NCBI GenBank assembly: GCA_028872915.1 | Contig: JAGWNY010000001.1 | Location: forward strand, 86,642 to 150,641 | Source: Verrucomicrobiota bacterium | GTDB taxonomy: Bacteria > Verrucomicrobiota > Verrucomicrobiia > Limisphaerales > UBA11358 | Length of the DNA stretch: 64,000 bases | Direction: 5' to 3' | In this document: one piece after another, positions 1 through 64,000 of the stretch | How the letters are laid out: the number at the start of each line of letters is the position of its first letter | How positions within the stretch are numbered: position 1 is the first letter of the stretch | The notes under the pieces: model-generated | Databases searched by the model: none | What the model was told of the DNA's origin: nothing | What the model saw: the letters and a program-made list of their open reading frames with translations, nothing else | Position numbers and translations under genes: made by a program

Positions 1-1141
1 CCAGAAAACCGCCCAGCATCGTGATGCCGACCATCAAGGCAATAATCACCACCACCGGATGCATCCCGACCCGATGTCCCATGATGCGCGGCGAGTAAAA
101 AAAGCTTTCGAGCGACTGCACGACGGCAAAAACCACCACCACCAGGAGGGGGTGCAGCCAATCGCCGAATTGCACGGCTGTGAGGATCATCGCGATGATC
201 CCATTTGCAATGGCGCCCACATAAGGAACGATCACCAGGATGAAAGCGGTAAATCCCAGCAGAAACGCGTAATCCAGGCCCATGGCCAGGTAACCGATGG
301 TGTAAAGGGCGCCGCTGATCAGGGCCACCAGCACCTGTCCGCGGAAAAAGGTAATCATGTATTGGTTGATCGCTGAGAGGATGAAGATGATTTCATCCTT
401 CATCCGGGAATCGCGGATGGGCAAGTAATTTGTCCACTGCGTTTTGATCTCCCGTTTTTCGCGCAGGAAATAAAACGTATAGATGGGAATCAAAATGATG
501 GCGATGGCCACATCAACCAATGACGAGGCTTTCGAGAGAAGACCCAAAAGCCATTGGCCAAGCCGCGGCATGGCTTTTCCGAGCCAGCTTTTTGCCGACG
601 AGACCAATTGCTGATGTATCCGCGCATTGCCGACGCCCGATGGCGGAGCATTGGTTGCCAGGGCAGTTTGAGGGGCGGTTTTCGGCGGCGGGGACTTGGG
701 ATTCGACGCCTTCGACGCTTGGTTCGTCGGGGCGCTCACGCCGCCTTCCGGCCCCGTATTGGCCCAATGTTCAAAACGCTGCTGCGCCGTGGCCGTGTAA
801 CGCGGAATCTTTGAAACGAGAGCGTTCGTCTCCTGGACCAGTTGCGGAATGACGCTTGCCAGAATGCCGCCGAAGATCAAAAGGCCCGCCACAAAAACGA
901 TCACGATCCCCCAAGCCCGCGAAACCCGGTGATGCTCCAGCCAGTTGACGGCTGGGTCGAGCAGGTACGAAAGAACCGCCGCTATGGCCAGCGGCCACAA
1001 GACCGGACTCAACAACCCCAGCAGTTCTCCGATTCCCCATACGAAGGCCACGATGACCGCCACCAGGACCGCCAATGCCAGCGCTGTCAGGGCGAACCAG
1101 ATGATTCGTCGTTGGCTCTCGCTCGGCGGCTTTTCGTTCAT
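1..1141 (-). CDS. AI-2E family transporter (partial, runs off left edge)
   Basis: Reverse-strand translation reads MNEKPPSESQRRIIWFALTALALAVLVAVIVAFVWGIGELL...; near the left edge it reads FAVVQSLESFFYSPRIMGHRVGMHPVVVIIALMVGITMLGGFL, typical of the AI-2E transporter/PerM family. Multiple TM segments. Confidence 0.8.
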   Translation of the reverse strand, partial: MNEKPPSESQRRIIWFALTALALAVLVAVIVAFVWGIGELLGLLSPVLWPLAIAAVLSYLLDPAVNWLEHHRVSRAWGIVIVFVAGLLIFGGILASVIPQLVQETNALVSKIPRYTATAQQRFEHWANTGPEGGVSAPTNQASKASNPKSPPPKTAPQTALATNAPPSGVGNARIHQQLVSSAKSWLGKAMPRLGQWLLGLLSKASSLVDVAIAIILIPIYTFYFLREKREIKTQWTNYLPIRDSRMKDEIIFILSAINQYMITFFRGQVLVALISGALYTIGYLAMGLDYAFLLGFTAFILVIVPYVGAIANGIIAMILTAVQFGDWLHPLLVVVVFAVVQSLESFFYSPRIMGHRVGMHPVVVIIALMVGITMLGGFL

Positions 1142-1422
1142 CCCCGTTTGAATGCGCCAAACCTGCCACCGGCAAAACAGCCCGTCAAGCCATGCCAAAT
1201 CGCTCCAATGCCAAAACCTTTCAAAAAATACCGCTTGTCTTCCTCCGATTTTCGCGTATCCTTTCCATTGCCTGGGCGCCACGAGTGCGGCTGCCCATTG
1301 AGGCTGAGAAAAAACAGTCAACCAACAACCTGACCCGCAACCTCCGTTGCCACGGAAGTCCTGGTTTAGGCAATGGAGCCTTCAGTCCGATTCGGACAAA
1401 GTCTCCCGCGGTAAAAATTATT

Positions 1423-3090
1423 ATGCTCACAATGGAAGAAGCCCTCAGGCAAAGCTCGATGCGCTTTGCCGCGGGCGAAATTGTCAAAGGTAAAATTATC
1501 GAAGTTCGCCCCAAGGAAGTGCTCGTGGATATCGGCTACAAAAGCGAGGGCGTCGTGCCCGGAAACGAATTCGAAGACATCAACGCCGTCAAAATTGGCG
1601 ATGAGATTGACGTTCTGATCGAACGCCTCGAAAACAAGGAAGGCACCGTGGTGCTCTCCCACGAAAAGGCTGAATTTAAGAAGAATTGGGACAAAATTTT
1701 GACGATTTGCAATGAAGGCGGCCGTATCAATGGCAAGGTCAAATCCGTTGTCAAAGGCGGGCTGGTGGTCAACGTGGGCGTGGAGGCATTCCTGCCCGCA
1801 TCCCAAATTGACGTGACCACGCCCAAAAACCTCCAGCAGTTTGTCGGCAACACCTACGAATTCAAGGTCGTCAAAATCAACCAGGACCGCCAGAACATCG
1901 TCCTCTCCCGCCGCGAACTCATTGAGGCCGAGCGCAACGAAAAACGCGCCCAATTGCTCTCCGAAATGGTGCCCGGCGACATCCGCAAGGGTACCGTCAA
2001 GAACATCACGGATTTCGGCGCCTTCATTGATTTGAACGGCATAGACGGCCTCCTGCATATCACGGACATGAGTTGGGGCCGCATCGGCCATCCGTCCGAA
2101 ATTTTGAAGGTCGGCCAGGAAATTGACGTCGTCGTTCTCGATATCAACAAGGAAAAGGAACGGGTCAGCCTGGGCCTCAAGCAAAAAATGGCCAACCCCT
2201 GGGACAACATTGAAACCAAGTATCCGGTCAGCGCCCGCGTCAAGGGCAAGGTGGTCAGCCTGGTGCCCTACGGCGCCTTCGTGCAACTGGAGCCGGGCGT
2301 GGAAGGCCTCATCCACGTGACCGAGTTGTCCTGGACCAAGCGCGTTGCCAAACCAAGCGATTTGCTCAAACAAGGCCAGGACGTCGAAGCCGTCGTCCTG
2401 GGCATCAATCGCGAAGAACAAAAGATTTCCCTGGGCGTGCGCCAGCTTGAAAGCAATCCCTGGGATACCGTGGAGACAAAATATGCCGCGGGCGCGCGCG
2501 TCAAGGGCAAGGTGCGCAATCTCACCAGCTACGGCGCCTTCGTGGAGCTTGAAGAGGGCATTGATGGCATGATCCACGTTTCAGACCTCTCGTGGACGCG
2601 CAAGATCAATCACCCCAGCGAAATGCTCAAGAAAGGCGATGACCTCGAAGCCGTTGTCCTGGAAGTGGACCGTCCCAACCAGCGCATCGCGCTGGGCATC
2701 AAACAATTGGGCACGGACCCGTGGGAAACCATCGAGACCCTTTACAAGGTCGGCGATTTGGTGCAGGGCAAGGTGACGAAACTGGCCAGCTTCGGCGCGT
2801 TCATTGGGTTGCAGCACGATATTGACGGCCTGGTTCATATTTCGCAAATCAGCGAGGAACGGGTCGAGAAAATCAAAAACGTGCTCAAGGTCGGGCAGGA
2901 CGTTTCGGCCAGGGTCATTAAAATTGACAAGGGAGAGCGGCGCATCGGCTTGTCCATCAAGGCGGCCAATTACAGCGAGGAACAGTTAAAGGAAGAACAG
3001 AAAATCCTCGATGCTCTCAAGCCCGGTGAAGACCTCGTCGCCCTCCAACACGCCTTTGACGCCGCCGACGAAGCCCAAAAATCCGAATAA
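1423..3090 (+). CDS. rpsA: 30S ribosomal protein S1
   Basis: Six S1 repeats (e.g. GDIRKGTVKNITDFGAFIDLNGIDGLLHITDMSW). Start chosen at MLTMEEAL inside the longer ORF 1192..3090. Confidence 0.95.
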   Translation: MLTMEEALRQSSMRFAAGEIVKGKIIEVRPKEVLVDIGYKSEGVVPGNEFEDINAVKIGDEIDVLIERLENKEGTVVLSHEKAEFKKNWDKILTICNEGGRINGKVKSVVKGGLVVNVGVEAFLPASQIDVTTPKNLQQFVGNTYEFKVVKINQDRQNIVLSRRELIEAERNEKRAQLLSEMVPGDIRKGTVKNITDFGAFIDLNGIDGLLHITDMSWGRIGHPSEILKVGQEIDVVVLDINKEKERVSLGLKQKMANPWDNIETKYPVSARVKGKVVSLVPYGAFVQLEPGVEGLIHVTELSWTKRVAKPSDLLKQGQDVEAVVLGINREEQKISLGVRQLESNPWDTVETKYAAGARVKGKVRNLTSYGAFVELEEGIDGMIHVSDLSWTRKINHPSEMLKKGDDLEAVVLEVDRPNQRIALGIKQLGTDPWETIETLYKVGDLVQGKVTKLASFGAFIGLQHDIDGLVHISQISEERVEKIKNVLKVGQDVSARVIKIDKGERRIGLSIKAANYSEEQLKEEQKILDALKPGEDLVALQHAFDAADEAQKSE

Positions 3091-3110
3091 TTGCCGCCCC
3101 GCTTCAAACA

Positions 3111-3142
3111 AAAGGCGGACCACACCCGGTCCGCCTTTTTTT
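3111..3142 (+). terminator. Rho-independent terminator downstream of rpsA
   Basis: GGCGGACC-acaccc-GGTCCGCC hairpin followed by a T7 run, 20 nt after the rpsA stop. Confidence 0.8.
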
Positions 3143-3744
3143 CATCCAGCCAGCGATTTATGGCGGTAATGGACGATCTCGAATTCCGGCTCGTCCTTGA
3201 TCTGCCCGATCATCTCAAACTTTTTCTCGAATGGCGGAAAAAAGGCGTCGCCCGCCACCTCCCGCTTGACGATGGTCAGATACAGGTCCGAACAATACGG
3301 AAGCATCTGCCCGTAAATGTCCGCGCCGCCGCAGATAAATACATCGGTCGGGAAACTTTCCGGGTCGAATTTTCCCGGAGAATAGCGCGCCAGCAAAATG
3401 TCGGTCTGCCCTCCCCGTTCCGACCTCGTGAAATAAAACTCAAATTGATGGGGTCGTTTCAATTTTTCCTCCACGCGCCGTCCGCCGCGCCATTCATGAT
3501 ACTGCCCGAAAATTTCCGGATGCGTCCGGATGAGCCGTTGCGGATGGCGCGTCAACACCACGTTTTTGCGATTGGGCAGCGGATGGCGCAGGCTCTCAAA
3601 CGTCCTGCGACCCATGACCACGACGTTGCCCAGCGTCATTTTTTTGAACCATTTGAAATCCTCCGGCAAATGCCACGGAATCCCCCCCTCCGCGCCAATC
3701 ACGCGGTTGAGCGACATGGCGGCAATGGCCTTGAAATACTTCAT
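3142..3744 (-). CDS. folA: dihydrofolate reductase
   Basis: [52 protein letters not shown] is the DHFR N-terminal signature. Confidence 0.92.
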
Positions 3745-3755
3745 TCAGGCCTTTG

Positions 3756-5132
3756 TCAGATGGTCTTGGAATGCTTCCGTTCCCCGCCCGGCGCCAGCGT
3801 GCCGTCAAAGCACATTGCGATATTCCGGATGAACAGCCGCCCGCCAGCCGTCACTTCCAATCCTGTTGGATTGCGGCGCACCAGGCCATCCCCCTCAAAC
3901 GGCTCCAGCGCAGCCAGCTCACCCTCGAAGTGCCGCGCAAAGTCCACGCCGAGCCTCGCGGACATCGCCCGATAATCCAGCGAAAGGTCGCACATCACCC
4001 GCATGATGGTTTCCCGCCGGATTTTGTCCTCGTCCGTGACGAAATAGCCGCGTGCCAGCGGCATTTTATTGTTGTTCAGGGCGCCATAGTAGTCCGCCAA
4101 CTCCTTTTCGTTCTGCCAATACGCGTCTGGAATCTGGGAAATGGCCGACATGCCAAAGGCGTAGATATCCGCGTTGCCGCGCGTGCTGTAGCCTTGAAAA
4201 TTTCGCTGCAACGTTTTGTTCCGCTGCGCGGCGACCAGTTCGTCCGACGGACGGGCAAAATGGTCCATGCCGATATAAACGTAACGGTCGTCCTCCGTGA
4301 GCCGTTCGATCACGTTCTTCAGCAACCGCAACTTCGTTTCCGGCGGAGGCAGGACTTTTTGTTCCAGAATTTTTTGCGCCGGCTTGACCCACGGCACATG
4401 CGCATAACTGAAAACCGCCAGACGGTCCGGTTGCATCTCCAGCACCGCGTCCAGCGTGCGGTTGAACGATTCCACCGTCTGGTGCGGCAGGCCGTAAATC
4501 AAGTCAAAGTTTACCGAGCCGAATCCCAGTTCGCGCGCCCAGTCCAGCGCCTGCTGCGTCATGTCCCGCGGCTGAATGCGATGTATGGCCTGCTGCACCG
4601 CCGGCTCGAAGTCCTGCACGCCCAGCGACGCGCGATTGAAGCCGATTTCCCGCAATGCCTCAATGTGCCCGCGCGACAGCCGCCGCGGATCAATTTCCAC
4701 CCCCGCCTCCGCGTCATCGGCAAACGTAAAATGCCGCCGGATGATCCCGCCCAGCCGGCGGATTTCCTCCGGTCTCAGAAACGTGGGCGAACCGCCTCCC
4801 CAATGCAATTGCACTACCTTGCGCCGGCCGCTGATGCGCGCCGCCATCTCCGCCACCTCCCGTTCCAGGTAATCCAGATACGTTGTGCCCTGTCCATGGT
4901 TCAACGTGATGACCGTGGTGCATCCGCAAAACCAGCAGAGTGTCTCGCAAAATGGAATGTGAAAGTAAAGCGACAGATCCCGGTCCGTCTGGTTGTTCTC
5001 CGCAATTTTCCCCGCGAGCCGCTTCTCTTCCATCGCCTCGGTGAACTTCGTCGCCGGCGGATAACTCGTGTAACGCGGCCCGGCCACGTTGTATTTCTTT
5101 ACCAGGTCCAGATTGACGTTCAGCGCGCTCAT
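3756..5132 (-). CDS. hemN: oxygen-independent coproporphyrinogen III oxidase (radical SAM)
   Basis: YHIPFCETLCWFCGCTT (CxxxCxxC type) and GGGSPTFL motifs; 458 aa. Confidence 0.93.
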   Translation of the reverse strand: MSALNVNLDLVKKYNVAGPRYTSYPPATKFTEAMEEKRLAGKIAENNQTDRDLSLYFHIPFCETLCWFCGCTTVITLNHGQGTTYLDYLEREVAEMAARISGRRKVVQLHWGGGSPTFLRPEEIRRLGGIIRRHFTFADDAEAGVEIDPRRLSRGHIEALREIGFNRASLGVQDFEPAVQQAIHRIQPRDMTQQALDWARELGFGSVNFDLIYGLPHQTVESFNRTLDAVLEMQPDRLAVFSYAHVPWVKPAQKILEQKVLPPPETKLRLLKNVIERLTEDDRYVYIGMDHFARPSDELVAAQRNKTLQRNFQGYSTRGNADIYAFGMSAISQIPDAYWQNEKELADYYGALNNNKMPLARGYFVTDEDKIRRETIMRVMCDLSLDYRAMSARLGVDFARHFEGELAALEPFEGDGLVRRNPTGLEVTAGGRLFIRNIAMCFDGTLAPGGERKHSKTI

Positions 5133-5150
5133 GCCGTTCCGCAGCCGGTT

Positions 5151-6287
5151 TTATTTGAAATTTACCACGGTTCCCACCAGGGCGGCGATGTTTTCCAGTC
5201 TGGCGCCAGGGGGCACGCCGTGCCCCAGATTAAAAATATAGCCGCAAAATGGCCGCATCTCGTTCAAAATGGCCAAAGTATGCGCCGCAACCCGTTGGGG
5301 CGTAGTCATTAACAACGAAGGGTCCAGGTTGCCCTGAATGCCAACGGTTCCAGGCAATTTTTTTCGCACATCCGCCAACCGCATTCCGTGGCTGATTCCC
5401 AAAACATCCGCGCGGATTCCCGCCAAGTCATCCCAGGCGCCGACGTCCTTGGAAAATACGATCACCGGCGTTTTTGCGTTTTCCCGGGTTTCTTCCGCCT
5501 TCAGCGCCGTCACGATGTCGCGCATCCACCGCCCGCTGGCCGCGAAAAAATCCGCCGCCGGCAGCAGGCCGCCCAGGCTGTCAAAAATCTGCACGGCGTC
5601 CGCGCCGGCGGCAATCTGCATCCGCAGCAGCGTCGTCACTGCGGCCGTCAATTTCTCCATCAACCGCGCGAATGCCTCCGGCTCCTTCTCAAAGAGGTTT
5701 TTGGCGCGTGTAAACTGCTTCACACTGCCGCCTTCCAGCATGAAATTGGCGAGCGTCCAGGGTGAACCGGCAAACCCGATCAGGGCAATCCGCCCGGCCA
5801 ACTCCTTCCTGGCCAGTTCCAGGGCGCGGGAGATGTAATCGAGCCGGTCCGGCAACCCGTCGGTTTCAAGCCGCGCTATGTCGGCGGGCGTTTGCAGCAC
5901 ATAATCCATCTGGATGCCCCCGCGCTCGCGAAACGTGTAGCCTTGTCCAAGTCCCTCCGCGGCGACGAGGATGTCGCTGAACAAAATCGCGGCGTCAAAA
6001 TCGAACCGCCGCACCGGTTGCAGCGTCACTTCGCACGACAGTTCAGGCGTCCGCACCAGTTGAAGAAAATCGTGCCTCGCTTTGAGCCGGCGATATTCCG
6101 GCAGCGCGCGCCCGGCCTGCCGCATCAGCCATACGGGCGGCCGGTCAACCGGTTGGCACCGGCAGGCGCTCAGAAAACGGCTGCGCGCCGCCCGGCGGCC
6201 CGGCCCGCTTCGAGCCGCCGGGGAGTCGTCGGCCGCCGCGGCGCTTTTGTCCACAAATTGGGGAGCAGTTCCGCTCATCGAGTCCAT
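5151..6287 (-). CDS. hemE: uroporphyrinogen decarboxylase
   Basis: RPPVWLMRQAGRALPEYRRLK and GFAGSPWTLANFMLEG motifs; start chosen at MDSMSG. Confidence 0.92.
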   Translation of the reverse strand: MDSMSGTAPQFVDKSAAAADDSPAARSGPGRRAARSRFLSACRCQPVDRPPVWLMRQAGRALPEYRRLKARHDFLQLVRTPELSCEVTLQPVRRFDFDAAILFSDILVAAEGLGQGYTFRERGGIQMDYVLQTPADIARLETDGLPDRLDYISRALELARKELAGRIALIGFAGSPWTLANFMLEGGSVKQFTRAKNLFEKEPEAFARLMEKLTAAVTTLLRMQIAAGADAVQIFDSLGGLLPAADFFAASGRWMRDIVTALKAEETRENAKTPVIVFSKDVGAWDDLAGIRADVLGISHGMRLADVRKKLPGTVGIQGNLDPSLLMTTPQRVAAHTLAILNEMRPFCGYIFNLGHGVPPGARLENIAALVGTVVNFK

Positions 6288-6417
6288 AGTCCTAGCATAC
6301 GATTGGGTGATTGGACAGCCTTTACCAACTTTGGCATTCGTTGGGCATTTTTTGCCTGGTTTGGATAAAGGCTTGCCCGGCGCAACTTTCCCCCCGCCGC
6401 GGTTTTTAACGTTCGCG

Positions 6418-6816
6418 ATGAAAAATGAGTCGGACACCCAACTGGATGCGCGGCTGGACCAGGCATTGAAAGGCCTTCGAGACCCGGCGGTGGCTTCCAA
6501 TTTTACCGCCCGTGTCATGCGGGAGATTGACACCTGGGAAGCCCGGCGCGGCCCCACCATGCGGTTTCATCGGTGGTCCTGGCGTTTTTTGTTGCCCCGG
6601 GCGGTTGTGGCCGCCGTCCTGGTGTTTGCCGGCATTGCCGCGCATCGCCACGAAGTCAACGTCCGGCGCGCCGTTCTGGCCGACAGCGTGGCGGTCGTGG
6701 CCATGCAGCCCATGCCCAGTGTGGATGCGTTGAAAAATTTTGATGCCATCCGCCGCATGAGCCAGCCGGCCGCGGCCGATGATGAATTGCTGGCGCTGGC
6801 GCCCGACCTGAAATGA
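6418..6816 (+). CDS. hypothetical protein with one central TM segment (anti-sigma-like topology)
   Basis: ATG at 6418; soluble N-terminus, single hydrophobic segment FLLPRAVVAAVLVFAGIA; overlaps the next ORF by ATGA. Confidence 0.6.
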   Translation: MKNESDTQLDARLDQALKGLRDPAVASNFTARVMREIDTWEARRGPTMRFHRWSWRFLLPRAVVAAVLVFAGIAAHRHEVNVRRAVLADSVAVVAMQPMPSVDALKNFDAIRRMSQPAAADDELLALAPDLK

Positions 6817-7793
6817 ATTTCCGGCGCCAGCGGCATCGGCAAACCGCCGCCATCGTTACCGCCCTCGCTTTAACCGTTCTTTCAGGGCAGGCCCAGGTTG
6901 CGACGAACTCTCTTCGCAGCCGTTCCGCGCCCGTCGCCATCATGCCTCCTCCCGCCGCCGTCCGCTCGCCTGTGGACTTTTTCCGCAACCTGTTGGAAAT
7001 GCCGCCCCTTCAATTGCACGAGTTCCTGGCCGCCAAACCGCCTGGAATCCGCGTCCGTATTGTTGCCAAAATCCGCGAATACATGGCCCTGGACCCAAAC
7101 CAGCGCGAGCTGAAATTGCGCGCCACGGAATTGCGCTGGTATCTGCTGCCGCTGTTACACGAACCCACCGCCAGTCAGACCAACCAGATCGCCCGAATTC
7201 CCGCAGATTTGCTGCCGCTGGTGCGGGCGCGCCTCGAACAATGGGATGCTTTGCCCTCGCAACTGCGCGGCGAGTTTTTGGATAATGAGCGGACACTCCT
7301 TTATTTCACCGATGTCCAGGGATCAAAATCGAACGTGGCGTCCGTGCCGGCCCGCCCGGCGCCCGCTCCTGGCGACCAGGCCCGTTGGAACGCCCTTTCC
7401 CAAGGCGCCCGCGCCAAAATCACGCGGCAATTCAATGAATTTTTTCAACTGACGCCGGATGAAGCCCGACAGACCCTCCAAACCCTGTCCGCGCCGGAGC
7501 GGGCGCAGATGGAAAGGACGTTGAAGACATTCAACTCCCTTCCGCCCGCGCAACGGCTCCGATGCATTCGTGCGTTTACCGACTTTGCCGGAATGTCGCC
7601 GCGCGACCGGGCTGAATTTCTGAAAAACGCGGCCAAGTGGGCGCAAATGTCTCCCTCCCAACGGCAGGCATGGCGTGACCTTGTGGCGAGTGTGCCGCTC
7701 TGGCCGCCCATGCCGCCCTCGCTCATCATGCCGCCCATGCCGCCCAAACTTCATCCCATGGCCCGCGTCACCGTGGCCACCAATTTGAATTAG
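6813..7793 (+). CDS. DUF3106-like protein
   Basis: Repeated W..L....R..I...F..F..L.P..R pattern (DQARWNALSQGARAKITRQFNEFFQLTPDEA..., MSPSQRQAWRDLV), signal-like N-terminus. Confidence 0.6.
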   Translation: MNFRRQRHRQTAAIVTALALTVLSGQAQVATNSLRSRSAPVAIMPPPAAVRSPVDFFRNLLEMPPLQLHEFLAAKPPGIRVRIVAKIREYMALDPNQRELKLRATELRWYLLPLLHEPTASQTNQIARIPADLLPLVRARLEQWDALPSQLRGEFLDNERTLLYFTDVQGSKSNVASVPARPAPAPGDQARWNALSQGARAKITRQFNEFFQLTPDEARQTLQTLSAPERAQMERTLKTFNSLPPAQRLRCIRAFTDFAGMSPRDRAEFLKNAAKWAQMSPSQRQAWRDLVASVPLWPPMPPSLIMPPMPPKLHPMARVTVATNLN

Positions 7794-7835
7794 CCGGCGA
7801 AACCCTCTTTCATTTCCGCGCGCGCCGGTTAAGTT

Positions 7836-8681
7836 TTGATCGTGCATCCGATTGCTTTTCACCTGGGACCGCTGACGATTCGATGGTATGGCGTCATGAT
7901 CGCCCTCGCCTTCCTCTTCGGCTTGTGGACGGCCATGCTGCGCGCGCGGCGCGAGGGAATTCCGGCTGAAAAAATTGGCGACGTGGTCCTTTGGATCATG
8001 GCCGGGGCGATTCTTGGAGCGCGCATCGTCTATGTGACCACATATTGGCGGGAGGAATTTGCCGGCCAACCCTTCATCGAAATTTTCATGATTCAGCGGG
8101 GTGGCCTCGTTTATTACGGGGGGTTCATTGGCGCCATCGTCGCCGGCTTTCTTTATCTGCGCTGGAAACGGCTCCCTTTATGGCGGACAGCCGACGTGCT
8201 CGCGCCCAGCATCACCCTCGGCAATGTGTTTGGCCGCGCCGGTTGCCTGCTCAACGGCTGCTGCTATGGACGGCCGACGAACGCACCCTGGGCAATCCAA
8301 TTCCCCAACGGTTCCTATGCCTGGTATCATCAGTTCTACGATCAACACCTGTCCGGCGTCACAGCCAACGGGCCGGCGCTGCCCGTTCATCCCACCGAAA
8401 TCTACGATGGCCTGCTCAACCTCCTCGTTTATTTCTTCCTGGCGTGGCTCTTCCGCCGGAAAAAGTTCGATGGCCAGGTCTTTGCAACCTGTCTCCTTTG
8501 TTATGGCGTCACGCGCTCCATCAGCGAAGCCTTCCGCGGCGACTATTCATCATTGCACTATCACCTGGGCCTTTCCCCGGGACAATGGCTCAGCATCCCC
8601 ACCTTCATCGCCGGCCTGTTCCTCGCCGCCATTTTGTCCCGCCGCGGCCCGATGCGCCGCGGATTCCAACCGGAGGGTTGA
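7836..8681 (+). CDS. lgt: prolipoprotein diacylglyceryl transferase
   Basis: GGLVYYGGFIGAIVAGFLYLRW...GRAGCLLNGCCYGRPT and HPTEIYDGL, hallmark Lgt motifs. Start is TTG/GTG. Confidence 0.95.
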   Translation: MIVHPIAFHLGPLTIRWYGVMIALAFLFGLWTAMLRARREGIPAEKIGDVVLWIMAGAILGARIVYVTTYWREEFAGQPFIEIFMIQRGGLVYYGGFIGAIVAGFLYLRWKRLPLWRTADVLAPSITLGNVFGRAGCLLNGCCYGRPTNAPWAIQFPNGSYAWYHQFYDQHLSGVTANGPALPVHPTEIYDGLLNLLVYFFLAWLFRRKKFDGQVFATCLLCYGVTRSISEAFRGDYSSLHYHLGLSPGQWLSIPTFIAGLFLAAILSRRGPMRRGFQPEG

Positions 8682-9668
8682 ATGCGCGGTTCCGCTGCGC
8701 CAATCGAACCTCCCTTTGCGCCGGTCTTTATCGCCGGTCCCACCGCCGTGGGAAAATCCAGCATTGCCCTCGTCCTCGCCGAACTCCTGGGCGGCGAAAT
8801 CATTTCCGCCGATTCCATGCAAGTCTATCGCGGACTGGACATCGGAACCGCCAAACCCCCGGCCGCCGAACGGCGCCGCGTTCCCCACCACCTCATTGAC
8901 GTCTGCGAGTTGCGCGAATCCTTTGATGCCGCCCGATTTGTGTCCCTCGCCCGCGCCGCCGTCGCCGAAATCCAGGCCCGAAAAAAATTCCCCATCTTCT
9001 GCGGCGGCACCGGCCTCTATTTCCAGGCTTTCCTCGGCGGCCTCGGCCATGCGCCCTCGCCGGATGAATCCCTGCGCGCCAGCCTGGAAAAAACGCCGCT
9101 CCCGGAATTGCTGGCCGAACTGCGCGAACGCGACCCATCCACTTATGAACGAATTGACCGCCAAAATCCACGCCGCGTCATTCGCGCCATCGAGGTGCTT
9201 CGCCTGACTGGAAAACCATTTTCCGCCCAGCGCGCCGACTGGAAAACCGGGAACGTCTCAACCCCGATTTATTGTCTCACCCGCCCCGCCCCCGCGCTGC
9301 GCGCGCGAATTGCCGCGCGCGTGGATGAAATGTTCCGGCGCGGGCTGGTTGAAGAAACCCGGCGCCTGCTCGAACGCGGCTTGGAAGGGAATCAAACCGC
9401 CATGCAAGCCATTGGCTATCGCCAGGTGGTCAGCCATTTACGCGGCGGGCGCAACCTGGACGAGACCATTGAACTGGTCAAAGTCCGCACCCGGCAGTTC
9501 GCCCGCCGGCAAATGACCTGGTTTCGACGCGTCGGAAATTGCCGATGGATCGAATTGGAAGATTCGCAGTCCCCTCAATCCGCCGCCCTGCAATTGAAAG
9601 GGCACATCGAAGCGGGGAAACGGGGCGCGGCTGGCGGGGAGCGCATCAGTTTGAAATCTTCAGTTTAA
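8682..9668 (+). CDS. miaA: tRNA dimethylallyltransferase
   Basis: FIAGPTAVGKSSIALVLAELLGGEIISADSMQVYRGLDIGTAKP. Confidence 0.95.
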   Translation: MRGSAAPIEPPFAPVFIAGPTAVGKSSIALVLAELLGGEIISADSMQVYRGLDIGTAKPPAAERRRVPHHLIDVCELRESFDAARFVSLARAAVAEIQARKKFPIFCGGTGLYFQAFLGGLGHAPSPDESLRASLEKTPLPELLAELRERDPSTYERIDRQNPRRVIRAIEVLRLTGKPFSAQRADWKTGNVSTPIYCLTRPAPALRARIAARVDEMFRRGLVEETRRLLERGLEGNQTAMQAIGYRQVVSHLRGGRNLDETIELVKVRTRQFARRQMTWFRRVGNCRWIELEDSQSPQSAALQLKGHIEAGKRGAAGGERISLKSSV

Positions 9669-9817
9669 ATTTCCCGGCCAGCCATTCCAGCGGAACTTTC
9701 TCAAGCAGCGGGGAATCGCCGCCGGGGCGCATCGCCCCCCTTGCATCCTTTAACCAGGCATTTAACCAAGCATTCTTGCGCTCGCGGCCTTTTCGGCTAT
9801 GATGTTGAACTCGATTT

Positions 9818-10966
9818 ATGGAATTGAATAACGACGAAATCCGGCGCTACTCCCGGCATTTGATCCTTCCGGAAGTCGGCGTGGGCGGCCAAAAAAAGCT
9901 CAAGAACGCCAGTGTCCTCTGCATTGGGGCGGGAGGACTTGGCTCCCCCATTGCCATGTACCTGGCCGCCGCCGGCGTTGGCAGGCTTGGCATCGTGGAT
10001 TTCGACACCGTGGACATTTCCAATCTCCAGCGCCAGATTCTGCACACGGACGCGGACGTGGGCCGCTCCAAGGCCCAGTCCGCCAGCGAGACCATCCACG
10101 GCATCAATCCTCATTGTCACGTTGTCCTCCACAACGCCCGCATTTCCTCCGAAAACGCCCTCGACCTCATTGGCCCCTACGACGTTGTCGTGGACGGCAC
10201 GGACAATTTTCCCACGCGCTATCTCACCAACGACGCCTGCGTGCTCTTGAAAAAGCCCAACGTCTATGGCTCGATTTTCCGCTTCGAAGGGCAGGCGAGC
10301 GTTTTTGCGCCGTCGCTGGGGGGTCCCTGTTACCGCTGTCTGTATCCGGAGCCGCCGCCGCCGGGCATGGTCCCCAGTTGCGCCGAGGGCGGAGTGCTCG
10401 GCGTTTTGCCCGGAATCATCGGCTGCATTCAAGCGATTGAAATCCTCAAACTCCTTCTCCGCAGGGGAAGTTCCCTGGTCGGACGTTTGCTCTTGTTCAA
10501 CGCGCTGGAAATGAAATTCAGGGAACTGAAACTCCGGCGCGATCCGGAATGTCCGGTCTGCGGCGAACATCCAACCATTCATCAATTGATTGATTACGAG
10601 CAATTTTGCGGCATCCTGCCCGAACCGGATGCTTCCCAGGCCAATCCGGACGAGGTCACGGTGCAGGAGATGAAAAAGGCCCTGGAGAATCCCGGCCTGG
10701 GTATAAAAGTTATTGACGTTCGCGAGCCGGACGAATACGAAATCGCCCACGTTAACGGCGTTCCCCAGCTCCCGATGAGCCAGCTTCGGCAACGCTTCAC
10801 GGAATTGGACCCCAACACCCAATACTACATCCATTGCAAAACCGGCGTCCGCTCCATGACGGCGCTTCAGTTCCTGCGCCAACAGGGGTTCAAGTATTTG
10901 AAAAACGTCAGGGGCGGCATTGATTCGTGGTCCCGCGAAATTGATTCCTCCGTCCCGCGATATTAA
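9818..10966 (+). CDS. moeB: MoeB/ThiF-type adenylyltransferase with C-terminal rhodanese domain
   Basis: MELNNDEIRRYSRHLILPEVGVGGQKKLKNASVLCIGAGGLGSP; zinc CxxC pairs (PCYRCLYP, CPVCGEH); rhodanese loop YYIHCKTGVRS. Confidence 0.88.
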   Translation: MELNNDEIRRYSRHLILPEVGVGGQKKLKNASVLCIGAGGLGSPIAMYLAAAGVGRLGIVDFDTVDISNLQRQILHTDADVGRSKAQSASETIHGINPHCHVVLHNARISSENALDLIGPYDVVVDGTDNFPTRYLTNDACVLLKKPNVYGSIFRFEGQASVFAPSLGGPCYRCLYPEPPPPGMVPSCAEGGVLGVLPGIIGCIQAIEILKLLLRRGSSLVGRLLLFNALEMKFRELKLRRDPECPVCGEHPTIHQLIDYEQFCGILPEPDASQANPDEVTVQEMKKALENPGLGIKVIDVREPDEYEIAHVNGVPQLPMSQLRQRFTELDPNTQYYIHCKTGVRSMTALQFLRQQGFKYLKNVRGGIDSWSREIDSSVPRY

Positions 10967-10981
10967 ATCCCGCCGCCCTCC

Positions 10982-11461
10982 ATGACCGACGATCTGCAAA
11001 AGCGCATCCAGGCCGCCCTCGCGAATCCCCAAAACATGGGCGAATTGGCCGGCGCGGACGCCGTCGGCGCCGTTGGCAACGCGGATTGCGGCGAAATGCT
11101 CCGCCTCTGGGTCAAGTTCAAGGAGCAGAACGGCAAAAAAGTCATTGATCGCGCCACGTTTCAATCGTTTGGCTGCGAGACGGCAATCGCCGTTGCCAGC
11201 CTGGCCACCGAATTGATCCGCGGCAAGACTCCCGCTGAAGCGCTGGCCCTCAAGACTGAAGAACTGGCCGGCGAACTCGGCCCCTTGCCGCCCATGAAAA
11301 TTCATTGCGCGCAACTCGTGGAAGGCGCCCTGCGCGCGGCCCTTGAACCGCAGTCGGCGGAAAACAAAACGCCGGCGCAGCCCGGCGCCTCAACGCTTCT
11401 GGACAGCTTTTCCAAGCACCCGGAAGGCGTCAAACTCACCTTTCTGGACCCCGGTAAATAA
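10982..11461 (+). CDS. IscU/NifU N-terminal-like iron-sulfur cluster scaffold
   Basis: NADCGEMLRLWVKF, FQSFGCETAIAVASLATELIRGKT, PPMKIHCAQLVEGALRAAL match the three conserved Cys motifs of IscU-like proteins. Confidence 0.75.
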   Translation: MTDDLQKRIQAALANPQNMGELAGADAVGAVGNADCGEMLRLWVKFKEQNGKKVIDRATFQSFGCETAIAVASLATELIRGKTPAEALALKTEELAGELGPLPPMKIHCAQLVEGALRAALEPQSAENKTPAQPGASTLLDSFSKHPEGVKLTFLDPGK

Positions 11462-11478
11462 TCCGCGCCGGAACACTC

Positions 11479-13695
11479 TCACGGCAGCGGTTCCGCCGGA
11501 TTGGTGCTCTCTTCCACCGGCGCCGGGGCCGGGACAGCCTGAACCGCATTGTATTTCCGCCGCAACCGCAGCCGTTTTAGTTCATTTCGCTTTTCTGCCT
11601 GGATGAGTTTGGCTTCCTGCTGGTCGTTCTCGGCTTCGGCCGCGGAAATGCCGGGCAATTGCGCCTCCTCCTTGGCCGTCTGGGCCGCCGCCAGTTCCGG
11701 CGTTGGCAGGACCGTGGGCCGCATTAATACCACCAATTCTTCGCGGTCCTTCTGACTGCTGCGGGCGCTGAACAGGGCGCCCAAAAGCGGAATCCGGTCC
11801 AAAAGCGGGATGCCGTTGTTCGACCGGCGGATGTCGGAACGGATGAAACCACCCAGCATGATGGTGTCCTTGTCCTTGACAATTACCTGGGACGACAGCG
11901 TCCGCTTGTCCGTATTGGGCACGGCGTTGCCATTGATGGTCGTGCTGCCGCTGATGTCGTCAATTTCCTGCTGGATTTGCATCACGACGACGCCGCCGGG
12001 ATTGATATAAGGCGTCACATCCAGTTCCACGCCCACCGACAACTGCGAATAGGTGGATTGCGGGTAGCCGTTGTATCCATACCCGTAGCTCGTGCCGGTA
12101 ATATATGGGACGGTCTGGCCCACAAAAAATTGGGCTGCGGTGGCCTGGGATGTTTCGATTCGCGGGCGTTGGATGATGTTGATATCGCTGTCGGCTTCCG
12201 CCGCCTGCACCGCCACGTCCCATGTCGGTCCGAGATTGCCAAAATAGCTGAAGCCGTTGTTTGGCAGCGTGGAGGTGAAACTGCCTGGAAACGCGTTGGA
12301 GGTGACGCTGCCGCTGACCGCTCCCAGGAAATCCAGAAAGGGCGGACCGCCGGGATTGAGCATTCCGCCCGCGCCCTGGATATTCGGCCCGAGGGTCCTG
12401 GGATTTTGCGCGGCTGAAACGCCGTACGTCAGGCCCTTGTTCAACCCCACGTCCATGATGATGGCGTCAATAAGCACCTGGGGCGGCGGCACATCCAATT
12501 GTGAAATCACTTTCTTGATGCGTTCCATGTCTCCGCGCGTGGCGAAGACCAAAAGCGAATTGTTTTGTTCATCCGCCACGATCTTGGCCTGGCCGAACAC
12601 CTCGATCTTTCCCTCTTTGTTCAGCCCCGCCGCCCCCTGCAAAATGCTCCGCAGACGGCTTTGAAACGTGGCCGGCGGCTGATACTGCTCGGGAACGTAG
12701 GACTGCGGCGTGACCGGGTCCGTCATGTACGAAGGGCCGACCGGTTCCGGTGAAAACGATTGGGGCCGATACCCGTTATTGATCCCATTTTCGACGCCAT
12801 TGCCAAAAGGACTGCCGCCCCGGTTCATCGTGTTGGGCGCGAATCCGCTCACGGGCGCCGGGGCCTTGCCCCCTCCGATGGCGACCGTGGCGCCGCCGCT
12901 CCCAAGGCTGTTCAACGCCTGCGCGATGTCATCGGCCTTCTCATACTTGATGGGAATGACTTCCGAGATGTATTCCTGCGGCACGCTCACGTCTATTTGC
13001 CGGATCATCTCCAGCATTCTCTTGACGTTTTCGGCATAGTCACGGATCACAAGAATTCCGTTGCTATCCAGCGGAATGATGGAATTGACCCGGGCCAGCG
13101 GCTGAAGAATCGGCACAATGTCCGTTGGCTTGACGTATTTCAATTGCACGATATGGGTCACATAAGACCCCAAATCGGGCAGTTGGCTGGCCATGTTGTT
13201 TGTATCGAGGCCTTCTCCCGCCCCCGCCGCCTCGGGCGTCGTGACCACTTTTACGAATTTATCGCCGATGGGGATGACGACAATGTTGTTCATGCCCAGC
13301 ACGGCCTGCAGCGCCTCGATGGCCTCGCTTTTTGTCAACGGGCTTTCGGTTTTCAAAACAATTGTCGAAGCGGGCAGTTGCGCGTGCAGCAGCGTGCGCC
13401 CCACCAACCCGGCATAAACGTCCAATACCTGCTGCACCGGTACCCCCTCGTAATTGAACTGATACCCCGGAACCTCGGCCGGAGCCGCCGGAGGCGCAAC
13501 GGCCGGAGGCGCAACGGGCGGCGGCGCCGGCATGTTGGGCAACGAGGGCAACGGCGCGCGGCCGGCGGGCGCCGGAATGCGCGGCCGGGGCCGCACTGGA
13601 AATGAGGGATGCGCGGAGGGCGCCGGCGGCATTTGCGCCCAAAGGCACCCGGCCGTCAGACCGTACAAAAACAGGATAATGGGGGTTGTCTTCAT
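11479..13695 (-). CDS. type II/IV secretion secretin (GspD/PilQ-like)
   Basis: C-terminal secretin signature (TLSSQVIVKDKDTIMLGGFIRSDIRRSNNGIPLLDRIPLLGALFSARSSQKDREELVVLMRPTVL) and N-domains; signal peptide. Confidence 0.9.
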   Translation of the reverse strand: MKTTPIILFLYGLTAGCLWAQMPPAPSAHPSFPVRPRPRIPAPAGRAPLPSLPNMPAPPPVAPPAVAPPAAPAEVPGYQFNYEGVPVQQVLDVYAGLVGRTLLHAQLPASTIVLKTESPLTKSEAIEALQAVLGMNNIVVIPIGDKFVKVVTTPEAAGAGEGLDTNNMASQLPDLGSYVTHIVQLKYVKPTDIVPILQPLARVNSIIPLDSNGILVIRDYAENVKRMLEMIRQIDVSVPQEYISEVIPIKYEKADDIAQALNSLGSGGATVAIGGGKAPAPVSGFAPNTMNRGGSPFGNGVENGINNGYRPQSFSPEPVGPSYMTDPVTPQSYVPEQYQPPATFQSRLRSILQGAAGLNKEGKIEVFGQAKIVADEQNNSLLVFATRGDMERIKKVISQLDVPPPQVLIDAIIMDVGLNKGLTYGVSAAQNPRTLGPNIQGAGGMLNPGGPPFLDFLGAVSGSVTSNAFPGSFTSTLPNNGFSYFGNLGPTWDVAVQAAEADSDINIIQRPRIETSQATAAQFFVGQTVPYITGTSYGYGYNGYPQSTYSQLSVGVELDVTPYINPGGVVVMQIQQEIDDISGSTTINGNAVPNTDKRTLSSQVIVKDKDTIMLGGFIRSDIRRSNNGIPLLDRIPLLGALFSARSSQKDREELVVLMRPTVLPTPELAAAQTAKEEAQLPGISAAEAENDQQEAKLIQAEKRNELKRLRLRRKYNAVQAVPAPAPVEESTNPAEPLP

Positions 13696-14258
13696 TATTT
13701 CGCGGTTTGGTTCAATTTTGAGGGCGCCTGACTCTGATAGGTCGCCACCAGTTCAATGCTCGCTTCCAGGCGTTGATGCGGCGGATCGGGCCACAGCGAC
13801 AGGTCCCGCACCCGGACCGATGACGCGCCTTCGCCCAGCTTGTAGAGAAAATCCACCAACTGCGCGTCCGTGGCCACCACCTGGATTCCCTCCGGCTGTT
13901 CGGTAAAGAAGGGACCCGTCTGCGTCAGGCCGTGCGAGGCGCTGGAAATCGTCACCCCGCTCGATGCCGCCTGGCTGTACACCGTGCGCATGAAATTGAT
14001 GGCCTGGTCCCCGGCTGGCACGTATTCGCCGCCGCTCCGGTATTTTTTGACCAGCGTCTCATATTTGCCCGTCTCGCCAATGGTGCGTTCATACAATGTT
14101 ATTTTCCGCCGCGCGCCGGCGATGCGGCTTTTTACGTTGCCCAAATCCGAAAAATGGGGCCAGATGAATATCCAGTTCAGCGCCAGAATCAGCACCACCA
14201 GCACGCCAACGGCGAGCCGGCGTTCCATGGGACGCAGTTGTGCGAGGAATTTTTTCAC
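13695..14258 (-). CDS. PilO/GspM-like inner-membrane assembly protein
   Basis: Single N-terminal TM (RRLAVGVLVVLILALNWIFIW) plus coiled segment; lies between secretin and PilN-like gene. Start chosen at GTG 14258. Confidence 0.6.
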   Translation of the reverse strand: MKKFLAQLRPMERRLAVGVLVVLILALNWIFIWPHFSDLGNVKSRIAGARRKITLYERTIGETGKYETLVKKYRSGGEYVPAGDQAINFMRTVYSQAASSGVTISSASHGLTQTGPFFTEQPEGIQVVATDAQLVDFLYKLGEGASSVRVRDLSLWPDPPHQRLEASIELVATYQSQAPSKLNQTAK

Positions 14259-15649
14259 CGGAACACCTCCGTTTTGGGCAGGCTGTTCGCCAGTTCCAGC
14301 GATAAACTCCACGATGTCGTTCCCCCGCGCGTCGAAGGATTCACGGGCGAGCTGCCTTTGGTCTGAAACATCGGTTTGCCATTGACCGTCGCGTTTTGCA
14401 TCGCCGTGTTGAAATCCAGCAGTGTATTGAGCTGGTCCGGCGTTGTCGTCCCGCTCAGGTTCAGGCGATCGCCGCCCGAAAAACTGAAACGCTGGAGGTT
14501 GAGCGCTTCGGGTAGTTTTTCCGCAACGAGTTTCCAGCAATCCAGCGCTTCAAACTGCAATTGCGCCCGTTCATTGAGCACGGTGTATTCGGCTTGAAGG
14601 TGCAGCACGTTCGTGTAACCGCCGCCCAAATCGGACGCCTGCTTTTCCAGCCCGCGCGCCTTGTAGCCCAGCGCCGTCGTGGCCGCGAAATAAACCGCCA
14701 CGAAAATCGCATACACAATGCCCGCCGCGTATAATCCGTGCAGCCAGAGCCGGTCGCTGAATTGCTGGCGGTATCGTTCCGCGAATTCAGCCGGCAAAAG
14801 CCCCGGACCGGCCGCGCCGGCTGCGCGCCGCGCCGTCCGGGCCGCCAGTTCTTCCGGCGGGAGCGGCGGTAAAACCTTCAGCGGCTCGTTCAATGTTTCG
14901 CGCAACAACGTTTCCCACTCGCCCGCCATGGCCTCATCGGCGGCCAAATGCCATCCCGGAGAACCCGTCAACCAGCCTTCCATCTCCCCAGCCCAGCACA
15001 ATTGTGTCAATTGTTCGCGCAGGCTTTTGACGCGGTCGCCGTTTGCCGGAAGCGTGATCACGCTCAAGTTTCGGAGCGTCTGCCCGCTCCACCAGGCCGC
15101 CAGCGCCGTGTCGGGTCCCCGAAAGCCGGGGTAAAGGCACGCCGTCACCCCTCCCGCCGCCTCCAGCCAGTCCGCCGCTTCCAATTGATCCAAAAAGGGT
15201 GCCTCCAAACGGTCCGCCTGAAAGCCCCGCCCCTCCAGCTTCCCCAGAAAATTCTCCACCGCCGCGCGTGAGGCGATCACGACCACCACGTTCTGCAGTT
15301 CGGCCGACGCCGCAGCCAGCGTGTGAAACGTCCACACGATTTGCGCCACCGGCATCGGCGAAAGCTTTTCCAACTGCAATTCCACCATCGAACGCGTTTC
15401 CTCGGCCGCGCTCCTGGGCAGTTCAATCACCCGCAGGAATACCTCGCCCGCCGGCAGCCACGCCACGTTCAATTTCGGTTGCCAGAGCGAATTCCACGAT
15501 TTGGCCGCCATTCGCGGCGGCAACGGCCCGCCATCGGAGGCCTGATGCTGGCGCCCTGGAACGAATTTCCCCCCCTTGGCGTCAAACTGCCATAGTCGGT
15601 GGGCCTCGAACGCCAGATGCAAAACGTTGCAGGAATTCCAACGGGCCAT
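14255..15649 (-). CDS. PilM/PilN/GspL-like assembly protein
   Basis: Cytoplasmic domain, one TM (LHGLYAAGIVYAIFVAVYFAATTAL) and a periplasmic tail; ATG lies 2 nt after the upstream ATPase stop. Confidence 0.6.
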   Translation of the reverse strand: MARWNSCNVLHLAFEAHRLWQFDAKGGKFVPGRQHQASDGGPLPPRMAAKSWNSLWQPKLNVAWLPAGEVFLRVIELPRSAAEETRSMVELQLEKLSPMPVAQIVWTFHTLAAASAELQNVVVVIASRAAVENFLGKLEGRGFQADRLEAPFLDQLEAADWLEAAGGVTACLYPGFRGPDTALAAWWSGQTLRNLSVITLPANGDRVKSLREQLTQLCWAGEMEGWLTGSPGWHLAADEAMAGEWETLLRETLNEPLKVLPPLPPEELAARTARRAAGAAGPGLLPAEFAERYRQQFSDRLWLHGLYAAGIVYAIFVAVYFAATTALGYKARGLEKQASDLGGGYTNVLHLQAEYTVLNERAQLQFEALDCWKLVAEKLPEALNLQRFSFSGGDRLNLSGTTTPDQLNTLLDFNTAMQNATVNGKPMFQTKGSSPVNPSTRGGTTSWSLSLELANSLPKTEVFR

Positions 15650-15651
15650 GT

Positions 15652-17403
15652 TCAATCCTTGATCCAAATGCCCGTCTTTTCATCCCCAACCAGCGCGCCC
15701 ATGTGTTCCTCGACCTGTGTGACACGCAGGACCTCCTCAATGGTGGTCTCGCCGTTTTTGACCTTCGTCCAGCCATCGGTTCGCAGCGTTCGCATCCCGT
15801 TTTCGATGGCCCGCTGCGAAATGGTCGTGGCGGGCGTCCGGTTGAGGATCATCGGGCGAATCGCTTCCGTGACGGTCAACAATTCATAGATGCCTTTCCG
15901 GCCCTGGTAACCCAATTGACGGCATTCCTCGCACCCAGCGCCGCGCCAGAATTTTGCCGACTCAATCTCTTCCTCGGGAAATCCGATCTTTTTCAAATAA
16001 TCCAGTTCCACCCGCTGTTCGACCTTGCAGCCCGGACAGATCGTCCGCACCAACCGCTGGGCCATGATGGCTTCCACGGACGACGCCACCAAAAACGGCT
16101 CGATGCCCATGTCAATGAGCCGCGTGAACGCGCTGGCCGCGTCGTTCGTATGCAGCGTCGAAAATACAAGGTGGCCCGTCAGCGACGCCCGGATCGCGAT
16201 TTCCGCCGTTTCGCCGTCCCGGATTTCCCCCACCATCACCACGTTCGGGTCCTGCCGCAATATGTGCCGCAGACCCATGGCAAACGTCAGCCCGATCTCC
16301 GGCCGCACGGCAATCTGATTGATGCCCTTCAACTCGTATTCCACCGGCTCTTCAATCGTGATGATGCGTTTATGCACCGAATTGATCGCGCTCAAAAACG
16401 CGTAAAGCGACGTGGACTTCCCCGAACCGGTCGGCCCCGTCACCAGAAAAATTCCGTGCGGTTTGACAATGATGTCGCGAATCAGCGCCTCGTCCTTCGC
16501 GGCAAAGCCCAGTTTGTCCAGGCTCAAAAAAATCTTCCCGCGCGTGAGCAAACGCAGCGAAACGCTTTCCCCGTACACGGTGGGCACCGTTGAAACGCGA
16601 ATGTCAATCTCCTCGCCCTTGATCCGCACGTTGATGCGCCCGTCCTGCGGCAGCCGTTTCTCCGCGATGTTCATCCCGCTCATCACCTTGATGCGCGAAA
16701 TGAGCGCCGCCTGAAACCGTTTCAATTGCGGCGGCATTGGGGTCTGGTGCAGAATTCCGTCAATGCGGTAACGAATCCGCAGTTCGTCCTCCGCCGGCTC
16801 GAAATGGATGTCCGTTGACCGGTCCTTGTAGGCTTCCCAGATGATTTGATTGACAAACTTGATGACACTCGCCTCCTGGTCGTCCTCCGTGATCTCCTTG
16901 TCGCTCGCCACCTCCAGTTCCATCGGCTCCCCTTCCCCCAGTTCCTCCAGCGTTTCGGCCCCCACCCCGTAGTATTTCTTCAGCGCCTTTTCAATTTCCG
17001 CTTGCGGCGACAACGCGAACGTGACCGGCATGTTCGCGTCAAAACGCACCGCGTTCATCATCGCTGCGTCAAACGGATCGCTCACCGTCACCTGTAACGT
17101 TCCATCCGCGATCGCCGCCGGCAGGACGCAGTGCTGAAACGCCACCTTCGTGGAGATTTTATTCCGCACTTCCGCCGGAACCGGGTGCTTTTGCAAGTCC
17201 ACGTAAGGCCACCCCATCGCCTCGGCCAGTTTCCGGATGAACACGTCTTCAGCCACCCCCCCCTCCCGCGCAATGAACCCCAGCAATCGCTCGCCGGAAC
17301 CCCCCGCTGTCGCCGTCCGCCATGCCCCGCGCCAATCCTCAAATTGGTCCGTGGACACGCCGGCTGCCGACGCCACAAGGTTCTTTGCTGAGCTGAATGC
17401 CAT
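15652..17403 (-). CDS. type II secretion/type IV pilus assembly ATPase (GspE/PilB)
   Basis: Walker A GPTGSGKSTSLYAFL, Asp box, RHILRQDPNVVMVGEIRDGETAEIAIRASLTGHLVFSTLHTNDA, zinc CPGC...CEEC motif. Confidence 0.93.
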   Translation of the reverse strand: MAFSSAKNLVASAAGVSTDQFEDWRGAWRTATAGGSGERLLGFIAREGGVAEDVFIRKLAEAMGWPYVDLQKHPVPAEVRNKISTKVAFQHCVLPAAIADGTLQVTVSDPFDAAMMNAVRFDANMPVTFALSPQAEIEKALKKYYGVGAETLEELGEGEPMELEVASDKEITEDDQEASVIKFVNQIIWEAYKDRSTDIHFEPAEDELRIRYRIDGILHQTPMPPQLKRFQAALISRIKVMSGMNIAEKRLPQDGRINVRIKGEEIDIRVSTVPTVYGESVSLRLLTRGKIFLSLDKLGFAAKDEALIRDIIVKPHGIFLVTGPTGSGKSTSLYAFLSAINSVHKRIITIEEPVEYELKGINQIAVRPEIGLTFAMGLRHILRQDPNVVMVGEIRDGETAEIAIRASLTGHLVFSTLHTNDAASAFTRLIDMGIEPFLVASSVEAIMAQRLVRTICPGCKVEQRVELDYLKKIGFPEEEIESAKFWRGAGCEECRQLGYQGRKGIYELLTVTEAIRPMILNRTPATTISQRAIENGMRTLRTDGWTKVKNGETTIEEVLRVTQVEEHMGALVGDEKTGIWIKD

Positions 17404-17534
17404 TGTTGTCGCTTTAAACAATAAAAGTCGGGAAAAGTTGCATAAATCCTCGAAAAAGACAACATAAGGTGTCCGCTGCCAAAACAGGCCGCCGCTGAAC
17501 GCCTCCGAACCGCGTCCGCGCCGCCATCATCGCT

Positions 17535-18368
17535 ATGAAACAGGTCGCCACCATCACCGTCATTGGCCGCGATAAAACGGGCGTCATCGCGCGTGTCACC
17601 GGCTTTTTGTTCCAACAAAAAGCCAATATCGAGGCCCTCGAGGAACAAGTGACCCGCGGCCAGTTCAGCATGACCCTCCAGGCTTCCTGGAAAAAACGTG
17701 ACTGGGATGAGGGCCGCGTTCGATCCGGCCTCGAATCCCTTGCCGCCGATTTGCGCATGGAGATAACCCTCCGTTTCACCGAACCCAACCGCCGCCAAAA
17801 ATTCGCCCTCTTCGTTACCCGCGAAACCCACTGCCTGCGCGCGCTTTTGGCCGCCAAATTGAATGCCGACGCCGCCCTCCTCATCGCCAACCATGTTGAT
17901 TTCGCCCCCCTCGCTCAAAAATATCGCCTGCCCTTCTTTCACGTCAATTGGAACAACCGCGCCACCGCCGAAGCCCGATGCCTTGCCATCCTCGAACGGC
18001 ATCAGGTGGACTTCGTCGTGCTCGCCCGTTTCATGAAAATCCTCTCTCCAAACTTCGTCTGGCGCTTCAAAAACAAAATCATCAACATCCATCCCTCCCT
18101 TTTACCGAGCTTTCCAGGCCCACAAGCCTATCGCCAGGCCTACGAAAACGGCGTCAAAATCGCCGGCGTCACCGCCCATTTCGTTTCCATGCGCCTGGAT
18201 GAGGGTCCCATCATCGCCCAGGGCGCCTTCGTCGTCCGCCCGGGCATGGAACTCAGGGAAATCATCGCCCGCGGCCAAAAACTCGAAGCCGCCATCCTCG
18301 TCAAGGCCGTCAAATTGTATCTCGGCAGGCGCCTCGACGTCCATTGGGGCATCGTCAGGGAAATCTGA
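17535..18368 (+). CDS. purU: formyltetrahydrofolate deformylase
   Basis: N-terminal ACT domain (ITVIGRDKTGVIARVTGFLFQQKANIEALEEQV) and formyltransferase core (INIHPSLLPSFPGPQAYRQAYENGVKIAGVTAHFV). Confidence 0.93.
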   Translation: MKQVATITVIGRDKTGVIARVTGFLFQQKANIEALEEQVTRGQFSMTLQASWKKRDWDEGRVRSGLESLAADLRMEITLRFTEPNRRQKFALFVTRETHCLRALLAAKLNADAALLIANHVDFAPLAQKYRLPFFHVNWNNRATAEARCLAILERHQVDFVVLARFMKILSPNFVWRFKNKIINIHPSLLPSFPGPQAYRQAYENGVKIAGVTAHFVSMRLDEGPIIAQGAFVVRPGMELREIIARGQKLEAAILVKAVKLYLGRRLDVHWGIVREI

Positions 18369-18373
18369 TCCAC

Positions 18374-18402
18374 ACCCCGCGACACGGGGCCCCTGTTTTT
18401 CC
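18374..18402 (+). terminator. possible Rho-independent terminator after purU
   Basis: CCCCG-cgaca-CGGGG stem followed within a few nt by T5. Confidence 0.4.
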
Positions 18403-18468
18403 TTTTGCGCTTTTCGGATTTTGAACCAATTTAAAGGTGTCTGTGTCGGAGACAAAGGAGCGGGAACA

Positions 18469-18975
18469 ATGACTGTGGTCAAAAAAACACAAGCCGACCG
18501 GCTGGTCTTAAAGGTGGCCGTGATCTACAATGATTTCAGCCTTGCCGGGCGCGCGCTGGCAGCCTTGGACCGCGTGGCCGCCGATTTGGACGATATCATC
18601 GCGTGGGATGCAAAGCCCTGGTCGTTGGGAATCCTCCAAAATCCCGCCCAGGCGGGCGTCGCGCTTGCCGTCGCCGCCGATGCCCGCCTCCTGCTCCTCG
18701 TTTTAAATAACCTCGAAACCATTCCCCCCGAATTGCTTGACTGGCTCGATCATTGGTCCGCAAACCGGACCATCCGCGAAGCCGCCATCATGGCCGTCCG
18801 CTTCGATGAAGCCCAAACCCCGCCTGGTTTTTGGAACCAAATCAAATGGCTCGCCAAATGGCGCGGCCTCGAATTTCTGGACCAGCGCGCCGAAACCGCC
18901 GGCCGCCTCAATCAACCCGGCTCCGACGCCTCTCCCAGCCGGATACGGCGCGGTATGGTTTTGGTAGAGGGATGA
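18469..18975 (+). CDS. hypothetical protein
   Basis: Continuous ORF MTVVKKTQADRLVLKVAVIYNDFSLAGRALAALDRVAADLDDIIAWDAKPW... Confidence 0.6.
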   Translation: MTVVKKTQADRLVLKVAVIYNDFSLAGRALAALDRVAADLDDIIAWDAKPWSLGILQNPAQAGVALAVAADARLLLLVLNNLETIPPELLDWLDHWSANRTIREAAIMAVRFDEAQTPPGFWNQIKWLAKWRGLEFLDQRAETAGRLNQPGSDASPSRIRRGMVLVEG

Positions 18976-19056
18976 CCCCTTGCATTTGATTGGGGAAGAG
19001 ACTATGGTGCAAAGTGATGGCGATTCCAGTCGCCTTCTGGAAAGGAAGAAAAACTT

Positions 19057-19365
19057 ATGGCACGAAAACAGGAACCAAAACAACAAATAAAAAAAGAACC
19101 CGCGGGAGAACGCGCGCAGACGTTTTCATTCCGCTCGGCCGATGCAATGAGCGTCCAATTGGTCGGCGATTTCACCCAATGGCAGGATCGCCCCATCAAT
19201 CTGCATAGAAATGCCGACGGCATCTGGCAAACCACTGTCATCCTCCCTCCCGGAACGCACTATTACCGTTTTCTGGTGGATGGCCAGTGGCGCGACGATC
19301 CCGAATGCCCGTTGCGCGCCCCCAACCCATTCGGCACTGAAAACATGATGCGCCAGGTGGCGTGA
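19057..19365 (+). CDS. small CBM48/AMPK glycogen-binding-domain protein
   Basis: SVQLVGDFTQWQDRPINLHRNADGIWQTTVILPPGTHYYRFLVDGQWRDDPECPLRAPNPFGTEN. Confidence 0.8.
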   Translation: MARKQEPKQQIKKEPAGERAQTFSFRSADAMSVQLVGDFTQWQDRPINLHRNADGIWQTTVILPPGTHYYRFLVDGQWRDDPECPLRAPNPFGTENMMRQVA

Positions 19366-19447
19366 GCCGTTGCCGCGCAAATTGTTTGCCGCCGCATGGG
19401 CCGTTGTATGGGCTTGACTTTTGCTGAATCAGCCTTTCAATAGGCGC

Positions 19448-20170
19448 ATGCAAAAACAACATTGGCGGACGTGGCTGCCGCTTGTCATGGCCTTGGCCGG
19501 CGGCGCGGCTTTCACAATTCAGGCCCAGCCCGCCCGGGAATCCGCTCAACGCGGCCCAGGGCTTGCCCAGCGTTTTCCATCATTTTCAGATTGGCATTTC
19601 CGCGCCGGCCTCGGCCCCGAATTTACTGACGACTCCGCCTTCAGCCTGGACCCCACCCAACCGGATGCGAAGGTGAGATTTGATTCCGGTTTGCGGTTTG
19701 ACGCGGTCGGTGGATACCAATTCAGCCCCTATTTCAGCCTGGAATGCGCCACCGGAGTGATTTACAATCGGATCGATTCCATTGCCGGCTCGCCGGAAAC
19801 CGACGGAGATTTTGCCCAAATCCCGTTTCTCATCAATGCCGTTTTCCAGGCGCCCACATCAACGGGCTTCACGCCCTTCGCGGGCGCCGGATTTGGCTTT
19901 ACCGTGGACTATCTAAACCTTAACCAAGCCACGATACAAGGCTACGATATAACCGGAAACGCCGACACCGCCGCGTTTGCCTATCAAGTCATGGCCGGGC
20001 TTGCTTATCGCTTTGCTCCGGGCATGGATATTTCGGTGGCCTACGAATTCCTCGGCACGACCCAGCCCGAATGGGATGTCAATTCCGCGAGCGGCGGCCC
20101 CACCCAAACCTTGGATTTGCGCCGCCCTTATACGCACGCCGTGGTCGCCGCGGTGACCATCCAGTTTTGA
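19448..20170 (+). CDS. outer-membrane beta-barrel protein
   Basis: Signal peptide, alternating barrel strands ending in a terminal strand HAVVAAVTIQF. Confidence 0.75.
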   Translation: MQKQHWRTWLPLVMALAGGAAFTIQAQPARESAQRGPGLAQRFPSFSDWHFRAGLGPEFTDDSAFSLDPTQPDAKVRFDSGLRFDAVGGYQFSPYFSLECATGVIYNRIDSIAGSPETDGDFAQIPFLINAVFQAPTSTGFTPFAGAGFGFTVDYLNLNQATIQGYDITGNADTAAFAYQVMAGLAYRFAPGMDISVAYEFLGTTQPEWDVNSASGGPTQTLDLRRPYTHAVVAAVTIQF

Positions 20171-20190
20171 TCCGCGCCTTGCCCGCCGTC

Positions 20191-21435
20191 CTAAAAATGA
20201 TACTCCACGGACGCCGCCAGGGCGTTGCTGATGAAATCGTATTTGCCGTTGGCCGGCGCTGATAAACCGGAGGCGCCCGTCACCGTCCGCGTCGGTCCCC
20301 AGCCAAATTGATACGCCACGTCAAAATCAAACTTCCCGCCCTTGCGCCCGATTCCAACGCTGAAAAAATGCCGGTCCAAATCCGCCACCGCCGGCGTGTA
20401 GTTGGCATCCGGGACGGAATTTTCATTGAAGATGTAACCCGCGCTCACGTGCCAGCCATTGTTCAAATAACGCGTCGCCCCCCACTCAAAATACCAACTG
20501 GATTGCCAGTCCAAAGTTACCGGAACGTCGGAAAGCGGCAGGGCCGGTGGCGGCGTTTGCTGATGAATCACCACCGTTCCCAAAGCGCTCCAATCGGCGT
20601 AGTCGGCGTCGAATTCAAAATTCCATTCGGGCGTCGGCCGATACGAAATGCCGAAAACAGCCTCCAGCGGAAATGAAAATTCCGCATTGGCCAGGCTCTC
20701 GCTGGCGGGCGGCGCGGCGCCTTCCGCCGCGGTATGCCCTTGCAGATTGACGGTCGTGGAACTGCGAAACGTCGCGCCGAGCGAAACGTTTTGCCACGGC
20801 TGCCACAGCAATCCCAGGTTATACCCCACCGCCCAGCCGTCGCCCTTGAATTCAAAATAATCGCTGCCCGGCGACTCTGACAGCAGTCCCTGCTTCAAAT
20901 TCGCATAGGCGTAATTGGCGGAGACTCCGCCGCCGATCGCCAGGTTCGGCGCCAATTTGATGGCCATGACCGGATTAAAGGTCAGATACGTCAGCGAACT
21001 TCGCAAAGCCCCGGTCACCGTTCGGAATCCGGAGTCTTGCGGCCATTCCAGCCCAAGGCCAAACGGCGTATAGATGCCCAGGCCCAGGGTCACGGGGCAA
21101 TTGCGGGCGCCGTAAGTATAATAGAGTTGGGGAACGGCGTGAAGCTGGTTCTCGTTGTCAATGGTCTTGCCCGTGCCGGACGCCGTGTAACTGGGGTCCA
21201 GGTCAATGCCGTAAATGCCCGTGCGCGCGTTGCCGCCGGAAAGCTGGGATATGCCGGCGGGGTTGTAATAAATCGCGGAAGGATTGTCCGCGGTGGCAAC
21301 CACCGCCATGCCCCGCCCGACGGCGAACGCATCCAGGTCGGGCAAATCGAAGCCGGCTCCATAGGCCGTGATCGTCGCGCACGTCAAAAACGCGGCCGTC
21401 CAAATAAACAAAAAATATCCGGTGAATTTTCGCAT
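20191..21435 (-). CDS. OmpP1/FadL family outer-membrane transporter
   Basis: GAGFDLPDLDAFAVGRGMAVVATADNPSAIYYNPAGISQLSG is the FadL/TodX N-terminal signature; C-terminal F. Confidence 0.85.
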   Translation of the reverse strand: MRKFTGYFLFIWTAAFLTCATITAYGAGFDLPDLDAFAVGRGMAVVATADNPSAIYYNPAGISQLSGGNARTGIYGIDLDPSYTASGTGKTIDNENQLHAVPQLYYTYGARNCPVTLGLGIYTPFGLGLEWPQDSGFRTVTGALRSSLTYLTFNPVMAIKLAPNLAIGGGVSANYAYANLKQGLLSESPGSDYFEFKGDGWAVGYNLGLLWQPWQNVSLGATFRSSTTVNLQGHTAAEGAAPPASESLANAEFSFPLEAVFGISYRPTPEWNFEFDADYADWSALGTVVIHQQTPPPALPLSDVPVTLDWQSSWYFEWGATRYLNNGWHVSAGYIFNENSVPDANYTPAVADLDRHFFSVGIGRKGGKFDFDVAYQFGWGPTRTVTGASGLSAPANGKYDFISNALAASVEYHF

Positions 21436-21452
21436 GTTGTTTTTTTCAGGTT

Positions 21453-22373
21453 TCAACCGCAGGCGGACCGCAATGCCTGGGCGCTGCCATGGCGCGGTTT
21501 CCAGCCCGTGCTTTTGAGTTTGGCATTGCTGCCGGAAAAGTCCACCAGCATATCTTCCACCCAGGAAGGATGCACCGGCGACCCAAAATACCGCCATCGA
21601 ATTCCCGTGACCATCCGCGCCAGCCACAGCGGAACCGTCGGCACAAACTTTTTGCCAACCATTTTCCACACGTCGCCCAACTGGATAAAGTCATCGGAAA
21701 CAACGTTGAATGCGCCTGGCATATCGGTGCGAACGGCCTGGACGAAGGCCGCGGCCACGTCCTCTTCATGAACAAATTGGCGGCGCGGATTGCGCCCCAA
21801 AAAATTTATGGCGTTCTCGCGATAGCTTTGAACCACCGCCCGATTGCGCGGCCCGATGATATAAATCGGACGGAGAAACGTCAGGATGGTTGAAGATCCC
21901 AAAATTTCCGCGAGGATTCGTTCGGCTTCCGCCTTCGCGTTCCAATAGTAAAAAGGCGAATCGCCCTTTCCCAGCGGGAAATCCTCGGTAACGCCGGTTT
22001 TTCCGCGTGCCAGCATCGGATCATACACAGCCATGCTGCTGGCGTGGACAAAACGCCGCGCGTTGCCCGCCCGCGCCGCCTGCGCCACGTTCCGCGCCCC
22101 GTTCAAATTAATGTCATCGCGTTCAGCCGCGGACATTTTGGCGGGCCACAACACGATGCAAGCGGTGTGGACAATGACATCATGCCCGGCCATCAAGGCG
22201 GGCAATTGCGGCGAGCGAATGTCCATTTGAATGAACTTGGCCCTCGCCGGCCACGACTCGCCCGGCTCGGTCAGCGCCACGCCGGTGAGACCTTCCACTT
22301 CCGGCAAATCCATCAGCCGTTCCGCCAGGAGGCTGCCCAAATAACCGCTCGCGCCGGTTAAAAAGATGCGCAT
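21453..22373 (-). CDS. NAD-dependent epimerase/dehydratase family protein
   Basis: MRIFLTGASGYLGSLLAERL; extended SDR fold. Confidence 0.82.
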   Translation of the reverse strand: MRIFLTGASGYLGSLLAERLMDLPEVEGLTGVALTEPGESWPARAKFIQMDIRSPQLPALMAGHDVIVHTACIVLWPAKMSAAERDDINLNGARNVAQAARAGNARRFVHASSMAVYDPMLARGKTGVTEDFPLGKGDSPFYYWNAKAEAERILAEILGSSTILTFLRPIYIIGPRNRAVVQSYRENAINFLGRNPRRQFVHEEDVAAAFVQAVRTDMPGAFNVVSDDFIQLGDVWKMVGKKFVPTVPLWLARMVTGIRWRYFGSPVHPSWVEDMLVDFSGSNAKLKSTGWKPRHGSAQALRSACG

Positions 22374-22380
22374 AATTTTG

Positions 22381-23214
22381 TCAAGACTGTTGTTGTTTCT
22401 GCATCCGGACGACACGCTCAAAAAATTGGTTGGCGCCGGTTTTACGGATGGCCCATTCCCCCCCTCGCGGAAACAGCGCCGTGAAGGCAAACAACGGACG
22501 CACCGGAAAGGCGTTCACAATCACTTCGGGCAAGTCCCCTTCAATCGCCCGCATGACCGCGCGCGTCACCGCTTCCGGCGGCGATGTCCCCAGCAATGCC
22601 GGCGCCGTGCAACCGGTCCGTTCCTTCAGCTTCGCGTAAATGCCCGCCTCCACAAATCCCGGAACAATCACCGACGCGCTCACGCCAGTTCCCCGGTAGG
22701 TCGCCCGTAAGGATGACGTGAACGCGATCAACCCCGCTTTTGACGCCGCGTAAGGCTCTTGAAATGCCGGCCCCGCCTTTCCCGCCAGCGAAGATACATT
22801 CACGATGTGGCCGCGCCGGCGTTCGAGCATTCCTGGCAGCGCCAGCCGGCTCAAAATCATCGGCGCTTCCAAATTGACGTTCAGCACGTCGCAAATGCTC
22901 TCCTCATTCAAGTCGTGATACTGCGATGTGAACTCAATCCCCGCGTTGTTGATCAAAATGTCAATCGGTCCCAGGGTCCTTTCCACCCGCTGCAACAATT
23001 CACGTCTTCCTGCCGGCTCCCGAAGATCGGAAGAAATCGCAATCGCCCTGGCGCCGTTTTTTTCGATTTCCTGGCGCAATCCTTCCAAATTCACCCCGGG
23101 ATGCGCCGCCAATGCCAGCTTGACTTTCAGTTTCGCCAAAGCGCGCGCCATGCCCGTCCCCAATCCGCCGGACGCGCCTGTCAGCAGCACCGTGTCCCCC
23201 GCTTTGATTTTCAT
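22381..23214 (-). CDS. SDR family oxidoreductase
   Basis: TVLLTGASGGLGTGMARAL, NNAGIEF, YAASKAGLIAFTSSL motifs of classical SDRs. Confidence 0.88.
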   Translation of the reverse strand: MKIKAGDTVLLTGASGGLGTGMARALAKLKVKLALAAHPGVNLEGLRQEIEKNGARAIAISSDLREPAGRRELLQRVERTLGPIDILINNAGIEFTSQYHDLNEESICDVLNVNLEAPMILSRLALPGMLERRRGHIVNVSSLAGKAGPAFQEPYAASKAGLIAFTSSLRATYRGTGVSASVIVPGFVEAGIYAKLKERTGCTAPALLGTSPPEAVTRAVMRAIEGDLPEVIVNAFPVRPLFAFTALFPRGGEWAIRKTGANQFFERVVRMQKQQQS

Positions 23215-23331
23215 CCCGCCTCCTTTTATACGGGCTATTTCTTTTCTGCAATCGTTTTCATCCCAAAATCGCTCGCGCGCGGGGCGCTGGGGCCTGTTAA
23301 TATACCGCATTATCGCGCATCCTCAACAAAG

Positions 23332-23379
23332 TGGCCGGTTTTCATTCGCTCGCCCCTGGCCGGTTTTGACCGCTCGCTG
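23332..23379. repeat. two direct copies of TGGCCGGTTTT-x(5)-CGCTCGC, 25-nt period
   Basis: TGGCCGGTTTTCATTCGCTCGC at 23332 and TGGCCGGTTTTGACCGCTCGCT at 23357. Confidence 0.75.
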
Positions 23380-24007
23380 ACACTAGCCGGGCACGCAATG
23401 CTTTTATTACGAGCACGCAAGGCAAAATGGCAAAGATGATGATCGGATACCAAAGGCTGATCATAAGCGTCCACCAGTTCTGCGCCTTGTCAACGCTATG
23501 GAATATTCGACTGAAGAAAATTCCGTAACCGATAAATACCGTTGCTGACGTTCGGTCGTTGTCAGCACAGCCTATCATATTTCCAGTATGGATCCCCGAC
23601 CCGTATTTGATTCCGAAATGAACAAACCCGACACGGTTCGTAATTCTATCGTTGGGAGCGAAAGCGAAACTCGTATTAAGCTCGTAAGGGAAGTTTTGAC
23701 TATAAACAACCAAATAACAACCAGACATATCTCTTACATAGCCCTTTTGAATGGCAAAATGAACTCTGTTACCACCATCGTACAGATAAGTGAACATACC
23801 GGGGTGATTTTTGTCGCGCGATGGTTGCAGACTGTGCGCAATTGCAATCCCGCCGCGTCCAATCGAAATTGAGCACCAGTCATCTTGACCGGAACGAGTC
23901 TCAAAAGGTTCCGGATTGGCCATACGAACCCAGCAGTAAACGCCGATGGTCCCCAGCAACAGGATTGCCGACGCAAATGTAAACCAAACAAGCAGCCTTT
24001 CTCTCAT
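23342..24007 (-). CDS. hypothetical membrane protein; candidate RHS immunity protein
   Basis: ORF with N- and C-terminal TM segments, directly downstream of the RHS gene in the same orientation; AT-rich. Confidence 0.55.
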   Translation of the reverse strand: MRERLLVWFTFASAILLLGTIGVYCWVRMANPEPFETRSGQDDWCSISIGRGGIAIAHSLQPSRDKNHPGMFTYLYDGGNRVHFAIQKGYVRDMSGCYLVVYSQNFPYELNTSFAFAPNDRITNRVGFVHFGIKYGSGIHTGNMIGCADNDRTSATVFIGYGIFFSRIFHSVDKAQNWWTLMISLWYPIIIFAILPCVLVIKALRARLVSASGQNRPGASE

Positions 24008-24014
24008 AGGTACA

Positions 24015-27000
24015 TTAAAATCCAAATTCTTTCCTGAGCGTTGCTCGTGATGCGGGCGTAACGACGAACGGGGTAAAAAGGTACGCTGATTTCCCTAAAA
24101 AACTCCCCTCGCTGATGTCACCAGTTGTGCCACCGCCGAAGAAATGCACGGCGTCATAGTTGCCGCCGGCGTTCCCCCAGATCCCTTCGTGGGCAAGAAT
24201 ATTTACCCAGGTTTGCGTGCCTACGTTCCTACTGGATTGCGCAGCGAATTCCTCGACCTTTTCGTCGCTGATCTGTATCAACCCGTGACCGTCCCGACTG
24301 GACTGGGTCCCGTACAACCGCCAAATAACCCGATTAACGTATCTGTGCTTGGGCGATCCAATCCATCCGCGAGTTCCTCCGCCACCGGCCTCGACATGGA
24401 CTCTTACTCCCACGCTTCGTCCGGCAGGCGGGCTGTCGAACACCTTGGCCGACAATTCGGATTGCAACGTCGTTTGAACGGCATTCGCATTAAAACTTGG
24501 TGGCATACCGGCTGGATCAACGCTGAAATCCACGATTATTGACGCCGCAAACGAGATCGTATTAACAACTGCTCTCGCGGACGCCATCGCTTCCGCGCCG
24601 ATAGCGCCAATGGAAATGGCATCGAATGAAGCACTGATATCCATCACCGTCAAGACCTCGCCAAGCTCATGCCCACCCGGATCGGCGTTGTTGGCGGGAT
24701 TATCCTCCGTGAAAAGGTAGCGGTGGAGCGATAGCGGGTCCTCAGTATTCCCTTCAAACGTGTCCCTTGTCCAAAACCGGCCTGTAACCGGATTCATGTA
24801 GCGGGCGCGGAGATAATAGAAGCCGATATTCGGATCGTATTGCTGGCCGGTGTAGAGATAATCATTTGGCGTCGTGCCCGTGCTGGCAAGAAAATCCCCA
24901 AACGCATCGTACGTGTAGGTATCGGAAATCGTCCCGTTCGCGGCGGTGAGGAACCGTGTATTGCCGTTCCCGTCGTATCCGTAAAAACTCGTCGCGCCGC
25001 CGGATTGCCGCTGGCTGATAAGGTTGAGGCCATAAGCGTAAAGGCGGCTTGGCGTGGAACCAATCGTCGTCAATTCTTCCAAAACTTGCGCGTAACCGGA
25101 TGGGTTGCGGTCATCAACAAGATAAAAGTTTGTCGTCGTGCCGACGACTTTCTCCACTCGATTCCCATCGCCGTCATAAACAAATTGGACGTTCGTCCCG
25201 CCAACCACGGCGTTGGTTAGACGGTTCTCGACGTCGTAAAAATAGCTGTTCCCCGCAGAATTCGTCGTGCTGCCGTTGGCATCGTAGTTATCGGTGGTTA
25301 ACTGGTTGTCCGTGTTGTAAGCGAATGATTGGTTGCCAACGCCACTCACCGTGGAAGTCCGATTCGTCCGATTGCCCACGGCGTCGTATTTGTAGCTGAT
25401 ACTGCCGCCGCCGGACGCAACAATGGTTTCGTTGGTCAGCCGATAGAGCGGGTCGTATTGCCATTGGTTCGTCCGGCTGACGCCATTGATCGTTTCAACG
25501 AGGTTGGTGCGGTTGCCCGCGGGCGCGAGTTGATAGACAAAATTCGCAAACGTGCCGGTGCCGGTAGTTGACGTTAAATTTGTCAGCCGGTTGAGCGAGT
25601 CGTAGCTGTACGAGTTGGTGACGCCATTGGGCAGAACCTCCGTTTGCAGGTTGCCCACGGCGTCGTAGCCGTAAATGGTCGAATCGTTGAACCGGTCAAT
25701 GACGTTGGTCAGCCGCATGAGCGAATCGTAGTAATACGTCAGTTGCGCGCCGTTCGTGGTCGAGGAGGCGATCCCATACAGATTGCCAAAGCCGTCGTAG
25801 CTGTAGGTCAACGTTCCTTCGGGGCCGGCCTTTGTCTTCAGACGGCCCATGTCATCGTAGGTGTAGCGGGTCGTCCCGCTGGCGTCCACCATGTTTGTCC
25901 GCTGGCCGGCGGGCGAATAAGCAAAGGCAACGTGGCAGCCGGCGATGGACGTTTTGTTCATCAATCGGTTCAGGGCATCATATTGATTGGTAACGACGAC
26001 ATCGTTGAAATTCGTTTCGCGGATGAGATTGCCCGCGGCGTCGTAACCGGATGTCGCCACCTGATTGCCGGGGAGCGTTTCTTTTGTGCGCCGCCCCATA
26101 CCGTCATATTGGAAGAAGTTGGTGCGGTTCAGAGCGTCAATCTGCTGGAGCATGTTCCCCACTTCATCATAAACGTAGCGCGTGACCATTTGCTGGCTTG
26201 TGCCAAAGGCGTTCGTCACCGCCGTTAACCGGCCCAGCGTGTCATAGCCGTATCGCGTGACGATGTTCGCCTGATTCGTCACTGCAATGCGATTGCCGAT
26301 GGCGTCGTATCCATAATTCTCATGCGTGCCGTCCGGATAAATCCTCTCGATTTGGCGGGCAAGGGCGTCATAAACGTAAATGTTGGTGTGATTGAGCGCG
26401 TCAATGACGGAGGATTGGTTGCCATCCGCGTCGTAGGTGAATTGCGTCACCTGATTCAAGGCGTTGGTCTGGGCAACGCGGTTGCCCGCCGCGTCGTAGG
26501 CATAATGGGCGGTCGCTATCGTGGATGAATAAGGCGGAAGAAGTCCGCCGCCGCCGTTGGGCGCGGCCGTCCGCGTTTGGGCCGTGGCCTGGCCCGCCAG
26601 ATTATAAATCGTTCGGTTGACCTCGCCGTCGGCCTGGGCCGTTTCCAACAACTGGCCCGTGGGATTGTAAAAATAGGACGTGGCATTGCCGTCCCGGTCC
26701 ACGGAGTTGGTCCGGTTGCCGTCCGCGTCATAGGCGTAGCTCTCGAACGTGCCGTCCGGGAACGTCTCGTTGGTCAGCAAACCGTCCGCGTCGTAGAAGA
26801 ACTGGTTCGTCCGGCCCAGGTCGTCAATGGTTTGGGCTTGTTTGCCGATGGCGTCATAAACGACCGAATTGGTGAAACCATCCGCGTCAATGGTCTGAAT
26901 CACGCGATTGGCGGCATCGTAAACCCATCGCGTGACAACCGGGCCGGCGACGCGCAACCGGGTCTCGTTGGTTTTGTTGCCATTGCCGTCATAGGCGTAG

Positions 27001-29636
27001 CTGGTCTGGCTCAAGAGCTGCCCTTGGGCGTTCAACGCGCCCGTTCCGACGAGGTCGCCGAACGAATCGTATTGATTGGTGACGATCACCTCTTCCGGCA
27101 GGCCCAACGCATTGGTCACGCCGGTCTGGTCGCCCTTTGAATCGTAGCCGTGGCGCGCGACGATGCCCACGGCATTGGTTGTGGCGAGCAAATTGCCATT
27201 GGCATCGTAGCCATTCGTTGTGCCATGGCCCAGGTTGTCAACGGAGACCAGCACTTCGCCAAATCCGTTGTAGGTGGCACTGGAAGATTGGCTCAGCGCG
27301 TTGGTCTGGCCGATCAAATGACCGTTCGAATCGTAGGAATAATACGTCGGCTGGGCGATGGCGTTGGTCTCGGCAATCCGGTCTCCCTGCGAATCATAAC
27401 CGTAACTCGTCACGCCCCCGTCGGCATTCTGCACGCTGGCCAACGCTCCGGCGGCGGTGAAGGTCTGGGTGGTCGGAAAACCGCTTCTGTCCGTGATGGT
27501 CTGCTCGTGGGTGACGGAGTCGTAGCCGTAGGTGATGGCACGCCCATAAGCGTCATATTGCCTGGATAAACGCCCTTCCGAATCGTATTCGTAGCGCGCG
27601 GAAACGATCCCGCGCGGGTCGGTTATGGACGTGACGTTGTGCGGGAAAACCGCATTGGTGTAGGCGTAGCCGGTGTTTTGATAAATTGCCGGGCTGCGCT
27701 GAATCAGTTGCGCGACATTGGTCAAATTCCCGCCGCCGTCATAGGAATACACCAGAACCGGCGAACCACTGGTGTTGATCGCAATCGGGTCATAAATGTC
27801 CGTAACGCGGTTGTTGCCGTCCCGCGTAAACTGAATTTGCCGCCCCGCGCTGCTGCTGATGCCCGATAAACTGAAAGAAAGCGTGTTGCCATTGCGGTCC
27901 TTTTCCCAGGCAACGGTTCCATCCCCGTTGAAGCCATATTGTGTTCCGTCCGGCGCGGTAAACGTGAATTGCGAAAAATCCGGGTCGTAATTCTGTCCCG
28001 TGGGAAATGGCGTGCTGTCAAACCATGCCGCCGGCAACGATTGGTTCCAGCCGCTCAACTGGTCGTCCATCCCCACCGTGTCTCCGTTGTAATCCGAGGG
28101 GTGTGCCACGCTCAACTGACCCTGGCCCAGCGGCGTGCAAACCAGGTGAACCCAATAGGAATTGTAACCGTCCGGCGTGGATGAGGAATTGATGGATGGA
28201 CTGCCGCTCAAATCAAAATCCAATTGCGCCACGAAATAATACCTCGAACCGTCCGCCAGCGTCACCGTGACCAGATGTTGGACGGACGGGTTGATCGCAT
28301 AGCTGATCCCGCTGCTCGTGCCATACCAGCCCGTCGCCAGGGAACCCGATTTCTCAATCTTGACGTTCTCGTAATCCAGCCTCCAATCGTTCCCAAAACC
28401 GCCGCTGGTGCCATACCGCGTGTCGTAGTCGCGGGTAACGGCGATGGGCAGGCCCGCCGATGGAATTTGCAGGTCGTTCAACGTCATCGTCACCTGCCCC
28501 ACGTTCGTGGGCCAGGCCACCGTGACGTTCACCGCGCTGGATGCCAGGCTGAAATTGTTCGGGTCCGTTGTCTGTGCCACGGCGGTTAGCGCCAAATTCC
28601 CCGATGAAACGTCCTTCCAATTCAAACTGAACGTGCTGCCATCGGAAGTGCTCCCCGCGCCAACAAACGTCGAATTGGCATAGAATAATAATTGGGTCAC
28701 GCTCCCGCTGCCGCAACTGGCCGTGGCCTGCAACAGAAAGTTCGTGGGCACCGTATAGGTGGAACCGTCCGCCGGAGCCGTCATTGAGACCGAAAGCGTG
28801 GTGTTGTAGGCAATCGTCACCTGGCTGGAATTGGTGTATTGCCCGTCGCTGGCCGAAAGCTCCAATACATAGATGCCAGCCGCGCCGAAACTGGCCGTCG
28901 TGTTCGTTTGATGCGAATTGCCAAACGTCACCGCCCCCGGCCCGCTGATCTTCGTCCAATTGGTGAACTGAACCCCGCCCCCCGTCAGCCCGTCATCCGT
29001 CACGTAGCCCTGCAATGTCGTCGAAGAACTGCCGATGTTCTGTTGCGGCCCGGCGTTGACAACGGGCGGACTGTTGATGGAATACGTGGCGCCGGCCACC
29101 GCGCTGTCGTTGTAGCCGGCGGCAAAAGCCCTGGCCTTGAGGGTCGTGACGCCGGAAACATAAATGCTGCCCCCATTGTAAATGTAGGTGGACGACGTGG
29201 TGGGCGTGCTGCCGTCCGTCGTGTAATAAATCGCAGCGCCCGGCGTGCCGCACGTGACAACGACGTTGGTGGCGGTGGCGTAGCTGCCGCCGCCGGGCGT
29301 GAAAACAGGCGTGGCAACCGTCGGCGTGCCAATCGGCGCGATGCCGGCGGCAAAGAAGGCCATGTCATTCGTCGGCTTGGGCAAATCAAACGTCACCTGG
29401 CCGACCGCGCCGGTGGTGAGGCGCGTCCATCCCGGAAGCGGAACGGTCAAATCCGGCGCGAAGAAAATAATTTGGGCGTTTGTGGACGCCGCGCCGCTCA
29501 ACGTCAATTCCACCGTGTTGGTGGATGGAAACGTCGGAGGATTGATCATCAATTGCGCCCACAGTGAAAAGGGCACAGCCATGTAAATGGCGAAATAAAC
29601 GCACAGAATCCGAGTGAACAAACCCAGCTTTTTCAT
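24015..29636 (-). CDS. RHS/YD-repeat protein with N-terminal chitobiase-like, PKD-like and Ig-like domains and a distinct C-terminal tip
   Basis: Dozens of YDxxGN/YDALNR repeats; RHS core end QYDPNIGFYYLRARYMNPVTGRFWTRDTFEGNTEDPLSLHRYLFTEDNPANNADPGGH followed by an unrelated tail of about 190 aa; signal peptide. Confidence 0.93.
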   Translation of the reverse strand: MKKLGLFTRILCVYFAIYMAVPFSLWAQLMINPPTFPSTNTVELTLSGAASTNAQIIFFAPDLTVPLPGWTRLTTGAVGQVTFDLPKPTNDMAFFAAGIAPIGTPTVATPVFTPGGGSYATATNVVVTCGTPGAAIYYTTDGSTPTTSSTYIYNGGSIYVSGVTTLKARAFAAGYNDSAVAGATYSINSPPVVNAGPQQNIGSSSTTLQGYVTDDGLTGGGVQFTNWTKISGPGAVTFGNSHQTNTTASFGAAGIYVLELSASDGQYTNSSQVTIAYNTTLSVSMTAPADGSTYTVPTNFLLQATASCGSGSVTQLLFYANSTFVGAGSTSDGSTFSLNWKDVSSGNLALTAVAQTTDPNNFSLASSAVNVTVAWPTNVGQVTMTLNDLQIPSAGLPIAVTRDYDTRYGTSGGFGNDWRLDYENVKIEKSGSLATGWYGTSSGISYAINPSVQHLVTVTLADGSRYYFVAQLDFDLSGSPSINSSSTPDGYNSYWVHLVCTPLGQGQLSVAHPSDYNGDTVGMDDQLSGWNQSLPAAWFDSTPFPTGQNYDPDFSQFTFTAPDGTQYGFNGDGTVAWEKDRNGNTLSFSLSGISSSAGRQIQFTRDGNNRVTDIYDPIAINTSGSPVLVYSYDGGGNLTNVAQLIQRSPAIYQNTGYAYTNAVFPHNVTSITDPRGIVSARYEYDSEGRLSRQYDAYGRAITYGYDSVTHEQTITDRSGFPTTQTFTAAGALASVQNADGGVTSYGYDSQGDRIAETNAIAQPTYYSYDSNGHLIGQTNALSQSSSATYNGFGEVLVSVDNLGHGTTNGYDANGNLLATTNAVGIVARHGYDSKGDQTGVTNALGLPEEVIVTNQYDSFGDLVGTGALNAQGQLLSQTSYAYDGNGNKTNETRLRVAGPVVTRWVYDAANRVIQTIDADGFTNSVVYDAIGKQAQTIDDLGRTNQFFYDADGLLTNETFPDGTFESYAYDADGNRTNSVDRDGNATSYFYNPTGQLLETAQADGEVNRTIYNLAGQATAQTRTAAPNGGGGLLPPYSSTIATAHYAYDAAGNRVAQTNALNQVTQFTYDADGNQSSVIDALNHTNIYVYDALARQIERIYPDGTHENYGYDAIGNRIAVTNQANIVTRYGYDTLGRLTAVTNAFGTSQQMVTRYVYDEVGNMLQQIDALNRTNFFQYDGMGRRTKETLPGNQVATSGYDAAGNLIRETNFNDVVVTNQYDALNRLMNKTSIAGCHVAFAYSPAGQRTNMVDASGTTRYTYDDMGRLKTKAGPEGTLTYSYDGFGNLYGIASSTTNGAQLTYYYDSLMRLTNVIDRFNDSTIYGYDAVGNLQTEVLPNGVTNSYSYDSLNRLTNLTSTTGTGTFANFVYQLAPAGNRTNLVETINGVSRTNQWQYDPLYRLTNETIVASGGGSISYKYDAVGNRTNRTSTVSGVGNQSFAYNTDNQLTTDNYDANGSTTNSAGNSYFYDVENRLTNAVVGGTNVQFVYDGDGNRVEKVVGTTTNFYLVDDRNPSGYAQVLEELTTIGSTPSRLYAYGLNLISQRQSGGATSFYGYDGNGNTRFLTAANGTISDTYTYDAFGDFLASTGTTPNDYLYTGQQYDPNIGFYYLRARYMNPVTGRFWTRDTFEGNTEDPLSLHRYLFTEDNPANNADPGGHELGEVLTVMDISASFDAISIGAIGAEAMASARAVVNTISFAASIIVDFSVDPAGMPPSFNANAVQTTLQSELSAKVFDSPPAGRSVGVRVHVEAGGGGTRGWIGSPKHRYVNRVIWRLYGTQSSRDGHGLIQISDEKVEEFAAQSSRNVGTQTWVNILAHEGIWGNAGGNYDAVHFFGGGTTGDISEGSFLGKSAYLFTPFVVTPASRATLRKEFGF

Positions 29637-29810
29637 TTTCGTTCTCCGGTTGTGGCTCCGTGAGCCGGTTTAACAGACGCATTCCACGAGTCCAGCTTTT
29701 TTCCGCAACTTTTCTGTGACAAAGGCTTCGGCGTCATTTTCAGCCTATGTCTGCCGTTGTCAACCCTTTTTCGCCATGAGTTCATAATTTCCCTCTGGCA
29801 GGTTACAGAA

Positions 29811-30038
29811 GTGGCAAAGAAAAATCTCCGATTCAACATCCGCATGTCGGAGGAACAGCGGGCCGAACTCGATGAATTGAGCCGCCAGCATGGACGGCGC
29901 TTGAGCAATCAGGTTGAGCACCTGATTACTTTGGGAAAAATGCTCGTCGAGTTTTGTGGTGGCAATGACAATTTGGAAGCGGCGCGCGAGCATTTGGCTG
30001 CTGCCAAAAAACTTTTGGCAAAAAGGAAGCGCGGTTGA
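29811..30038 (+). CDS. small putative ribbon-helix-helix-like protein
   Basis: VAKKNLRFNIRMSEEQRAELDELSRQHGRRLSNQVEHLITLGKML, Arc/CopG-like pattern; GTG start chosen, start uncertain. Confidence 0.45.
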   Translation: MAKKNLRFNIRMSEEQRAELDELSRQHGRRLSNQVEHLITLGKMLVEFCGGNDNLEAAREHLAAAKKLLAKRKRG

Positions 30039-30151
30039 AATCCGCGTTGCATTGCAAATGGGATGATCTGCTTGGCAGTTGTGAAAAAGTGTAGCTATTC
30101 TTTCATGTCGCGCTTTCCAAAACGGCAATCAGACTGCTTTTAGAATCCCAT

Positions 30152-30212
30152 GGGGCGGGCATACCCTCCCTGGGTCTGTAGGTGGCGAGCGACAGAGCCT
30201 CCTGCCCGCCCC
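30152..30212. repeat. short inverted-repeat element
   Basis: Perfect 10-bp arms GGGGCGGGCA (30152-30161) and TGCCCGCCCC (30203-30212), with internal TCTGT/ACAGA complementarity. Confidence 0.65.
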
Positions 30213-30293
30213 GCCGTAATTCCCCCCTGGGGGAAGGAACGCCGGGCGCAAAAAATCGAGCAACCACAACCGCGCCAATTGCATCGTTCCTGC

Positions 30294-31307
30294 TCAGGGA
30301 AACTTGTACATGCACGTCTGCCGGTAAACCTGGCCCGGCCGCAAAATGACGGCGGGAAACCGCGGTTTGTTGACCGAATCGGGAAAATGCTGCGTCTCAA
30401 AGCACATCGCCGCAAAGCGTCCGTGCCGGGTGCCGCCCCGGCCACGGATGCCGTCAAAGTGGTTGGCCGTGTAAAATTGGAGGCCTGGCTGGGTCGTCCA
30501 CGTTTCCATCGTCCGGCCCGATTTGCATTCCCGGACGCGTGCCGCCAGCGCAAGTCCCGTGCCGCCGTTGCGGATGACAAAATTACAATCGAAACCGCCG
30601 GCGACCGCCGGATATTTTTTCATTGGGTCGCCGACGAGGCGCGGCGTGGTAAAATCCATGCCGGTCCCGGTGACTGGCGCGATCTCGCCGGTGGGAATCA
30701 ACGCGGCGTCGGTGGGCGTGTAGAAATCCGCCGCCACCATCAATTCATGGCCCAGGATGTTCCCCCTGCCGGCGAGATTGAAATAGCTGTGGCTCGTGAG
30801 ATTGACGGGGGTCGGCTTGTCCGTTTGCGCGGTGTAATCCAGGCGCAACGCGTTGTCCTGCGTGAGAGTGAACCGCACCGCCACCTCAAGATTTCCCGGA
30901 TACCCTTCCTCGCCGTCGCGGCTCAAGTGGAAGAATTCCAATGCATCACCCGCCGGTCGGTGCGTCCAGACGGCTTTGTCGAAACCGTGCCGGCCGCCAT
31001 GCAACTGATTTGGCCCCTCATTGGCGGTCAGCCGGAAGATCTCTTGGTCGAGCGTGAACTTTGCTCCGCCGATGCGATTGGCCACCCTCCCGCAAATCGA
31101 GCCAAAAAACGGATTTTGCAGGTAGCCGCCCAGTGAATCAAAACCAAGAACAACGTCCGTTCTCCGCCCGCGGGCGTCGGGAACTTCGATGGAGGCTATG
31201 GTGGCGCCGTAACTGAGCAGGCGGCAAAGCAAACCGTTTGTGTTTTCCAGCGTCCATCGCTCTATGATGGCGCCATCGGGCATGACGCCAAATTTTTCTC
31301 TCTTCAT
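30294..31307 (-). CDS. galM: aldose 1-epimerase
   Basis: NPFFGSICGRVANRIGGAKFTLD, NEGPNQLHGGRHGFDKAVW, LTSHSYFNLAG motifs. Confidence 0.9.
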   Translation of the reverse strand: MKREKFGVMPDGAIIERWTLENTNGLLCRLLSYGATIASIEVPDARGRRTDVVLGFDSLGGYLQNPFFGSICGRVANRIGGAKFTLDQEIFRLTANEGPNQLHGGRHGFDKAVWTHRPAGDALEFFHLSRDGEEGYPGNLEVAVRFTLTQDNALRLDYTAQTDKPTPVNLTSHSYFNLAGRGNILGHELMVAADFYTPTDAALIPTGEIAPVTGTGMDFTTPRLVGDPMKKYPAVAGGFDCNFVIRNGGTGLALAARVRECKSGRTMETWTTQPGLQFYTANHFDGIRGRGGTRHGRFAAMCFETQHFPDSVNKPRFPAVILRPGQVYRQTCMYKFP

Positions 31308-31375
31308 GGGAACGGTTAATGGCAGGAATGACCCGCGGATGCAATTTCAGATTTCGGATTGGCGCTGGAACCACT

Positions 31376-33169
31376 CTAATAACGGCATGTCAGCCCGGGA
31401 GCGGAAGGGCGCCAGTCGAGGACTTTTAATTGCACGATCGCGCTGCCATTGAAACGGTTGATCTGGGGCGTAAAGGCCAGATCGAACTTTCCCACCGGCA
31501 ATGATCCATCGCCGCGCTTCCACCAGAGGGCTTCGTGGGAGGCGGCTCCGTCGTTGACCCGCATTTTAACGTGCTGCTTTTCGGCGCCGATGCGCTGAAG
31601 CGGCCTGGCATGGGACAATGGGCCGCTCCAGAATTGTGGAGCGGGATTCCCCTGTCCGTGCGGTTTAAGCCGTTCGAGTTCGCCGAGCATTTGGAAATGA
31701 ATTTCATCGAGGCCGAGGCGTGCGTCCAGGCGAAGGGTCGGCTGTAAATCGTCTGCAACGAGCCGGCGGCGCGCAAGTTCGTTTAGTTTTTCGCGCAGGG
31801 GATCAATATTGTGGGGCAGGATGCTCAAACCCGCCGCCATGGCGTGGCCGCCGTGCCTCAGGAGCAGATGACCGCATTCGCGCAGCGCGCCAGCCAGATC
31901 GAAGCCGGCAATGCTCCGTCCCGACCCGCGCATTTCCTCCGCGCCACCGCCAATGATGATCGCGGGCCGGTAAAATTCCTGGACCACGCGTGAAGCCACA
32001 ATTCCCACCACGCCGATGTGCCAGGGCGCCTGGCCCTCAACGATGACAAAATGCCTTTGCGAATCGAATTTTGCGCGCAACGCGACCATGACCTCATCCG
32101 TTATGGCCTTTTCAACGCTCTGCCGTTCACGATTGCGCGCGTCCAGCGCCTGCGCCAGCGGCATGGCCGCGTCCAGCCTTTCGGCAAGCAGCAGCCGCAG
32201 GGCGTCCTCGGCGGTTTCCAGCCGGCCGGCCGCGTTCAGGCGCGGCGCCAGTTGAAACGCCACTTCATAAACACCAACGGCTTCGGGCGCGCCCGCGATT
32301 TTTTTGAGCGCCACGATGCCAGGACGCGCCGTCCGGTTCAATTGCCCAAGGCCGGCCGAAACCAAAATCCGGTTCTCCCCGGTCAGCGGCACGAGGTCCG
32401 CTATGGTTCCCAGTGCCACCAAATCGAGCATTGGCTTGAGGTCGAACTCTGCCGCGCCAGGCAGGGCGGTGGCGCGTCCGCGTTTCAAAATCGCATGCGC
32501 CAGTTTGAACGCAAGGCCGGCGGAACAAAATTCCGTAAATTCCGCTCCCCCTGCCGGGTTGCCATTGGAGCCGGGCCGTGACAATTGAGGATTGACCAGC
32601 GCAACGGCAGCCGGCGGAGGTTTGGAAATCTGATGATGATCCAGGATGATGACCTCAATGCCGCGGTCCTGAAGCGAAGCCACAACGTCCGTGGCCGTGG
32701 AACCGCAATCCACGGCCAGCAGCAACGTCTTCATCCGCGCCGCGCCGTTTCCCCCGCCCCAACCCGGTAATTTTTTGAGACAATTCGCGACGCCGCCGGC
32801 GCTCAGGCCGTACCCGTCGCCGATGCGCTCTGGCAGATGCCATTCCACGCGCCAGCCCAGGCCCCGCAACAATTCAACGAGCAACGCCGTGGCCGTGACG
32901 CCGTCCACGTCGTAATCGCCAAAGATGACGACCCGTTCGCCCTCGCTCCTGGCCTGCAACAGCCGCTCAACGGCTTTATCCATGTCCGGTAATAAAAAGG
33001 GGTCCCTCAGATTGGCGAGCCGTGGAAGGAGCACGCCTTCAATGTCCGCCGGCTCGCTGAACCCGCGATTGAGAAGGCATTGGGCCAGCAGCGGCGATAT
33101 GCCCAGGCGCGACGCCAGCCGCCCCGCGAGCAGCGGTTGCGATGGCGCGGGAGACCAGCGAAATTTCAT
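31376..33169 (-). CDS. recJ: single-stranded-DNA-specific exonuclease RecJ
   Basis: VVIFGDYDVDGVTATALLVELL and IILDHHQ (DHH) motifs, HGGHAMAAGL. Confidence 0.93.
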   Translation of the reverse strand: MKFRWSPAPSQPLLAGRLASRLGISPLLAQCLLNRGFSEPADIEGVLLPRLANLRDPFLLPDMDKAVERLLQARSEGERVVIFGDYDVDGVTATALLVELLRGLGWRVEWHLPERIGDGYGLSAGGVANCLKKLPGWGGGNGAARMKTLLLAVDCGSTATDVVASLQDRGIEVIILDHHQISKPPPAAVALVNPQLSRPGSNGNPAGGAEFTEFCSAGLAFKLAHAILKRGRATALPGAAEFDLKPMLDLVALGTIADLVPLTGENRILVSAGLGQLNRTARPGIVALKKIAGAPEAVGVYEVAFQLAPRLNAAGRLETAEDALRLLLAERLDAAMPLAQALDARNRERQSVEKAITDEVMVALRAKFDSQRHFVIVEGQAPWHIGVVGIVASRVVQEFYRPAIIIGGGAEEMRGSGRSIAGFDLAGALRECGHLLLRHGGHAMAAGLSILPHNIDPLREKLNELARRRLVADDLQPTLRLDARLGLDEIHFQMLGELERLKPHGQGNPAPQFWSGPLSHARPLQRIGAEKQHVKMRVNDGAASHEALWWKRGDGSLPVGKFDLAFTPQINRFNGSAIVQLKVLDWRPSAPGLTCRY

Positions 33170-34165
33170 TTAACTGGACGGGAGGTTTGATTTCGACGAT
33201 TTCATCATCCGGGCTGTTTTCTTCTCCCGCTGTTCCGCCGCCAGCGACAATGCAATGGAGATCAGAAGAATGGCCGCGATGATCCCCAATGCCCGGCCGG
33301 CTGGGATGTGGACCGCAAACCATTCAGGCTGCCGGCCATGAGGCGCCAATATCATTTTCGCCCCGGCAAAAATCAGAACCGAGGACAAACCTGCCTTCAG
33401 GTATCGAAAATGGCGCAGTGCGCCGGCCAGCAGGAAATACATGGAACGCAATCCGACAATGGCGAAGATATTCGATGTAAAGACGATGAAGGCGTCTCGT
33501 GTCACGGAAAACACAGCTGGTACGGAATCCACGGCGAAAATCAGGTCGCTGGTTTCCACGAGTATCAGCGCCAAAACCAGCGGCGGCAGCGCGAGCCGGA
33601 TGCGGCCGCCGGGCAGGGCGCCGGCGGGATGGGCGGGCTGGTTTTGCGGCGCCGGGAAATAGCGGCGGGCCAGGCGCACGGCGGCGTTGTGTTGCGGGTC
33701 GGCGGACGCGCGGAAAAAGAGCATCTTTATCCCCGCGAGCAGGAGGAACGCGCCAAAAATATAGAGCACCCAATCAAAGCGGTGAATGAGGACAACGCCG
33801 CCGGCAATCATCGCCCCGCGCATGAGCATGGCGCCCGGAATTCCAAAAGTTAAAGCCTGCCGCTGCCCCTCCGGCGGCAGGTGAAACCATTCCAGGATCA
33901 ACGCCATCACCAGAATATTGTCGAGAGACAGGGAAAGTTCGATCACGTAGCCGGTTGTGAATTGGATGGCCTCCTCGTGGCTGCGCCACCGGGCCAGCGC
34001 CAGCGCGAAGGCGAGGGCGGCGCAAATCCAGATCGCGCTCCACCCGGCCGCCGCCCGAACTGTCACCTGTGCCGAAGCCCGGCGAAACAGCCACGGATCA
34101 AGGGCCAGGAAAAACAGGGTACAAAGAATGAACGCGATCCAATGCCATTGCGTGATTCCGGTCAT
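33170..34165 (-). CDS. TerC family integral membrane protein
   Basis: ELSLSLDNILVMALIL...FGIPGAMLMRGAMI...LILVETSDLIFAVDSVPAVFSVTRDAFIVFTSNIFAIVGLRSMYFLL. Confidence 0.92.
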   Translation of the reverse strand: MTGITQWHWIAFILCTLFFLALDPWLFRRASAQVTVRAAAGWSAIWICAALAFALALARWRSHEEAIQFTTGYVIELSLSLDNILVMALILEWFHLPPEGQRQALTFGIPGAMLMRGAMIAGGVVLIHRFDWVLYIFGAFLLLAGIKMLFFRASADPQHNAAVRLARRYFPAPQNQPAHPAGALPGGRIRLALPPLVLALILVETSDLIFAVDSVPAVFSVTRDAFIVFTSNIFAIVGLRSMYFLLAGALRHFRYLKAGLSSVLIFAGAKMILAPHGRQPEWFAVHIPAGRALGIIAAILLISIALSLAAEQREKKTARMMKSSKSNLPSS

Positions 34166-34271
34166 CTCGAATTTACGATTTCCGATTTCGGCCTCCGCTC
34201 AAAGAAAAAAATCCAGTCAAGTCGGATCAGACTCACGCCCGCGCCCGCGTTTTTAACGGGCTGCCGGCGCG

Positions 34272-36827
34272 TCAAACCTTTGCCGCGGCCGTATGCTGCA
34301 TGGTGACCGACGACGCCCCGATTTTGGGCAGCGCGCCTTTGTGCCACCACAAGACAAACGCGCTGGCAATGTAGATGGAGGAATACGTGCCGGTGATGAT
34401 GCCCACCAGGAAGGTGAACGCGAAGTCGTTGATGACGCCGCCGCCCCAAATATACAGGCAAGCAGTCGCAATGAACACCGTGCCGCTGGTGATGATCGTG
34501 CGGCTCAAGGTCTGGTTGAGGGCTTGATTGATGATCTCCTTGAAGCTGCCCCTCATGCCCAGCTTCAAATCCTCCCGGATACGGTCGAAGATGACAACCT
34601 TGTCGTTGATCGAAAAGCCGATGATCGTCAGCACCGCCGCCACCACCGTGGCGCCAAACTGGCGCCCGGAAATTCCATTGGCGATACAGTAACAGCCAAT
34701 GGTCAACAGCACGTCGTGAATGACCGCCACGATGGCCCCTACCGCAAACGAAAATTCATAACGGAATGCCACATAAACCAGAATGCCGAACATTGCAAAA
34801 ATGGACGCAAGAATGGCCGAGTTCCGAACGTCCTTGCCCACCGACGCCCCAACCTCCTGGCGGCTCAGCGGACGGAAGTCCGCCTGCGGGAACTTTGTCT
34901 CCAGGGTCTTGACCACTTCGTCGGCGGTCCCATGCGCGGTCGTCACCCGCAAAGTTTCCGCCGCGCTGGATACTGTCTTTTGATACTGGATTTGCGCGTC
35001 CTTTTGCCCAATCTGCGCCAGCGCGGCCCGAAGTTGGTCCAGGCCTTCCCTTTCCACGAAACTGAACGTCGTGCTGTCGCCGCCCAGAAAATCCACCCCG
35101 AAAAGCTTTTCACCGCGGAAGAAAATACCGTACCCCAGGGAAAGGATGACCAGAAGCCAGGTGGTGATGAACAAGGGCGTTGCCACGTTCATGAAATTGA
35201 TTTTGGCGCTGCGGATCACGTGCAGCATGCCCAGCGATTTCAACCAGCTCCGATCCAGCAGAAAATTGAAAATCAGCCGCGTGACCACCAGCGCCGTAAA
35301 TAAACTCGCCGCCACGCCGATGGTCAGCGTCACCCCAAATCCCTTGATCTCGCCCGTGCCCATGAAAATGAGAATGATGGACGAAATAAGCGTCGTGACG
35401 TGCGAATCGAAGATGGTGCCAAAGGCCCGCGCGTAACCCGCCGCAATCGCGCCCCGCAACGATTTGCCTTTTTCCAGTTCCTCCCGCAGGCGCTCGTATA
35501 TCAGCACGTTTGCGTCCACCGCCATGCCGATGGTCAACACCACGCCCGCAATGCCCGGCAGCGTCAGCGTCGTGCCCACGCTGCACATCACCCCCATCAA
35601 AATGATGATGTTCACGATCAGCGCCACGTTTGCCGTCAGGCCGGCCACGCGGTAATAAACCAGCATGAACAACGATACAAAAATCACCGACGCCACCGAC
35701 GCGTAAATGCCGTGCCGGATGGTGTCCTTGCCCAGCGTCGGGTCCACGTTTTCCGTGTAAAGTATGTTCAACGGCGCGCTGAGCGGATTCTGCAACACCG
35801 CCGCCAGGTCCTGCGCCTCCGTTTCCGTGAAATTGCCCGTGATTTGAACGTTGCCGCCAATAATCGCGCCTTCAATTTGCGGCGCTGAATAAAGCTGCCC
35901 GTCCATCACAATCGCCATGCGATGCTTGAATTGGGTCTGTGGATCGGGCGCGTATTCGGTCGTCACGTCCGCAAACCGTTTTGCCGCGTCGCTCGTGAGC
36001 GTAAATTCGATGTCCGGCCGGCCCATGTCATCCCGTCCGGGAGCGGCGCGCGTCACAATCGGACCGGCCAGGTTGTTCACCGGCTTCGTGCTCACGATGA
36101 TCTCCTCCGGCGGCTGCGGCTGCCCATTGACCGGCGGCGCGCTTTCCATGAGATTCGTGTAACCAGGCGGGACCGGCTGGTGATTGGCCACGATCTCGTC
36201 GCTGCGATCGTTCACCATCCGGAATTCCAGGTACGCGGCCTTTTTAATCTGATCCTCGGCCGCCTGCTTGTCGGCTTCGGAGAGGCCGGGCAATTGGATC
36301 AATATTTGATTGGCGCCCACCGGCTGGATGACCGGTTCCGCCACTCCAAACTGGTCCACGCGCCGCCGCAGCACTTCCACCGCTTGCGAGATCGCCGCCG
36401 ACGCCTGCGCCTGGCTGATCTGATTGCTCGTGCCGCCGGCCAGCTTGTTCGTTTGCATCTCCACCAAAAACGCCGTCCCGCCCTGCAGGTCCAGGCCCAG
36501 CTTGATGCGCCCGGTCGCGTTCTGCTGGATTTGGTTGAGAATATAGGTGGACGCGTCCTCCTGGTTCGTCGCGTTGATGCCGGAAAAATAGGGCTGGATG
36601 TTGTTGGTTCCAACCGCCTCGCGCAAAATGGCGAACTCGCTGTTCGTGCCCCATTTTTGGAGGGCGGTCGCCTTCTCCAGGATATTCGTAAACCGCGCGT
36701 CCCGCCCGGTTGCCTGGCGCGCGAATTCCCGAATCAGGTCCCGCGACGTTGGCGGATATACCTGGAACAGCGCCCAGGCGATGATTACCAGGACCAGAAT
36801 GAATTTCCAGCGATCGTTCTTGTTCAT
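34272..36827 (-). CDS. secDF: fused protein translocase SecDF
   Basis: SecD region (LGLDLQGGTAFLVEM, IGMAVDANVLIYERLREEL) fused to SecF region (GFSINDKVVIFDRIREDL). Confidence 0.95.
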   Translation of the reverse strand: MNKNDRWKFILVLVIIAWALFQVYPPTSRDLIREFARQATGRDARFTNILEKATALQKWGTNSEFAILREAVGTNNIQPYFSGINATNQEDASTYILNQIQQNATGRIKLGLDLQGGTAFLVEMQTNKLAGGTSNQISQAQASAAISQAVEVLRRRVDQFGVAEPVIQPVGANQILIQLPGLSEADKQAAEDQIKKAAYLEFRMVNDRSDEIVANHQPVPPGYTNLMESAPPVNGQPQPPEEIIVSTKPVNNLAGPIVTRAAPGRDDMGRPDIEFTLTSDAAKRFADVTTEYAPDPQTQFKHRMAIVMDGQLYSAPQIEGAIIGGNVQITGNFTETEAQDLAAVLQNPLSAPLNILYTENVDPTLGKDTIRHGIYASVASVIFVSLFMLVYYRVAGLTANVALIVNIIILMGVMCSVGTTLTLPGIAGVVLTIGMAVDANVLIYERLREELEKGKSLRGAIAAGYARAFGTIFDSHVTTLISSIILIFMGTGEIKGFGVTLTIGVAASLFTALVVTRLIFNFLLDRSWLKSLGMLHVIRSAKINFMNVATPLFITTWLLVILSLGYGIFFRGEKLFGVDFLGGDSTTFSFVEREGLDQLRAALAQIGQKDAQIQYQKTVSSAAETLRVTTAHGTADEVVKTLETKFPQADFRPLSRQEVGASVGKDVRNSAILASIFAMFGILVYVAFRYEFSFAVGAIVAVIHDVLLTIGCYCIANGISGRQFGATVVAAVLTIIGFSINDKVVIFDRIREDLKLGMRGSFKEIINQALNQTLSRTIITSGTVFIATACLYIWGGGVINDFAFTFLVGIITGTYSSIYIASAFVLWWHKGALPKIGASSVTMQHTAAAKV

Positions 36828-36831
36828 GGTC

Positions 36832-37227
36832 TCAAGTTCCTGATTTCTCCTGTCCCGCCCGTTCCAGGATTTCGGTGACCGAGGATTTGGTGACTTCCAT
36901 CTTGGCGTCCATCGAACGCAGCGAGACCGTTTTATCCTTGACCGTGATCACCACCCCGACGATGCCGCTGGACGTGACGATCCTGTCCCCCGCTTTGAGG
37001 CCTTCCAGCAGGCGCGCCTGCTGCTTGCGCTGCTGTGACTGCGGGCGAAACAGGAGGAAATACATCATCACAATCAGTAGCGCGAAAAAGATGACGGGAC
37101 TGCCAAAAAACGTCTGAAGCGGCGACACGGGGCCGCTTGGCGCGGAGGGCGCGCCGGGCGAAGCCGCCGCCGCCGCCGCCGCGGACGGCGCATCCGCCAG
37201 AAACAAAATCCGGTTCAAGGACATCAT
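36832..37227 (-). CDS. yajC: preprotein translocase subunit YajC
   Basis: MMYFLLFRPQSQQRKQQARLLEGLKAGDRIVTSSGIVGVVITVKDKTVSL; immediately upstream of secDF. Confidence 0.93.
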   Translation of the reverse strand: MMSLNRILFLADAPSAAAAAAASPGAPSAPSGPVSPLQTFFGSPVIFFALLIVMMYFLLFRPQSQQRKQQARLLEGLKAGDRIVTSSGIVGVVITVKDKTVSLRSMDAKMEVTKSSVTEILERAGQEKSGT

Positions 37228-37787
37228 GTGAAAATAGTCGTCCACTTTACGGCAACCAACCGGATTGGCAAGCGTTATCGAACCCCGTTTCGCGCCCCGA
37301 CGGAGAAAAAGGGTGTGAGACAAAATTCCGCATCAGTCGAAAAGGCCCAGCCGGGACCAGAACATGCCCGATTGCCTGCCGCCGCCGCCAATGAGCGTCT
37401 TGCAACCGGCTTCGACCACGCCCGAGCCGATAAAGCAGCCCCTGGCCCGGAAGGCGCCATATTGCGTTCGTTGGACGTTGCGCACGAAACAGCCGCGGGC
37501 GGCGTTGAAGGCGGTGGAAAAACGCTTGAGAACCCAAAATGACTGCAAATTACTAAAAATACCGGGGATCGGCGGCAGGCGAGGGCGGCCCGGTCGGGGG
37601 AAAGGACGTGTTTTGGCGTGAATCGGGCGGCGGGGCCTGCCCAGGGGAGAGGCAGCGGCCCGGACAATCTCACGGCCTTGCCCGCATCAGGCCCGAACCG
37701 TGCGGTTGGCGCGGTTGGTCCCGGCCGGGTTCCATTAGACCACGCGGATTCCAACGGCGGCACTGGCGTGCTCCCGGATTTCATCTT

Positions 37788-37877
37788 CCTCATTCCGACC
37801 GTTCCCTTCATTCCGTCAGTTCCATTCATTACGACCGCTCCATTCATTACGACTCTTCCATTCATTACTACAGTTGC
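37788..37877. repeat. 18-bp tandem repeat, five degenerate copies
   Basis: cctcattccgaccgttcc/cttcattccgtcagttcc/attcattacgaccgctcc/attcattacgactcttcc/attcattactacagttgc. Confidence 0.85.
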
Positions 37878-38167
37878 ATTAAACCACGGGGATGGAAGAA
37901 AGTCCATGAAAAGTTATTTAACTGAATTTATCGCGGAAGTCATTGCAAGGGAACGGGTTCCAAAAAGTTATCTAACTGATTTGGCCCAAGTTGAATAACT
38001 TTCCGCGTGAATTTCAACGCGAATACAGCGCATTTCACCACCAAGGCGCGGAGAACACGGAGAAAGAAGCCGCATTCCAAGACGCTGGCGCGGTTTTGAC
38101 ACGTTGTCTCCCACGGGATGGGTTGGCTGCGGCCCGGGTGCTCCGGGATGAACCCGCCCCTGCCTTT

Positions 38168-38608
38168 TCAGCGATTGTTGCCAGAAACGGTCGGGGCGGC
38201 CGATAGCGTGGGCTTTACGAGGGTGGTTAATTTATCCACCAATTCCGCCGGCGCCCGTTTTGGCTTTTCGTTCAAACCGGTGCAAACATGGAACGTCTCG
38301 GCGTCCAAAATTAATTTTCCGTCCTGGTTGAAAATCCGATGGGCGAAATTGATCCGCACCTTGTCGGCGAGGGTTGGCCAGACTTCAACGGTGAGCACAT
38401 CGTCGTAGCGCGCGGGGAACTTGTAGCGCAGGCGCGCCTCGACCACGGGAAAGATGGCGTCGGCGTCCTGCAAACCGGCAACCGTGAAGCCCAGTGAACG
38501 CAGAAATTCGCCCCTCGCCTCCTCCAACATGTCCAGATAGCGGGAATGATAGACGTGGTTGCCCACGGTGCATTCGGCGTAGATGACGCGATGAGTGTGC
38601 CGAAACAT
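38168..38608 (-). CDS. acyl-CoA thioesterase (4HBT/YbgC-like)
   Basis: HVYHSRYLDMLEEARGEFLRSLGF hot-dog thioesterase motif. Confidence 0.82.
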   Translation of the reverse strand: MFRHTHRVIYAECTVGNHVYHSRYLDMLEEARGEFLRSLGFTVAGLQDADAIFPVVEARLRYKFPARYDDVLTVEVWPTLADKVRINFAHRIFNQDGKLILDAETFHVCTGLNEKPKRAPAELVDKLTTLVKPTLSAAPTVSGNNR

Positions 38609-38649
38609 TTGGCAAGTTTAGCGGTTGCGGACCCGATTTAACAGATTTT

Positions 38650-38830
38650 ATAGCGGTCTCAGAAATACTTTAGCCATGCGGTTGGGGAGAAGGGAACAGC
38701 GGTTCTTTTGGGTTTTGGCTTCGTTTTCGCTCGGTTACAGGCCGCTTTGGGCATGCTCCCTCGCCCGGCCTCGCCAAAACCCAAAATTCCTCGCTGCCGC
38801 ACGGCTACATTATTTCCTCAACCGCTCTAA
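38650..38830. repeat. large imperfect inverted-repeat element (MITE-like)
   Basis: Left arm tagcggtctcagaaatactttagccatgcgg...ttttgggttttggc; right arm reverse-complements to gagcggttgaggaaataatgtagccgtgcgg...ttttgggttttggc. Confidence 0.7.
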
Positions 38831-38870
38831 TTTTCTTCAAACTGGCCTTGCGAGATTGTAGTTTGGGCCA

Positions 38871-39953
38871 ATGCGCATCGTTCCGGTCCATCTGGGCAGC
38901 CGCAGTTATTCCATCAAAATCGCGCCGGGCCTTTTAAGAAGGCTCGGCCCGGAATGCGCGGTGCTCAAATTCGGGCGCCGTTGCGCCGTCATCACGGACA
39001 CAAACGTCGCCAGGGTCCATGGAGCGATTGCCCGCCGATCATTGATTCGCGCCGGATTCGAGCCGGTGCTGACAGCCGTTCGGGCCGGGGAAAAAGCCAA
39101 AGACCTCAAGACGGCCCAGGATTGTTACGACCGCTTGGCGGCCCACCGGCTGGAGCGCGGTTCCTTTATTGTCGCGCTTGGCGGCGGCGTGGCGGGGGAT
39201 TTGGCGGGATTCGTGGCGGCGACGTATTTGCGCGGGATTCCGTTCGTGCAGGTTCCGACAACGCTTTTGGCGCAGGTGGACAGTTCGGTGGGCGGCAAGA
39301 CGGGCGTGAATTTGCGGGCCGGCAAGAACCTGGTGGGCGCTTTTTACCAGCCACGGCTTGTGCTTTGCGACCTGGACACGCTTCAAACCCTTCCCGACCG
39401 CGAATTTCGCGCCGGGCTGGCCGAGGTGATCAAATACGGAATCATCCGGGATGCGGCATTTTTCGCGCGACTGGAGCGGGACTTGGACGGCATCCTCCGG
39501 CGCAGGCGGACGGCGCTGGCGCCGGTCATTGCGCGGTGTTGCGAAATCAAGGCCGAGGTGGTTGCCCGGGACGAGAAGGAGGGCGGGCTGCGCTCCATCC
39601 TGAATTTCGGTCACACGATTGGACATGCCATCGAGAACAGCGCCGGTTACGGGACCTTTCTGCACGGGGAGGCCATTTCCATCGGCCAAATTGCCGCCGC
39701 CCGGCTTTCGCACGCCGTTTCGGGGCTTCCTGAAGCCGAATTGCGCCGCATCGTGGATTTGTTTCGGCGGGCCGGGCTGCCGGTGACAATTTCATTGAAT
39801 TCCCGCCAGCGAAAAAAAGTTTTGGACGCGATGCGTTTGGATAAAAAGGCGCGGGATGGCGAGATCAAATTTGTGCTGGCGCGGCGCATTGGACGGGTGG
39901 AGTGGGGCCGGGCTGTGCCGGAACAATCCATCATGGAAGTCCTGCGGCGATAG
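38871..39953 (+). CDS. aroB: 3-dehydroquinate synthase
   Basis: ALGGGVAGDLAGFVAATYLRGIPFVQVPTTLLAQVDSSVGGKTGVN, NFGHTIGHAIE. Confidence 0.95.
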   Translation: MRIVPVHLGSRSYSIKIAPGLLRRLGPECAVLKFGRRCAVITDTNVARVHGAIARRSLIRAGFEPVLTAVRAGEKAKDLKTAQDCYDRLAAHRLERGSFIVALGGGVAGDLAGFVAATYLRGIPFVQVPTTLLAQVDSSVGGKTGVNLRAGKNLVGAFYQPRLVLCDLDTLQTLPDREFRAGLAEVIKYGIIRDAAFFARLERDLDGILRRRRTALAPVIARCCEIKAEVVARDEKEGGLRSILNFGHTIGHAIENSAGYGTFLHGEAISIGQIAAARLSHAVSGLPEAELRRIVDLFRRAGLPVTISLNSRQRKKVLDAMRLDKKARDGEIKFVLARRIGRVEWGRAVPEQSIMEVLRR

Positions 39954-40055
39954 CGGCGGAGGACTGGCATACAGGAACCGACGCAAGGCGGTTGGGAAGG
40001 AGGATCAAAAAAACGGCGTCTTTCAAACCGGCCGGCTTCTGTTATATTGCGGGCC

Positions 40056-40625
40056 ATGATCTTCGTTTTGGACAATTACGATTCGTTCACCTACAACCTG
40101 GTGCAATACCTGGGCGAGTTGGGGGCGGAGATGGTCATCAAGCGGAACGACGAGGTGACGATTGACGAAATCCGGGCGCTAAAGCCGGAGCGGATTCTTG
40201 TGTCGCCGGGGCCTTGTTCGCCGCGGGAGTCGGGCTTGTCCAATGAGGTGATCCGAACATTTGGATCGGAGGGGGTACCGGTTTTTGGGGTATGCCTGGG
40301 GCACCAGTGCATCGGGCACACGTTTGGGGCGGAAGTGGTGGTGAATTACCGCATGATGCATGGAAAAATTTCACCGATCCGCCATAACGGCCGGGATTTG
40401 TTTGAGGGCATGGCCAATCCGTTTTCGGCGACCCGCTATCATTCGCTGGTCATCAAACGCGAGTCGGCGCCGGACTGCCTGGAGATCACGGCTGAGAGCG
40501 ATGAGGGCGAAATCATGGGCGTGCGGCACAAAAGCCTGCCGATCTGGGGCGTGCAGTTTCATCCCGAAAGCATTCTCACGGACAATGGGCGGCGGATTTT
40601 GAAAAATTTTCTAAAGTTGAAGTAG
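40056..40625 (+). CDS. trpG: anthranilate/aminodeoxychorismate synthase glutamine amidotransferase component
   Basis: [58 protein letters not shown]. Confidence 0.92.
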
Positions 40626-40653
40626 CGGGGGCGCGTGTTACAGTGGGAGGCTC

Positions 40654-41037
40654 ATGCAAATCATTTTGCTTAAATCCAAGATTCATCGAGCCACGGTAAC
40701 CGGAGGCAACGTCAATTACGAGGGCAGCCTGACGATTGACGGCGACCTGATGGATGAGGCGGGACTGCGCGAATACGAACGCATTCTTTGCGGCAACATG
40801 GCGAACGGCAACCGTTTCGAGACCTATGTGATTCGGGGGCGAAACGGTTCGGGGGACATCATCATGAACGGCGCCGTGGCGCATTTGGGAAAGAAAGGCG
40901 ATTTGCTGACGATTATGAATTTTGGTGTCTTTGCGGAAGACGAGGCAAAAAACTGGAAACCGCGCGTGGTGCTTCTGGGCAAGGGCAACCAGAGGGAGTT
41001 GGTAAAGAAAAAGGCAGCCGGCAAGCTACCGGAATGA
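40654..41037 (+). CDS. panD: aspartate 1-decarboxylase
   Basis: LLKSKIHRATVTGGNVNYEGSLTIDGDLMDEAGLREYERI with the GS self-cleavage site. Confidence 0.93.
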   Translation: MQIILLKSKIHRATVTGGNVNYEGSLTIDGDLMDEAGLREYERILCGNMANGNRFETYVIRGRNGSGDIIMNGAVAHLGKKGDLLTIMNFGVFAEDEAKNWKPRVVLLGKGNQRELVKKKAAGKLPE

Positions 41038-41065
41038 CGCGGAACGCGGCCACGCGGCGGATGGA

Positions 41066-42679
41066 TTATTCCCGGCGTTGCGGCAAATGATTGGGGAAGG
41101 CAGCCCGGCCCCTCGTTGCCGCCGGGCGGCCCCGAATTGGCAGCGGCAATCCGGCCAGCTTCGGAAACTGGTTCAGATTCTTTACCAAAACGACGGCCAA
41201 ATTATCGAAATAGACCGGACGCCAGTCGTCCATTTTTGCCAGGGCCATTGAGCCGGCCAAATGGGAGGGCAGCAGGGCAAAATCGGCGCGGCGAAGGTCC
41301 AGGACGTTGGTATCGAAGGGTTCGGCATTGTAAAAGCGCCAATGGGCGGTAATGAGGCGGCGGGGGTAGCAGGTGTCGAGGCGTCCGTCCATGGAGACGC
41401 GGCTGCGGGGCAGTTCCCAGAGACAGATTTCGCCCCAATCGAAAAAGACCAAGAGATTTCCGCGCAAATCGCGCGCCCGGATGAATTGAATCGCGGCAAC
41501 GGGATACTGATTTCGCGGCACTTCCATCGTCCATGCCCGCTGCTTGTGCAGAAAAGCCGTGGCGGCGAGAATGCCGGCGGAGGCCACGCAAAGCAACAGG
41601 GTGAGGAATTTTTGCGCCAGGGACCGGGCGAAAACCGCTGTCAGATTTGCAAAACGATTTTCAAATCGTTCCAACACGCCGGCCAGGCCGGGCGGCGCGA
41701 GCGCGAGGGCCGCGATGCAAAAAAGGGGCGTGTTGCGCACGGAGCGAAACGCGGCAGCCGCGAGCAAAACAAGGACGGCGGCCTCCCATAGTTGGCGTCG
41801 CCGGGGGGAGAGCAGGAGCGCGACGGCGGCCAGCGCCGCGCAAAAGAAAAACGCAGCATGGTTCCAGCCGAGGCTGACCGGGTTCCATTCGGTGATTTGC
41901 GGACGCAACCATGAGACGCTGCCAGAGAGCCAGCGAATCAAACCGGCGCCATAGGGATTGAGAAACAACGCCGCGGCGGAAAAGGCGCAGGCAATCCAAA
42001 GGACGGGAACGATTTTGGCGGGCGGCTTTTCCAAACGGACGACATCCAAATTGAACCGATTGAAAATACATTGGGCCGTTGTGGCGCCGGCGGCGGCGAA
42101 AAGCAGAAGGATGCCGGCGACGACTCCGCCATGCGTGTTGATCCAGGCGGCGAACAGGGGCGGCAGGGCAAAGGCCCATCGCAGCCGTCCTTCGTGAATC
42201 CGCCGCAGTATCCACAATTCGGCCGCAAGGGCGAGCGCGGTGAAGATTTGGGGGCGCACGGCAAATCCGTAGGATATTTCCACGACCGCAAGCGCGCCCA
42301 ATGCCCATGCGACAATTCTTGTCCTGCCCGGGACCATGCCCGCCGATGCCGTCGCGAGGGCCAAAAAAAACGTCAGCAATCCCACGGCGACCGTCAGCAG
42401 CAGAAGGCCCGGCCCGCCCAGCGCGCGAAAAGACAACGCCATTGCCGCCTCGGCGAGAATTTCGTGATTGATCCAGGGATGCCCGTTGGCTGTCCACGAA
42501 TAAGGATCGGCGCGCATCAACGTTCCGGTTTGAAGCAGGTGGGAGCCATAAATAACGTGACCCCACAAGTCGGGATCGGTTGTATTCTCGGAGAATTGGA
42601 AAATGGCGAGACAGAGGACGCAGAAGATGAACGCCCGCCGCAAACTGGAATGGTTTTGAACGCATTCGTCTTGCGGCAT
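41066..42679 (-). CDS. polytopic membrane protein of unknown function
   Basis: About a dozen hydrophobic segments; DPDLWGHVIYGSHLLQTG near the N-terminus; glycosyltransferase-C-like topology. Confidence 0.65.
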   Translation of the reverse strand: MPQDECVQNHSSLRRAFIFCVLCLAIFQFSENTTDPDLWGHVIYGSHLLQTGTLMRADPYSWTANGHPWINHEILAEAAMALSFRALGGPGLLLLTVAVGLLTFFLALATASAGMVPGRTRIVAWALGALAVVEISYGFAVRPQIFTALALAAELWILRRIHEGRLRWAFALPPLFAAWINTHGGVVAGILLLFAAAGATTAQCIFNRFNLDVVRLEKPPAKIVPVLWIACAFSAAALFLNPYGAGLIRWLSGSVSWLRPQITEWNPVSLGWNHAAFFFCAALAAVALLLSPRRRQLWEAAVLVLLAAAAFRSVRNTPLFCIAALALAPPGLAGVLERFENRFANLTAVFARSLAQKFLTLLLCVASAGILAATAFLHKQRAWTMEVPRNQYPVAAIQFIRARDLRGNLLVFFDWGEICLWELPRSRVSMDGRLDTCYPRRLITAHWRFYNAEPFDTNVLDLRRADFALLPSHLAGSMALAKMDDWRPVYFDNLAVVLVKNLNQFPKLAGLPLPIRGRPAATRGRAAFPNHLPQRRE

Positions 42680-42724
42680 GGCCTGAAAATAGCAATTGGC
42701 CGCGCCGGAAAAAGATTATTTATT

Positions 42725-42757
42725 AAAAAACAACGCGCCGGAAAGTCCGGCGCGTTT
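42725..42757 (-). terminator. Rho-independent terminator downstream of sod
   Basis: On the minus strand: ACGCGCCGGA-ctt-TCCGGCGCGT followed by TGTTTTTT. Confidence 0.75.
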
Positions 42758-42787
42758 GAAGCGGAAGCCTTGGAAGCTCGAAGGCGG

Positions 42788-43402
42788 CTAGAAGTTCCTG
42801 GCAACGGCGTTCCAATCAATCACGTTCCAGATGGCTTTCAAATAAGCGCCTCGCTTGTTCTGATATTTCAGGTAATAGGCATGTTCCCAGACGTCCACGC
42901 CGAAAACCGGTTTGCCTTCGCAACCGGCAATCGTCCTGCCCATGAGCAGATTATCCTGGTTTGCCGTTGAGCAGATTTCCAATTTTCCGCCGTGGGAAAC
43001 CAGCCATGCCCAGCCGCTGCCGAAGCGCGCCAGGCCGGCCGCTTCAAATTTCTCCTTGAAGGCGTCGAAGCCGCCGAACGCCGAATGGATGGCGTCGGCC
43101 AATTTGCCGGAGGGCGCGCCGCCGCCCTTGGGCGAAAGAGATTTCCAGAAAAAGGAATGGTTCCAATGTCCGCCGCCATTGTTGCGGACCGCTCCACGGA
43201 TGTTTTCGGGCACGGAAGGCAAATCGCCAATGAGCGCGTCGAGCGACTTGGATTCCAGCGCGGGGTTGCCCGCGATGGCCTTGTTCAGGTTGTCCACGTA
43301 GGCCTTGTGATGGGCGCCGTGATGGACTTCCATCGTCGCCTTGTCAATATGCGGTTCCAGGGCATTCGACGGAAACGGAAGTGAGGGTAATTCATGTGCC
43401 AT
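42788..43402 (-). CDS. Fe/Mn superoxide dismutase
   Basis: [64 protein letters not shown]. Confidence 0.95.
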
Positions 43403-43572
43403 AATTGTTCCTTGTTTGTTGCAATCAGTTAATTGCCGAAACCCAAAGTGCGCCAGCGCGGCGCGAAAATCAAGCGCGGGCCTAAAAAAAGTATTGAAAC
43501 GGCCGGCTTGCATGGTCCCGGCCAAATCCACGGCTCACTTGCGTCTGACCGTCTTTCGTTGAAAATGGGGAC

Positions 43573-44172
43573 ATGACAGGCGAATGCGAACCGACGGACC
43601 GGAAACGATTCGAGGAGGCGTTGCGGCGTTTTGACGGGGAAAACGCGCGCGACCCGAACCGCGAGGCGGGGCAACCGCGGGAACTGCTTTACGCGGAGCG
43701 GTTGACGCAGTGGGTGCTCAAGCTTTGTCCCGCCGCGAGTGAAGAGTTGCGGCTGGCCGCGCGCTGCCAGCACGTCTGCCGTTGGCAAATTCCGCGCGAA
43801 TCCCAACCCATGACGCGTCCGGGCTACCTGAAATGGCGGGCGGACTTGAAAAAGTTTCACGCGCAAAAGGCGGGCGAGATTCTTGGCGAAACCGGTTATG
43901 ACGAAGCGGTGATCGCGCGCGTGCAGGACCTGAATCTAAAAAAGCATTTCCCCGCCGACATGGAAACGCGGGTGCTCGAAGACGCGCTGTGCCTCGTGTT
44001 TTTGGAACATCAATTCGCCGCCCTGGCGGCAAAGACCGACGACGGGAAGATGATCAACGCCATCCAAAAAACCTGGCGGAAAATGACCGATGTCGCGCGC
44101 GCCGAGGCGTTGAAACTGAATTTCGGGCCGCATGAAAAGGCGCTGCTGGAGCAGGCGCTTAAGGAGCGCTGA
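43573..44172 (+). CDS. DUF4202-like protein
   Basis: ELLYAERLTQWVLKLCPAASEELRLAARCQHVCRWQIPRESQPMTRPGYLKWR...LEDALCLVFLEHQF. Confidence 0.75.
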   Translation: MTGECEPTDRKRFEEALRRFDGENARDPNREAGQPRELLYAERLTQWVLKLCPAASEELRLAARCQHVCRWQIPRESQPMTRPGYLKWRADLKKFHAQKAGEILGETGYDEAVIARVQDLNLKKHFPADMETRVLEDALCLVFLEHQFAALAAKTDDGKMINAIQKTWRKMTDVARAEALKLNFGPHEKALLEQALKER

Positions 44173-44255
44173 ACGCGGGCATAAGCGATGACAACCGCCG
44201 TTTCTGCTTTACTCGCGGCGGCGGGGATTTAATCTATGCTTTCAATTTTTGAGCT

Positions 44256-45509
44256 ATGGCAAAACTCACGGTTCGAGATTTGGATGTGCGCGGCAAACGC
44301 GTGTTCGCGCGAGTGGATTACAACGTGCCGCTGGAGGAACGGGACGGGAAAATGGTCATCACGGATGCCACACGCATCGTCGAGACGCTGCCGACGCTGA
44401 AATTGTTGATCGAAAAGGGAGCGAGGATCGTGCTGGCATCGCACCTGGGGCGGCCCAAGGGCAAGCCGGACCCCGCGATGTCGCTGCGGCCGGCGGGCAT
44501 GAAATTGCACGAACTGCTCGGCAAACCGGTTGAATTCGCGAATGATTGCATCGGCGATCACGCGGAGAAGGTCGTGGCGTCGTTGAAGGACGGAGACGTG
44601 GCGCTTTTGGAGAATGTGCGTTATTACAAGGAGGAAGAGGCGAACGATCCGCGGTTCGCGGCAAAGCTGGCGCGCTTTGCCGACGTTTATGTCAACGACG
44701 CCTTCGGCTCCGCCCATCGCGCGCACGCCTCCACGGAGGGCGTGGCCCGGATTGTGGCCGGACGGGGCGGCCAATGCGCGGCGGGGCTGTTGATGGAGCG
44801 GGAATTGAAATTTTTGGGCGAGGAACTGGAGAAACCGGCTCGGCCGTTTGTGGTGATTTTGGGCGGGGCGAAGGTATCGGACAAGATAAAAGTCATTGAC
44901 AGGTTGCTGGAGAAGGCGGACACGATTTTGATCGGGGGCGCGATGGCTTACACGTTCAAGCTGGCGCATGGAGAAAAGACCGGCAAATCGCTGGTGGAAC
45001 CGGGCCACGCGCGAACGGCGCTGGACGCGGAGGCCAAGGCGAGGAAGCTGGGCGTGAATTTTCAATTGCCGGTGGACGTGGTCGTGGCCACGGCGGTGGA
45101 CACCGGCAAACGCAACAAGAAGGGCAAACCGATCTTCGATTTCACGAACATTCGGACGGTGAACGGCAACATTCCGGATGACGCGGAAGGGTTCAGCATT
45201 GGCGAAGAGACGGCGGCCCGTTACGCGGAGATTATCGGGAGCGCAAAGACAATTTTGTGGAATGGCCCGCTGGGGATGTTCGAGGACGCGCGGTTTGCCG
45301 GGGGCACGAATCGCATTGCGAAAGCCGTGGCGGCCGCGACACGGAACAACGGCGCCAAGAGCATTATTGGCGGCGGAGACAGTGTCAAAGCGGTCAACCA
45401 GGCCGGGCTTGGCGACCAGGTGACGTTTATGAGCACGGGCGGCGGCGCGAGCCTGGAATTTCTTGAAGGGGCGGTGCTGCCAGGCGTTGCGGCGTTGACG
45501 GACAAATAA
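44256..45509 (+). CDS. pgk: phosphoglycerate kinase
   Basis: KRVFARVDYNVPLEE, LASHLGRPKGKPDP, GGAKVSDKIKVIDRLLEKAD. Confidence 0.96.
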   Translation: MAKLTVRDLDVRGKRVFARVDYNVPLEERDGKMVITDATRIVETLPTLKLLIEKGARIVLASHLGRPKGKPDPAMSLRPAGMKLHELLGKPVEFANDCIGDHAEKVVASLKDGDVALLENVRYYKEEEANDPRFAAKLARFADVYVNDAFGSAHRAHASTEGVARIVAGRGGQCAAGLLMERELKFLGEELEKPARPFVVILGGAKVSDKIKVIDRLLEKADTILIGGAMAYTFKLAHGEKTGKSLVEPGHARTALDAEAKARKLGVNFQLPVDVVVATAVDTGKRNKKGKPIFDFTNIRTVNGNIPDDAEGFSIGEETAARYAEIIGSAKTILWNGPLGMFEDARFAGGTNRIAKAVAAATRNNGAKSIIGGGDSVKAVNQAGLGDQVTFMSTGGGASLEFLEGAVLPGVAALTDK

Positions 45510-45574
45510 TTTATGATGGTGAAGGAAGCCGCGGAACAGACGCGCGGGGACGGCCGCGGAATCATTGCTGAAAA

Positions 45575-46342
45575 ATGAACAAAGAACGAAAATTAATCAT
45601 CGCCGGCAACTGGAAGATGAACAAGACGGTGGCCGAGTCGCTGGCGCTGGTCAACGGGCTGAAGCTCGAGTTGGGCAAGGTCAAGACCGTGGACATTGTG
45701 GTGTGCCCGCCGTTCACGGCGCTGGAATCGGTGTCGAAGGCCATTTTGGAAACGAAGAACATCCGGCTCGGCGCCCAGAACATGAGCGAAAACAATTTTG
45801 GGGCGTTTACGGGCGAGATTTGCGCCGGAATGTTGAAGGAATTTTCCGTTCGCTACGTGATCCTGGGCCACAGCGAACGCCGGCAGCATCAGAAGGAGAC
45901 CGACGCGCTGATCGCAAAAAAGGCGGCGGTGGCGCACGCGGCCAACCTCAAGCCCATTGTTTGCGTGGGTGAAACGCTGGCCGAACGGGAAGCCAACGCC
46001 ACGGAGTCGGTCCTGGAGACGCAGGTGCGCGGCAGCCTGGGCGCCTTGACAGGCGAACAGATTGTCGAAACGATCATTGCCTATGAACCGGTTTGGGCCA
46101 TCGGCACGGGCAGGACGGCGACCGCGGAGCAGGCGCAGGAGGCGCACGCCTTCATTCGCGGGCTGCTGGGAAAATTGTTCGGGGACGCCACGGCCAAAAA
46201 AGCGCGCATTCAATACGGCGGCAGCGTCAAACCCGCCAACGCCGCGGAATTAATGCGGCAGCCGGACGTGGATGGCGCGCTGGTTGGCGGGGCCAGCCTG
46301 GAAACGCGGACATTTGCTGACATTGTGAAAAATTCCATATAA
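45575..46342 (+). CDS. tpiA: triosephosphate isomerase
   Basis: IIAGNWKMNKT, YVILGHSERR, AYEPVWAIGTG, IQYGGSVKPANA. Confidence 0.96.
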   Translation: MNKERKLIIAGNWKMNKTVAESLALVNGLKLELGKVKTVDIVVCPPFTALESVSKAILETKNIRLGAQNMSENNFGAFTGEICAGMLKEFSVRYVILGHSERRQHQKETDALIAKKAAVAHAANLKPIVCVGETLAEREANATESVLETQVRGSLGALTGEQIVETIIAYEPVWAIGTGRTATAEQAQEAHAFIRGLLGKLFGDATAKKARIQYGGSVKPANAAELMRQPDVDGALVGGASLETRTFADIVKNSI

Positions 46343-46351
46343 GATTGCCCC

Positions 46352-46759
46352 ATGATTTTTATTGCAGGCATTTTGACCGTTTTGCTGGTGCTCGATTCCG
46401 CGCTCCTGATTCTTCTGGTGCTCATTCAACTTCCGAAGAAGGACGCGGGCATTGGACTGGCGTTTGGCAGCGGGGCGGCGGACGCCTTGTTTGGAGCCGG
46501 CTCCGGCAACGCGCTGACCAAGGTGACGAAATACGCGACGGGCATTTTCTTCGTGCTATCGTTGCTGCTGGGCTTTGCCGAGCAACGGCTGCATGCGCCC
46601 ACGACGTCGGCATTTCAACGCGCGCTGCAACAGCAGCAGGAGCAGCAGCCCGCGGCTCCGGGGCAGGTTCAGACCATGGCCGTGCCCACAAATGTTCCAG
46701 GCGCCCCGGCCCCCGTGGCGCCGCCTGCCTCCGCCGGCACCAACGCTCCGCCAAAGTAA
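46352..46759 (+). CDS. secG: preprotein translocase subunit SecG
   Basis: LLILLVLIQLPKKDAGIGLAFGSGAADALFGAGSGNALTKVTKYATGIFFVLSLLL. Confidence 0.88.
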   Translation: MIFIAGILTVLLVLDSALLILLVLIQLPKKDAGIGLAFGSGAADALFGAGSGNALTKVTKYATGIFFVLSLLLGFAEQRLHAPTTSAFQRALQQQQEQQPAAPGQVQTMAVPTNVPGAPAPVAPPASAGTNAPPK

Positions 46760-46765
46760 TCGTTA

Positions 46766-48454
46766 ATGATGGACGTTTCCGCCCGCGCCCAACCCGGAAG
46801 GGCATCACAGCCCGGAGCACGGTGGCGCGGAAAAAGAACGTCGCGGATTCTTCCAGTTCTGGTTTTCATCGTGTGCGCCTTGATGTCCGGTTGCATGCGG
46901 CGCGAGCCGCAGGCAAACGTGACGATCATCAACCAAGCCGAGGCTGAAACGCTTGATCCGGCGCTCATTACCGGCCAGGCCGAATTCCGAATTGTCATCG
47001 GCCTGTTTGAGGGCCTGATGCGCCTGGACCCGCGGACGGCCCGGCCCATCCCCGGCATGGCCCAAAGCTGGAACCTTTCGCCCGACGGAAGAATTTATAC
47101 GTTTCGGCTGCGCACAAACCTGGTCTGGTCCACGGGCCAGCCCATCACGGCGGACGACGTAGTTTACTCATGGATTCGCGCGCTCAAGCCGGCAACGGCT
47201 TCGGATTACGCCGGATCGCTCTATTGCATAACGAACGCCGAGGCCTTCAACGCCGGGGCGATCACGAACGCGGGGCTTGTGGGCGTTCACGCCGCGGGCA
47301 AATATACCGTGCGGGTGGCATTGACGCATCCCACGCCTTATTTTTTGGACATCTGCACGCTGCCGGTCACGGACGTTGTGCCGCGGCGGACGATTGAAAA
47401 ATATGGCGACCGGTGGATACTGGCGCGGCCGCTGCCCAGCGACGGCCCTTTTGAACTGGTCGAATGGCGCCTCAACGACAAGGTGCGTTTGAAGAAAAAT
47501 CCTCTTTACTGGGATGCCGCGCGCACGAAATCGGACGTGATTGACATCCTGCCCATTGATTCGCCGGACACGGCGCTGAATTTATACGAGCGGCACGAGG
47601 CGGACATCATCCTCGATCGGACCATGATTCCGAGTGAATTGCTCGATGTGCTGCTCAAACGGCCCGACTTTCATTCGTTCAATTATCTCGCGACCTATTT
47701 CATCCGATTCAACGTGACACGGAAACCGTTTGACGATCCGCGCGTGCGAAAGGCGCTGGCATTGGTCATAGATAAAGAGCGGATTGTCAAAAGGATTACC
47801 CGGGCGGGCGAACAACCGGCGGCCGCGCTTGTTCCGCCGGGGACGGCCGATTACACCCCGACGGCCGGCCTCGGCTATGATCCGGCGCTGGCGCGAAAGC
47901 TCCTGGCCGAGGCGGGCTATCCGGGCGGGCGCGGCTTTCCCGGCGTGGAATACACGTTTGACGCGGCGGCCGGGGGCGGCGACAGCCTGCACAAGGACAT
48001 AGGGGTTGAATTGCAGCAAATGTGGCGCAGCCAGCTCGGCATCCGGGTGGATTTGCGGCAGCTTGAATGGAAGGTTTATTTGAGCGCCCAGGACCACCTG
48101 CAATATCAGATGTCCCGCTCAAGCTGGATCGGCGATTATGACGACGCCAACACGTTTTTGGAAATGTTTACCAGCAATAACGGCAACAATCGCACCGGCT
48201 GGACAAACGCCCAATATGACGCGCTCATCCGCGAGGCCAACGACCAGGCGGACCCGAAAGAGCGGGAGGCGCTGTTTCAACGCGCGGAAAACATTCTTGT
48301 CAATGACCAGGTCCCCATCATTCCGCTTTATTATTACGTGGGCGTCAACGCCTTTGACACCAACCGCGTTCACGGCCTTTACGAAAACATTCTGGACGAC
48401 CATCCTTTGCAGGGCATCTGGAAAAACAGCCGGACGAAGCGCAATCATTTGTAA
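46766..48454 (+). CDS. oppA: peptide ABC transporter substrate-binding lipoprotein (OppA-like)
   Basis: Lipobox LMSGCMRR; NQAEAETLDPALITGQAEFRIVIGLFEGLMRLDPRTARPIPGMAQSWNLSPDGRIYTFRLR. Confidence 0.9.
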   Translation: MMDVSARAQPGRASQPGARWRGKRTSRILPVLVFIVCALMSGCMRREPQANVTIINQAEAETLDPALITGQAEFRIVIGLFEGLMRLDPRTARPIPGMAQSWNLSPDGRIYTFRLRTNLVWSTGQPITADDVVYSWIRALKPATASDYAGSLYCITNAEAFNAGAITNAGLVGVHAAGKYTVRVALTHPTPYFLDICTLPVTDVVPRRTIEKYGDRWILARPLPSDGPFELVEWRLNDKVRLKKNPLYWDAARTKSDVIDILPIDSPDTALNLYERHEADIILDRTMIPSELLDVLLKRPDFHSFNYLATYFIRFNVTRKPFDDPRVRKALALVIDKERIVKRITRAGEQPAAALVPPGTADYTPTAGLGYDPALARKLLAEAGYPGGRGFPGVEYTFDAAAGGGDSLHKDIGVELQQMWRSQLGIRVDLRQLEWKVYLSAQDHLQYQMSRSSWIGDYDDANTFLEMFTSNNGNNRTGWTNAQYDALIREANDQADPKEREALFQRAENILVNDQVPIIPLYYYVGVNAFDTNRVHGLYENILDDHPLQGIWKNSRTKRNHL

Positions 48455-48465
48455 CCAGGTGACTT

Positions 48466-49413
48466 ATGTATTTCGTGAAGCGCATCGTGTTTGCCGTTCC
48501 GCTGCTGATCGTCATCAGCGCGCTGGCGTTTGCGCTGGTCCACCTGGCGCCGGGAGGGCCCTTTGACCGGGAGCGCGCGCCGGCGTCGCCGGAAATCGAG
48601 CGCAACCTCCGCGCCGCCTATCATCTGGACGAGCCGCTCTGGAAACAGTATCTGCGATTTTTCGGGCTGGTGTGGGACAAAGGGCCGGATGGACGCTGGC
48701 ATCATGCGCCCGCCAGCTTCAACGTGTCGTTCAAATACCGGGACCATCGGGTCAGCGACATCATTGCGCAAAGCCTGCCGGTGTCGCTGCTGCTGGGCGG
48801 CCTGGCGTTCGGGTTTGCCATGGGGGTGGGATTGCCGCTGGGCTTTTTGACCGCGGCGCGGCGCGGGCAATGGCAGGATTATGGCGGAAGTATTGCGGCG
48901 ATGCTGATGGTGTGCGTGCCCGGCTTTGTCGTGGCGCCGCTGCTGATCCTGTCGTTCGCCATCAAATGGAGATTGCTGCCGGTGGCGCTCTGGGTGACGC
49001 CGTGGCACGTGATTCTGCCAACGATCTCGCTGGGGCTGTTTTTTGCCGGAAAGATCGGGCGGCTCTTTCGCGAGGGGATGTTGAGCGCGATGCAATCGGA
49101 GTTTGTCACGGCGGCCCGGGCGAAGGGGCTGGGCGAAAATTGGGTGCTGGTGAAACACGCGGTGCGCATCGCCATCCTGCCGGTTGTTTCTTATTCGGGG
49201 CCGATGCTGGCCGATCTGTTGACGGGTTCGTTTGTGATTGAAACCATTTTTCAGATTCCGGGATTGGGTTTCTTCTTTATTAACAGCTCGCTCAACTCCG
49301 ATTACACGCTCACGGTGGACCTGGCTTTGCTTTACGCGGCGTTGCTCATTGGGCTGAATCTGCTGGCCGATCTGGCTTATACTCTTCTTGACCCTCGCGT
49401 GAAATATGAGTGA
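48466..49413 (+). CDS. oppB: peptide ABC transporter permease (OppB-like)
   Basis: FVHLAPGGPFDRERAPASPEIERNLRAAYHLDEPLWKQYLRF and EFVTAARAKGLGENWVLVKHAVRIAILPVVSY (EAA loop). Confidence 0.92.
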   Translation: MYFVKRIVFAVPLLIVISALAFALVHLAPGGPFDRERAPASPEIERNLRAAYHLDEPLWKQYLRFFGLVWDKGPDGRWHHAPASFNVSFKYRDHRVSDIIAQSLPVSLLLGGLAFGFAMGVGLPLGFLTAARRGQWQDYGGSIAAMLMVCVPGFVVAPLLILSFAIKWRLLPVALWVTPWHVILPTISLGLFFAGKIGRLFREGMLSAMQSEFVTAARAKGLGENWVLVKHAVRIAILPVVSYSGPMLADLLTGSFVIETIFQIPGLGFFFINSSLNSDYTLTVDLALLYAALLIGLNLLADLAYTLLDPRVKYE

Positions 49414-50410
49414 GCCGGCCACATCGAAAGGCGCGGGCGCGGCCTTGATCCAGTCCGCGGGACAAACCGCGGCGTCTGGCGGGCATCCCAGTCCGGGGCG
49501 GCGGGCGTGGCGGCGGTTCCAGCGCAACCTTCCGGCCGTGGCGAGCGCGTGGTTTTTGATGGTTCTGCTCGCCGCGGTCGTGGTCTGGCCGTTGGCCCTC
49601 AAGTTTGCCGGGCCGCAATTTGACGCGCTTCACGCGCCGGACCGCCTTTCCAACGCGCAGTTTGCGCCGCCATCGGCGGAGCATTGGTTTGGAACGGACC
49701 TGCACGGGCGGGACGTGTTCTCGCGGGTGCTTTACGGGGCGCGGATTTCGCTTCTGGTGGGCGTGGTGGGCACGCTGGTGAGCCTGGTCATTGGCGTGCT
49801 GTGGGGCGCCATTGCAGGCTACGCGGGCGGCCGGACGGACGCCATTTTGATGCGCATCGTGGACGTCCTTTATTCGCTGCCTTCGGTGATTTTCGTGATG
49901 GTGTTAATCACGATGCTGGGTGAATGGCTCAAAGGTCTGCCGTTTGCGCGGCAGTCGTCCACCGCGGCAGGAGCGGCGCGGGTCACGCTGCTGTTCGTGG
50001 GGCTGGGGGCGGTGTCGTGGCTGACCATGGCGCGGATTGTTCGCGGCCAGGTGTTGTCCTTGCGCGCGCGCCCTTTTGTGGAGGCGAGCCGGGCGCTGGG
50101 CGCGCGGCCCGGATGGATTCTGGGCCGGCACATCATTCCCAATATCCTGGGCATAGTGATCACCTACCTCGCGTTGACAATGCCGGCCATCATTCTTTAC
50201 GAATCGTTTTTGAGCTATCTGGGATTGGGCGTGCAACCGCCGATGGCAAGCTGGGGCACGCTGATTGCCGAGGGCGTTTCGCAGATCAATCCCATCCGCA
50301 TCTACTGGTGGCTCGTCTTTTTTCCGGCGGGAATACTGGTGATAACGCTGCTGGCGTTGAATCTTCTGGGCGACGGCCTGCGGGACGCGTGGGATGTAAA
50401 GGGGCGGTAA
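49406..50410 (+). CDS. oppC: peptide ABC transporter permease (OppC-like)
   Basis: HWFGTDLHGRDVFSRVLYGARISLLVGVVGTLVSLVIGVLWGAIAGYAGG; EASRALGARPGWILGRHIIPNI. Confidence 0.92.
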   Translation: MSEPATSKGAGAALIQSAGQTAASGGHPSPGRRAWRRFQRNLPAVASAWFLMVLLAAVVVWPLALKFAGPQFDALHAPDRLSNAQFAPPSAEHWFGTDLHGRDVFSRVLYGARISLLVGVVGTLVSLVIGVLWGAIAGYAGGRTDAILMRIVDVLYSLPSVIFVMVLITMLGEWLKGLPFARQSSTAAGAARVTLLFVGLGAVSWLTMARIVRGQVLSLRARPFVEASRALGARPGWILGRHIIPNILGIVITYLALTMPAIILYESFLSYLGLGVQPPMASWGTLIAEGVSQINPIRIYWWLVFFPAGILVITLLALNLLGDGLRDAWDVKGR

Positions 50411-50675
50411 CGCTTTGTTTAGCCACGGATGAAACACTGATTGAACAAGGATAAAGACGGGAAAAGGGGTTTGGAACCGGCGTTTGGAACCGGCGGAGGC
50501 GGCTGAAATAATTATCTGCTTTAACCAACAAAATTAGAGATATGACTTGCGGCGGGAGGCAAAAATTCCAAAAATTCAGCTTGACTTCGTTTCGGGTTTC
50601 GTGTGTATTCGTCGGCGTGGATTTCGCTCGACGCATGACGCTGCTTTGCTTGTGCCTCTGAGGCGAATCCAGGCC

Positions 50676-53600
50676 ATGACATCCATCCGCCCATCGTCCT
50701 TCGCCTTTGCGCTTGTTCTGGCCGCGGTTGGCATCTGGCTGGGCATGGCGCCGGCGGCGCCGGGTGCCACGGTTATCGTGACCAATACGGCTGACAGCGG
50801 CCCCGGTTCGCTGCGCGAGGCCATCGGCAACAGCGCGGCTGGCGACACCATTCTCTTCACCAACACCCTTGCCGGCCAGACCATCCGCCTGACCGGCGGA
50901 GGGCTTCTCGTTTCCGAGAGCCTGACCATTGATGCATCCGGGCTGGCCGGAGGAGTTCGCATTGATGCCGACGGAAACTCGCGAGTAATGGAGATTCACA
51001 ACGCAAGCGTAATCCTCGATTCGCTCACGTTGACGAATGGCCGTGCCTCCAGCGCCGGCGGTGGAATACTGGTTGATGACGGCTCGATGCTCATCGCCAG
51101 CAATTGCGTCTTTTCGGGCAATGCCGCCTCCTACGGCGGCGGCATTGAGAATTACTCCGGCCCGATGACGCTCAACTATTGCACATTTTCGGGTAATTCC
51201 GCGACCTCTGGCAACGGCGGCGGCATAGACAACGGCGGCCCGATGACGCTCAACCATTGCGTCCTCTCGGATAATTCCGCCATCGGCGGCTATGGATTCG
51301 GCGGCGGCATTTGCAACACCTTTTACGACAGCGAGACCGCCACGCTCAACAATTGCGCGATCTCCAATAACTTCAGCGTCAGCGACGGCGGCGGTATTTC
51401 CACCGCGGCCGTGCCTGGGGGCGCGATGACGCTCAACAATTGCGTCTTGTCGGGCAACGCGACCGCCAACGGCTACGGGGGCGGCGTCGCCAGCGACTAT
51501 TCGGGCGCGCTGACGCTCAACAATTGCACCCTGTCCGGCAACTCCAGCCGCTGGAGCGGCGGCGGCGTTGACAACGACTATTGGAGCGCGCTGGCGCTCA
51601 ACAACTGCTCCCTGTCCGGCAATTCCGGCGTCCGGGGCGGCGGCGGCATTGAGAGCTACGGCCCCGCCATGCTCAATAATTGCACGTTGGCCGGCAATTC
51701 CGCCACCAACGGCAACGGCGGCGGCCTGTGCATCTCTTCGGGCGCCGTCGCGCTGACCAATACAATTGTGGCCGGGAACACGGCCTCCGGCGATGCCAAC
51801 GTCTCAGGCGGTTTCATCGGCGCCAACAACCTGATTGGCGGCGATCCGCGCCTTATGCCCTTGGGCAATTATGGCGGGCCGACTCAAACGATGCCGCCTT
51901 TGGCCGGCTCACCCGCGATTAACGCCGGCACGGATTCGGTCACCAATTTCCTGGCAACCGATCAGCGCGGATATCCGCGCTTATTCGGCGCGCACGTGGA
52001 CATTGGCGCGGTGGAGTTTCGCAATTTTGTCGTTCTCAATGCCAACGACAGTGGACCCGGTTCGCTGCGCGATGCCATTGCCCTTGCGCCGGATTTGGTC
52101 ACTTTCACCAACACACTTGCCGGCCAGACCATCCACCCGACGAGCGGAGAGCTTCTCATTTCCAACAGCATGACAATTGACGCGTCGGCGCTGCCTGGCG
52201 GGGTGAGCATTGCCCACGGCTACCCCCTCAGTTATCGTGTGATGGAGATTACAAACGCAACCGCGATCCTGGATTCCCTCACTTTTACAAACGCTGTATT
52301 CGTACTTTTCACCAGCGGCGCCGAAGGCGGCGGAATGCTGGTTGATCACGGCTCAACGCTTATCGCCAGCAATTGCATCTTCGGTAACGATGAAGTTAGC
52401 GGCTACTCGCGTGCGGGTGGAGGCAGCGGAGGTGGACTTGCCGTGGAGGGTGACGCCACGCTCACGGGATGCATTTTTTCTGGCAATGAGGCCGGCTCGT
52501 ACGGCGGCGCCATTTACAACAATGGCACTCTCACTCTCAACGATTGCGTGGTCTCGGACAATGATGTAGAGGAGTACCGGAACGGCTACCACTACAATGG
52601 CGGCGGCATTTACAACCGCGGCGTTCTAACGCTCAACAATTCCTTTCTGTCAAATAATGTCGCCGGTAGAATCATATTTTCTCATTATTACCAACGGGTG
52701 CCTGGGGACGGCGGCGGCATTTTCAGCTCCAACGCCCAGGTCACGCTCAGTAATTGTGTTGTCGCCGACAATGTCGCCTCCTCGGGAGGCGGCATTGAGA
52801 GTTACCGTGGCGGTTCTCTTACGCTCAACCGTTGCATAATATCAGGTAATTCCGCCACCAACGGGTACGGGAATGGCGGCGGCATTGACGCCGAAGGCGT
52901 CTCTCTGACACTCAACGATTGCACATTTTCGGGTAATTCCGCGACCTCTGGCGATGGCGGCGGCATTGACGCCGAAGGCGTCTCTCTGACGCTCAACGAT
53001 TGCGACATCTCCAGCAATGGGTGCGCATGGAACGGTGGCGGCATTTGCCTAGGACCTGGCAGGGGCACAGACGTGCTTAGCAATTGCACAATCTCTGGTA
53101 ATATAAGCGGCTTTGGCGGCGGCATTGGAAATAGCGTCGCGTTAGGCGCTCCAGCTCTCATGCTTAACAATTGCACCATCGCGGACAATTCGGCCACCAA
53201 CGGCAGTGGCGGCGGTATTGAAACCTCCGGGACTCTCATTATCAACAATTGCACCATCTCAGGCAATTTCACCACGAATGTGTTCGGCTGGAACAGCGGC
53301 GACGGCATTTCCCACGGCTTTATTACTGCGCTGACCAATACGATTGTGGCCGGGAACACGCCCGGCAACATCGCCATCCTTGGCCAATTTTCCGGCGCCA
53401 ACAACCTGATTGGCGGCGATCCGCGCCTTATGCCCTTGGGCAATCATGGGGGGCCTACTCAAACCATGCCGCCGTTGCCCGGTTCGCCGGCCATTGACGC
53501 CGGCACGGATTCAGTCACGAATTTTCTGGCAACCGATCAGCGCGGTTATCCGCGGTTGTTTGGCGCGCACGTGGACATTGGCGCGGTGGAACTCCGCAAC

Positions 53601-55421
53601 CCCGTCGTTCTCAACGCCAACGACAGCGGACCCGGTTCCCTGCGCCAGGCCATTGCCCTTGCGCCGGAGTTGGTCACTTTCACCAACACACTCGCCGGCC
53701 AGACCATTCTACTGACCAGCGGAGAGCTTTTCGTTTCCAACAGCATGACAATTGACGCATCGGCGCTGCCGGGCGGCGCAAGCATTGCCAGCCCACGGTT
53801 CGGTGTCCCCGCTCATCGTGTGATGGAGATTACAAACGCAACCGCGATCCTGGATTCCCTCACGTTGACGAACGGCGAAGCCTACAACGGCGGCGGAATA
53901 TTGGTTGACGGCGGCTCAACGCTCATTGCCAGCAATTGCATCTTCTCAGGCAATTCCGCTTTTGATCGCTATTACCCCTTTGGTCCTGGAATTGGCGGGG
54001 CCATCTGCGGTTCTCCCCTGACCACGGTCACGCTCGTTGGATGCACTCTTTCTGGCAATGAGGCCAATTCCTTTGGCGGAGCCGTTTATGATTTTCCCCT
54101 AGCCACTGTCACGCTCACCGGATGCACGCTTTCCGGCAATAAGGCCAATTCCTCTGGCGGAGCCATTTTTGTGGATTTTCCCCCAGCCACTGTCACGCTC
54201 ACCGGATGCACGCTTTCCGGAAACGCTGCCAACTCAGCTGGCGGCGCCATTGACAACAACGGCACTCTCACGCTCAACGATTGCGTGCTCTCGGACAATG
54301 TCGCACGCCAACAGTTCGGCTACCGCTACGGCCCCCCCGGCAACGGCGGCGGCATTTACAACCACGGCGCTTTGACGCTCAACAATTGCATCCTTTCAGA
54401 TAACTCCGCCACAAGCTACCTCGGTTTCGGCGCTGGCGGTGGCATTTGCAGTGTCGGGTTGCCGGCCACGCTTAATAATTGCACGTTGTCTGGTAACACC
54501 GCCAGCGCCGGCGGCGGCATTGAAGCCTCTGGCACGCTGACACTCAACAATTGCACATTGTTTGACAACACCGCCGGCAACGGCGGCGGCATTGCGAGCT
54601 CTATCTTCTTCGGATCCACGAACGTTTTGACGCTCAACAATTGCACGCTGTCAGGCAACTCCGCAACGAACTTCGGTGTCCCTTTCATCCAAGGCTTCGG
54701 CAGCTTCGGCGGCTACGGCGGCGGCATAGACACCTACGGCCCTGCCTCGCTCAACAATTGCACCCTTTCCGGCAACTCCAGCGGCACGAACGGCGGCGGC
54801 ATATATGCCGATGATGCTGCGCTCAACAATTGCACCATCTCCGGCAATCACTCATACTACGGCGGCGGCATTGGCGGCCATGTCCTAGGGATAACGAATA
54901 CAATTGTGGCCGGGAACACTCCCGGCAACATCGCCATCTTTGGCCAATTTTCCGGCGCCAACAACCTGATTGGCGGCGATCCGCGGCTTATGCCATTGGG
55001 CAATCATGGAGGGCCGACCCAAACGATGCCGCCCTTGCCCGGTTCACCCGCCATTGACGCCGGCGCGGATTCAGTCACGAATTTTCTGGCCACCGATCAG
55101 CGCGGTTATCCGCGTTTGTCCGGCGCGCACGTGGACATTGGCGCGGTGGAGGTGCAATTTGTTCCGGCGCCCGCGAACAGTCCGCCGGTGATCACGGGCG
55201 CGTTCTGGGCCTATGCGGGCGAAAGCAACGCCTTTCAATTCACGTTCACCAACGTGTTGGATGCCGATTTCACCGCGCTGGCCTCCACGAACATGGCCCT
55301 GCCATTGGCCGATTGGACGGTCCTGGGCAATATCCCTGAAATTTCGCCCGGCGAATACCAATTCACCGATTGGAACGCGACCAATTCCGCGCAATGCTTT
55401 TACCGCGTCGTTTCGCCCTGA
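50676..55421 (+). CDS. giant right-handed beta-helix surface protein (Pmp-like repeats, choice-of-anchor-Q-like modules)
   Basis: Signal peptide; tens of LNNCTLSGNSATxGGGI repeats; three copies of a GSLR(D/E/Q)AI...TFTNTLAGQTI head and a SGANNLIGGDPRLMPLGNxGGPTQTMPPLxGSPAI tail. Confidence 0.85.
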   Translation: MTSIRPSSFAFALVLAAVGIWLGMAPAAPGATVIVTNTADSGPGSLREAIGNSAAGDTILFTNTLAGQTIRLTGGGLLVSESLTIDASGLAGGVRIDADGNSRVMEIHNASVILDSLTLTNGRASSAGGGILVDDGSMLIASNCVFSGNAASYGGGIENYSGPMTLNYCTFSGNSATSGNGGGIDNGGPMTLNHCVLSDNSAIGGYGFGGGICNTFYDSETATLNNCAISNNFSVSDGGGISTAAVPGGAMTLNNCVLSGNATANGYGGGVASDYSGALTLNNCTLSGNSSRWSGGGVDNDYWSALALNNCSLSGNSGVRGGGGIESYGPAMLNNCTLAGNSATNGNGGGLCISSGAVALTNTIVAGNTASGDANVSGGFIGANNLIGGDPRLMPLGNYGGPTQTMPPLAGSPAINAGTDSVTNFLATDQRGYPRLFGAHVDIGAVEFRNFVVLNANDSGPGSLRDAIALAPDLVTFTNTLAGQTIHPTSGELLISNSMTIDASALPGGVSIAHGYPLSYRVMEITNATAILDSLTFTNAVFVLFTSGAEGGGMLVDHGSTLIASNCIFGNDEVSGYSRAGGGSGGGLAVEGDATLTGCIFSGNEAGSYGGAIYNNGTLTLNDCVVSDNDVEEYRNGYHYNGGGIYNRGVLTLNNSFLSNNVAGRIIFSHYYQRVPGDGGGIFSSNAQVTLSNCVVADNVASSGGGIESYRGGSLTLNRCIISGNSATNGYGNGGGIDAEGVSLTLNDCTFSGNSATSGDGGGIDAEGVSLTLNDCDISSNGCAWNGGGICLGPGRGTDVLSNCTISGNISGFGGGIGNSVALGAPALMLNNCTIADNSATNGSGGGIETSGTLIINNCTISGNFTTNVFGWNSGDGISHGFITALTNTIVAGNTPGNIAILGQFSGANNLIGGDPRLMPLGNHGGPTQTMPPLPGSPAIDAGTDSVTNFLATDQRGYPRLFGAHVDIGAVELRNPVVLNANDSGPGSLRQAIALAPELVTFTNTLAGQTILLTSGELFVSNSMTIDASALPGGASIASPRFGVPAHRVMEITNATAILDSLTLTNGEAYNGGGILVDGGSTLIASNCIFSGNSAFDRYYPFGPGIGGAICGSPLTTVTLVGCTLSGNEANSFGGAVYDFPLATVTLTGCTLSGNKANSSGGAIFVDFPPATVTLTGCTLSGNAANSAGGAIDNNGTLTLNDCVLSDNVARQQFGYRYGPPGNGGGIYNHGALTLNNCILSDNSATSYLGFGAGGGICSVGLPATLNNCTLSGNTASAGGGIEASGTLTLNNCTLFDNTAGNGGGIASSIFFGSTNVLTLNNCTLSGNSATNFGVPFIQGFGSFGGYGGGIDTYGPASLNNCTLSGNSSGTNGGGIYADDAALNNCTISGNHSYYGGGIGGHVLGITNTIVAGNTPGNIAIFGQFSGANNLIGGDPRLMPLGNHGGPTQTMPPLPGSPAIDAGADSVTNFLATDQRGYPRLSGAHVDIGAVEVQFVPAPANSPPVITGAFWAYAGESNAFQFTFTNVLDADFTALASTNMALPLADWTVLGNIPEISPGEYQFTDWNATNSAQCFYRVVSP

Positions 55422-55554
55422 AGCTGCATCCGCCCAAATCAAACCAAATCACGATCCAGACCGCATCCACTGGCGTCAAATCAAGCCTGTTCAATCACCC
55501 GAACACGAAATGCGCTTGCTCCGCGGCGGGTTGCCGGGGGATAATAACCGCGGT

Positions 55555-55643
55555 GGAGAGGTGGCAGAGTGGTTTAACGCGCACGCCTGGAGAGCGTGAA
55601 TACCCAAAAGGTATCGGGGGTTCGAATCCCCCCCTCTCCGCCA
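55555..55643 (+). tRNA. tRNA-Ser(GGA), CCA encoded
   Basis: Acceptor GGAGAGG/CCTCTCC, anticodon loop ctGGAga between acgc/gcgt, long variable arm, GGTTCGAATCC T-arm, GCCA 3' end. Confidence 0.95.
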
Positions 55644-55646
55644 GTT
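55617..55646. repeat. direct repeat copy 1 (tRNA-Ser 3' end; candidate att site)
   Basis: ggggttcgaatccccccctctccgccagtt; near-identical copy at 56915-56945, one C longer. Confidence 0.85.
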
Positions 55647-55654
55647 CGATTCGA

Positions 55655-55826
55655 GAGGTTTTTCGCGCTGATGCGCGAGAATGGTCGTGGGGTCGGAATT
55701 AAAGTCGGCCCAGTAAATCCACGGGTTTTTGAACTCCAGCCGCAACGTTTTATCCCCCACTTGAAAGTTCGAACCGATGTTTTTGAGAAAACCGCGTTTT
55801 CTCTCCGCGTTTCCTTCGGCGAGCAA
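55655..55826 (-). pseudogene. possible C-terminal remnant of a serine recombinase/resolvase-family protein
   Basis: Reverse strand reads AEGNAERKRGFLKNIGSNFQVGDKTLRLEFKNPWIYWADFN, resembling recombinase C-terminal tails; no upstream catalytic domain. Confidence 0.4.
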
Positions 55827-55896
55827 TAGAACCGCTTGTTACGTCCGCGCCGGACAGAAGGGTTGCAGTTGGATGGAAGATCCGGCAGATTAACCC

Positions 55897-56109
55897 ATGA
55901 TGAAAGCGGTTGCATTAACAGCCCATTTTGACGGCGAGAAGGTTCAGTTTGACGAACCATGCCAACTTGACCCCAATGCGCGGCTGGTGGTCGTGGTGCT
56001 GCCACCCGATGATGAACGCCACGCTTGGTCGCGATACTCCGCCGGTCAGTTGGCGAAAGCTTACGGCGACAACGAGCCGGAATATACCACCGCTGACGTG
56101 CGCCCATGA
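55897..56109 (+). CDS. putative antitoxin of a type II TA pair
   Basis: 70 aa MMKAVALTAHFDGEKVQFDEPCQLDPNARLVVVVLPP...; ATGA overlap with the downstream MazF-like ORF. Confidence 0.6.
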   Translation: MMKAVALTAHFDGEKVQFDEPCQLDPNARLVVVVLPPDDERHAWSRYSAGQLAKAYGDNEPEYTTADVRP

Positions 56110-56465
56110 CCGAAGGTGACATCGCCCTGGCCCCGTTGCCCCAAGCCGACGGCCAGATCAAAAACCGGCCCATTGTTTTGCTCCGACGATTCCCTCCCTT
56201 CGGCGATTTCCTCGTCTGTGGCGTGAGCAGCCAACTCCACCAGAGCGTTGCTGGGTTTGACGAAACCATTGCGCCGGCTGACAACGAATTTGCCGCCAGC
56301 GGACTCAAGGCGGCGTCGCTTATTCGGTTGGGCTTTCTCGCGGTGCTGCCAGAATCGGCGCTTCTGGGAAAAATCGGCTCGCTGTCGTCCGAACGCCGGC
56401 AACGACTGCTGGCCAACCTTTGCCGCCATCTGGGTTCGCAAGACCAGCCCGGCTCGAAGAAATAA
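56106..56465 (+). CDS. PemK/MazF-like toxin
   Basis: GDIALAPLPQADGQIKNRPIVLLRRFPPFGDFLVCGVSSQ...SLIRLGFLAVLPESALLGKIGSLSSERRQRLLANL. Confidence 0.7.
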   Translation: MTEGDIALAPLPQADGQIKNRPIVLLRRFPPFGDFLVCGVSSQLHQSVAGFDETIAPADNEFAASGLKAASLIRLGFLAVLPESALLGKIGSLSSERRQRLLANLCRHLGSQDQPGSKK

Positions 56466-56748
56466 CCGAATACAGACTGCGCTGACTTTTTGGACGACAG
56501 AATTCCAGCACGGCCGTTGAGAGAATTTTCGCTTGGCTGACCAGGATGCAAGTTCATGGCCCGGCATCCCTAGTCGGTTCGTCAGCCTGGCGTCCGTATT
56601 GCAGCCGCAGCCGTTGCCAGCCTCGCCAGCGCGTTTTTCCCAAAGCGGGGAGCCAAGTTGCGGGTGGACCGTATCCCGGCCCGTAGGCGCGTTAAATTCG
56701 ATTGCGCCGCGTTCACGTTCCTTGTCAGGTGAAAGCTCATGGTGAAAA

Positions 56749-56913
56749 TCATTCCGCCGATTTGACGATGGCGAGAATTGCGGCCTTGAGCGGGGCCGGG
56801 AGTTTTTCCCAGGCGGTGACTGCTTGGGACAAATCGTGGCTTGACGAGACTGAAATTTGTGAGTCTATTTGTGAGTCGCTGTGCGGATTTCCCTTATTTT
56901 CGCCGGGAAACCA
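56749..56913 (-). pseudogene. C-terminal remnant of a probable tyrosine recombinase/integrase
   Basis: My own reverse-strand translation WFPGENKGNPHSDSQIDSQISVSSSHDLSQAVTAWEKLPAPLKAAILAIVKSAE*; the AWxxLPxxLKAAILAxVK ending resembles phage-integrase-family C-termini; abuts the duplicated tRNA end. Confidence 0.5.
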
Positions 56914-56914
56914 T

Positions 56915-56945
56915 GGGGTTCGAATCCCCCCCCTCTCCGCCAGTT
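56915..56945. repeat. direct repeat copy 2 of tRNA-Ser 3' end (candidate att site)
   Basis: ggggttcgaatcccccccctctccgccagtt, matches 55617-55646 apart from one extra C. Confidence 0.85.
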
Positions 56946-56965
56946 GGCTTCTTCAGTATCGAAAA

Positions 56966-57044
56966 TGGGGTGGTCAACGGGATTTGAACCCGCGACAGCC
57001 AGATCCACAATCTGGGGCTCTAACCAGGCTGAGCTATGACCACC
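56966..57044 (-). tRNA. tRNA-His(GTG), CCA encoded
   Basis: Reverse complement GGTGGTCATAGCTCAGCCTGGTTAGAGCCCCAGATTGTGGATCTGGCTGTCGCGGGTTCAAATCCCGTTGACCACCCCA; G-1:C73 pair present. Confidence 0.95.
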
Positions 57045-57131
57045 AACCGCCGCAAATGCTAATTTTTTCAACCCACTGCGTCAAGTTTGCGGCGTTGCCA
57101 AGCCCCCGGCGTCACTTTAAAATTTTTTCGC

Positions 57132-57941
57132 ATGGCCGATTACAAAGTCCAGTTCGAGGTGTTCGAAGGCCCGCTCGATCTGCTGCTCTACCTCATCAAA
57201 AAAGAGGAGGTGGATATTTACCAGGTCAATCTCACCCGCCTGGCCACGCAATTCATCGAATACGTTGACACCTTACGGCTGCTGGATTTGGAAATCGCCG
57301 GCGAATTCCTCGTGATGGCTTCGACTCTCATGCTCATCAAAAGCCGCGAGTTGCTTCCGGCCGATCAACAGGCGCAGGTGGAAGGCGAGGACGAAGGGGA
57401 AGACCCCCGCTGGGAACTGATCCGGCAACTGGTGGAATATAAAAAATTCAAGGACGCGGCCGCCCAGTTGCAGACGCTCGAAGCGCGGCAGGACGACATT
57501 TTTCCCCGCCTGCCCGGCAAGCCGGACTTGGAATCGTCCGCCGCGCCGCGGCCCAGGCCCGATGTTTCCATCTTTGACCTGCTCAACGCCGTCAACGCGG
57601 TCCTCAAACGGTTTGAACGGCGGGCAGGCGCGGCGCCGGACATTTTCGAAGACCAATGGACCGTGGGCCAGAAGATTGAGTTCATTCTCCAGATGCTGGC
57701 GGAGCGCGGTTCGTTGAAATTTTCCGAATTGTTCGAAACCGCCTCCAGCCGGGCTGAAATCGTCTGCACGTTTCTGGCGCTGCTGGAATTGATTCGCCTG
57801 AAACAACTGGTCTGCGCGCAGGCGGAGGCTTTTGGCGAGATTGAAATCACCAGGGCGCCCAATGCGGCGCCGGTGGCGTCGGCGTCGGCCCCGGCGCCAT
57901 CCACCCCGGCCGGCCAGCCTGTGGCGGAGCAAACGTCGTAA
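57132..57941 (+). CDS. scpA: segregation and condensation protein A
   Basis: YKVQFEVFEGPLDLLLYLIKKEEVDIYQVNLTRLATQFIEYV...FLVMASTLMLIKSRELLP. Confidence 0.93.
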   Translation: MADYKVQFEVFEGPLDLLLYLIKKEEVDIYQVNLTRLATQFIEYVDTLRLLDLEIAGEFLVMASTLMLIKSRELLPADQQAQVEGEDEGEDPRWELIRQLVEYKKFKDAAAQLQTLEARQDDIFPRLPGKPDLESSAAPRPRPDVSIFDLLNAVNAVLKRFERRAGAAPDIFEDQWTVGQKIEFILQMLAERGSLKFSELFETASSRAEIVCTFLALLELIRLKQLVCAQAEAFGEIEITRAPNAAPVASASAPAPSTPAGQPVAEQTS

Positions 57942-57949
57942 TTTAAAAA

Positions 57950-58699
57950 ATGGAACTTAAATTCATTCTCGAATCCCTCCTGTTTTCAGCCCAAAAGCCC
58001 TTGAGCGCGAAGGAACTGCGCGACGTGCTGGCCAACGCCGCCAGCGCCGAAGACGCCGATCCGGCCGCCGCCGCATTCGCAAAAGTCAAGGAAGCCGAAC
58101 TCGTGGCCGCGCTGGAGGAACTGGCCCGGGAGCATGAAGCGGCCGGGCGCAGTTACCGGCTCGTGTGCGTGGCGGCGGCGTGGCAATTCGTGACGCAGCC
58201 CGAATGCGCGCCCTGGCTGCGCGCGCTCGTCGGCGTCAAAGCGCGTCCGCCGCGCCTGTCGCAGCCGGCCCTTGAGACGCTCGCCATCATCGCCTATCGC
58301 CAGCCGGTGACGCGGGCGGAAATTGAGCAGATTCGGGGTGTGAACGTGGATGGCGTGATGCAGACGCTCATGGAGCGCGGACTGGTGGAGGCGGCGGGCC
58401 GTGCGGAGGTCATTGGCCGGCCGCAGACCTACGGCACCACCCCGTTGTTTCTGGAATACTTCGGCTTGCGCGGCCTGGAAGAGTTGCCGGCGGCGGATGA
58501 ATTGCGCCGGGTTCCCATCGAACGTCCGCCGGGGCCGGTCACCGCCGAGCCGGGCCTGGCCACAACGCCGCCGGAACAGCTTCAACCCGGCGAGGAAACC
58601 AGGGCAAAAAGCGAAGGCTCCGAAACCGCTTCGGGCGGGCCTGGCGCTGAAAACCCTTCGGACGGCGCGGCGCGGGACAGGAAAAATCAGGAGGCATGA
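57950..58699 (+). CDS. scpB: segregation and condensation protein B
   Basis: ILESLLFSAQKPLSAKELRDVL, LSQPALETLAIIAYRQPVTRAEIEQIRGVNVDGVMQTLMERGLV, YGTTPLFLEYFGLRGLEELP. Confidence 0.94.
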   Translation: MELKFILESLLFSAQKPLSAKELRDVLANAASAEDADPAAAAFAKVKEAELVAALEELAREHEAAGRSYRLVCVAAAWQFVTQPECAPWLRALVGVKARPPRLSQPALETLAIIAYRQPVTRAEIEQIRGVNVDGVMQTLMERGLVEAAGRAEVIGRPQTYGTTPLFLEYFGLRGLEELPAADELRRVPIERPPGPVTAEPGLATTPPEQLQPGEETRAKSEGSETASGGPGAENPSDGAARDRKNQEA

Positions 58700-58751
58700 T
58701 GCTTCAAGCGCGGGCTGCGCCAGTTCATCGGCAGAGCGCAAATGACGCGCT

Positions 58752-59666
58752 CTACCTCCCCGATCGCCAGGCGTTCCAATCCCTTTCCAGTCGTTTGCAG
58801 AACACGGACGGTTTTTCTTCATAAATGCGCTTTCCTGCCGCAAGGGCGGTGTCGCGCAATTCCCTCTGCCAGGCCGCCGCGGCGCGGCTCACGGCGCGAA
58901 TTTCCGCCGGCGGAATCAGCCGGCTGGCGGCGCGGCCGGCGGCCGGGGCGGAAAGTACAGCGACGGATTGCCGCACGGTGACGAGGTCATGGTGGTTGCC
59001 CAGGTGCTCGATCAAGACTTTCAGCCGGTCCTCGATGGCGCGCGTGTTCCGCCCCCACGCGCCGCGCAAGCATCGCAACTGATGCCACAAATCCTTGGCG
59101 CGCTTGCGCCATTCGTGAAGCGCCTCGGGTGCCGCGCCGGACCGGGCCTGCAGATATAATTTTCCGCCGCGGCGATAGCCGCGCTTCAACCCGGCTGCAA
59201 TGGCCCGCCAGCCGACGGGTTCCAAATCCGCCTTATCCACCCGCTTCCGCGCCAGTTGCAGGAGCCTGCGCGCGGTTCGCCATGCCGCATCGCTCCAAAA
59301 GCGGTCCGCTTGCTGCTGGCAATCCGCTCTCAACCGTTTTTTAAGCCGCGCGCAGGGCAACTTTTTTCGGGAATGGCCGGCCAGTTTTTCCAGGGCTTGC
59401 AGCCGAACGTGCGCGTCGCGCGCCGGCGACATGGCCTTGGACGCGTCGCGCAGGGTCCGGGTTTCTTTTCGATAGCCGCCGCGGTCCATTTCCTGGCGCG
59501 CCAGCCGCAATAACGCGCGCGCCCTCTTGATGTTTTTGCGCGCCTCATGAATGGCTTCCAAGCGCCCGCGCCGTTTCAAGCATTCCAACGCCTGCCCGAT
59601 GGCTTCCCCTTGCAGGCGGCGGACGGCCGAATCGGCCTCCTCTTTGCGTTTGATTCGGAGAGACAT
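58752..59666 (-). CDS. CHAD domain protein
   Basis: EAIHEARKNIKRARALLRL and ALHEWRKRAKDLWHQLRCL, paired His-rich helices of CHAD. Confidence 0.85.
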   Translation of the reverse strand: MSLRIKRKEEADSAVRRLQGEAIGQALECLKRRGRLEAIHEARKNIKRARALLRLARQEMDRGGYRKETRTLRDASKAMSPARDAHVRLQALEKLAGHSRKKLPCARLKKRLRADCQQQADRFWSDAAWRTARRLLQLARKRVDKADLEPVGWRAIAAGLKRGYRRGGKLYLQARSGAAPEALHEWRKRAKDLWHQLRCLRGAWGRNTRAIEDRLKVLIEHLGNHHDLVTVRQSVAVLSAPAAGRAASRLIPPAEIRAVSRAAAAWQRELRDTALAAGKRIYEEKPSVFCKRLERDWNAWRSGR

Positions 59667-59745
59667 GACGTAGCGGCCCCTGGACTGGGGCCGGCGGGAA
59701 ATCATACTCCCTTTCCCAGCCGCTTCAATCAGGGAATGCCAATCT

Positions 59746-60942
59746 TCAAGCTTCAATCAGCATTCGCGCCGGATTCTCAATCATCTCCTTGACGCGCCGC
59801 AGGAACAGCACCGCTTCGCGCCCATCCACCAGCCGGTGATCGTACGTCAGCGCCAGATACATCATCGGGCGGATGACCACCTGGCCGTCGCGGGCAATCG
59901 GCCGTTCCTGGATGCTGTGCATGCCCAGGATGCCCGTCTGGGGCGGATTAATGATGGGCGTCGAAAGCAGCGAACCGAACACGCCGCCGTTGGTAATGGT
60001 GAACGTGCCGCCTTCCAGGTCCGCCGGCTTCAATTTGCCGTCCCGGGCGCGGCCGGCGAAATCGCCGATGGCCTTCTCAATGTCGGCAAAATTCATCCGC
60101 CCTGCGTCGCGCAGGACCGGCACGACCAGGCCGCGATCGCTGGCAATGGCCACGCCAATGTCGAAACGCCGATGATAAACGATGTCCGTGTCCCGAATTT
60201 CCGCGTTGAGTTGTGGAAATTGTTGCAGGGCGCCGGCGGCCGCTTTCACAAAAAACGACATGAAACCCAGCTTCACCCCGTGCCGTTTTTCAAAAGCTTC
60301 CTGATGCTCCTTGCGCAACGCCTGCACGGCGCTCATGTCTGCTTCGTTAAAGGTCGTGAGCATGGCCGTTTGCTGCTTCGCTTCCACCAGCCGTTTCGCC
60401 GCCGTGCGCCGCAGCATTGTCATGGGAACGATTTTCTCATCGTCGTGTGCCGTTGGCCCGGCGGCCGGCTGCGGCGCCGCAAGCGCGGACGGCCCGGCGG
60501 GCGCGACGCGCGGCGCTTTTTTTGGCGGCTTTGCGGGTTCGGTCTTTTCCGTTTTTGCTTCAGTGAGAGGTTGCGCTTCGCGCTCCGATGGCTTTGGCGT
60601 CTGCTTCCGCATCGCCGGGGGTTCGCCATGCTTTTGACCTTCCGGCCCTTGTGCCGCCGCCTTCGGCGCCGCCGCTTCTTGTGCCGCCTCCGGCTTTTCA
60701 GGTTCGCCGTTGGCTTCTATTTGGGCCACGACCTCGCCCACTTTCACGGTCTCACCCGCCTGATGCAAAATTTTCAGCCGCCCGCCGCCGGGCGACGGCA
60801 ATTCCAGCGTCGTCTTTTCCGAATCCAGCACGGCTACGTTTTCGTCTTTTTTCACAGCGTCGCCATCGGCCTTGAGCCATTCGGCGATCTGGACTTCGCT
60901 GATGGACTCACCCACTTCGGGAATTTTCAATTCAATTGCCAT
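59746..60942 (-). CDS. sucB: dihydrolipoyllysine-residue succinyltransferase (2-oxoglutarate dehydrogenase E2)
   Basis: Lipoyl domain ([17 protein letters not shown]; the lipoylated Lys is in SEKTT), catalytic [20 protein letters not shown]. Confidence 0.93.
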
Positions 60943-60985
60943 AAATTAATTCATCTCCATGCGGCCGCCACCCGGCCTTTCTTCG

Positions 60986-63781
60986 TCACTCCTCCTGCAA
61001 CCTCGCGGACGCCGCCGTGTGGCGCAACGGGCCTGGCGACGGGTTTTCGCCGTCGCCGAAGGCGCGCCGGATGACTTTTTGTTGTTCGAGCTTATGGGCG
61101 CCCGCCGAGCCGGTTGCCGGGCTGGCCGACTCGGGGCGGCTCACCAGCGCAAACGGCCATCGGCCAAAAAGATGCTTGCCGAATTTTTCGTGCAGATAAC
61201 GCCACGCCCCCATGTTGTGCGGCTCTTCCTGCACCCACAGCACCGGTGTCTGGTCCGCATACGGGTTGAGCATGGTTTCCAACGCCGCGTCGCGGATGGG
61301 ATAAAGCTGTTCGAGACGCAGGAGAGCCACGTCCTGGCGTTTGTGTTCTTCCTGATAGGCCAGCAATTCGTAATGGATTTTTCCGCTGCACAACAGAACC
61401 CGCCGCACGCCGGGATTCGGCGCCCTCTCCGGCAGGATGCGTTCGAATGTCCCGCGGATGAATTGTTCCAGGGGCGAAACCACCCGCGGGTGCCGGAGCA
61501 GGCTCTTGGGCGTAAAGACCACCAATGGCTTGCGCCATTTACGCACGGCTTGACGGCGGAGCAGGTGAAAATATTGGGCCGGCGTCGTCGGCTGCGCGAC
61601 CTGGATGTTGTCGCCGGCTGCCAGAGCCATAAACCGTTCCAGCCGCGCGCTCGAATGCTCCGGCCCCATTCCTTCAAAGCCGTGCGGCAACAGCAGGACC
61701 AGTCCGGATAACCGCCGCCATTTGTCCTCCGCGCTGCAGATGAATTGGTCCAGTATCACCTGCGCCACGTTGATAAAGTCGCCAAACTGCGCCTCCCACA
61801 AAATCAATCCACCAGGGCAATCCAAACTGTAGCCGTATTCGAACCCCAGCGCGCCCGTCTCGCAAAGCGGGCTGTTGACGATTTCCACCGGCCCTTGTTT
61901 CGGCGAAAGGTGTTGGAGCGGCGAAAAAGGAAGGCCGCTTTCGTAATCGTAAAAAATGGCGTGGCGATGACTGAACGTCCCGCGCGCGGTGTCCTGTCCC
62001 GCCAGCCGTATTCGCACGCCTTCATCCGCCAGCGACGCCAGCGCCAGCATTTCCGCCGCCGCCCAATCCAGCGGATGCCTCCCCTCCGCCATTTCGCGCC
62101 GGGTCTGCAAGGCGCGCTCCAGCTTGGGATGCACGTGAAAATCGGATGGCGTCTCCGCCAATTGGCGGAGCAACGCCGCAACCCGTTCCGGCGCGATGCC
62201 CGTTTCCACGTCATCCGCCGGCTCCGGACCGCCCGTGTAATCTCTCCAGACGCCCGGCGCCGCCGCCGCGCCGTTTCCGGCAACCGCCGGCTGCGCGTTT
62301 CCATTTTTCGCCGCGGCCAATTCCTGCTCCAACCGGTCGCGGCAATCGCGCGCGATCCGTTCCGCCTCAGTGCCGTCAATGCCGCCCATCTCTTTGAGCC
62401 GTTCGTAATAGCCTTCCCGCACGCTCTTGCGCTTGTCAATCCGCCGGTACAAAACCGGCTGCGTGAACGACGGCTCGTCGGTCTCGTTATGCCCCCAGCG
62501 CCGGTACCCGAACATGTCAATAAAAACGTCGCACTGAAATTCATGCCGGTAATCCATGGCCAGCAGCACCACCTGCGCCACGGCTTCCGGGTCCTCGCCG
62601 TTCACGTGGAAAATCGGCGACTGAAGCATCCGCGCCGCGTCCGTCGCATAGACGGTCGAGCGGCCCTCCTGCGGCGTCGTCGTGAATCCAATTTGGTTGT
62701 TGAGGATCACGTGCAGCGTGCCCCCGACGCTGTAACCCTTCAGGCGGCTCAAATTGAGGGTCTCCTGCACCACCCCTTCGCCGGCAAACGCCGCGTCGCC
62801 GTGAATAAGCAGGCTTAGCACCTCGCGCCGCTCCGCGTCGCCCAGCCGGTCCTGCCGCGCGCGCGCCCGGCCCAGCACAATCGGATTGATGAATTCCAGG
62901 TGGCTCGGATTGAAACAAAGTGAAACGTGAACGTCCCGCCCCGTTGAAGTCGTCCAGTTGCCCGCGTGCCCCAGGTGATACTTCACGTCGCCCCGCCCCT
63001 CCCACAATTCCGGTTCGGCGTCCGCGAATTCCCGGAATATCTCGAAGGCGCTTTTTCCCGCGATATGCGCCAGCACATTGAGCCGGCCCCTGTGCGCCAT
63101 GCCGATGACCATGTCCCGCGCGCCATGCGCGGCAGCCCGTTCGATGGCCAGGTCGAGCAGCGGCAGAAGCGTTTCACAGCCCTCCAATGAAAACGTCTTG
63201 GCGCCAGGAAATTTCTTCCGCAGAAATTCCTCGAAAACCACCGCGTCCGTCAGCCGCGTCAAAATTCGCGCCTGCTGCTCCCGTGAAATGGCCAGCCGGT
63301 TTTGCGTGCTTTCCATCCGCTGCTGCAGCCATTGCCGCGCTTCCCAGTCGTCAACGTGCATGAATTGCACGCCAATCGAGCGCGAATAGGTGTTCTGCAG
63401 GTGCTCAAAAATTTCCCGGATGGTCAGCGGCCCGCCGAAATTGAGCGTGGGCAGGTTCACCGGCGTCTCCAGTTCCGTGGACGTGAAATTGTAAAATTCC
63501 AGTTTGAGTTCCGGCGGGCAGGGCCGGGCCGCGCCCAGCGGATCAATCGCCGCAATTTTGTGCCCGCGCACCCGGTAATTGCGGATCAACTGATGGACTT
63601 TTTCGTCAAGATGCCGCGGCTCCCGCTCCAGCCGGCCCGGCGCAAGCGCCGCATGTCCCTTGCCATCGCCGTTTCCCCCCATTTCCGCCCCAAAATAATC
63701 GCGCCATTCCGGCGCCACGGACTCCGAATTGGCCCGGTACCGCTTGTAAAGTGTTTCCAAATACTCGATATTATCAAGCAT
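60986..63781 (-). CDS. sucA: 2-oxoglutarate dehydrogenase E1 component
   Basis: NIEYLETLYKRYRANSESVAPEWRDYF, VIGMAHRGRLNVLAHI, HGDAAFAGEGVVQETLNLS, GYRRWGHNETDEPSFTQP. Confidence 0.95.
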   Translation of the reverse strand: MLDNIEYLETLYKRYRANSESVAPEWRDYFGAEMGGNGDGKGHAALAPGRLEREPRHLDEKVHQLIRNYRVRGHKIAAIDPLGAARPCPPELKLEFYNFTSTELETPVNLPTLNFGGPLTIREIFEHLQNTYSRSIGVQFMHVDDWEARQWLQQRMESTQNRLAISREQQARILTRLTDAVVFEEFLRKKFPGAKTFSLEGCETLLPLLDLAIERAAAHGARDMVIGMAHRGRLNVLAHIAGKSAFEIFREFADAEPELWEGRGDVKYHLGHAGNWTTSTGRDVHVSLCFNPSHLEFINPIVLGRARARQDRLGDAERREVLSLLIHGDAAFAGEGVVQETLNLSRLKGYSVGGTLHVILNNQIGFTTTPQEGRSTVYATDAARMLQSPIFHVNGEDPEAVAQVVLLAMDYRHEFQCDVFIDMFGYRRWGHNETDEPSFTQPVLYRRIDKRKSVREGYYERLKEMGGIDGTEAERIARDCRDRLEQELAAAKNGNAQPAVAGNGAAAAPGVWRDYTGGPEPADDVETGIAPERVAALLRQLAETPSDFHVHPKLERALQTRREMAEGRHPLDWAAAEMLALASLADEGVRIRLAGQDTARGTFSHRHAIFYDYESGLPFSPLQHLSPKQGPVEIVNSPLCETGALGFEYGYSLDCPGGLILWEAQFGDFINVAQVILDQFICSAEDKWRRLSGLVLLLPHGFEGMGPEHSSARLERFMALAAGDNIQVAQPTTPAQYFHLLRRQAVRKWRKPLVVFTPKSLLRHPRVVSPLEQFIRGTFERILPERAPNPGVRRVLLCSGKIHYELLAYQEEHKRQDVALLRLEQLYPIRDAALETMLNPYADQTPVLWVQEEPHNMGAWRYLHEKFGKHLFGRWPFALVSRPESASPATGSAGAHKLEQQKVIRRAFGDGENPSPGPLRHTAASARLQEE

Positions 63782-63856
63782 AATGGTAAGCTACACCACC
63801 GCCTTGGTCGGCGAAAGGCGAAAGGGGCGCGGGAGCGAAACACACCAGGAATTGCG

Positions 63857-63914
63857 CGGAAATGTCAAAACTCTTTAGAAATGTCCCCCTCTTAACTCAC
63901 GAGAAAATGTCCCC
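63857..63914. repeat. short repeated aaatgtcccc motifs, possible insertion-sequence end
   Basis: aaatgtcaaaactctttagaaatgtccccctcttaactcacgagaaaatgtcccc; two full aaatgtcccc copies about 26 nt apart. Confidence 0.4.
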
Positions 63915-64000
63915 TGGTTGTGGTTGGTTGTTTATTCTCCCGGTTGGGGCTGCGGGACGCAGAGAGGCCGGAGCGTAGCGGAGGCCGACCGGAGTCCCGC

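What the first reader, a model, noticed from the sequence alone, without database searches (positions are those of the whole stretch)
55555..56945. tRNA-Ser integration scar: 1.3-kb mini-island with a MazF-type TA pair between duplicated tRNA 3' ends
Seen directly: the last ~30 nt of tRNA-Ser(GGA), including T-arm, acceptor strand, CCA and a few 3' nt, recur at 56915-56945 with a one-C difference. Between the copies are an ATGA-overlapping antitoxin/MazF-like toxin pair and no intact recombinase. Established knowledge: tRNA 3' ends are common attB sites, and integration leaves such direct repeats. Inference: an integrated element decayed by deletion, leaving the TA pair, which may have been retained through addiction.
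Basis: partly seen in the sequence, partly recalled or inferred. Interest (0 to 1): 0.66.

Follow-up and report, generated by a model that had tools for sequence, protein, structure and literature searches.

The report
Integrase genes split by own insertion
The 1.3-kb stretch beside the tRNA-Ser gene is a scar of at least two decayed mobile elements, and one of its fragments is the severed C-terminal tail of an integrase, from a widespread Verrucomicrobiota family whose integrase gene contains its own attachment site and so changes its own protein each time the element inserts.

Summary
In detail: tRNA-Ser(GGA) 55555-55643 is intact and its 3' end (55617-55646) recurs at 56915-56945 with one extra C. 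It is an att duplication, not a broken second tRNA. The interpretation needs changing. The scar is not one element minus its recombinase. The left end (to 55840) is the C-terminal remnant of a large serine recombinase. The right end (56544-56945) is the far end of a tyrosine-integrase element. The MazF/PemK pair between them also occurs elsewhere without att sites.

The right end holds an orphan minus-strand ORF (56952-56749). In relatives this ORF is the C-terminal tail of the integrase itself. The integrase ORF runs into the tRNA at one end of the element, and the tail starts in the att copy at the other end. In 22 of 23 elements where both att copies were found by DNA repeat alone, joining them fuses integrase and tail in frame, with a conserved W..LP..LKAAILAI helical hairpin, across 12 tRNA types. 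So attP lies inside int, and insertion swaps about 55-70 residues for a few tRNA-encoded ones.

The principle is known from phage Mx8 and, differently, archaeal SSV1. New here are a non-homologous, phylum-wide family and a conserved, selected tail. The tail's function is inferred.

The parts
55555..55643 (+). tRNA-Ser(GGA), intact; the attachment target
   Evidence: ARAGORN
55617..55646 (+). tRNA-side att copy (T-arm to CCA plus GTT), 7 C
   Evidence: repeat search
55647..55840 (-). remnant of the C-terminal end of a large serine recombinase (FLKNIGSNFQVGDKTLRLEFKNPWIYWADF...), its reading frame running into the tRNA
   Evidence: 57% identical over 77 aa to the G026 homologue, with one internal TAA; DNA 83% to G026:C224 over 55543-55840; full-length relative L206 has PF00239, PF07508 and PF13408
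55897..56109 (+). putative antitoxin, 70 aa
   Evidence: ORF; no Pfam match; homologue in L031
56106..56465 (+). PemK/MazF-type toxin, 119 aa, start overlaps antitoxin stop (ATGA)
   Evidence: PF02452, E 1.5e-7
56544..56914 (-). far (attR-side) end of a tyrosine-integrase element; contains the tail and the truncated start of the element's next gene (MNL.P...)
   Evidence: 81% to G009:C83 and G033:C41 over 56544-56942
56749..56952 (-). orphan C-terminal tail of the lost integrase (coding continues from the att core; stop at 56749-56751): ...SQIDSQISVSSSHDLSQAVTAWEKLPAPLKAAILAIVKSAE*
   Evidence: tail HMM score 103, iE 7.6e-30 (this sequence was in the seed); pN/pS 0.29 in the motif across 16 tails
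56855..56877 (-). two ATTTGTGAGTC repeats (56855-56865 and 56867-56877, 12-bp period), candidate arm-type integrase sites on the tail side of the core
   Evidence: sequence; the same word occurs in int linker and tail of the L032 and L033 elements
56915..56945 (+). displaced att copy, 8 C
56966..57043 (-). tRNA-His(GTG), host flank, followed by scpA

Best explanation
The locus is a composite scar at a tRNA-Ser integration hot spot. A tyrosine-integrase element inserted in the 3' end of tRNA-Ser; its body and catalytic int gene were later lost, leaving its attR end and the severed int tail. The tRNA-proximal side now carries the end of a second, serine-recombinase element, and a MazF/PemK pair sits between. 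The tail shows how the first element works. In the excised circle the whole attP (core plus candidate arm sites) lies inside the int reading frame, so the circle encodes integrase with a C-terminal helical-hairpin tail. Recombination at the tRNA core cuts the gene after the catalytic domain. The integrated copy keeps a full R-K-H-R-H-Y catalytic domain but ends in a few residues read from the tRNA, while the tail lies silent at the other end of the element; excision would restore it. Shown by sequence: the split, the frame match, the catalytic residues, selection on the tail. Inferred: that the circle expresses the fused protein, and that the tail favours integration and its loss damps or biases later recombination, as reported for Mx8.
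For: Whole elements: L033 (G009) has int 1186-2478 ending GGERGIRTPDSF inside tRNA-Ser and, 11.3 kb away at the second att copy, GGEGGIRTP...LPAPLKAAILAIIKSAE. All 8 complete same-genus elements tested join in frame, at Ser, Leu, Asp, Val, Arg and Gly tRNAs. Using only DNA repeats to place the second att copy, 22 of 23 elements are open and in frame with a recognisable tail; the two other frames show the motif 0 times in 46 (binomial P about 5e-10 if frame were random). A further set adds 9 in-frame elements, including closed genomes such as G371. A profile of joined proteins breaks at the core in new genomes: int hits end at or before about model position 190 and tail hits cover the rest some 4-8 kb away, same contig and strand. 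Candidate arm repeats lie on both sides of the core within the coding region, 13 of 23 beyond all shuffles. Tail pN/pS is 0.29. Catalytic residues are invariant. The tail is modelled as two helices with pLDDT above 90. The int-tail pair that directly adjoins out of frame (L086) is best read as a junction between two tandem elements.
Against: No contiguous int-tail gene (the circular form) was seen among 166 int-family ORFs, 289 genomes or viral contigs; it is reconstructed. In the window the int is lost, so its own frame match cannot be tested, and the 8-C core would shift frame upstream. L189 and L288 had a repeat but no recognisable tail. Arm-site matches are not significant in 10 of 23. Genomes are mostly metagenome-assembled and loci are partly related, so counts are not fully independent. 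No functional data.
Confidence: 0.86

Rival explanations
1. One reading: one integrated element, decayed by deletion, leaving a MazF TA pair kept by addiction.
For: True att repeat, TA pair between the copies, no intact recombinase; G000 has no full-length relatives of either recombinase.
Against: The ends belong to different recombinase families (against 21, 28, 94). A homologous TA pair lies next to frr in G008 without att. No evidence for addiction.
Confidence: 0.1
2. The tail is an independent small gene (for example a directionality factor) at the element's end; the integrase running into the tRNA is incidental.
For: Tail ORFs are conserved and under purifying selection; excisionases are often small and near att.
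Against: An independent gene need not match the int frame: 22 of 23 in frame, plus 9 more. Different elements use different frames through the same T-arm (GIRTP, GDSNP, GFEP) yet int and tail agree.
Confidence: 0.06
3. The right copy is a decayed second tRNA-Ser gene rather than an att duplication.
For: The shared sequence is tRNA 3' end only.
Against: Left of the copy the DNA matches element ends in two other genomes over 400 nt, not a tRNA 5' half.
Confidence: 0.01
4. The split is a by-product: attP sits in int only to save space, and the tail stays open merely because attP arm sites happen to be translated.
For: Candidate arm repeats lie in the linker and in the first half of the tail.
Against: The hairpin motif lies beyond the arm repeats and is conserved at protein level (pN/pS 0.29) across classes of the phylum and in a Phycisphaerales contig.
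Confidence: 0.15

Closest known systems
Myxococcus phage Mx8 (and Mx9) tyrosine integrase with attP inside int (Tojo 1996; Magrini 1999; described in PMC6070905 and PMC4701971)
   Same: attP lies inside the integrase coding sequence; insertion gives int a new 3' end; the catalytic domain survives. For Mx8, 112 C-terminal residues are replaced by 13 and the prophage form is less active.
   Different: Not detectably homologous to Mx8 Int (family HMM 1.1 bits; no tail motif). Here it is a multi-tRNA family across Verrucomicrobiota with a shared hairpin tail, both insertion orientations and tandem arrays, in elements of roughly 1.4-15 kb whose other genes were not surveyed.
Archaeal SSV1/pTN3/pT26-2 suicidal integrases (PMC8371274)
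   Same: attP within the int gene; insertion partitions the gene.
   Different: There the split separates an N-terminal part from the catalytic part and is described as inactivating. Here the catalytic domain stays whole and only a C-terminal tail is lost. Pfam gives PF00589, not the PF16795 that the review names.
Mycobacteriophage BPs integration-dependent immunity (PMC4557955)
   Same: attP in a coding gene; insertion changes a C-terminus.
   Different: The gene with attP is the repressor, not the integrase (own knowledge plus abstract).
Streptococcal ICEs with serine integrases in rumA (PMC4701971)
   Same: att inside the integrase gene; the C-terminus changes on insertion.
   Different: Serine recombinase, protein-gene target; the replacement changes the reading frame.
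Islander-type tRNA genomic islands (PMC4383910)
   Same: Restored tRNA plus displaced 3' fragment.
   Different: The window copy has no integrase and is under 2 kb, so that algorithm would reject it. The paper treats integrases crossing attP as an exception, citing Mx8 and SSV.

Membership tests
tRNA-integrated genomic island (Islander criteria) | intact tRNA plus displaced 3' fragment in the same orientation | tested here: met
tRNA-integrated genomic island (Islander criteria) | integrase gene inside, length 2-200 kb | tested here: not met
   only recombinase fragments; about 1.3 kb
Type II MazF/PemK toxin-antitoxin | PF02452 toxin above cut-off | tested here: met
   32 bits against 23.1
Type II MazF/PemK toxin-antitoxin | toxicity and neutralisation by the upstream protein | not testable with these tools
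   needs expression assay
Mx8-type self-altering integrase | tyrosine recombinase with intact catalytic residues after insertion | tested here: met
   PF00589; R216, K245, H310, R313, H336, Y346 invariant in 14 family members; the window copy has lost this part
Mx8-type self-altering integrase | attP core inside the int reading frame; insertion replaces the C-terminus | tested here: met
   22/23 plus 9 elements in relatives
Mx8-type self-altering integrase | arm sequences on both sides of the core within int | tested here: inconclusive
   repeats in both arms, 13/23 beyond all shuffles; no binding data
Mx8-type self-altering integrase | altered activity of the integrated form | not testable with these tools
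   needs recombination assay
Mx8-type self-altering integrase | sequence kinship with Mx8 Int | tested here: not met
   1.1 bits, no tail match
SSV1-type suicidal integrase | split separates the N-terminal part from the catalytic part; PF16795 domain | tested here: not met
   catalytic domain intact; PF00589
Large serine recombinase (left remnant) | PF00239 + PF07508 + zinc ribbon | tested here: met
   met in the full-length relative L206; the window keeps only the C-terminus

The most novel reading that the evidence does not exclude
Across Verrucomicrobiota (and at least some Planctomycetota) a family of tRNA-targeting tyrosine integrases uses a built-in state switch. A conserved C-terminal helical hairpin is present only when the element is a circle and is cut off by integration, so recombination direction or integrase activity is set by the gene's own rearrangement rather than by a separate directionality factor.
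Probability: 0.4. Interest if true: 0.75.

Novelty: new variant of a known kind. Interest (0 to 1): 0.55.

Why it matters
Att sites inside the cognate integrase gene have been described as present in very few integrative elements (PMC4701971), and the archaeal review calls suicidal integrases exclusively archaeal (PMC8371274). Here the same principle looks like the normal design of a large integrase family in a poorly studied phylum, with about 31 in-frame element pairs at more than a dozen tRNA types. It explains a recurrent oddity: integrases with tRNA-derived nonsense C-termini, and orphan conserved ORFs beside tRNA fragments. It gives a sequence rule for finding element ends, offers natural tail-plus and tail-minus pairs for testing how integrase direction is controlled, and warns that integrases taken from integrated copies may be missing a functional part.

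Tried and rejected
Empty-site synteny: relatives keep tRNA-His beside scpA but without tRNA-Ser, so no empty or fuller version of this exact site was found. Viral contigs for the serine remnant and for the L033 integrase: nothing. Plasmid and phage collections: only distant integrases. Unsplit int-tail gene: none among 166 int-family ORFs, 289 genomes or viral contigs. L086, where int and tail adjoin, first looked like a circle but is out of frame and reads as a junction of two tandem elements. Serine-recombinase elements were checked for a second att copy and tail; none recovered in the fetched stretches. Homology to Mx8 Int rejected. The original Mx8 paper tried is not in the library; statements on Mx8 come from two open papers. 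No prior report of this arrangement in Verrucomicrobiota or Planctomycetota was found, but the library holds open-licence papers only.

Full report
WHAT IS THERE. The tRNA-Ser(GGA) gene at 55555-55643 is intact. Its 3' end, from the T-arm through CCA plus GTT, is repeated at 56915-56945 with eight instead of seven C in one run. Between the copies lie a 70-aa ORF and, overlapping by ATGA, a 119-aa PemK/MazF-type ORF (PF02452, E 1.5e-7).

IT IS AN ATT DUPLICATION. Same-genus genomes hold whole elements at tRNA-Ser genes. In L033 (G009) tRNA-Ser(GGA) is at 1137-1225 and a 3'-end copy lies 11.3 kb away; in L032 (G033) tRNA-Ser(GCT) is at 7997-8089 and a copy lies 10.0 kb away. Window 56544-56942 matches the last 400 nt of both elements at 81%, and similarity stops at CCA, where host DNA starts. 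A decayed tRNA would instead show a tRNA 5' half.

TWO ELEMENTS, NOT ONE. The minus strand from 55826 to the tRNA encodes FLKNIGSNFQVGDKTLRLEFKNPWIYWADF..., 57% identical over 77 aa to a homologue ending at tRNA-Ser in G026, with one internal stop. A full-length relative is a 524-aa large serine recombinase with resolvase, recombinase and zinc-ribbon domains. DNA similarity to the G026 locus ends at 55840. The right-hand block belongs to a tyrosine-integrase element. The TA block 55918-56469 matches G008 at 78%, where the pair sits beside frr with no tRNA. The locus is thus a mosaic of three blocks with short unassigned joins. On the right, similarity to the intact element ends about five codons into that element's next gene, a likely deletion point.

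THE TAIL. Reading left from the displaced att copy, the minus strand runs ...SQIDSQISVSSSHDLSQAVTAWEKLPAPLKAAILAIVKSAE-stop. In relatives the same peptide sits at the far end of elements whose tyrosine integrase, at the other end, reads out through the tRNA: in L033 the integrase ends ...GGERGIRTPDSF and the tail begins GGEGGIRTPQNS.... Of family integrases checked for a neighbouring tRNA, most overlap one, of Ser, Leu, Pro, Val, Asp, Lys, Arg or Gly type. If the element is closed into a circle through the att core, integrase and tail become one reading frame.

TEST OF THE FRAME. In the first eight same-genus elements with both ends, int and tail are in the same phase. For the wider test the second att copy was chosen only as the longest exact DNA repeat of the tRNA region, without using the tail: 22 of 23 elements are in frame, open for 54-70 codons after the core and carry the tail motif; the two other frames have the motif in none of 46 cases and are mostly short. 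If frame were random, 22 of 23 has a probability of about 5e-10 (own arithmetic with the formula). Different elements pass through the same T-arm in different frames (GIRTP, GDSNP, GFEP), so the agreement is not imposed by the tRNA. A second set found with a profile of joined proteins gives nine further in-frame elements, including closed genomes; in three of them (G224) the tail is recognisable by eye but too diverged for the motif pattern used. In that search the profile breaks at the core: integrase hits end at or before about position 190 and separate tail hits cover the rest some 4-8 kb away. The clear out-of-frame pair, L086, has int and tail touching; its integrase frame belongs to one subfamily and its tail frame to another, as expected at a junction of two tandem elements.

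BOTH ORIENTATIONS. In some elements the tail adjoins the tRNA and the integrase is distal (for example L042); convergent int-att-int (L082, L084) and tail-att-tail (L036) junctions also occur. The T-loop sequence GGTTCGAATCC is nearly palindromic, which would permit this (inference).

ATTP INSIDE THE GENE. The linker between catalytic domain and core, and the first half of the tail, share short tandem repeats within each element, for example GACTCACAAATAGACTCACAA (12-bp period) or GACTCCCGAATAGACTCCCGAA, lying about 110-177 bp to one side of the core and 28-75 bp to the other; in 13 of 23 elements the shared word exceeds every shuffle. This is where arm-type sites of a lambda-like attP would be. 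Binding is not shown.

IS THE TAIL A REAL PROTEIN PART? Across 16 same-genus tails the 29-codon motif has pN/pS 0.29, and the motif is recognisable across several classes of the phylum and in a Phycisphaerales contig. AlphaFold models the last 29 residues as two helices with pLDDT above 90, while the linker has low confidence. The integrated integrase keeps all catalytic residues, so this is not a suicidal enzyme.

HOW IT MOST LIKELY WORKS. The circle makes integrase with the tail; integration removes it; excision restores it. By analogy with Mx8, where the integrated form has 13 instead of 112 C-terminal residues and is less active (PMC4701971; PMC6070905), the likely outcome is a stable integrated state with the fully active enzyme available only to the incoming circle. 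The split and frame are shown by sequence; expression of the fused protein and the effect of the tail are inferred. A circle has not been observed: 166 family ORFs, 289 genomes and the viral contigs searched held none.

COMPARISON WITH THE KNOWN. The principle is Mx8-like but the family is not detectably related to Mx8 Int (1.1 bits). The SSV1 type removes the catalytic part, and the archaeal review calls such suicidal integrases exclusively archaeal (PMC8371274). Islander allows integrases that cross attP, citing Mx8 and SSV (PMC4383910). What appears new is a conserved, selected tail in a phylum-wide family. I rate it a new variant of a known kind. The window copy itself is a relic.

Noticed in passing
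55647-55840; L034, L039, L044: C-terminal remnants of large serine recombinases end inside tRNA-Ser genes in the window, G026 (two loci) and G010. The Islander paper (PMC4383910) states that only tyrosine recombinases were known to target tRNA genes.
   Followed up: partly
L031 7831-8504 (G008): The same antitoxin/PemK pair lies beside frr in another genome with no att site, so the pair seems to move or persist on its own.
   Followed up: partly
L082, L084, L036, L086: Elements pile up at tRNA-Ser in both orientations, giving convergent integrases or convergent tails that share one att core.
   Followed up: partly
L033 11846-12127 and 10842-11348; L119 10277-11583: Two conserved small genes without Pfam matches (MNLNPAELL... 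membrane-like; MNTPTTPTPDLESL...) follow the tail in several elements, and also on an IMG/VR contig that carries apparent phage structural genes.
   Followed up: no
G000:C42:10341-10799 and G000:C63:13861-14127: The window's own genome has other broken pieces of both recombinase families but no full-length copy was found.
   Followed up: partly
50547-55421 (+): 1624-aa repeat protein (SGNSATN.GGGI... beta-helix-like repeats) directly upstream of the tRNA-Ser.
   Followed up: no
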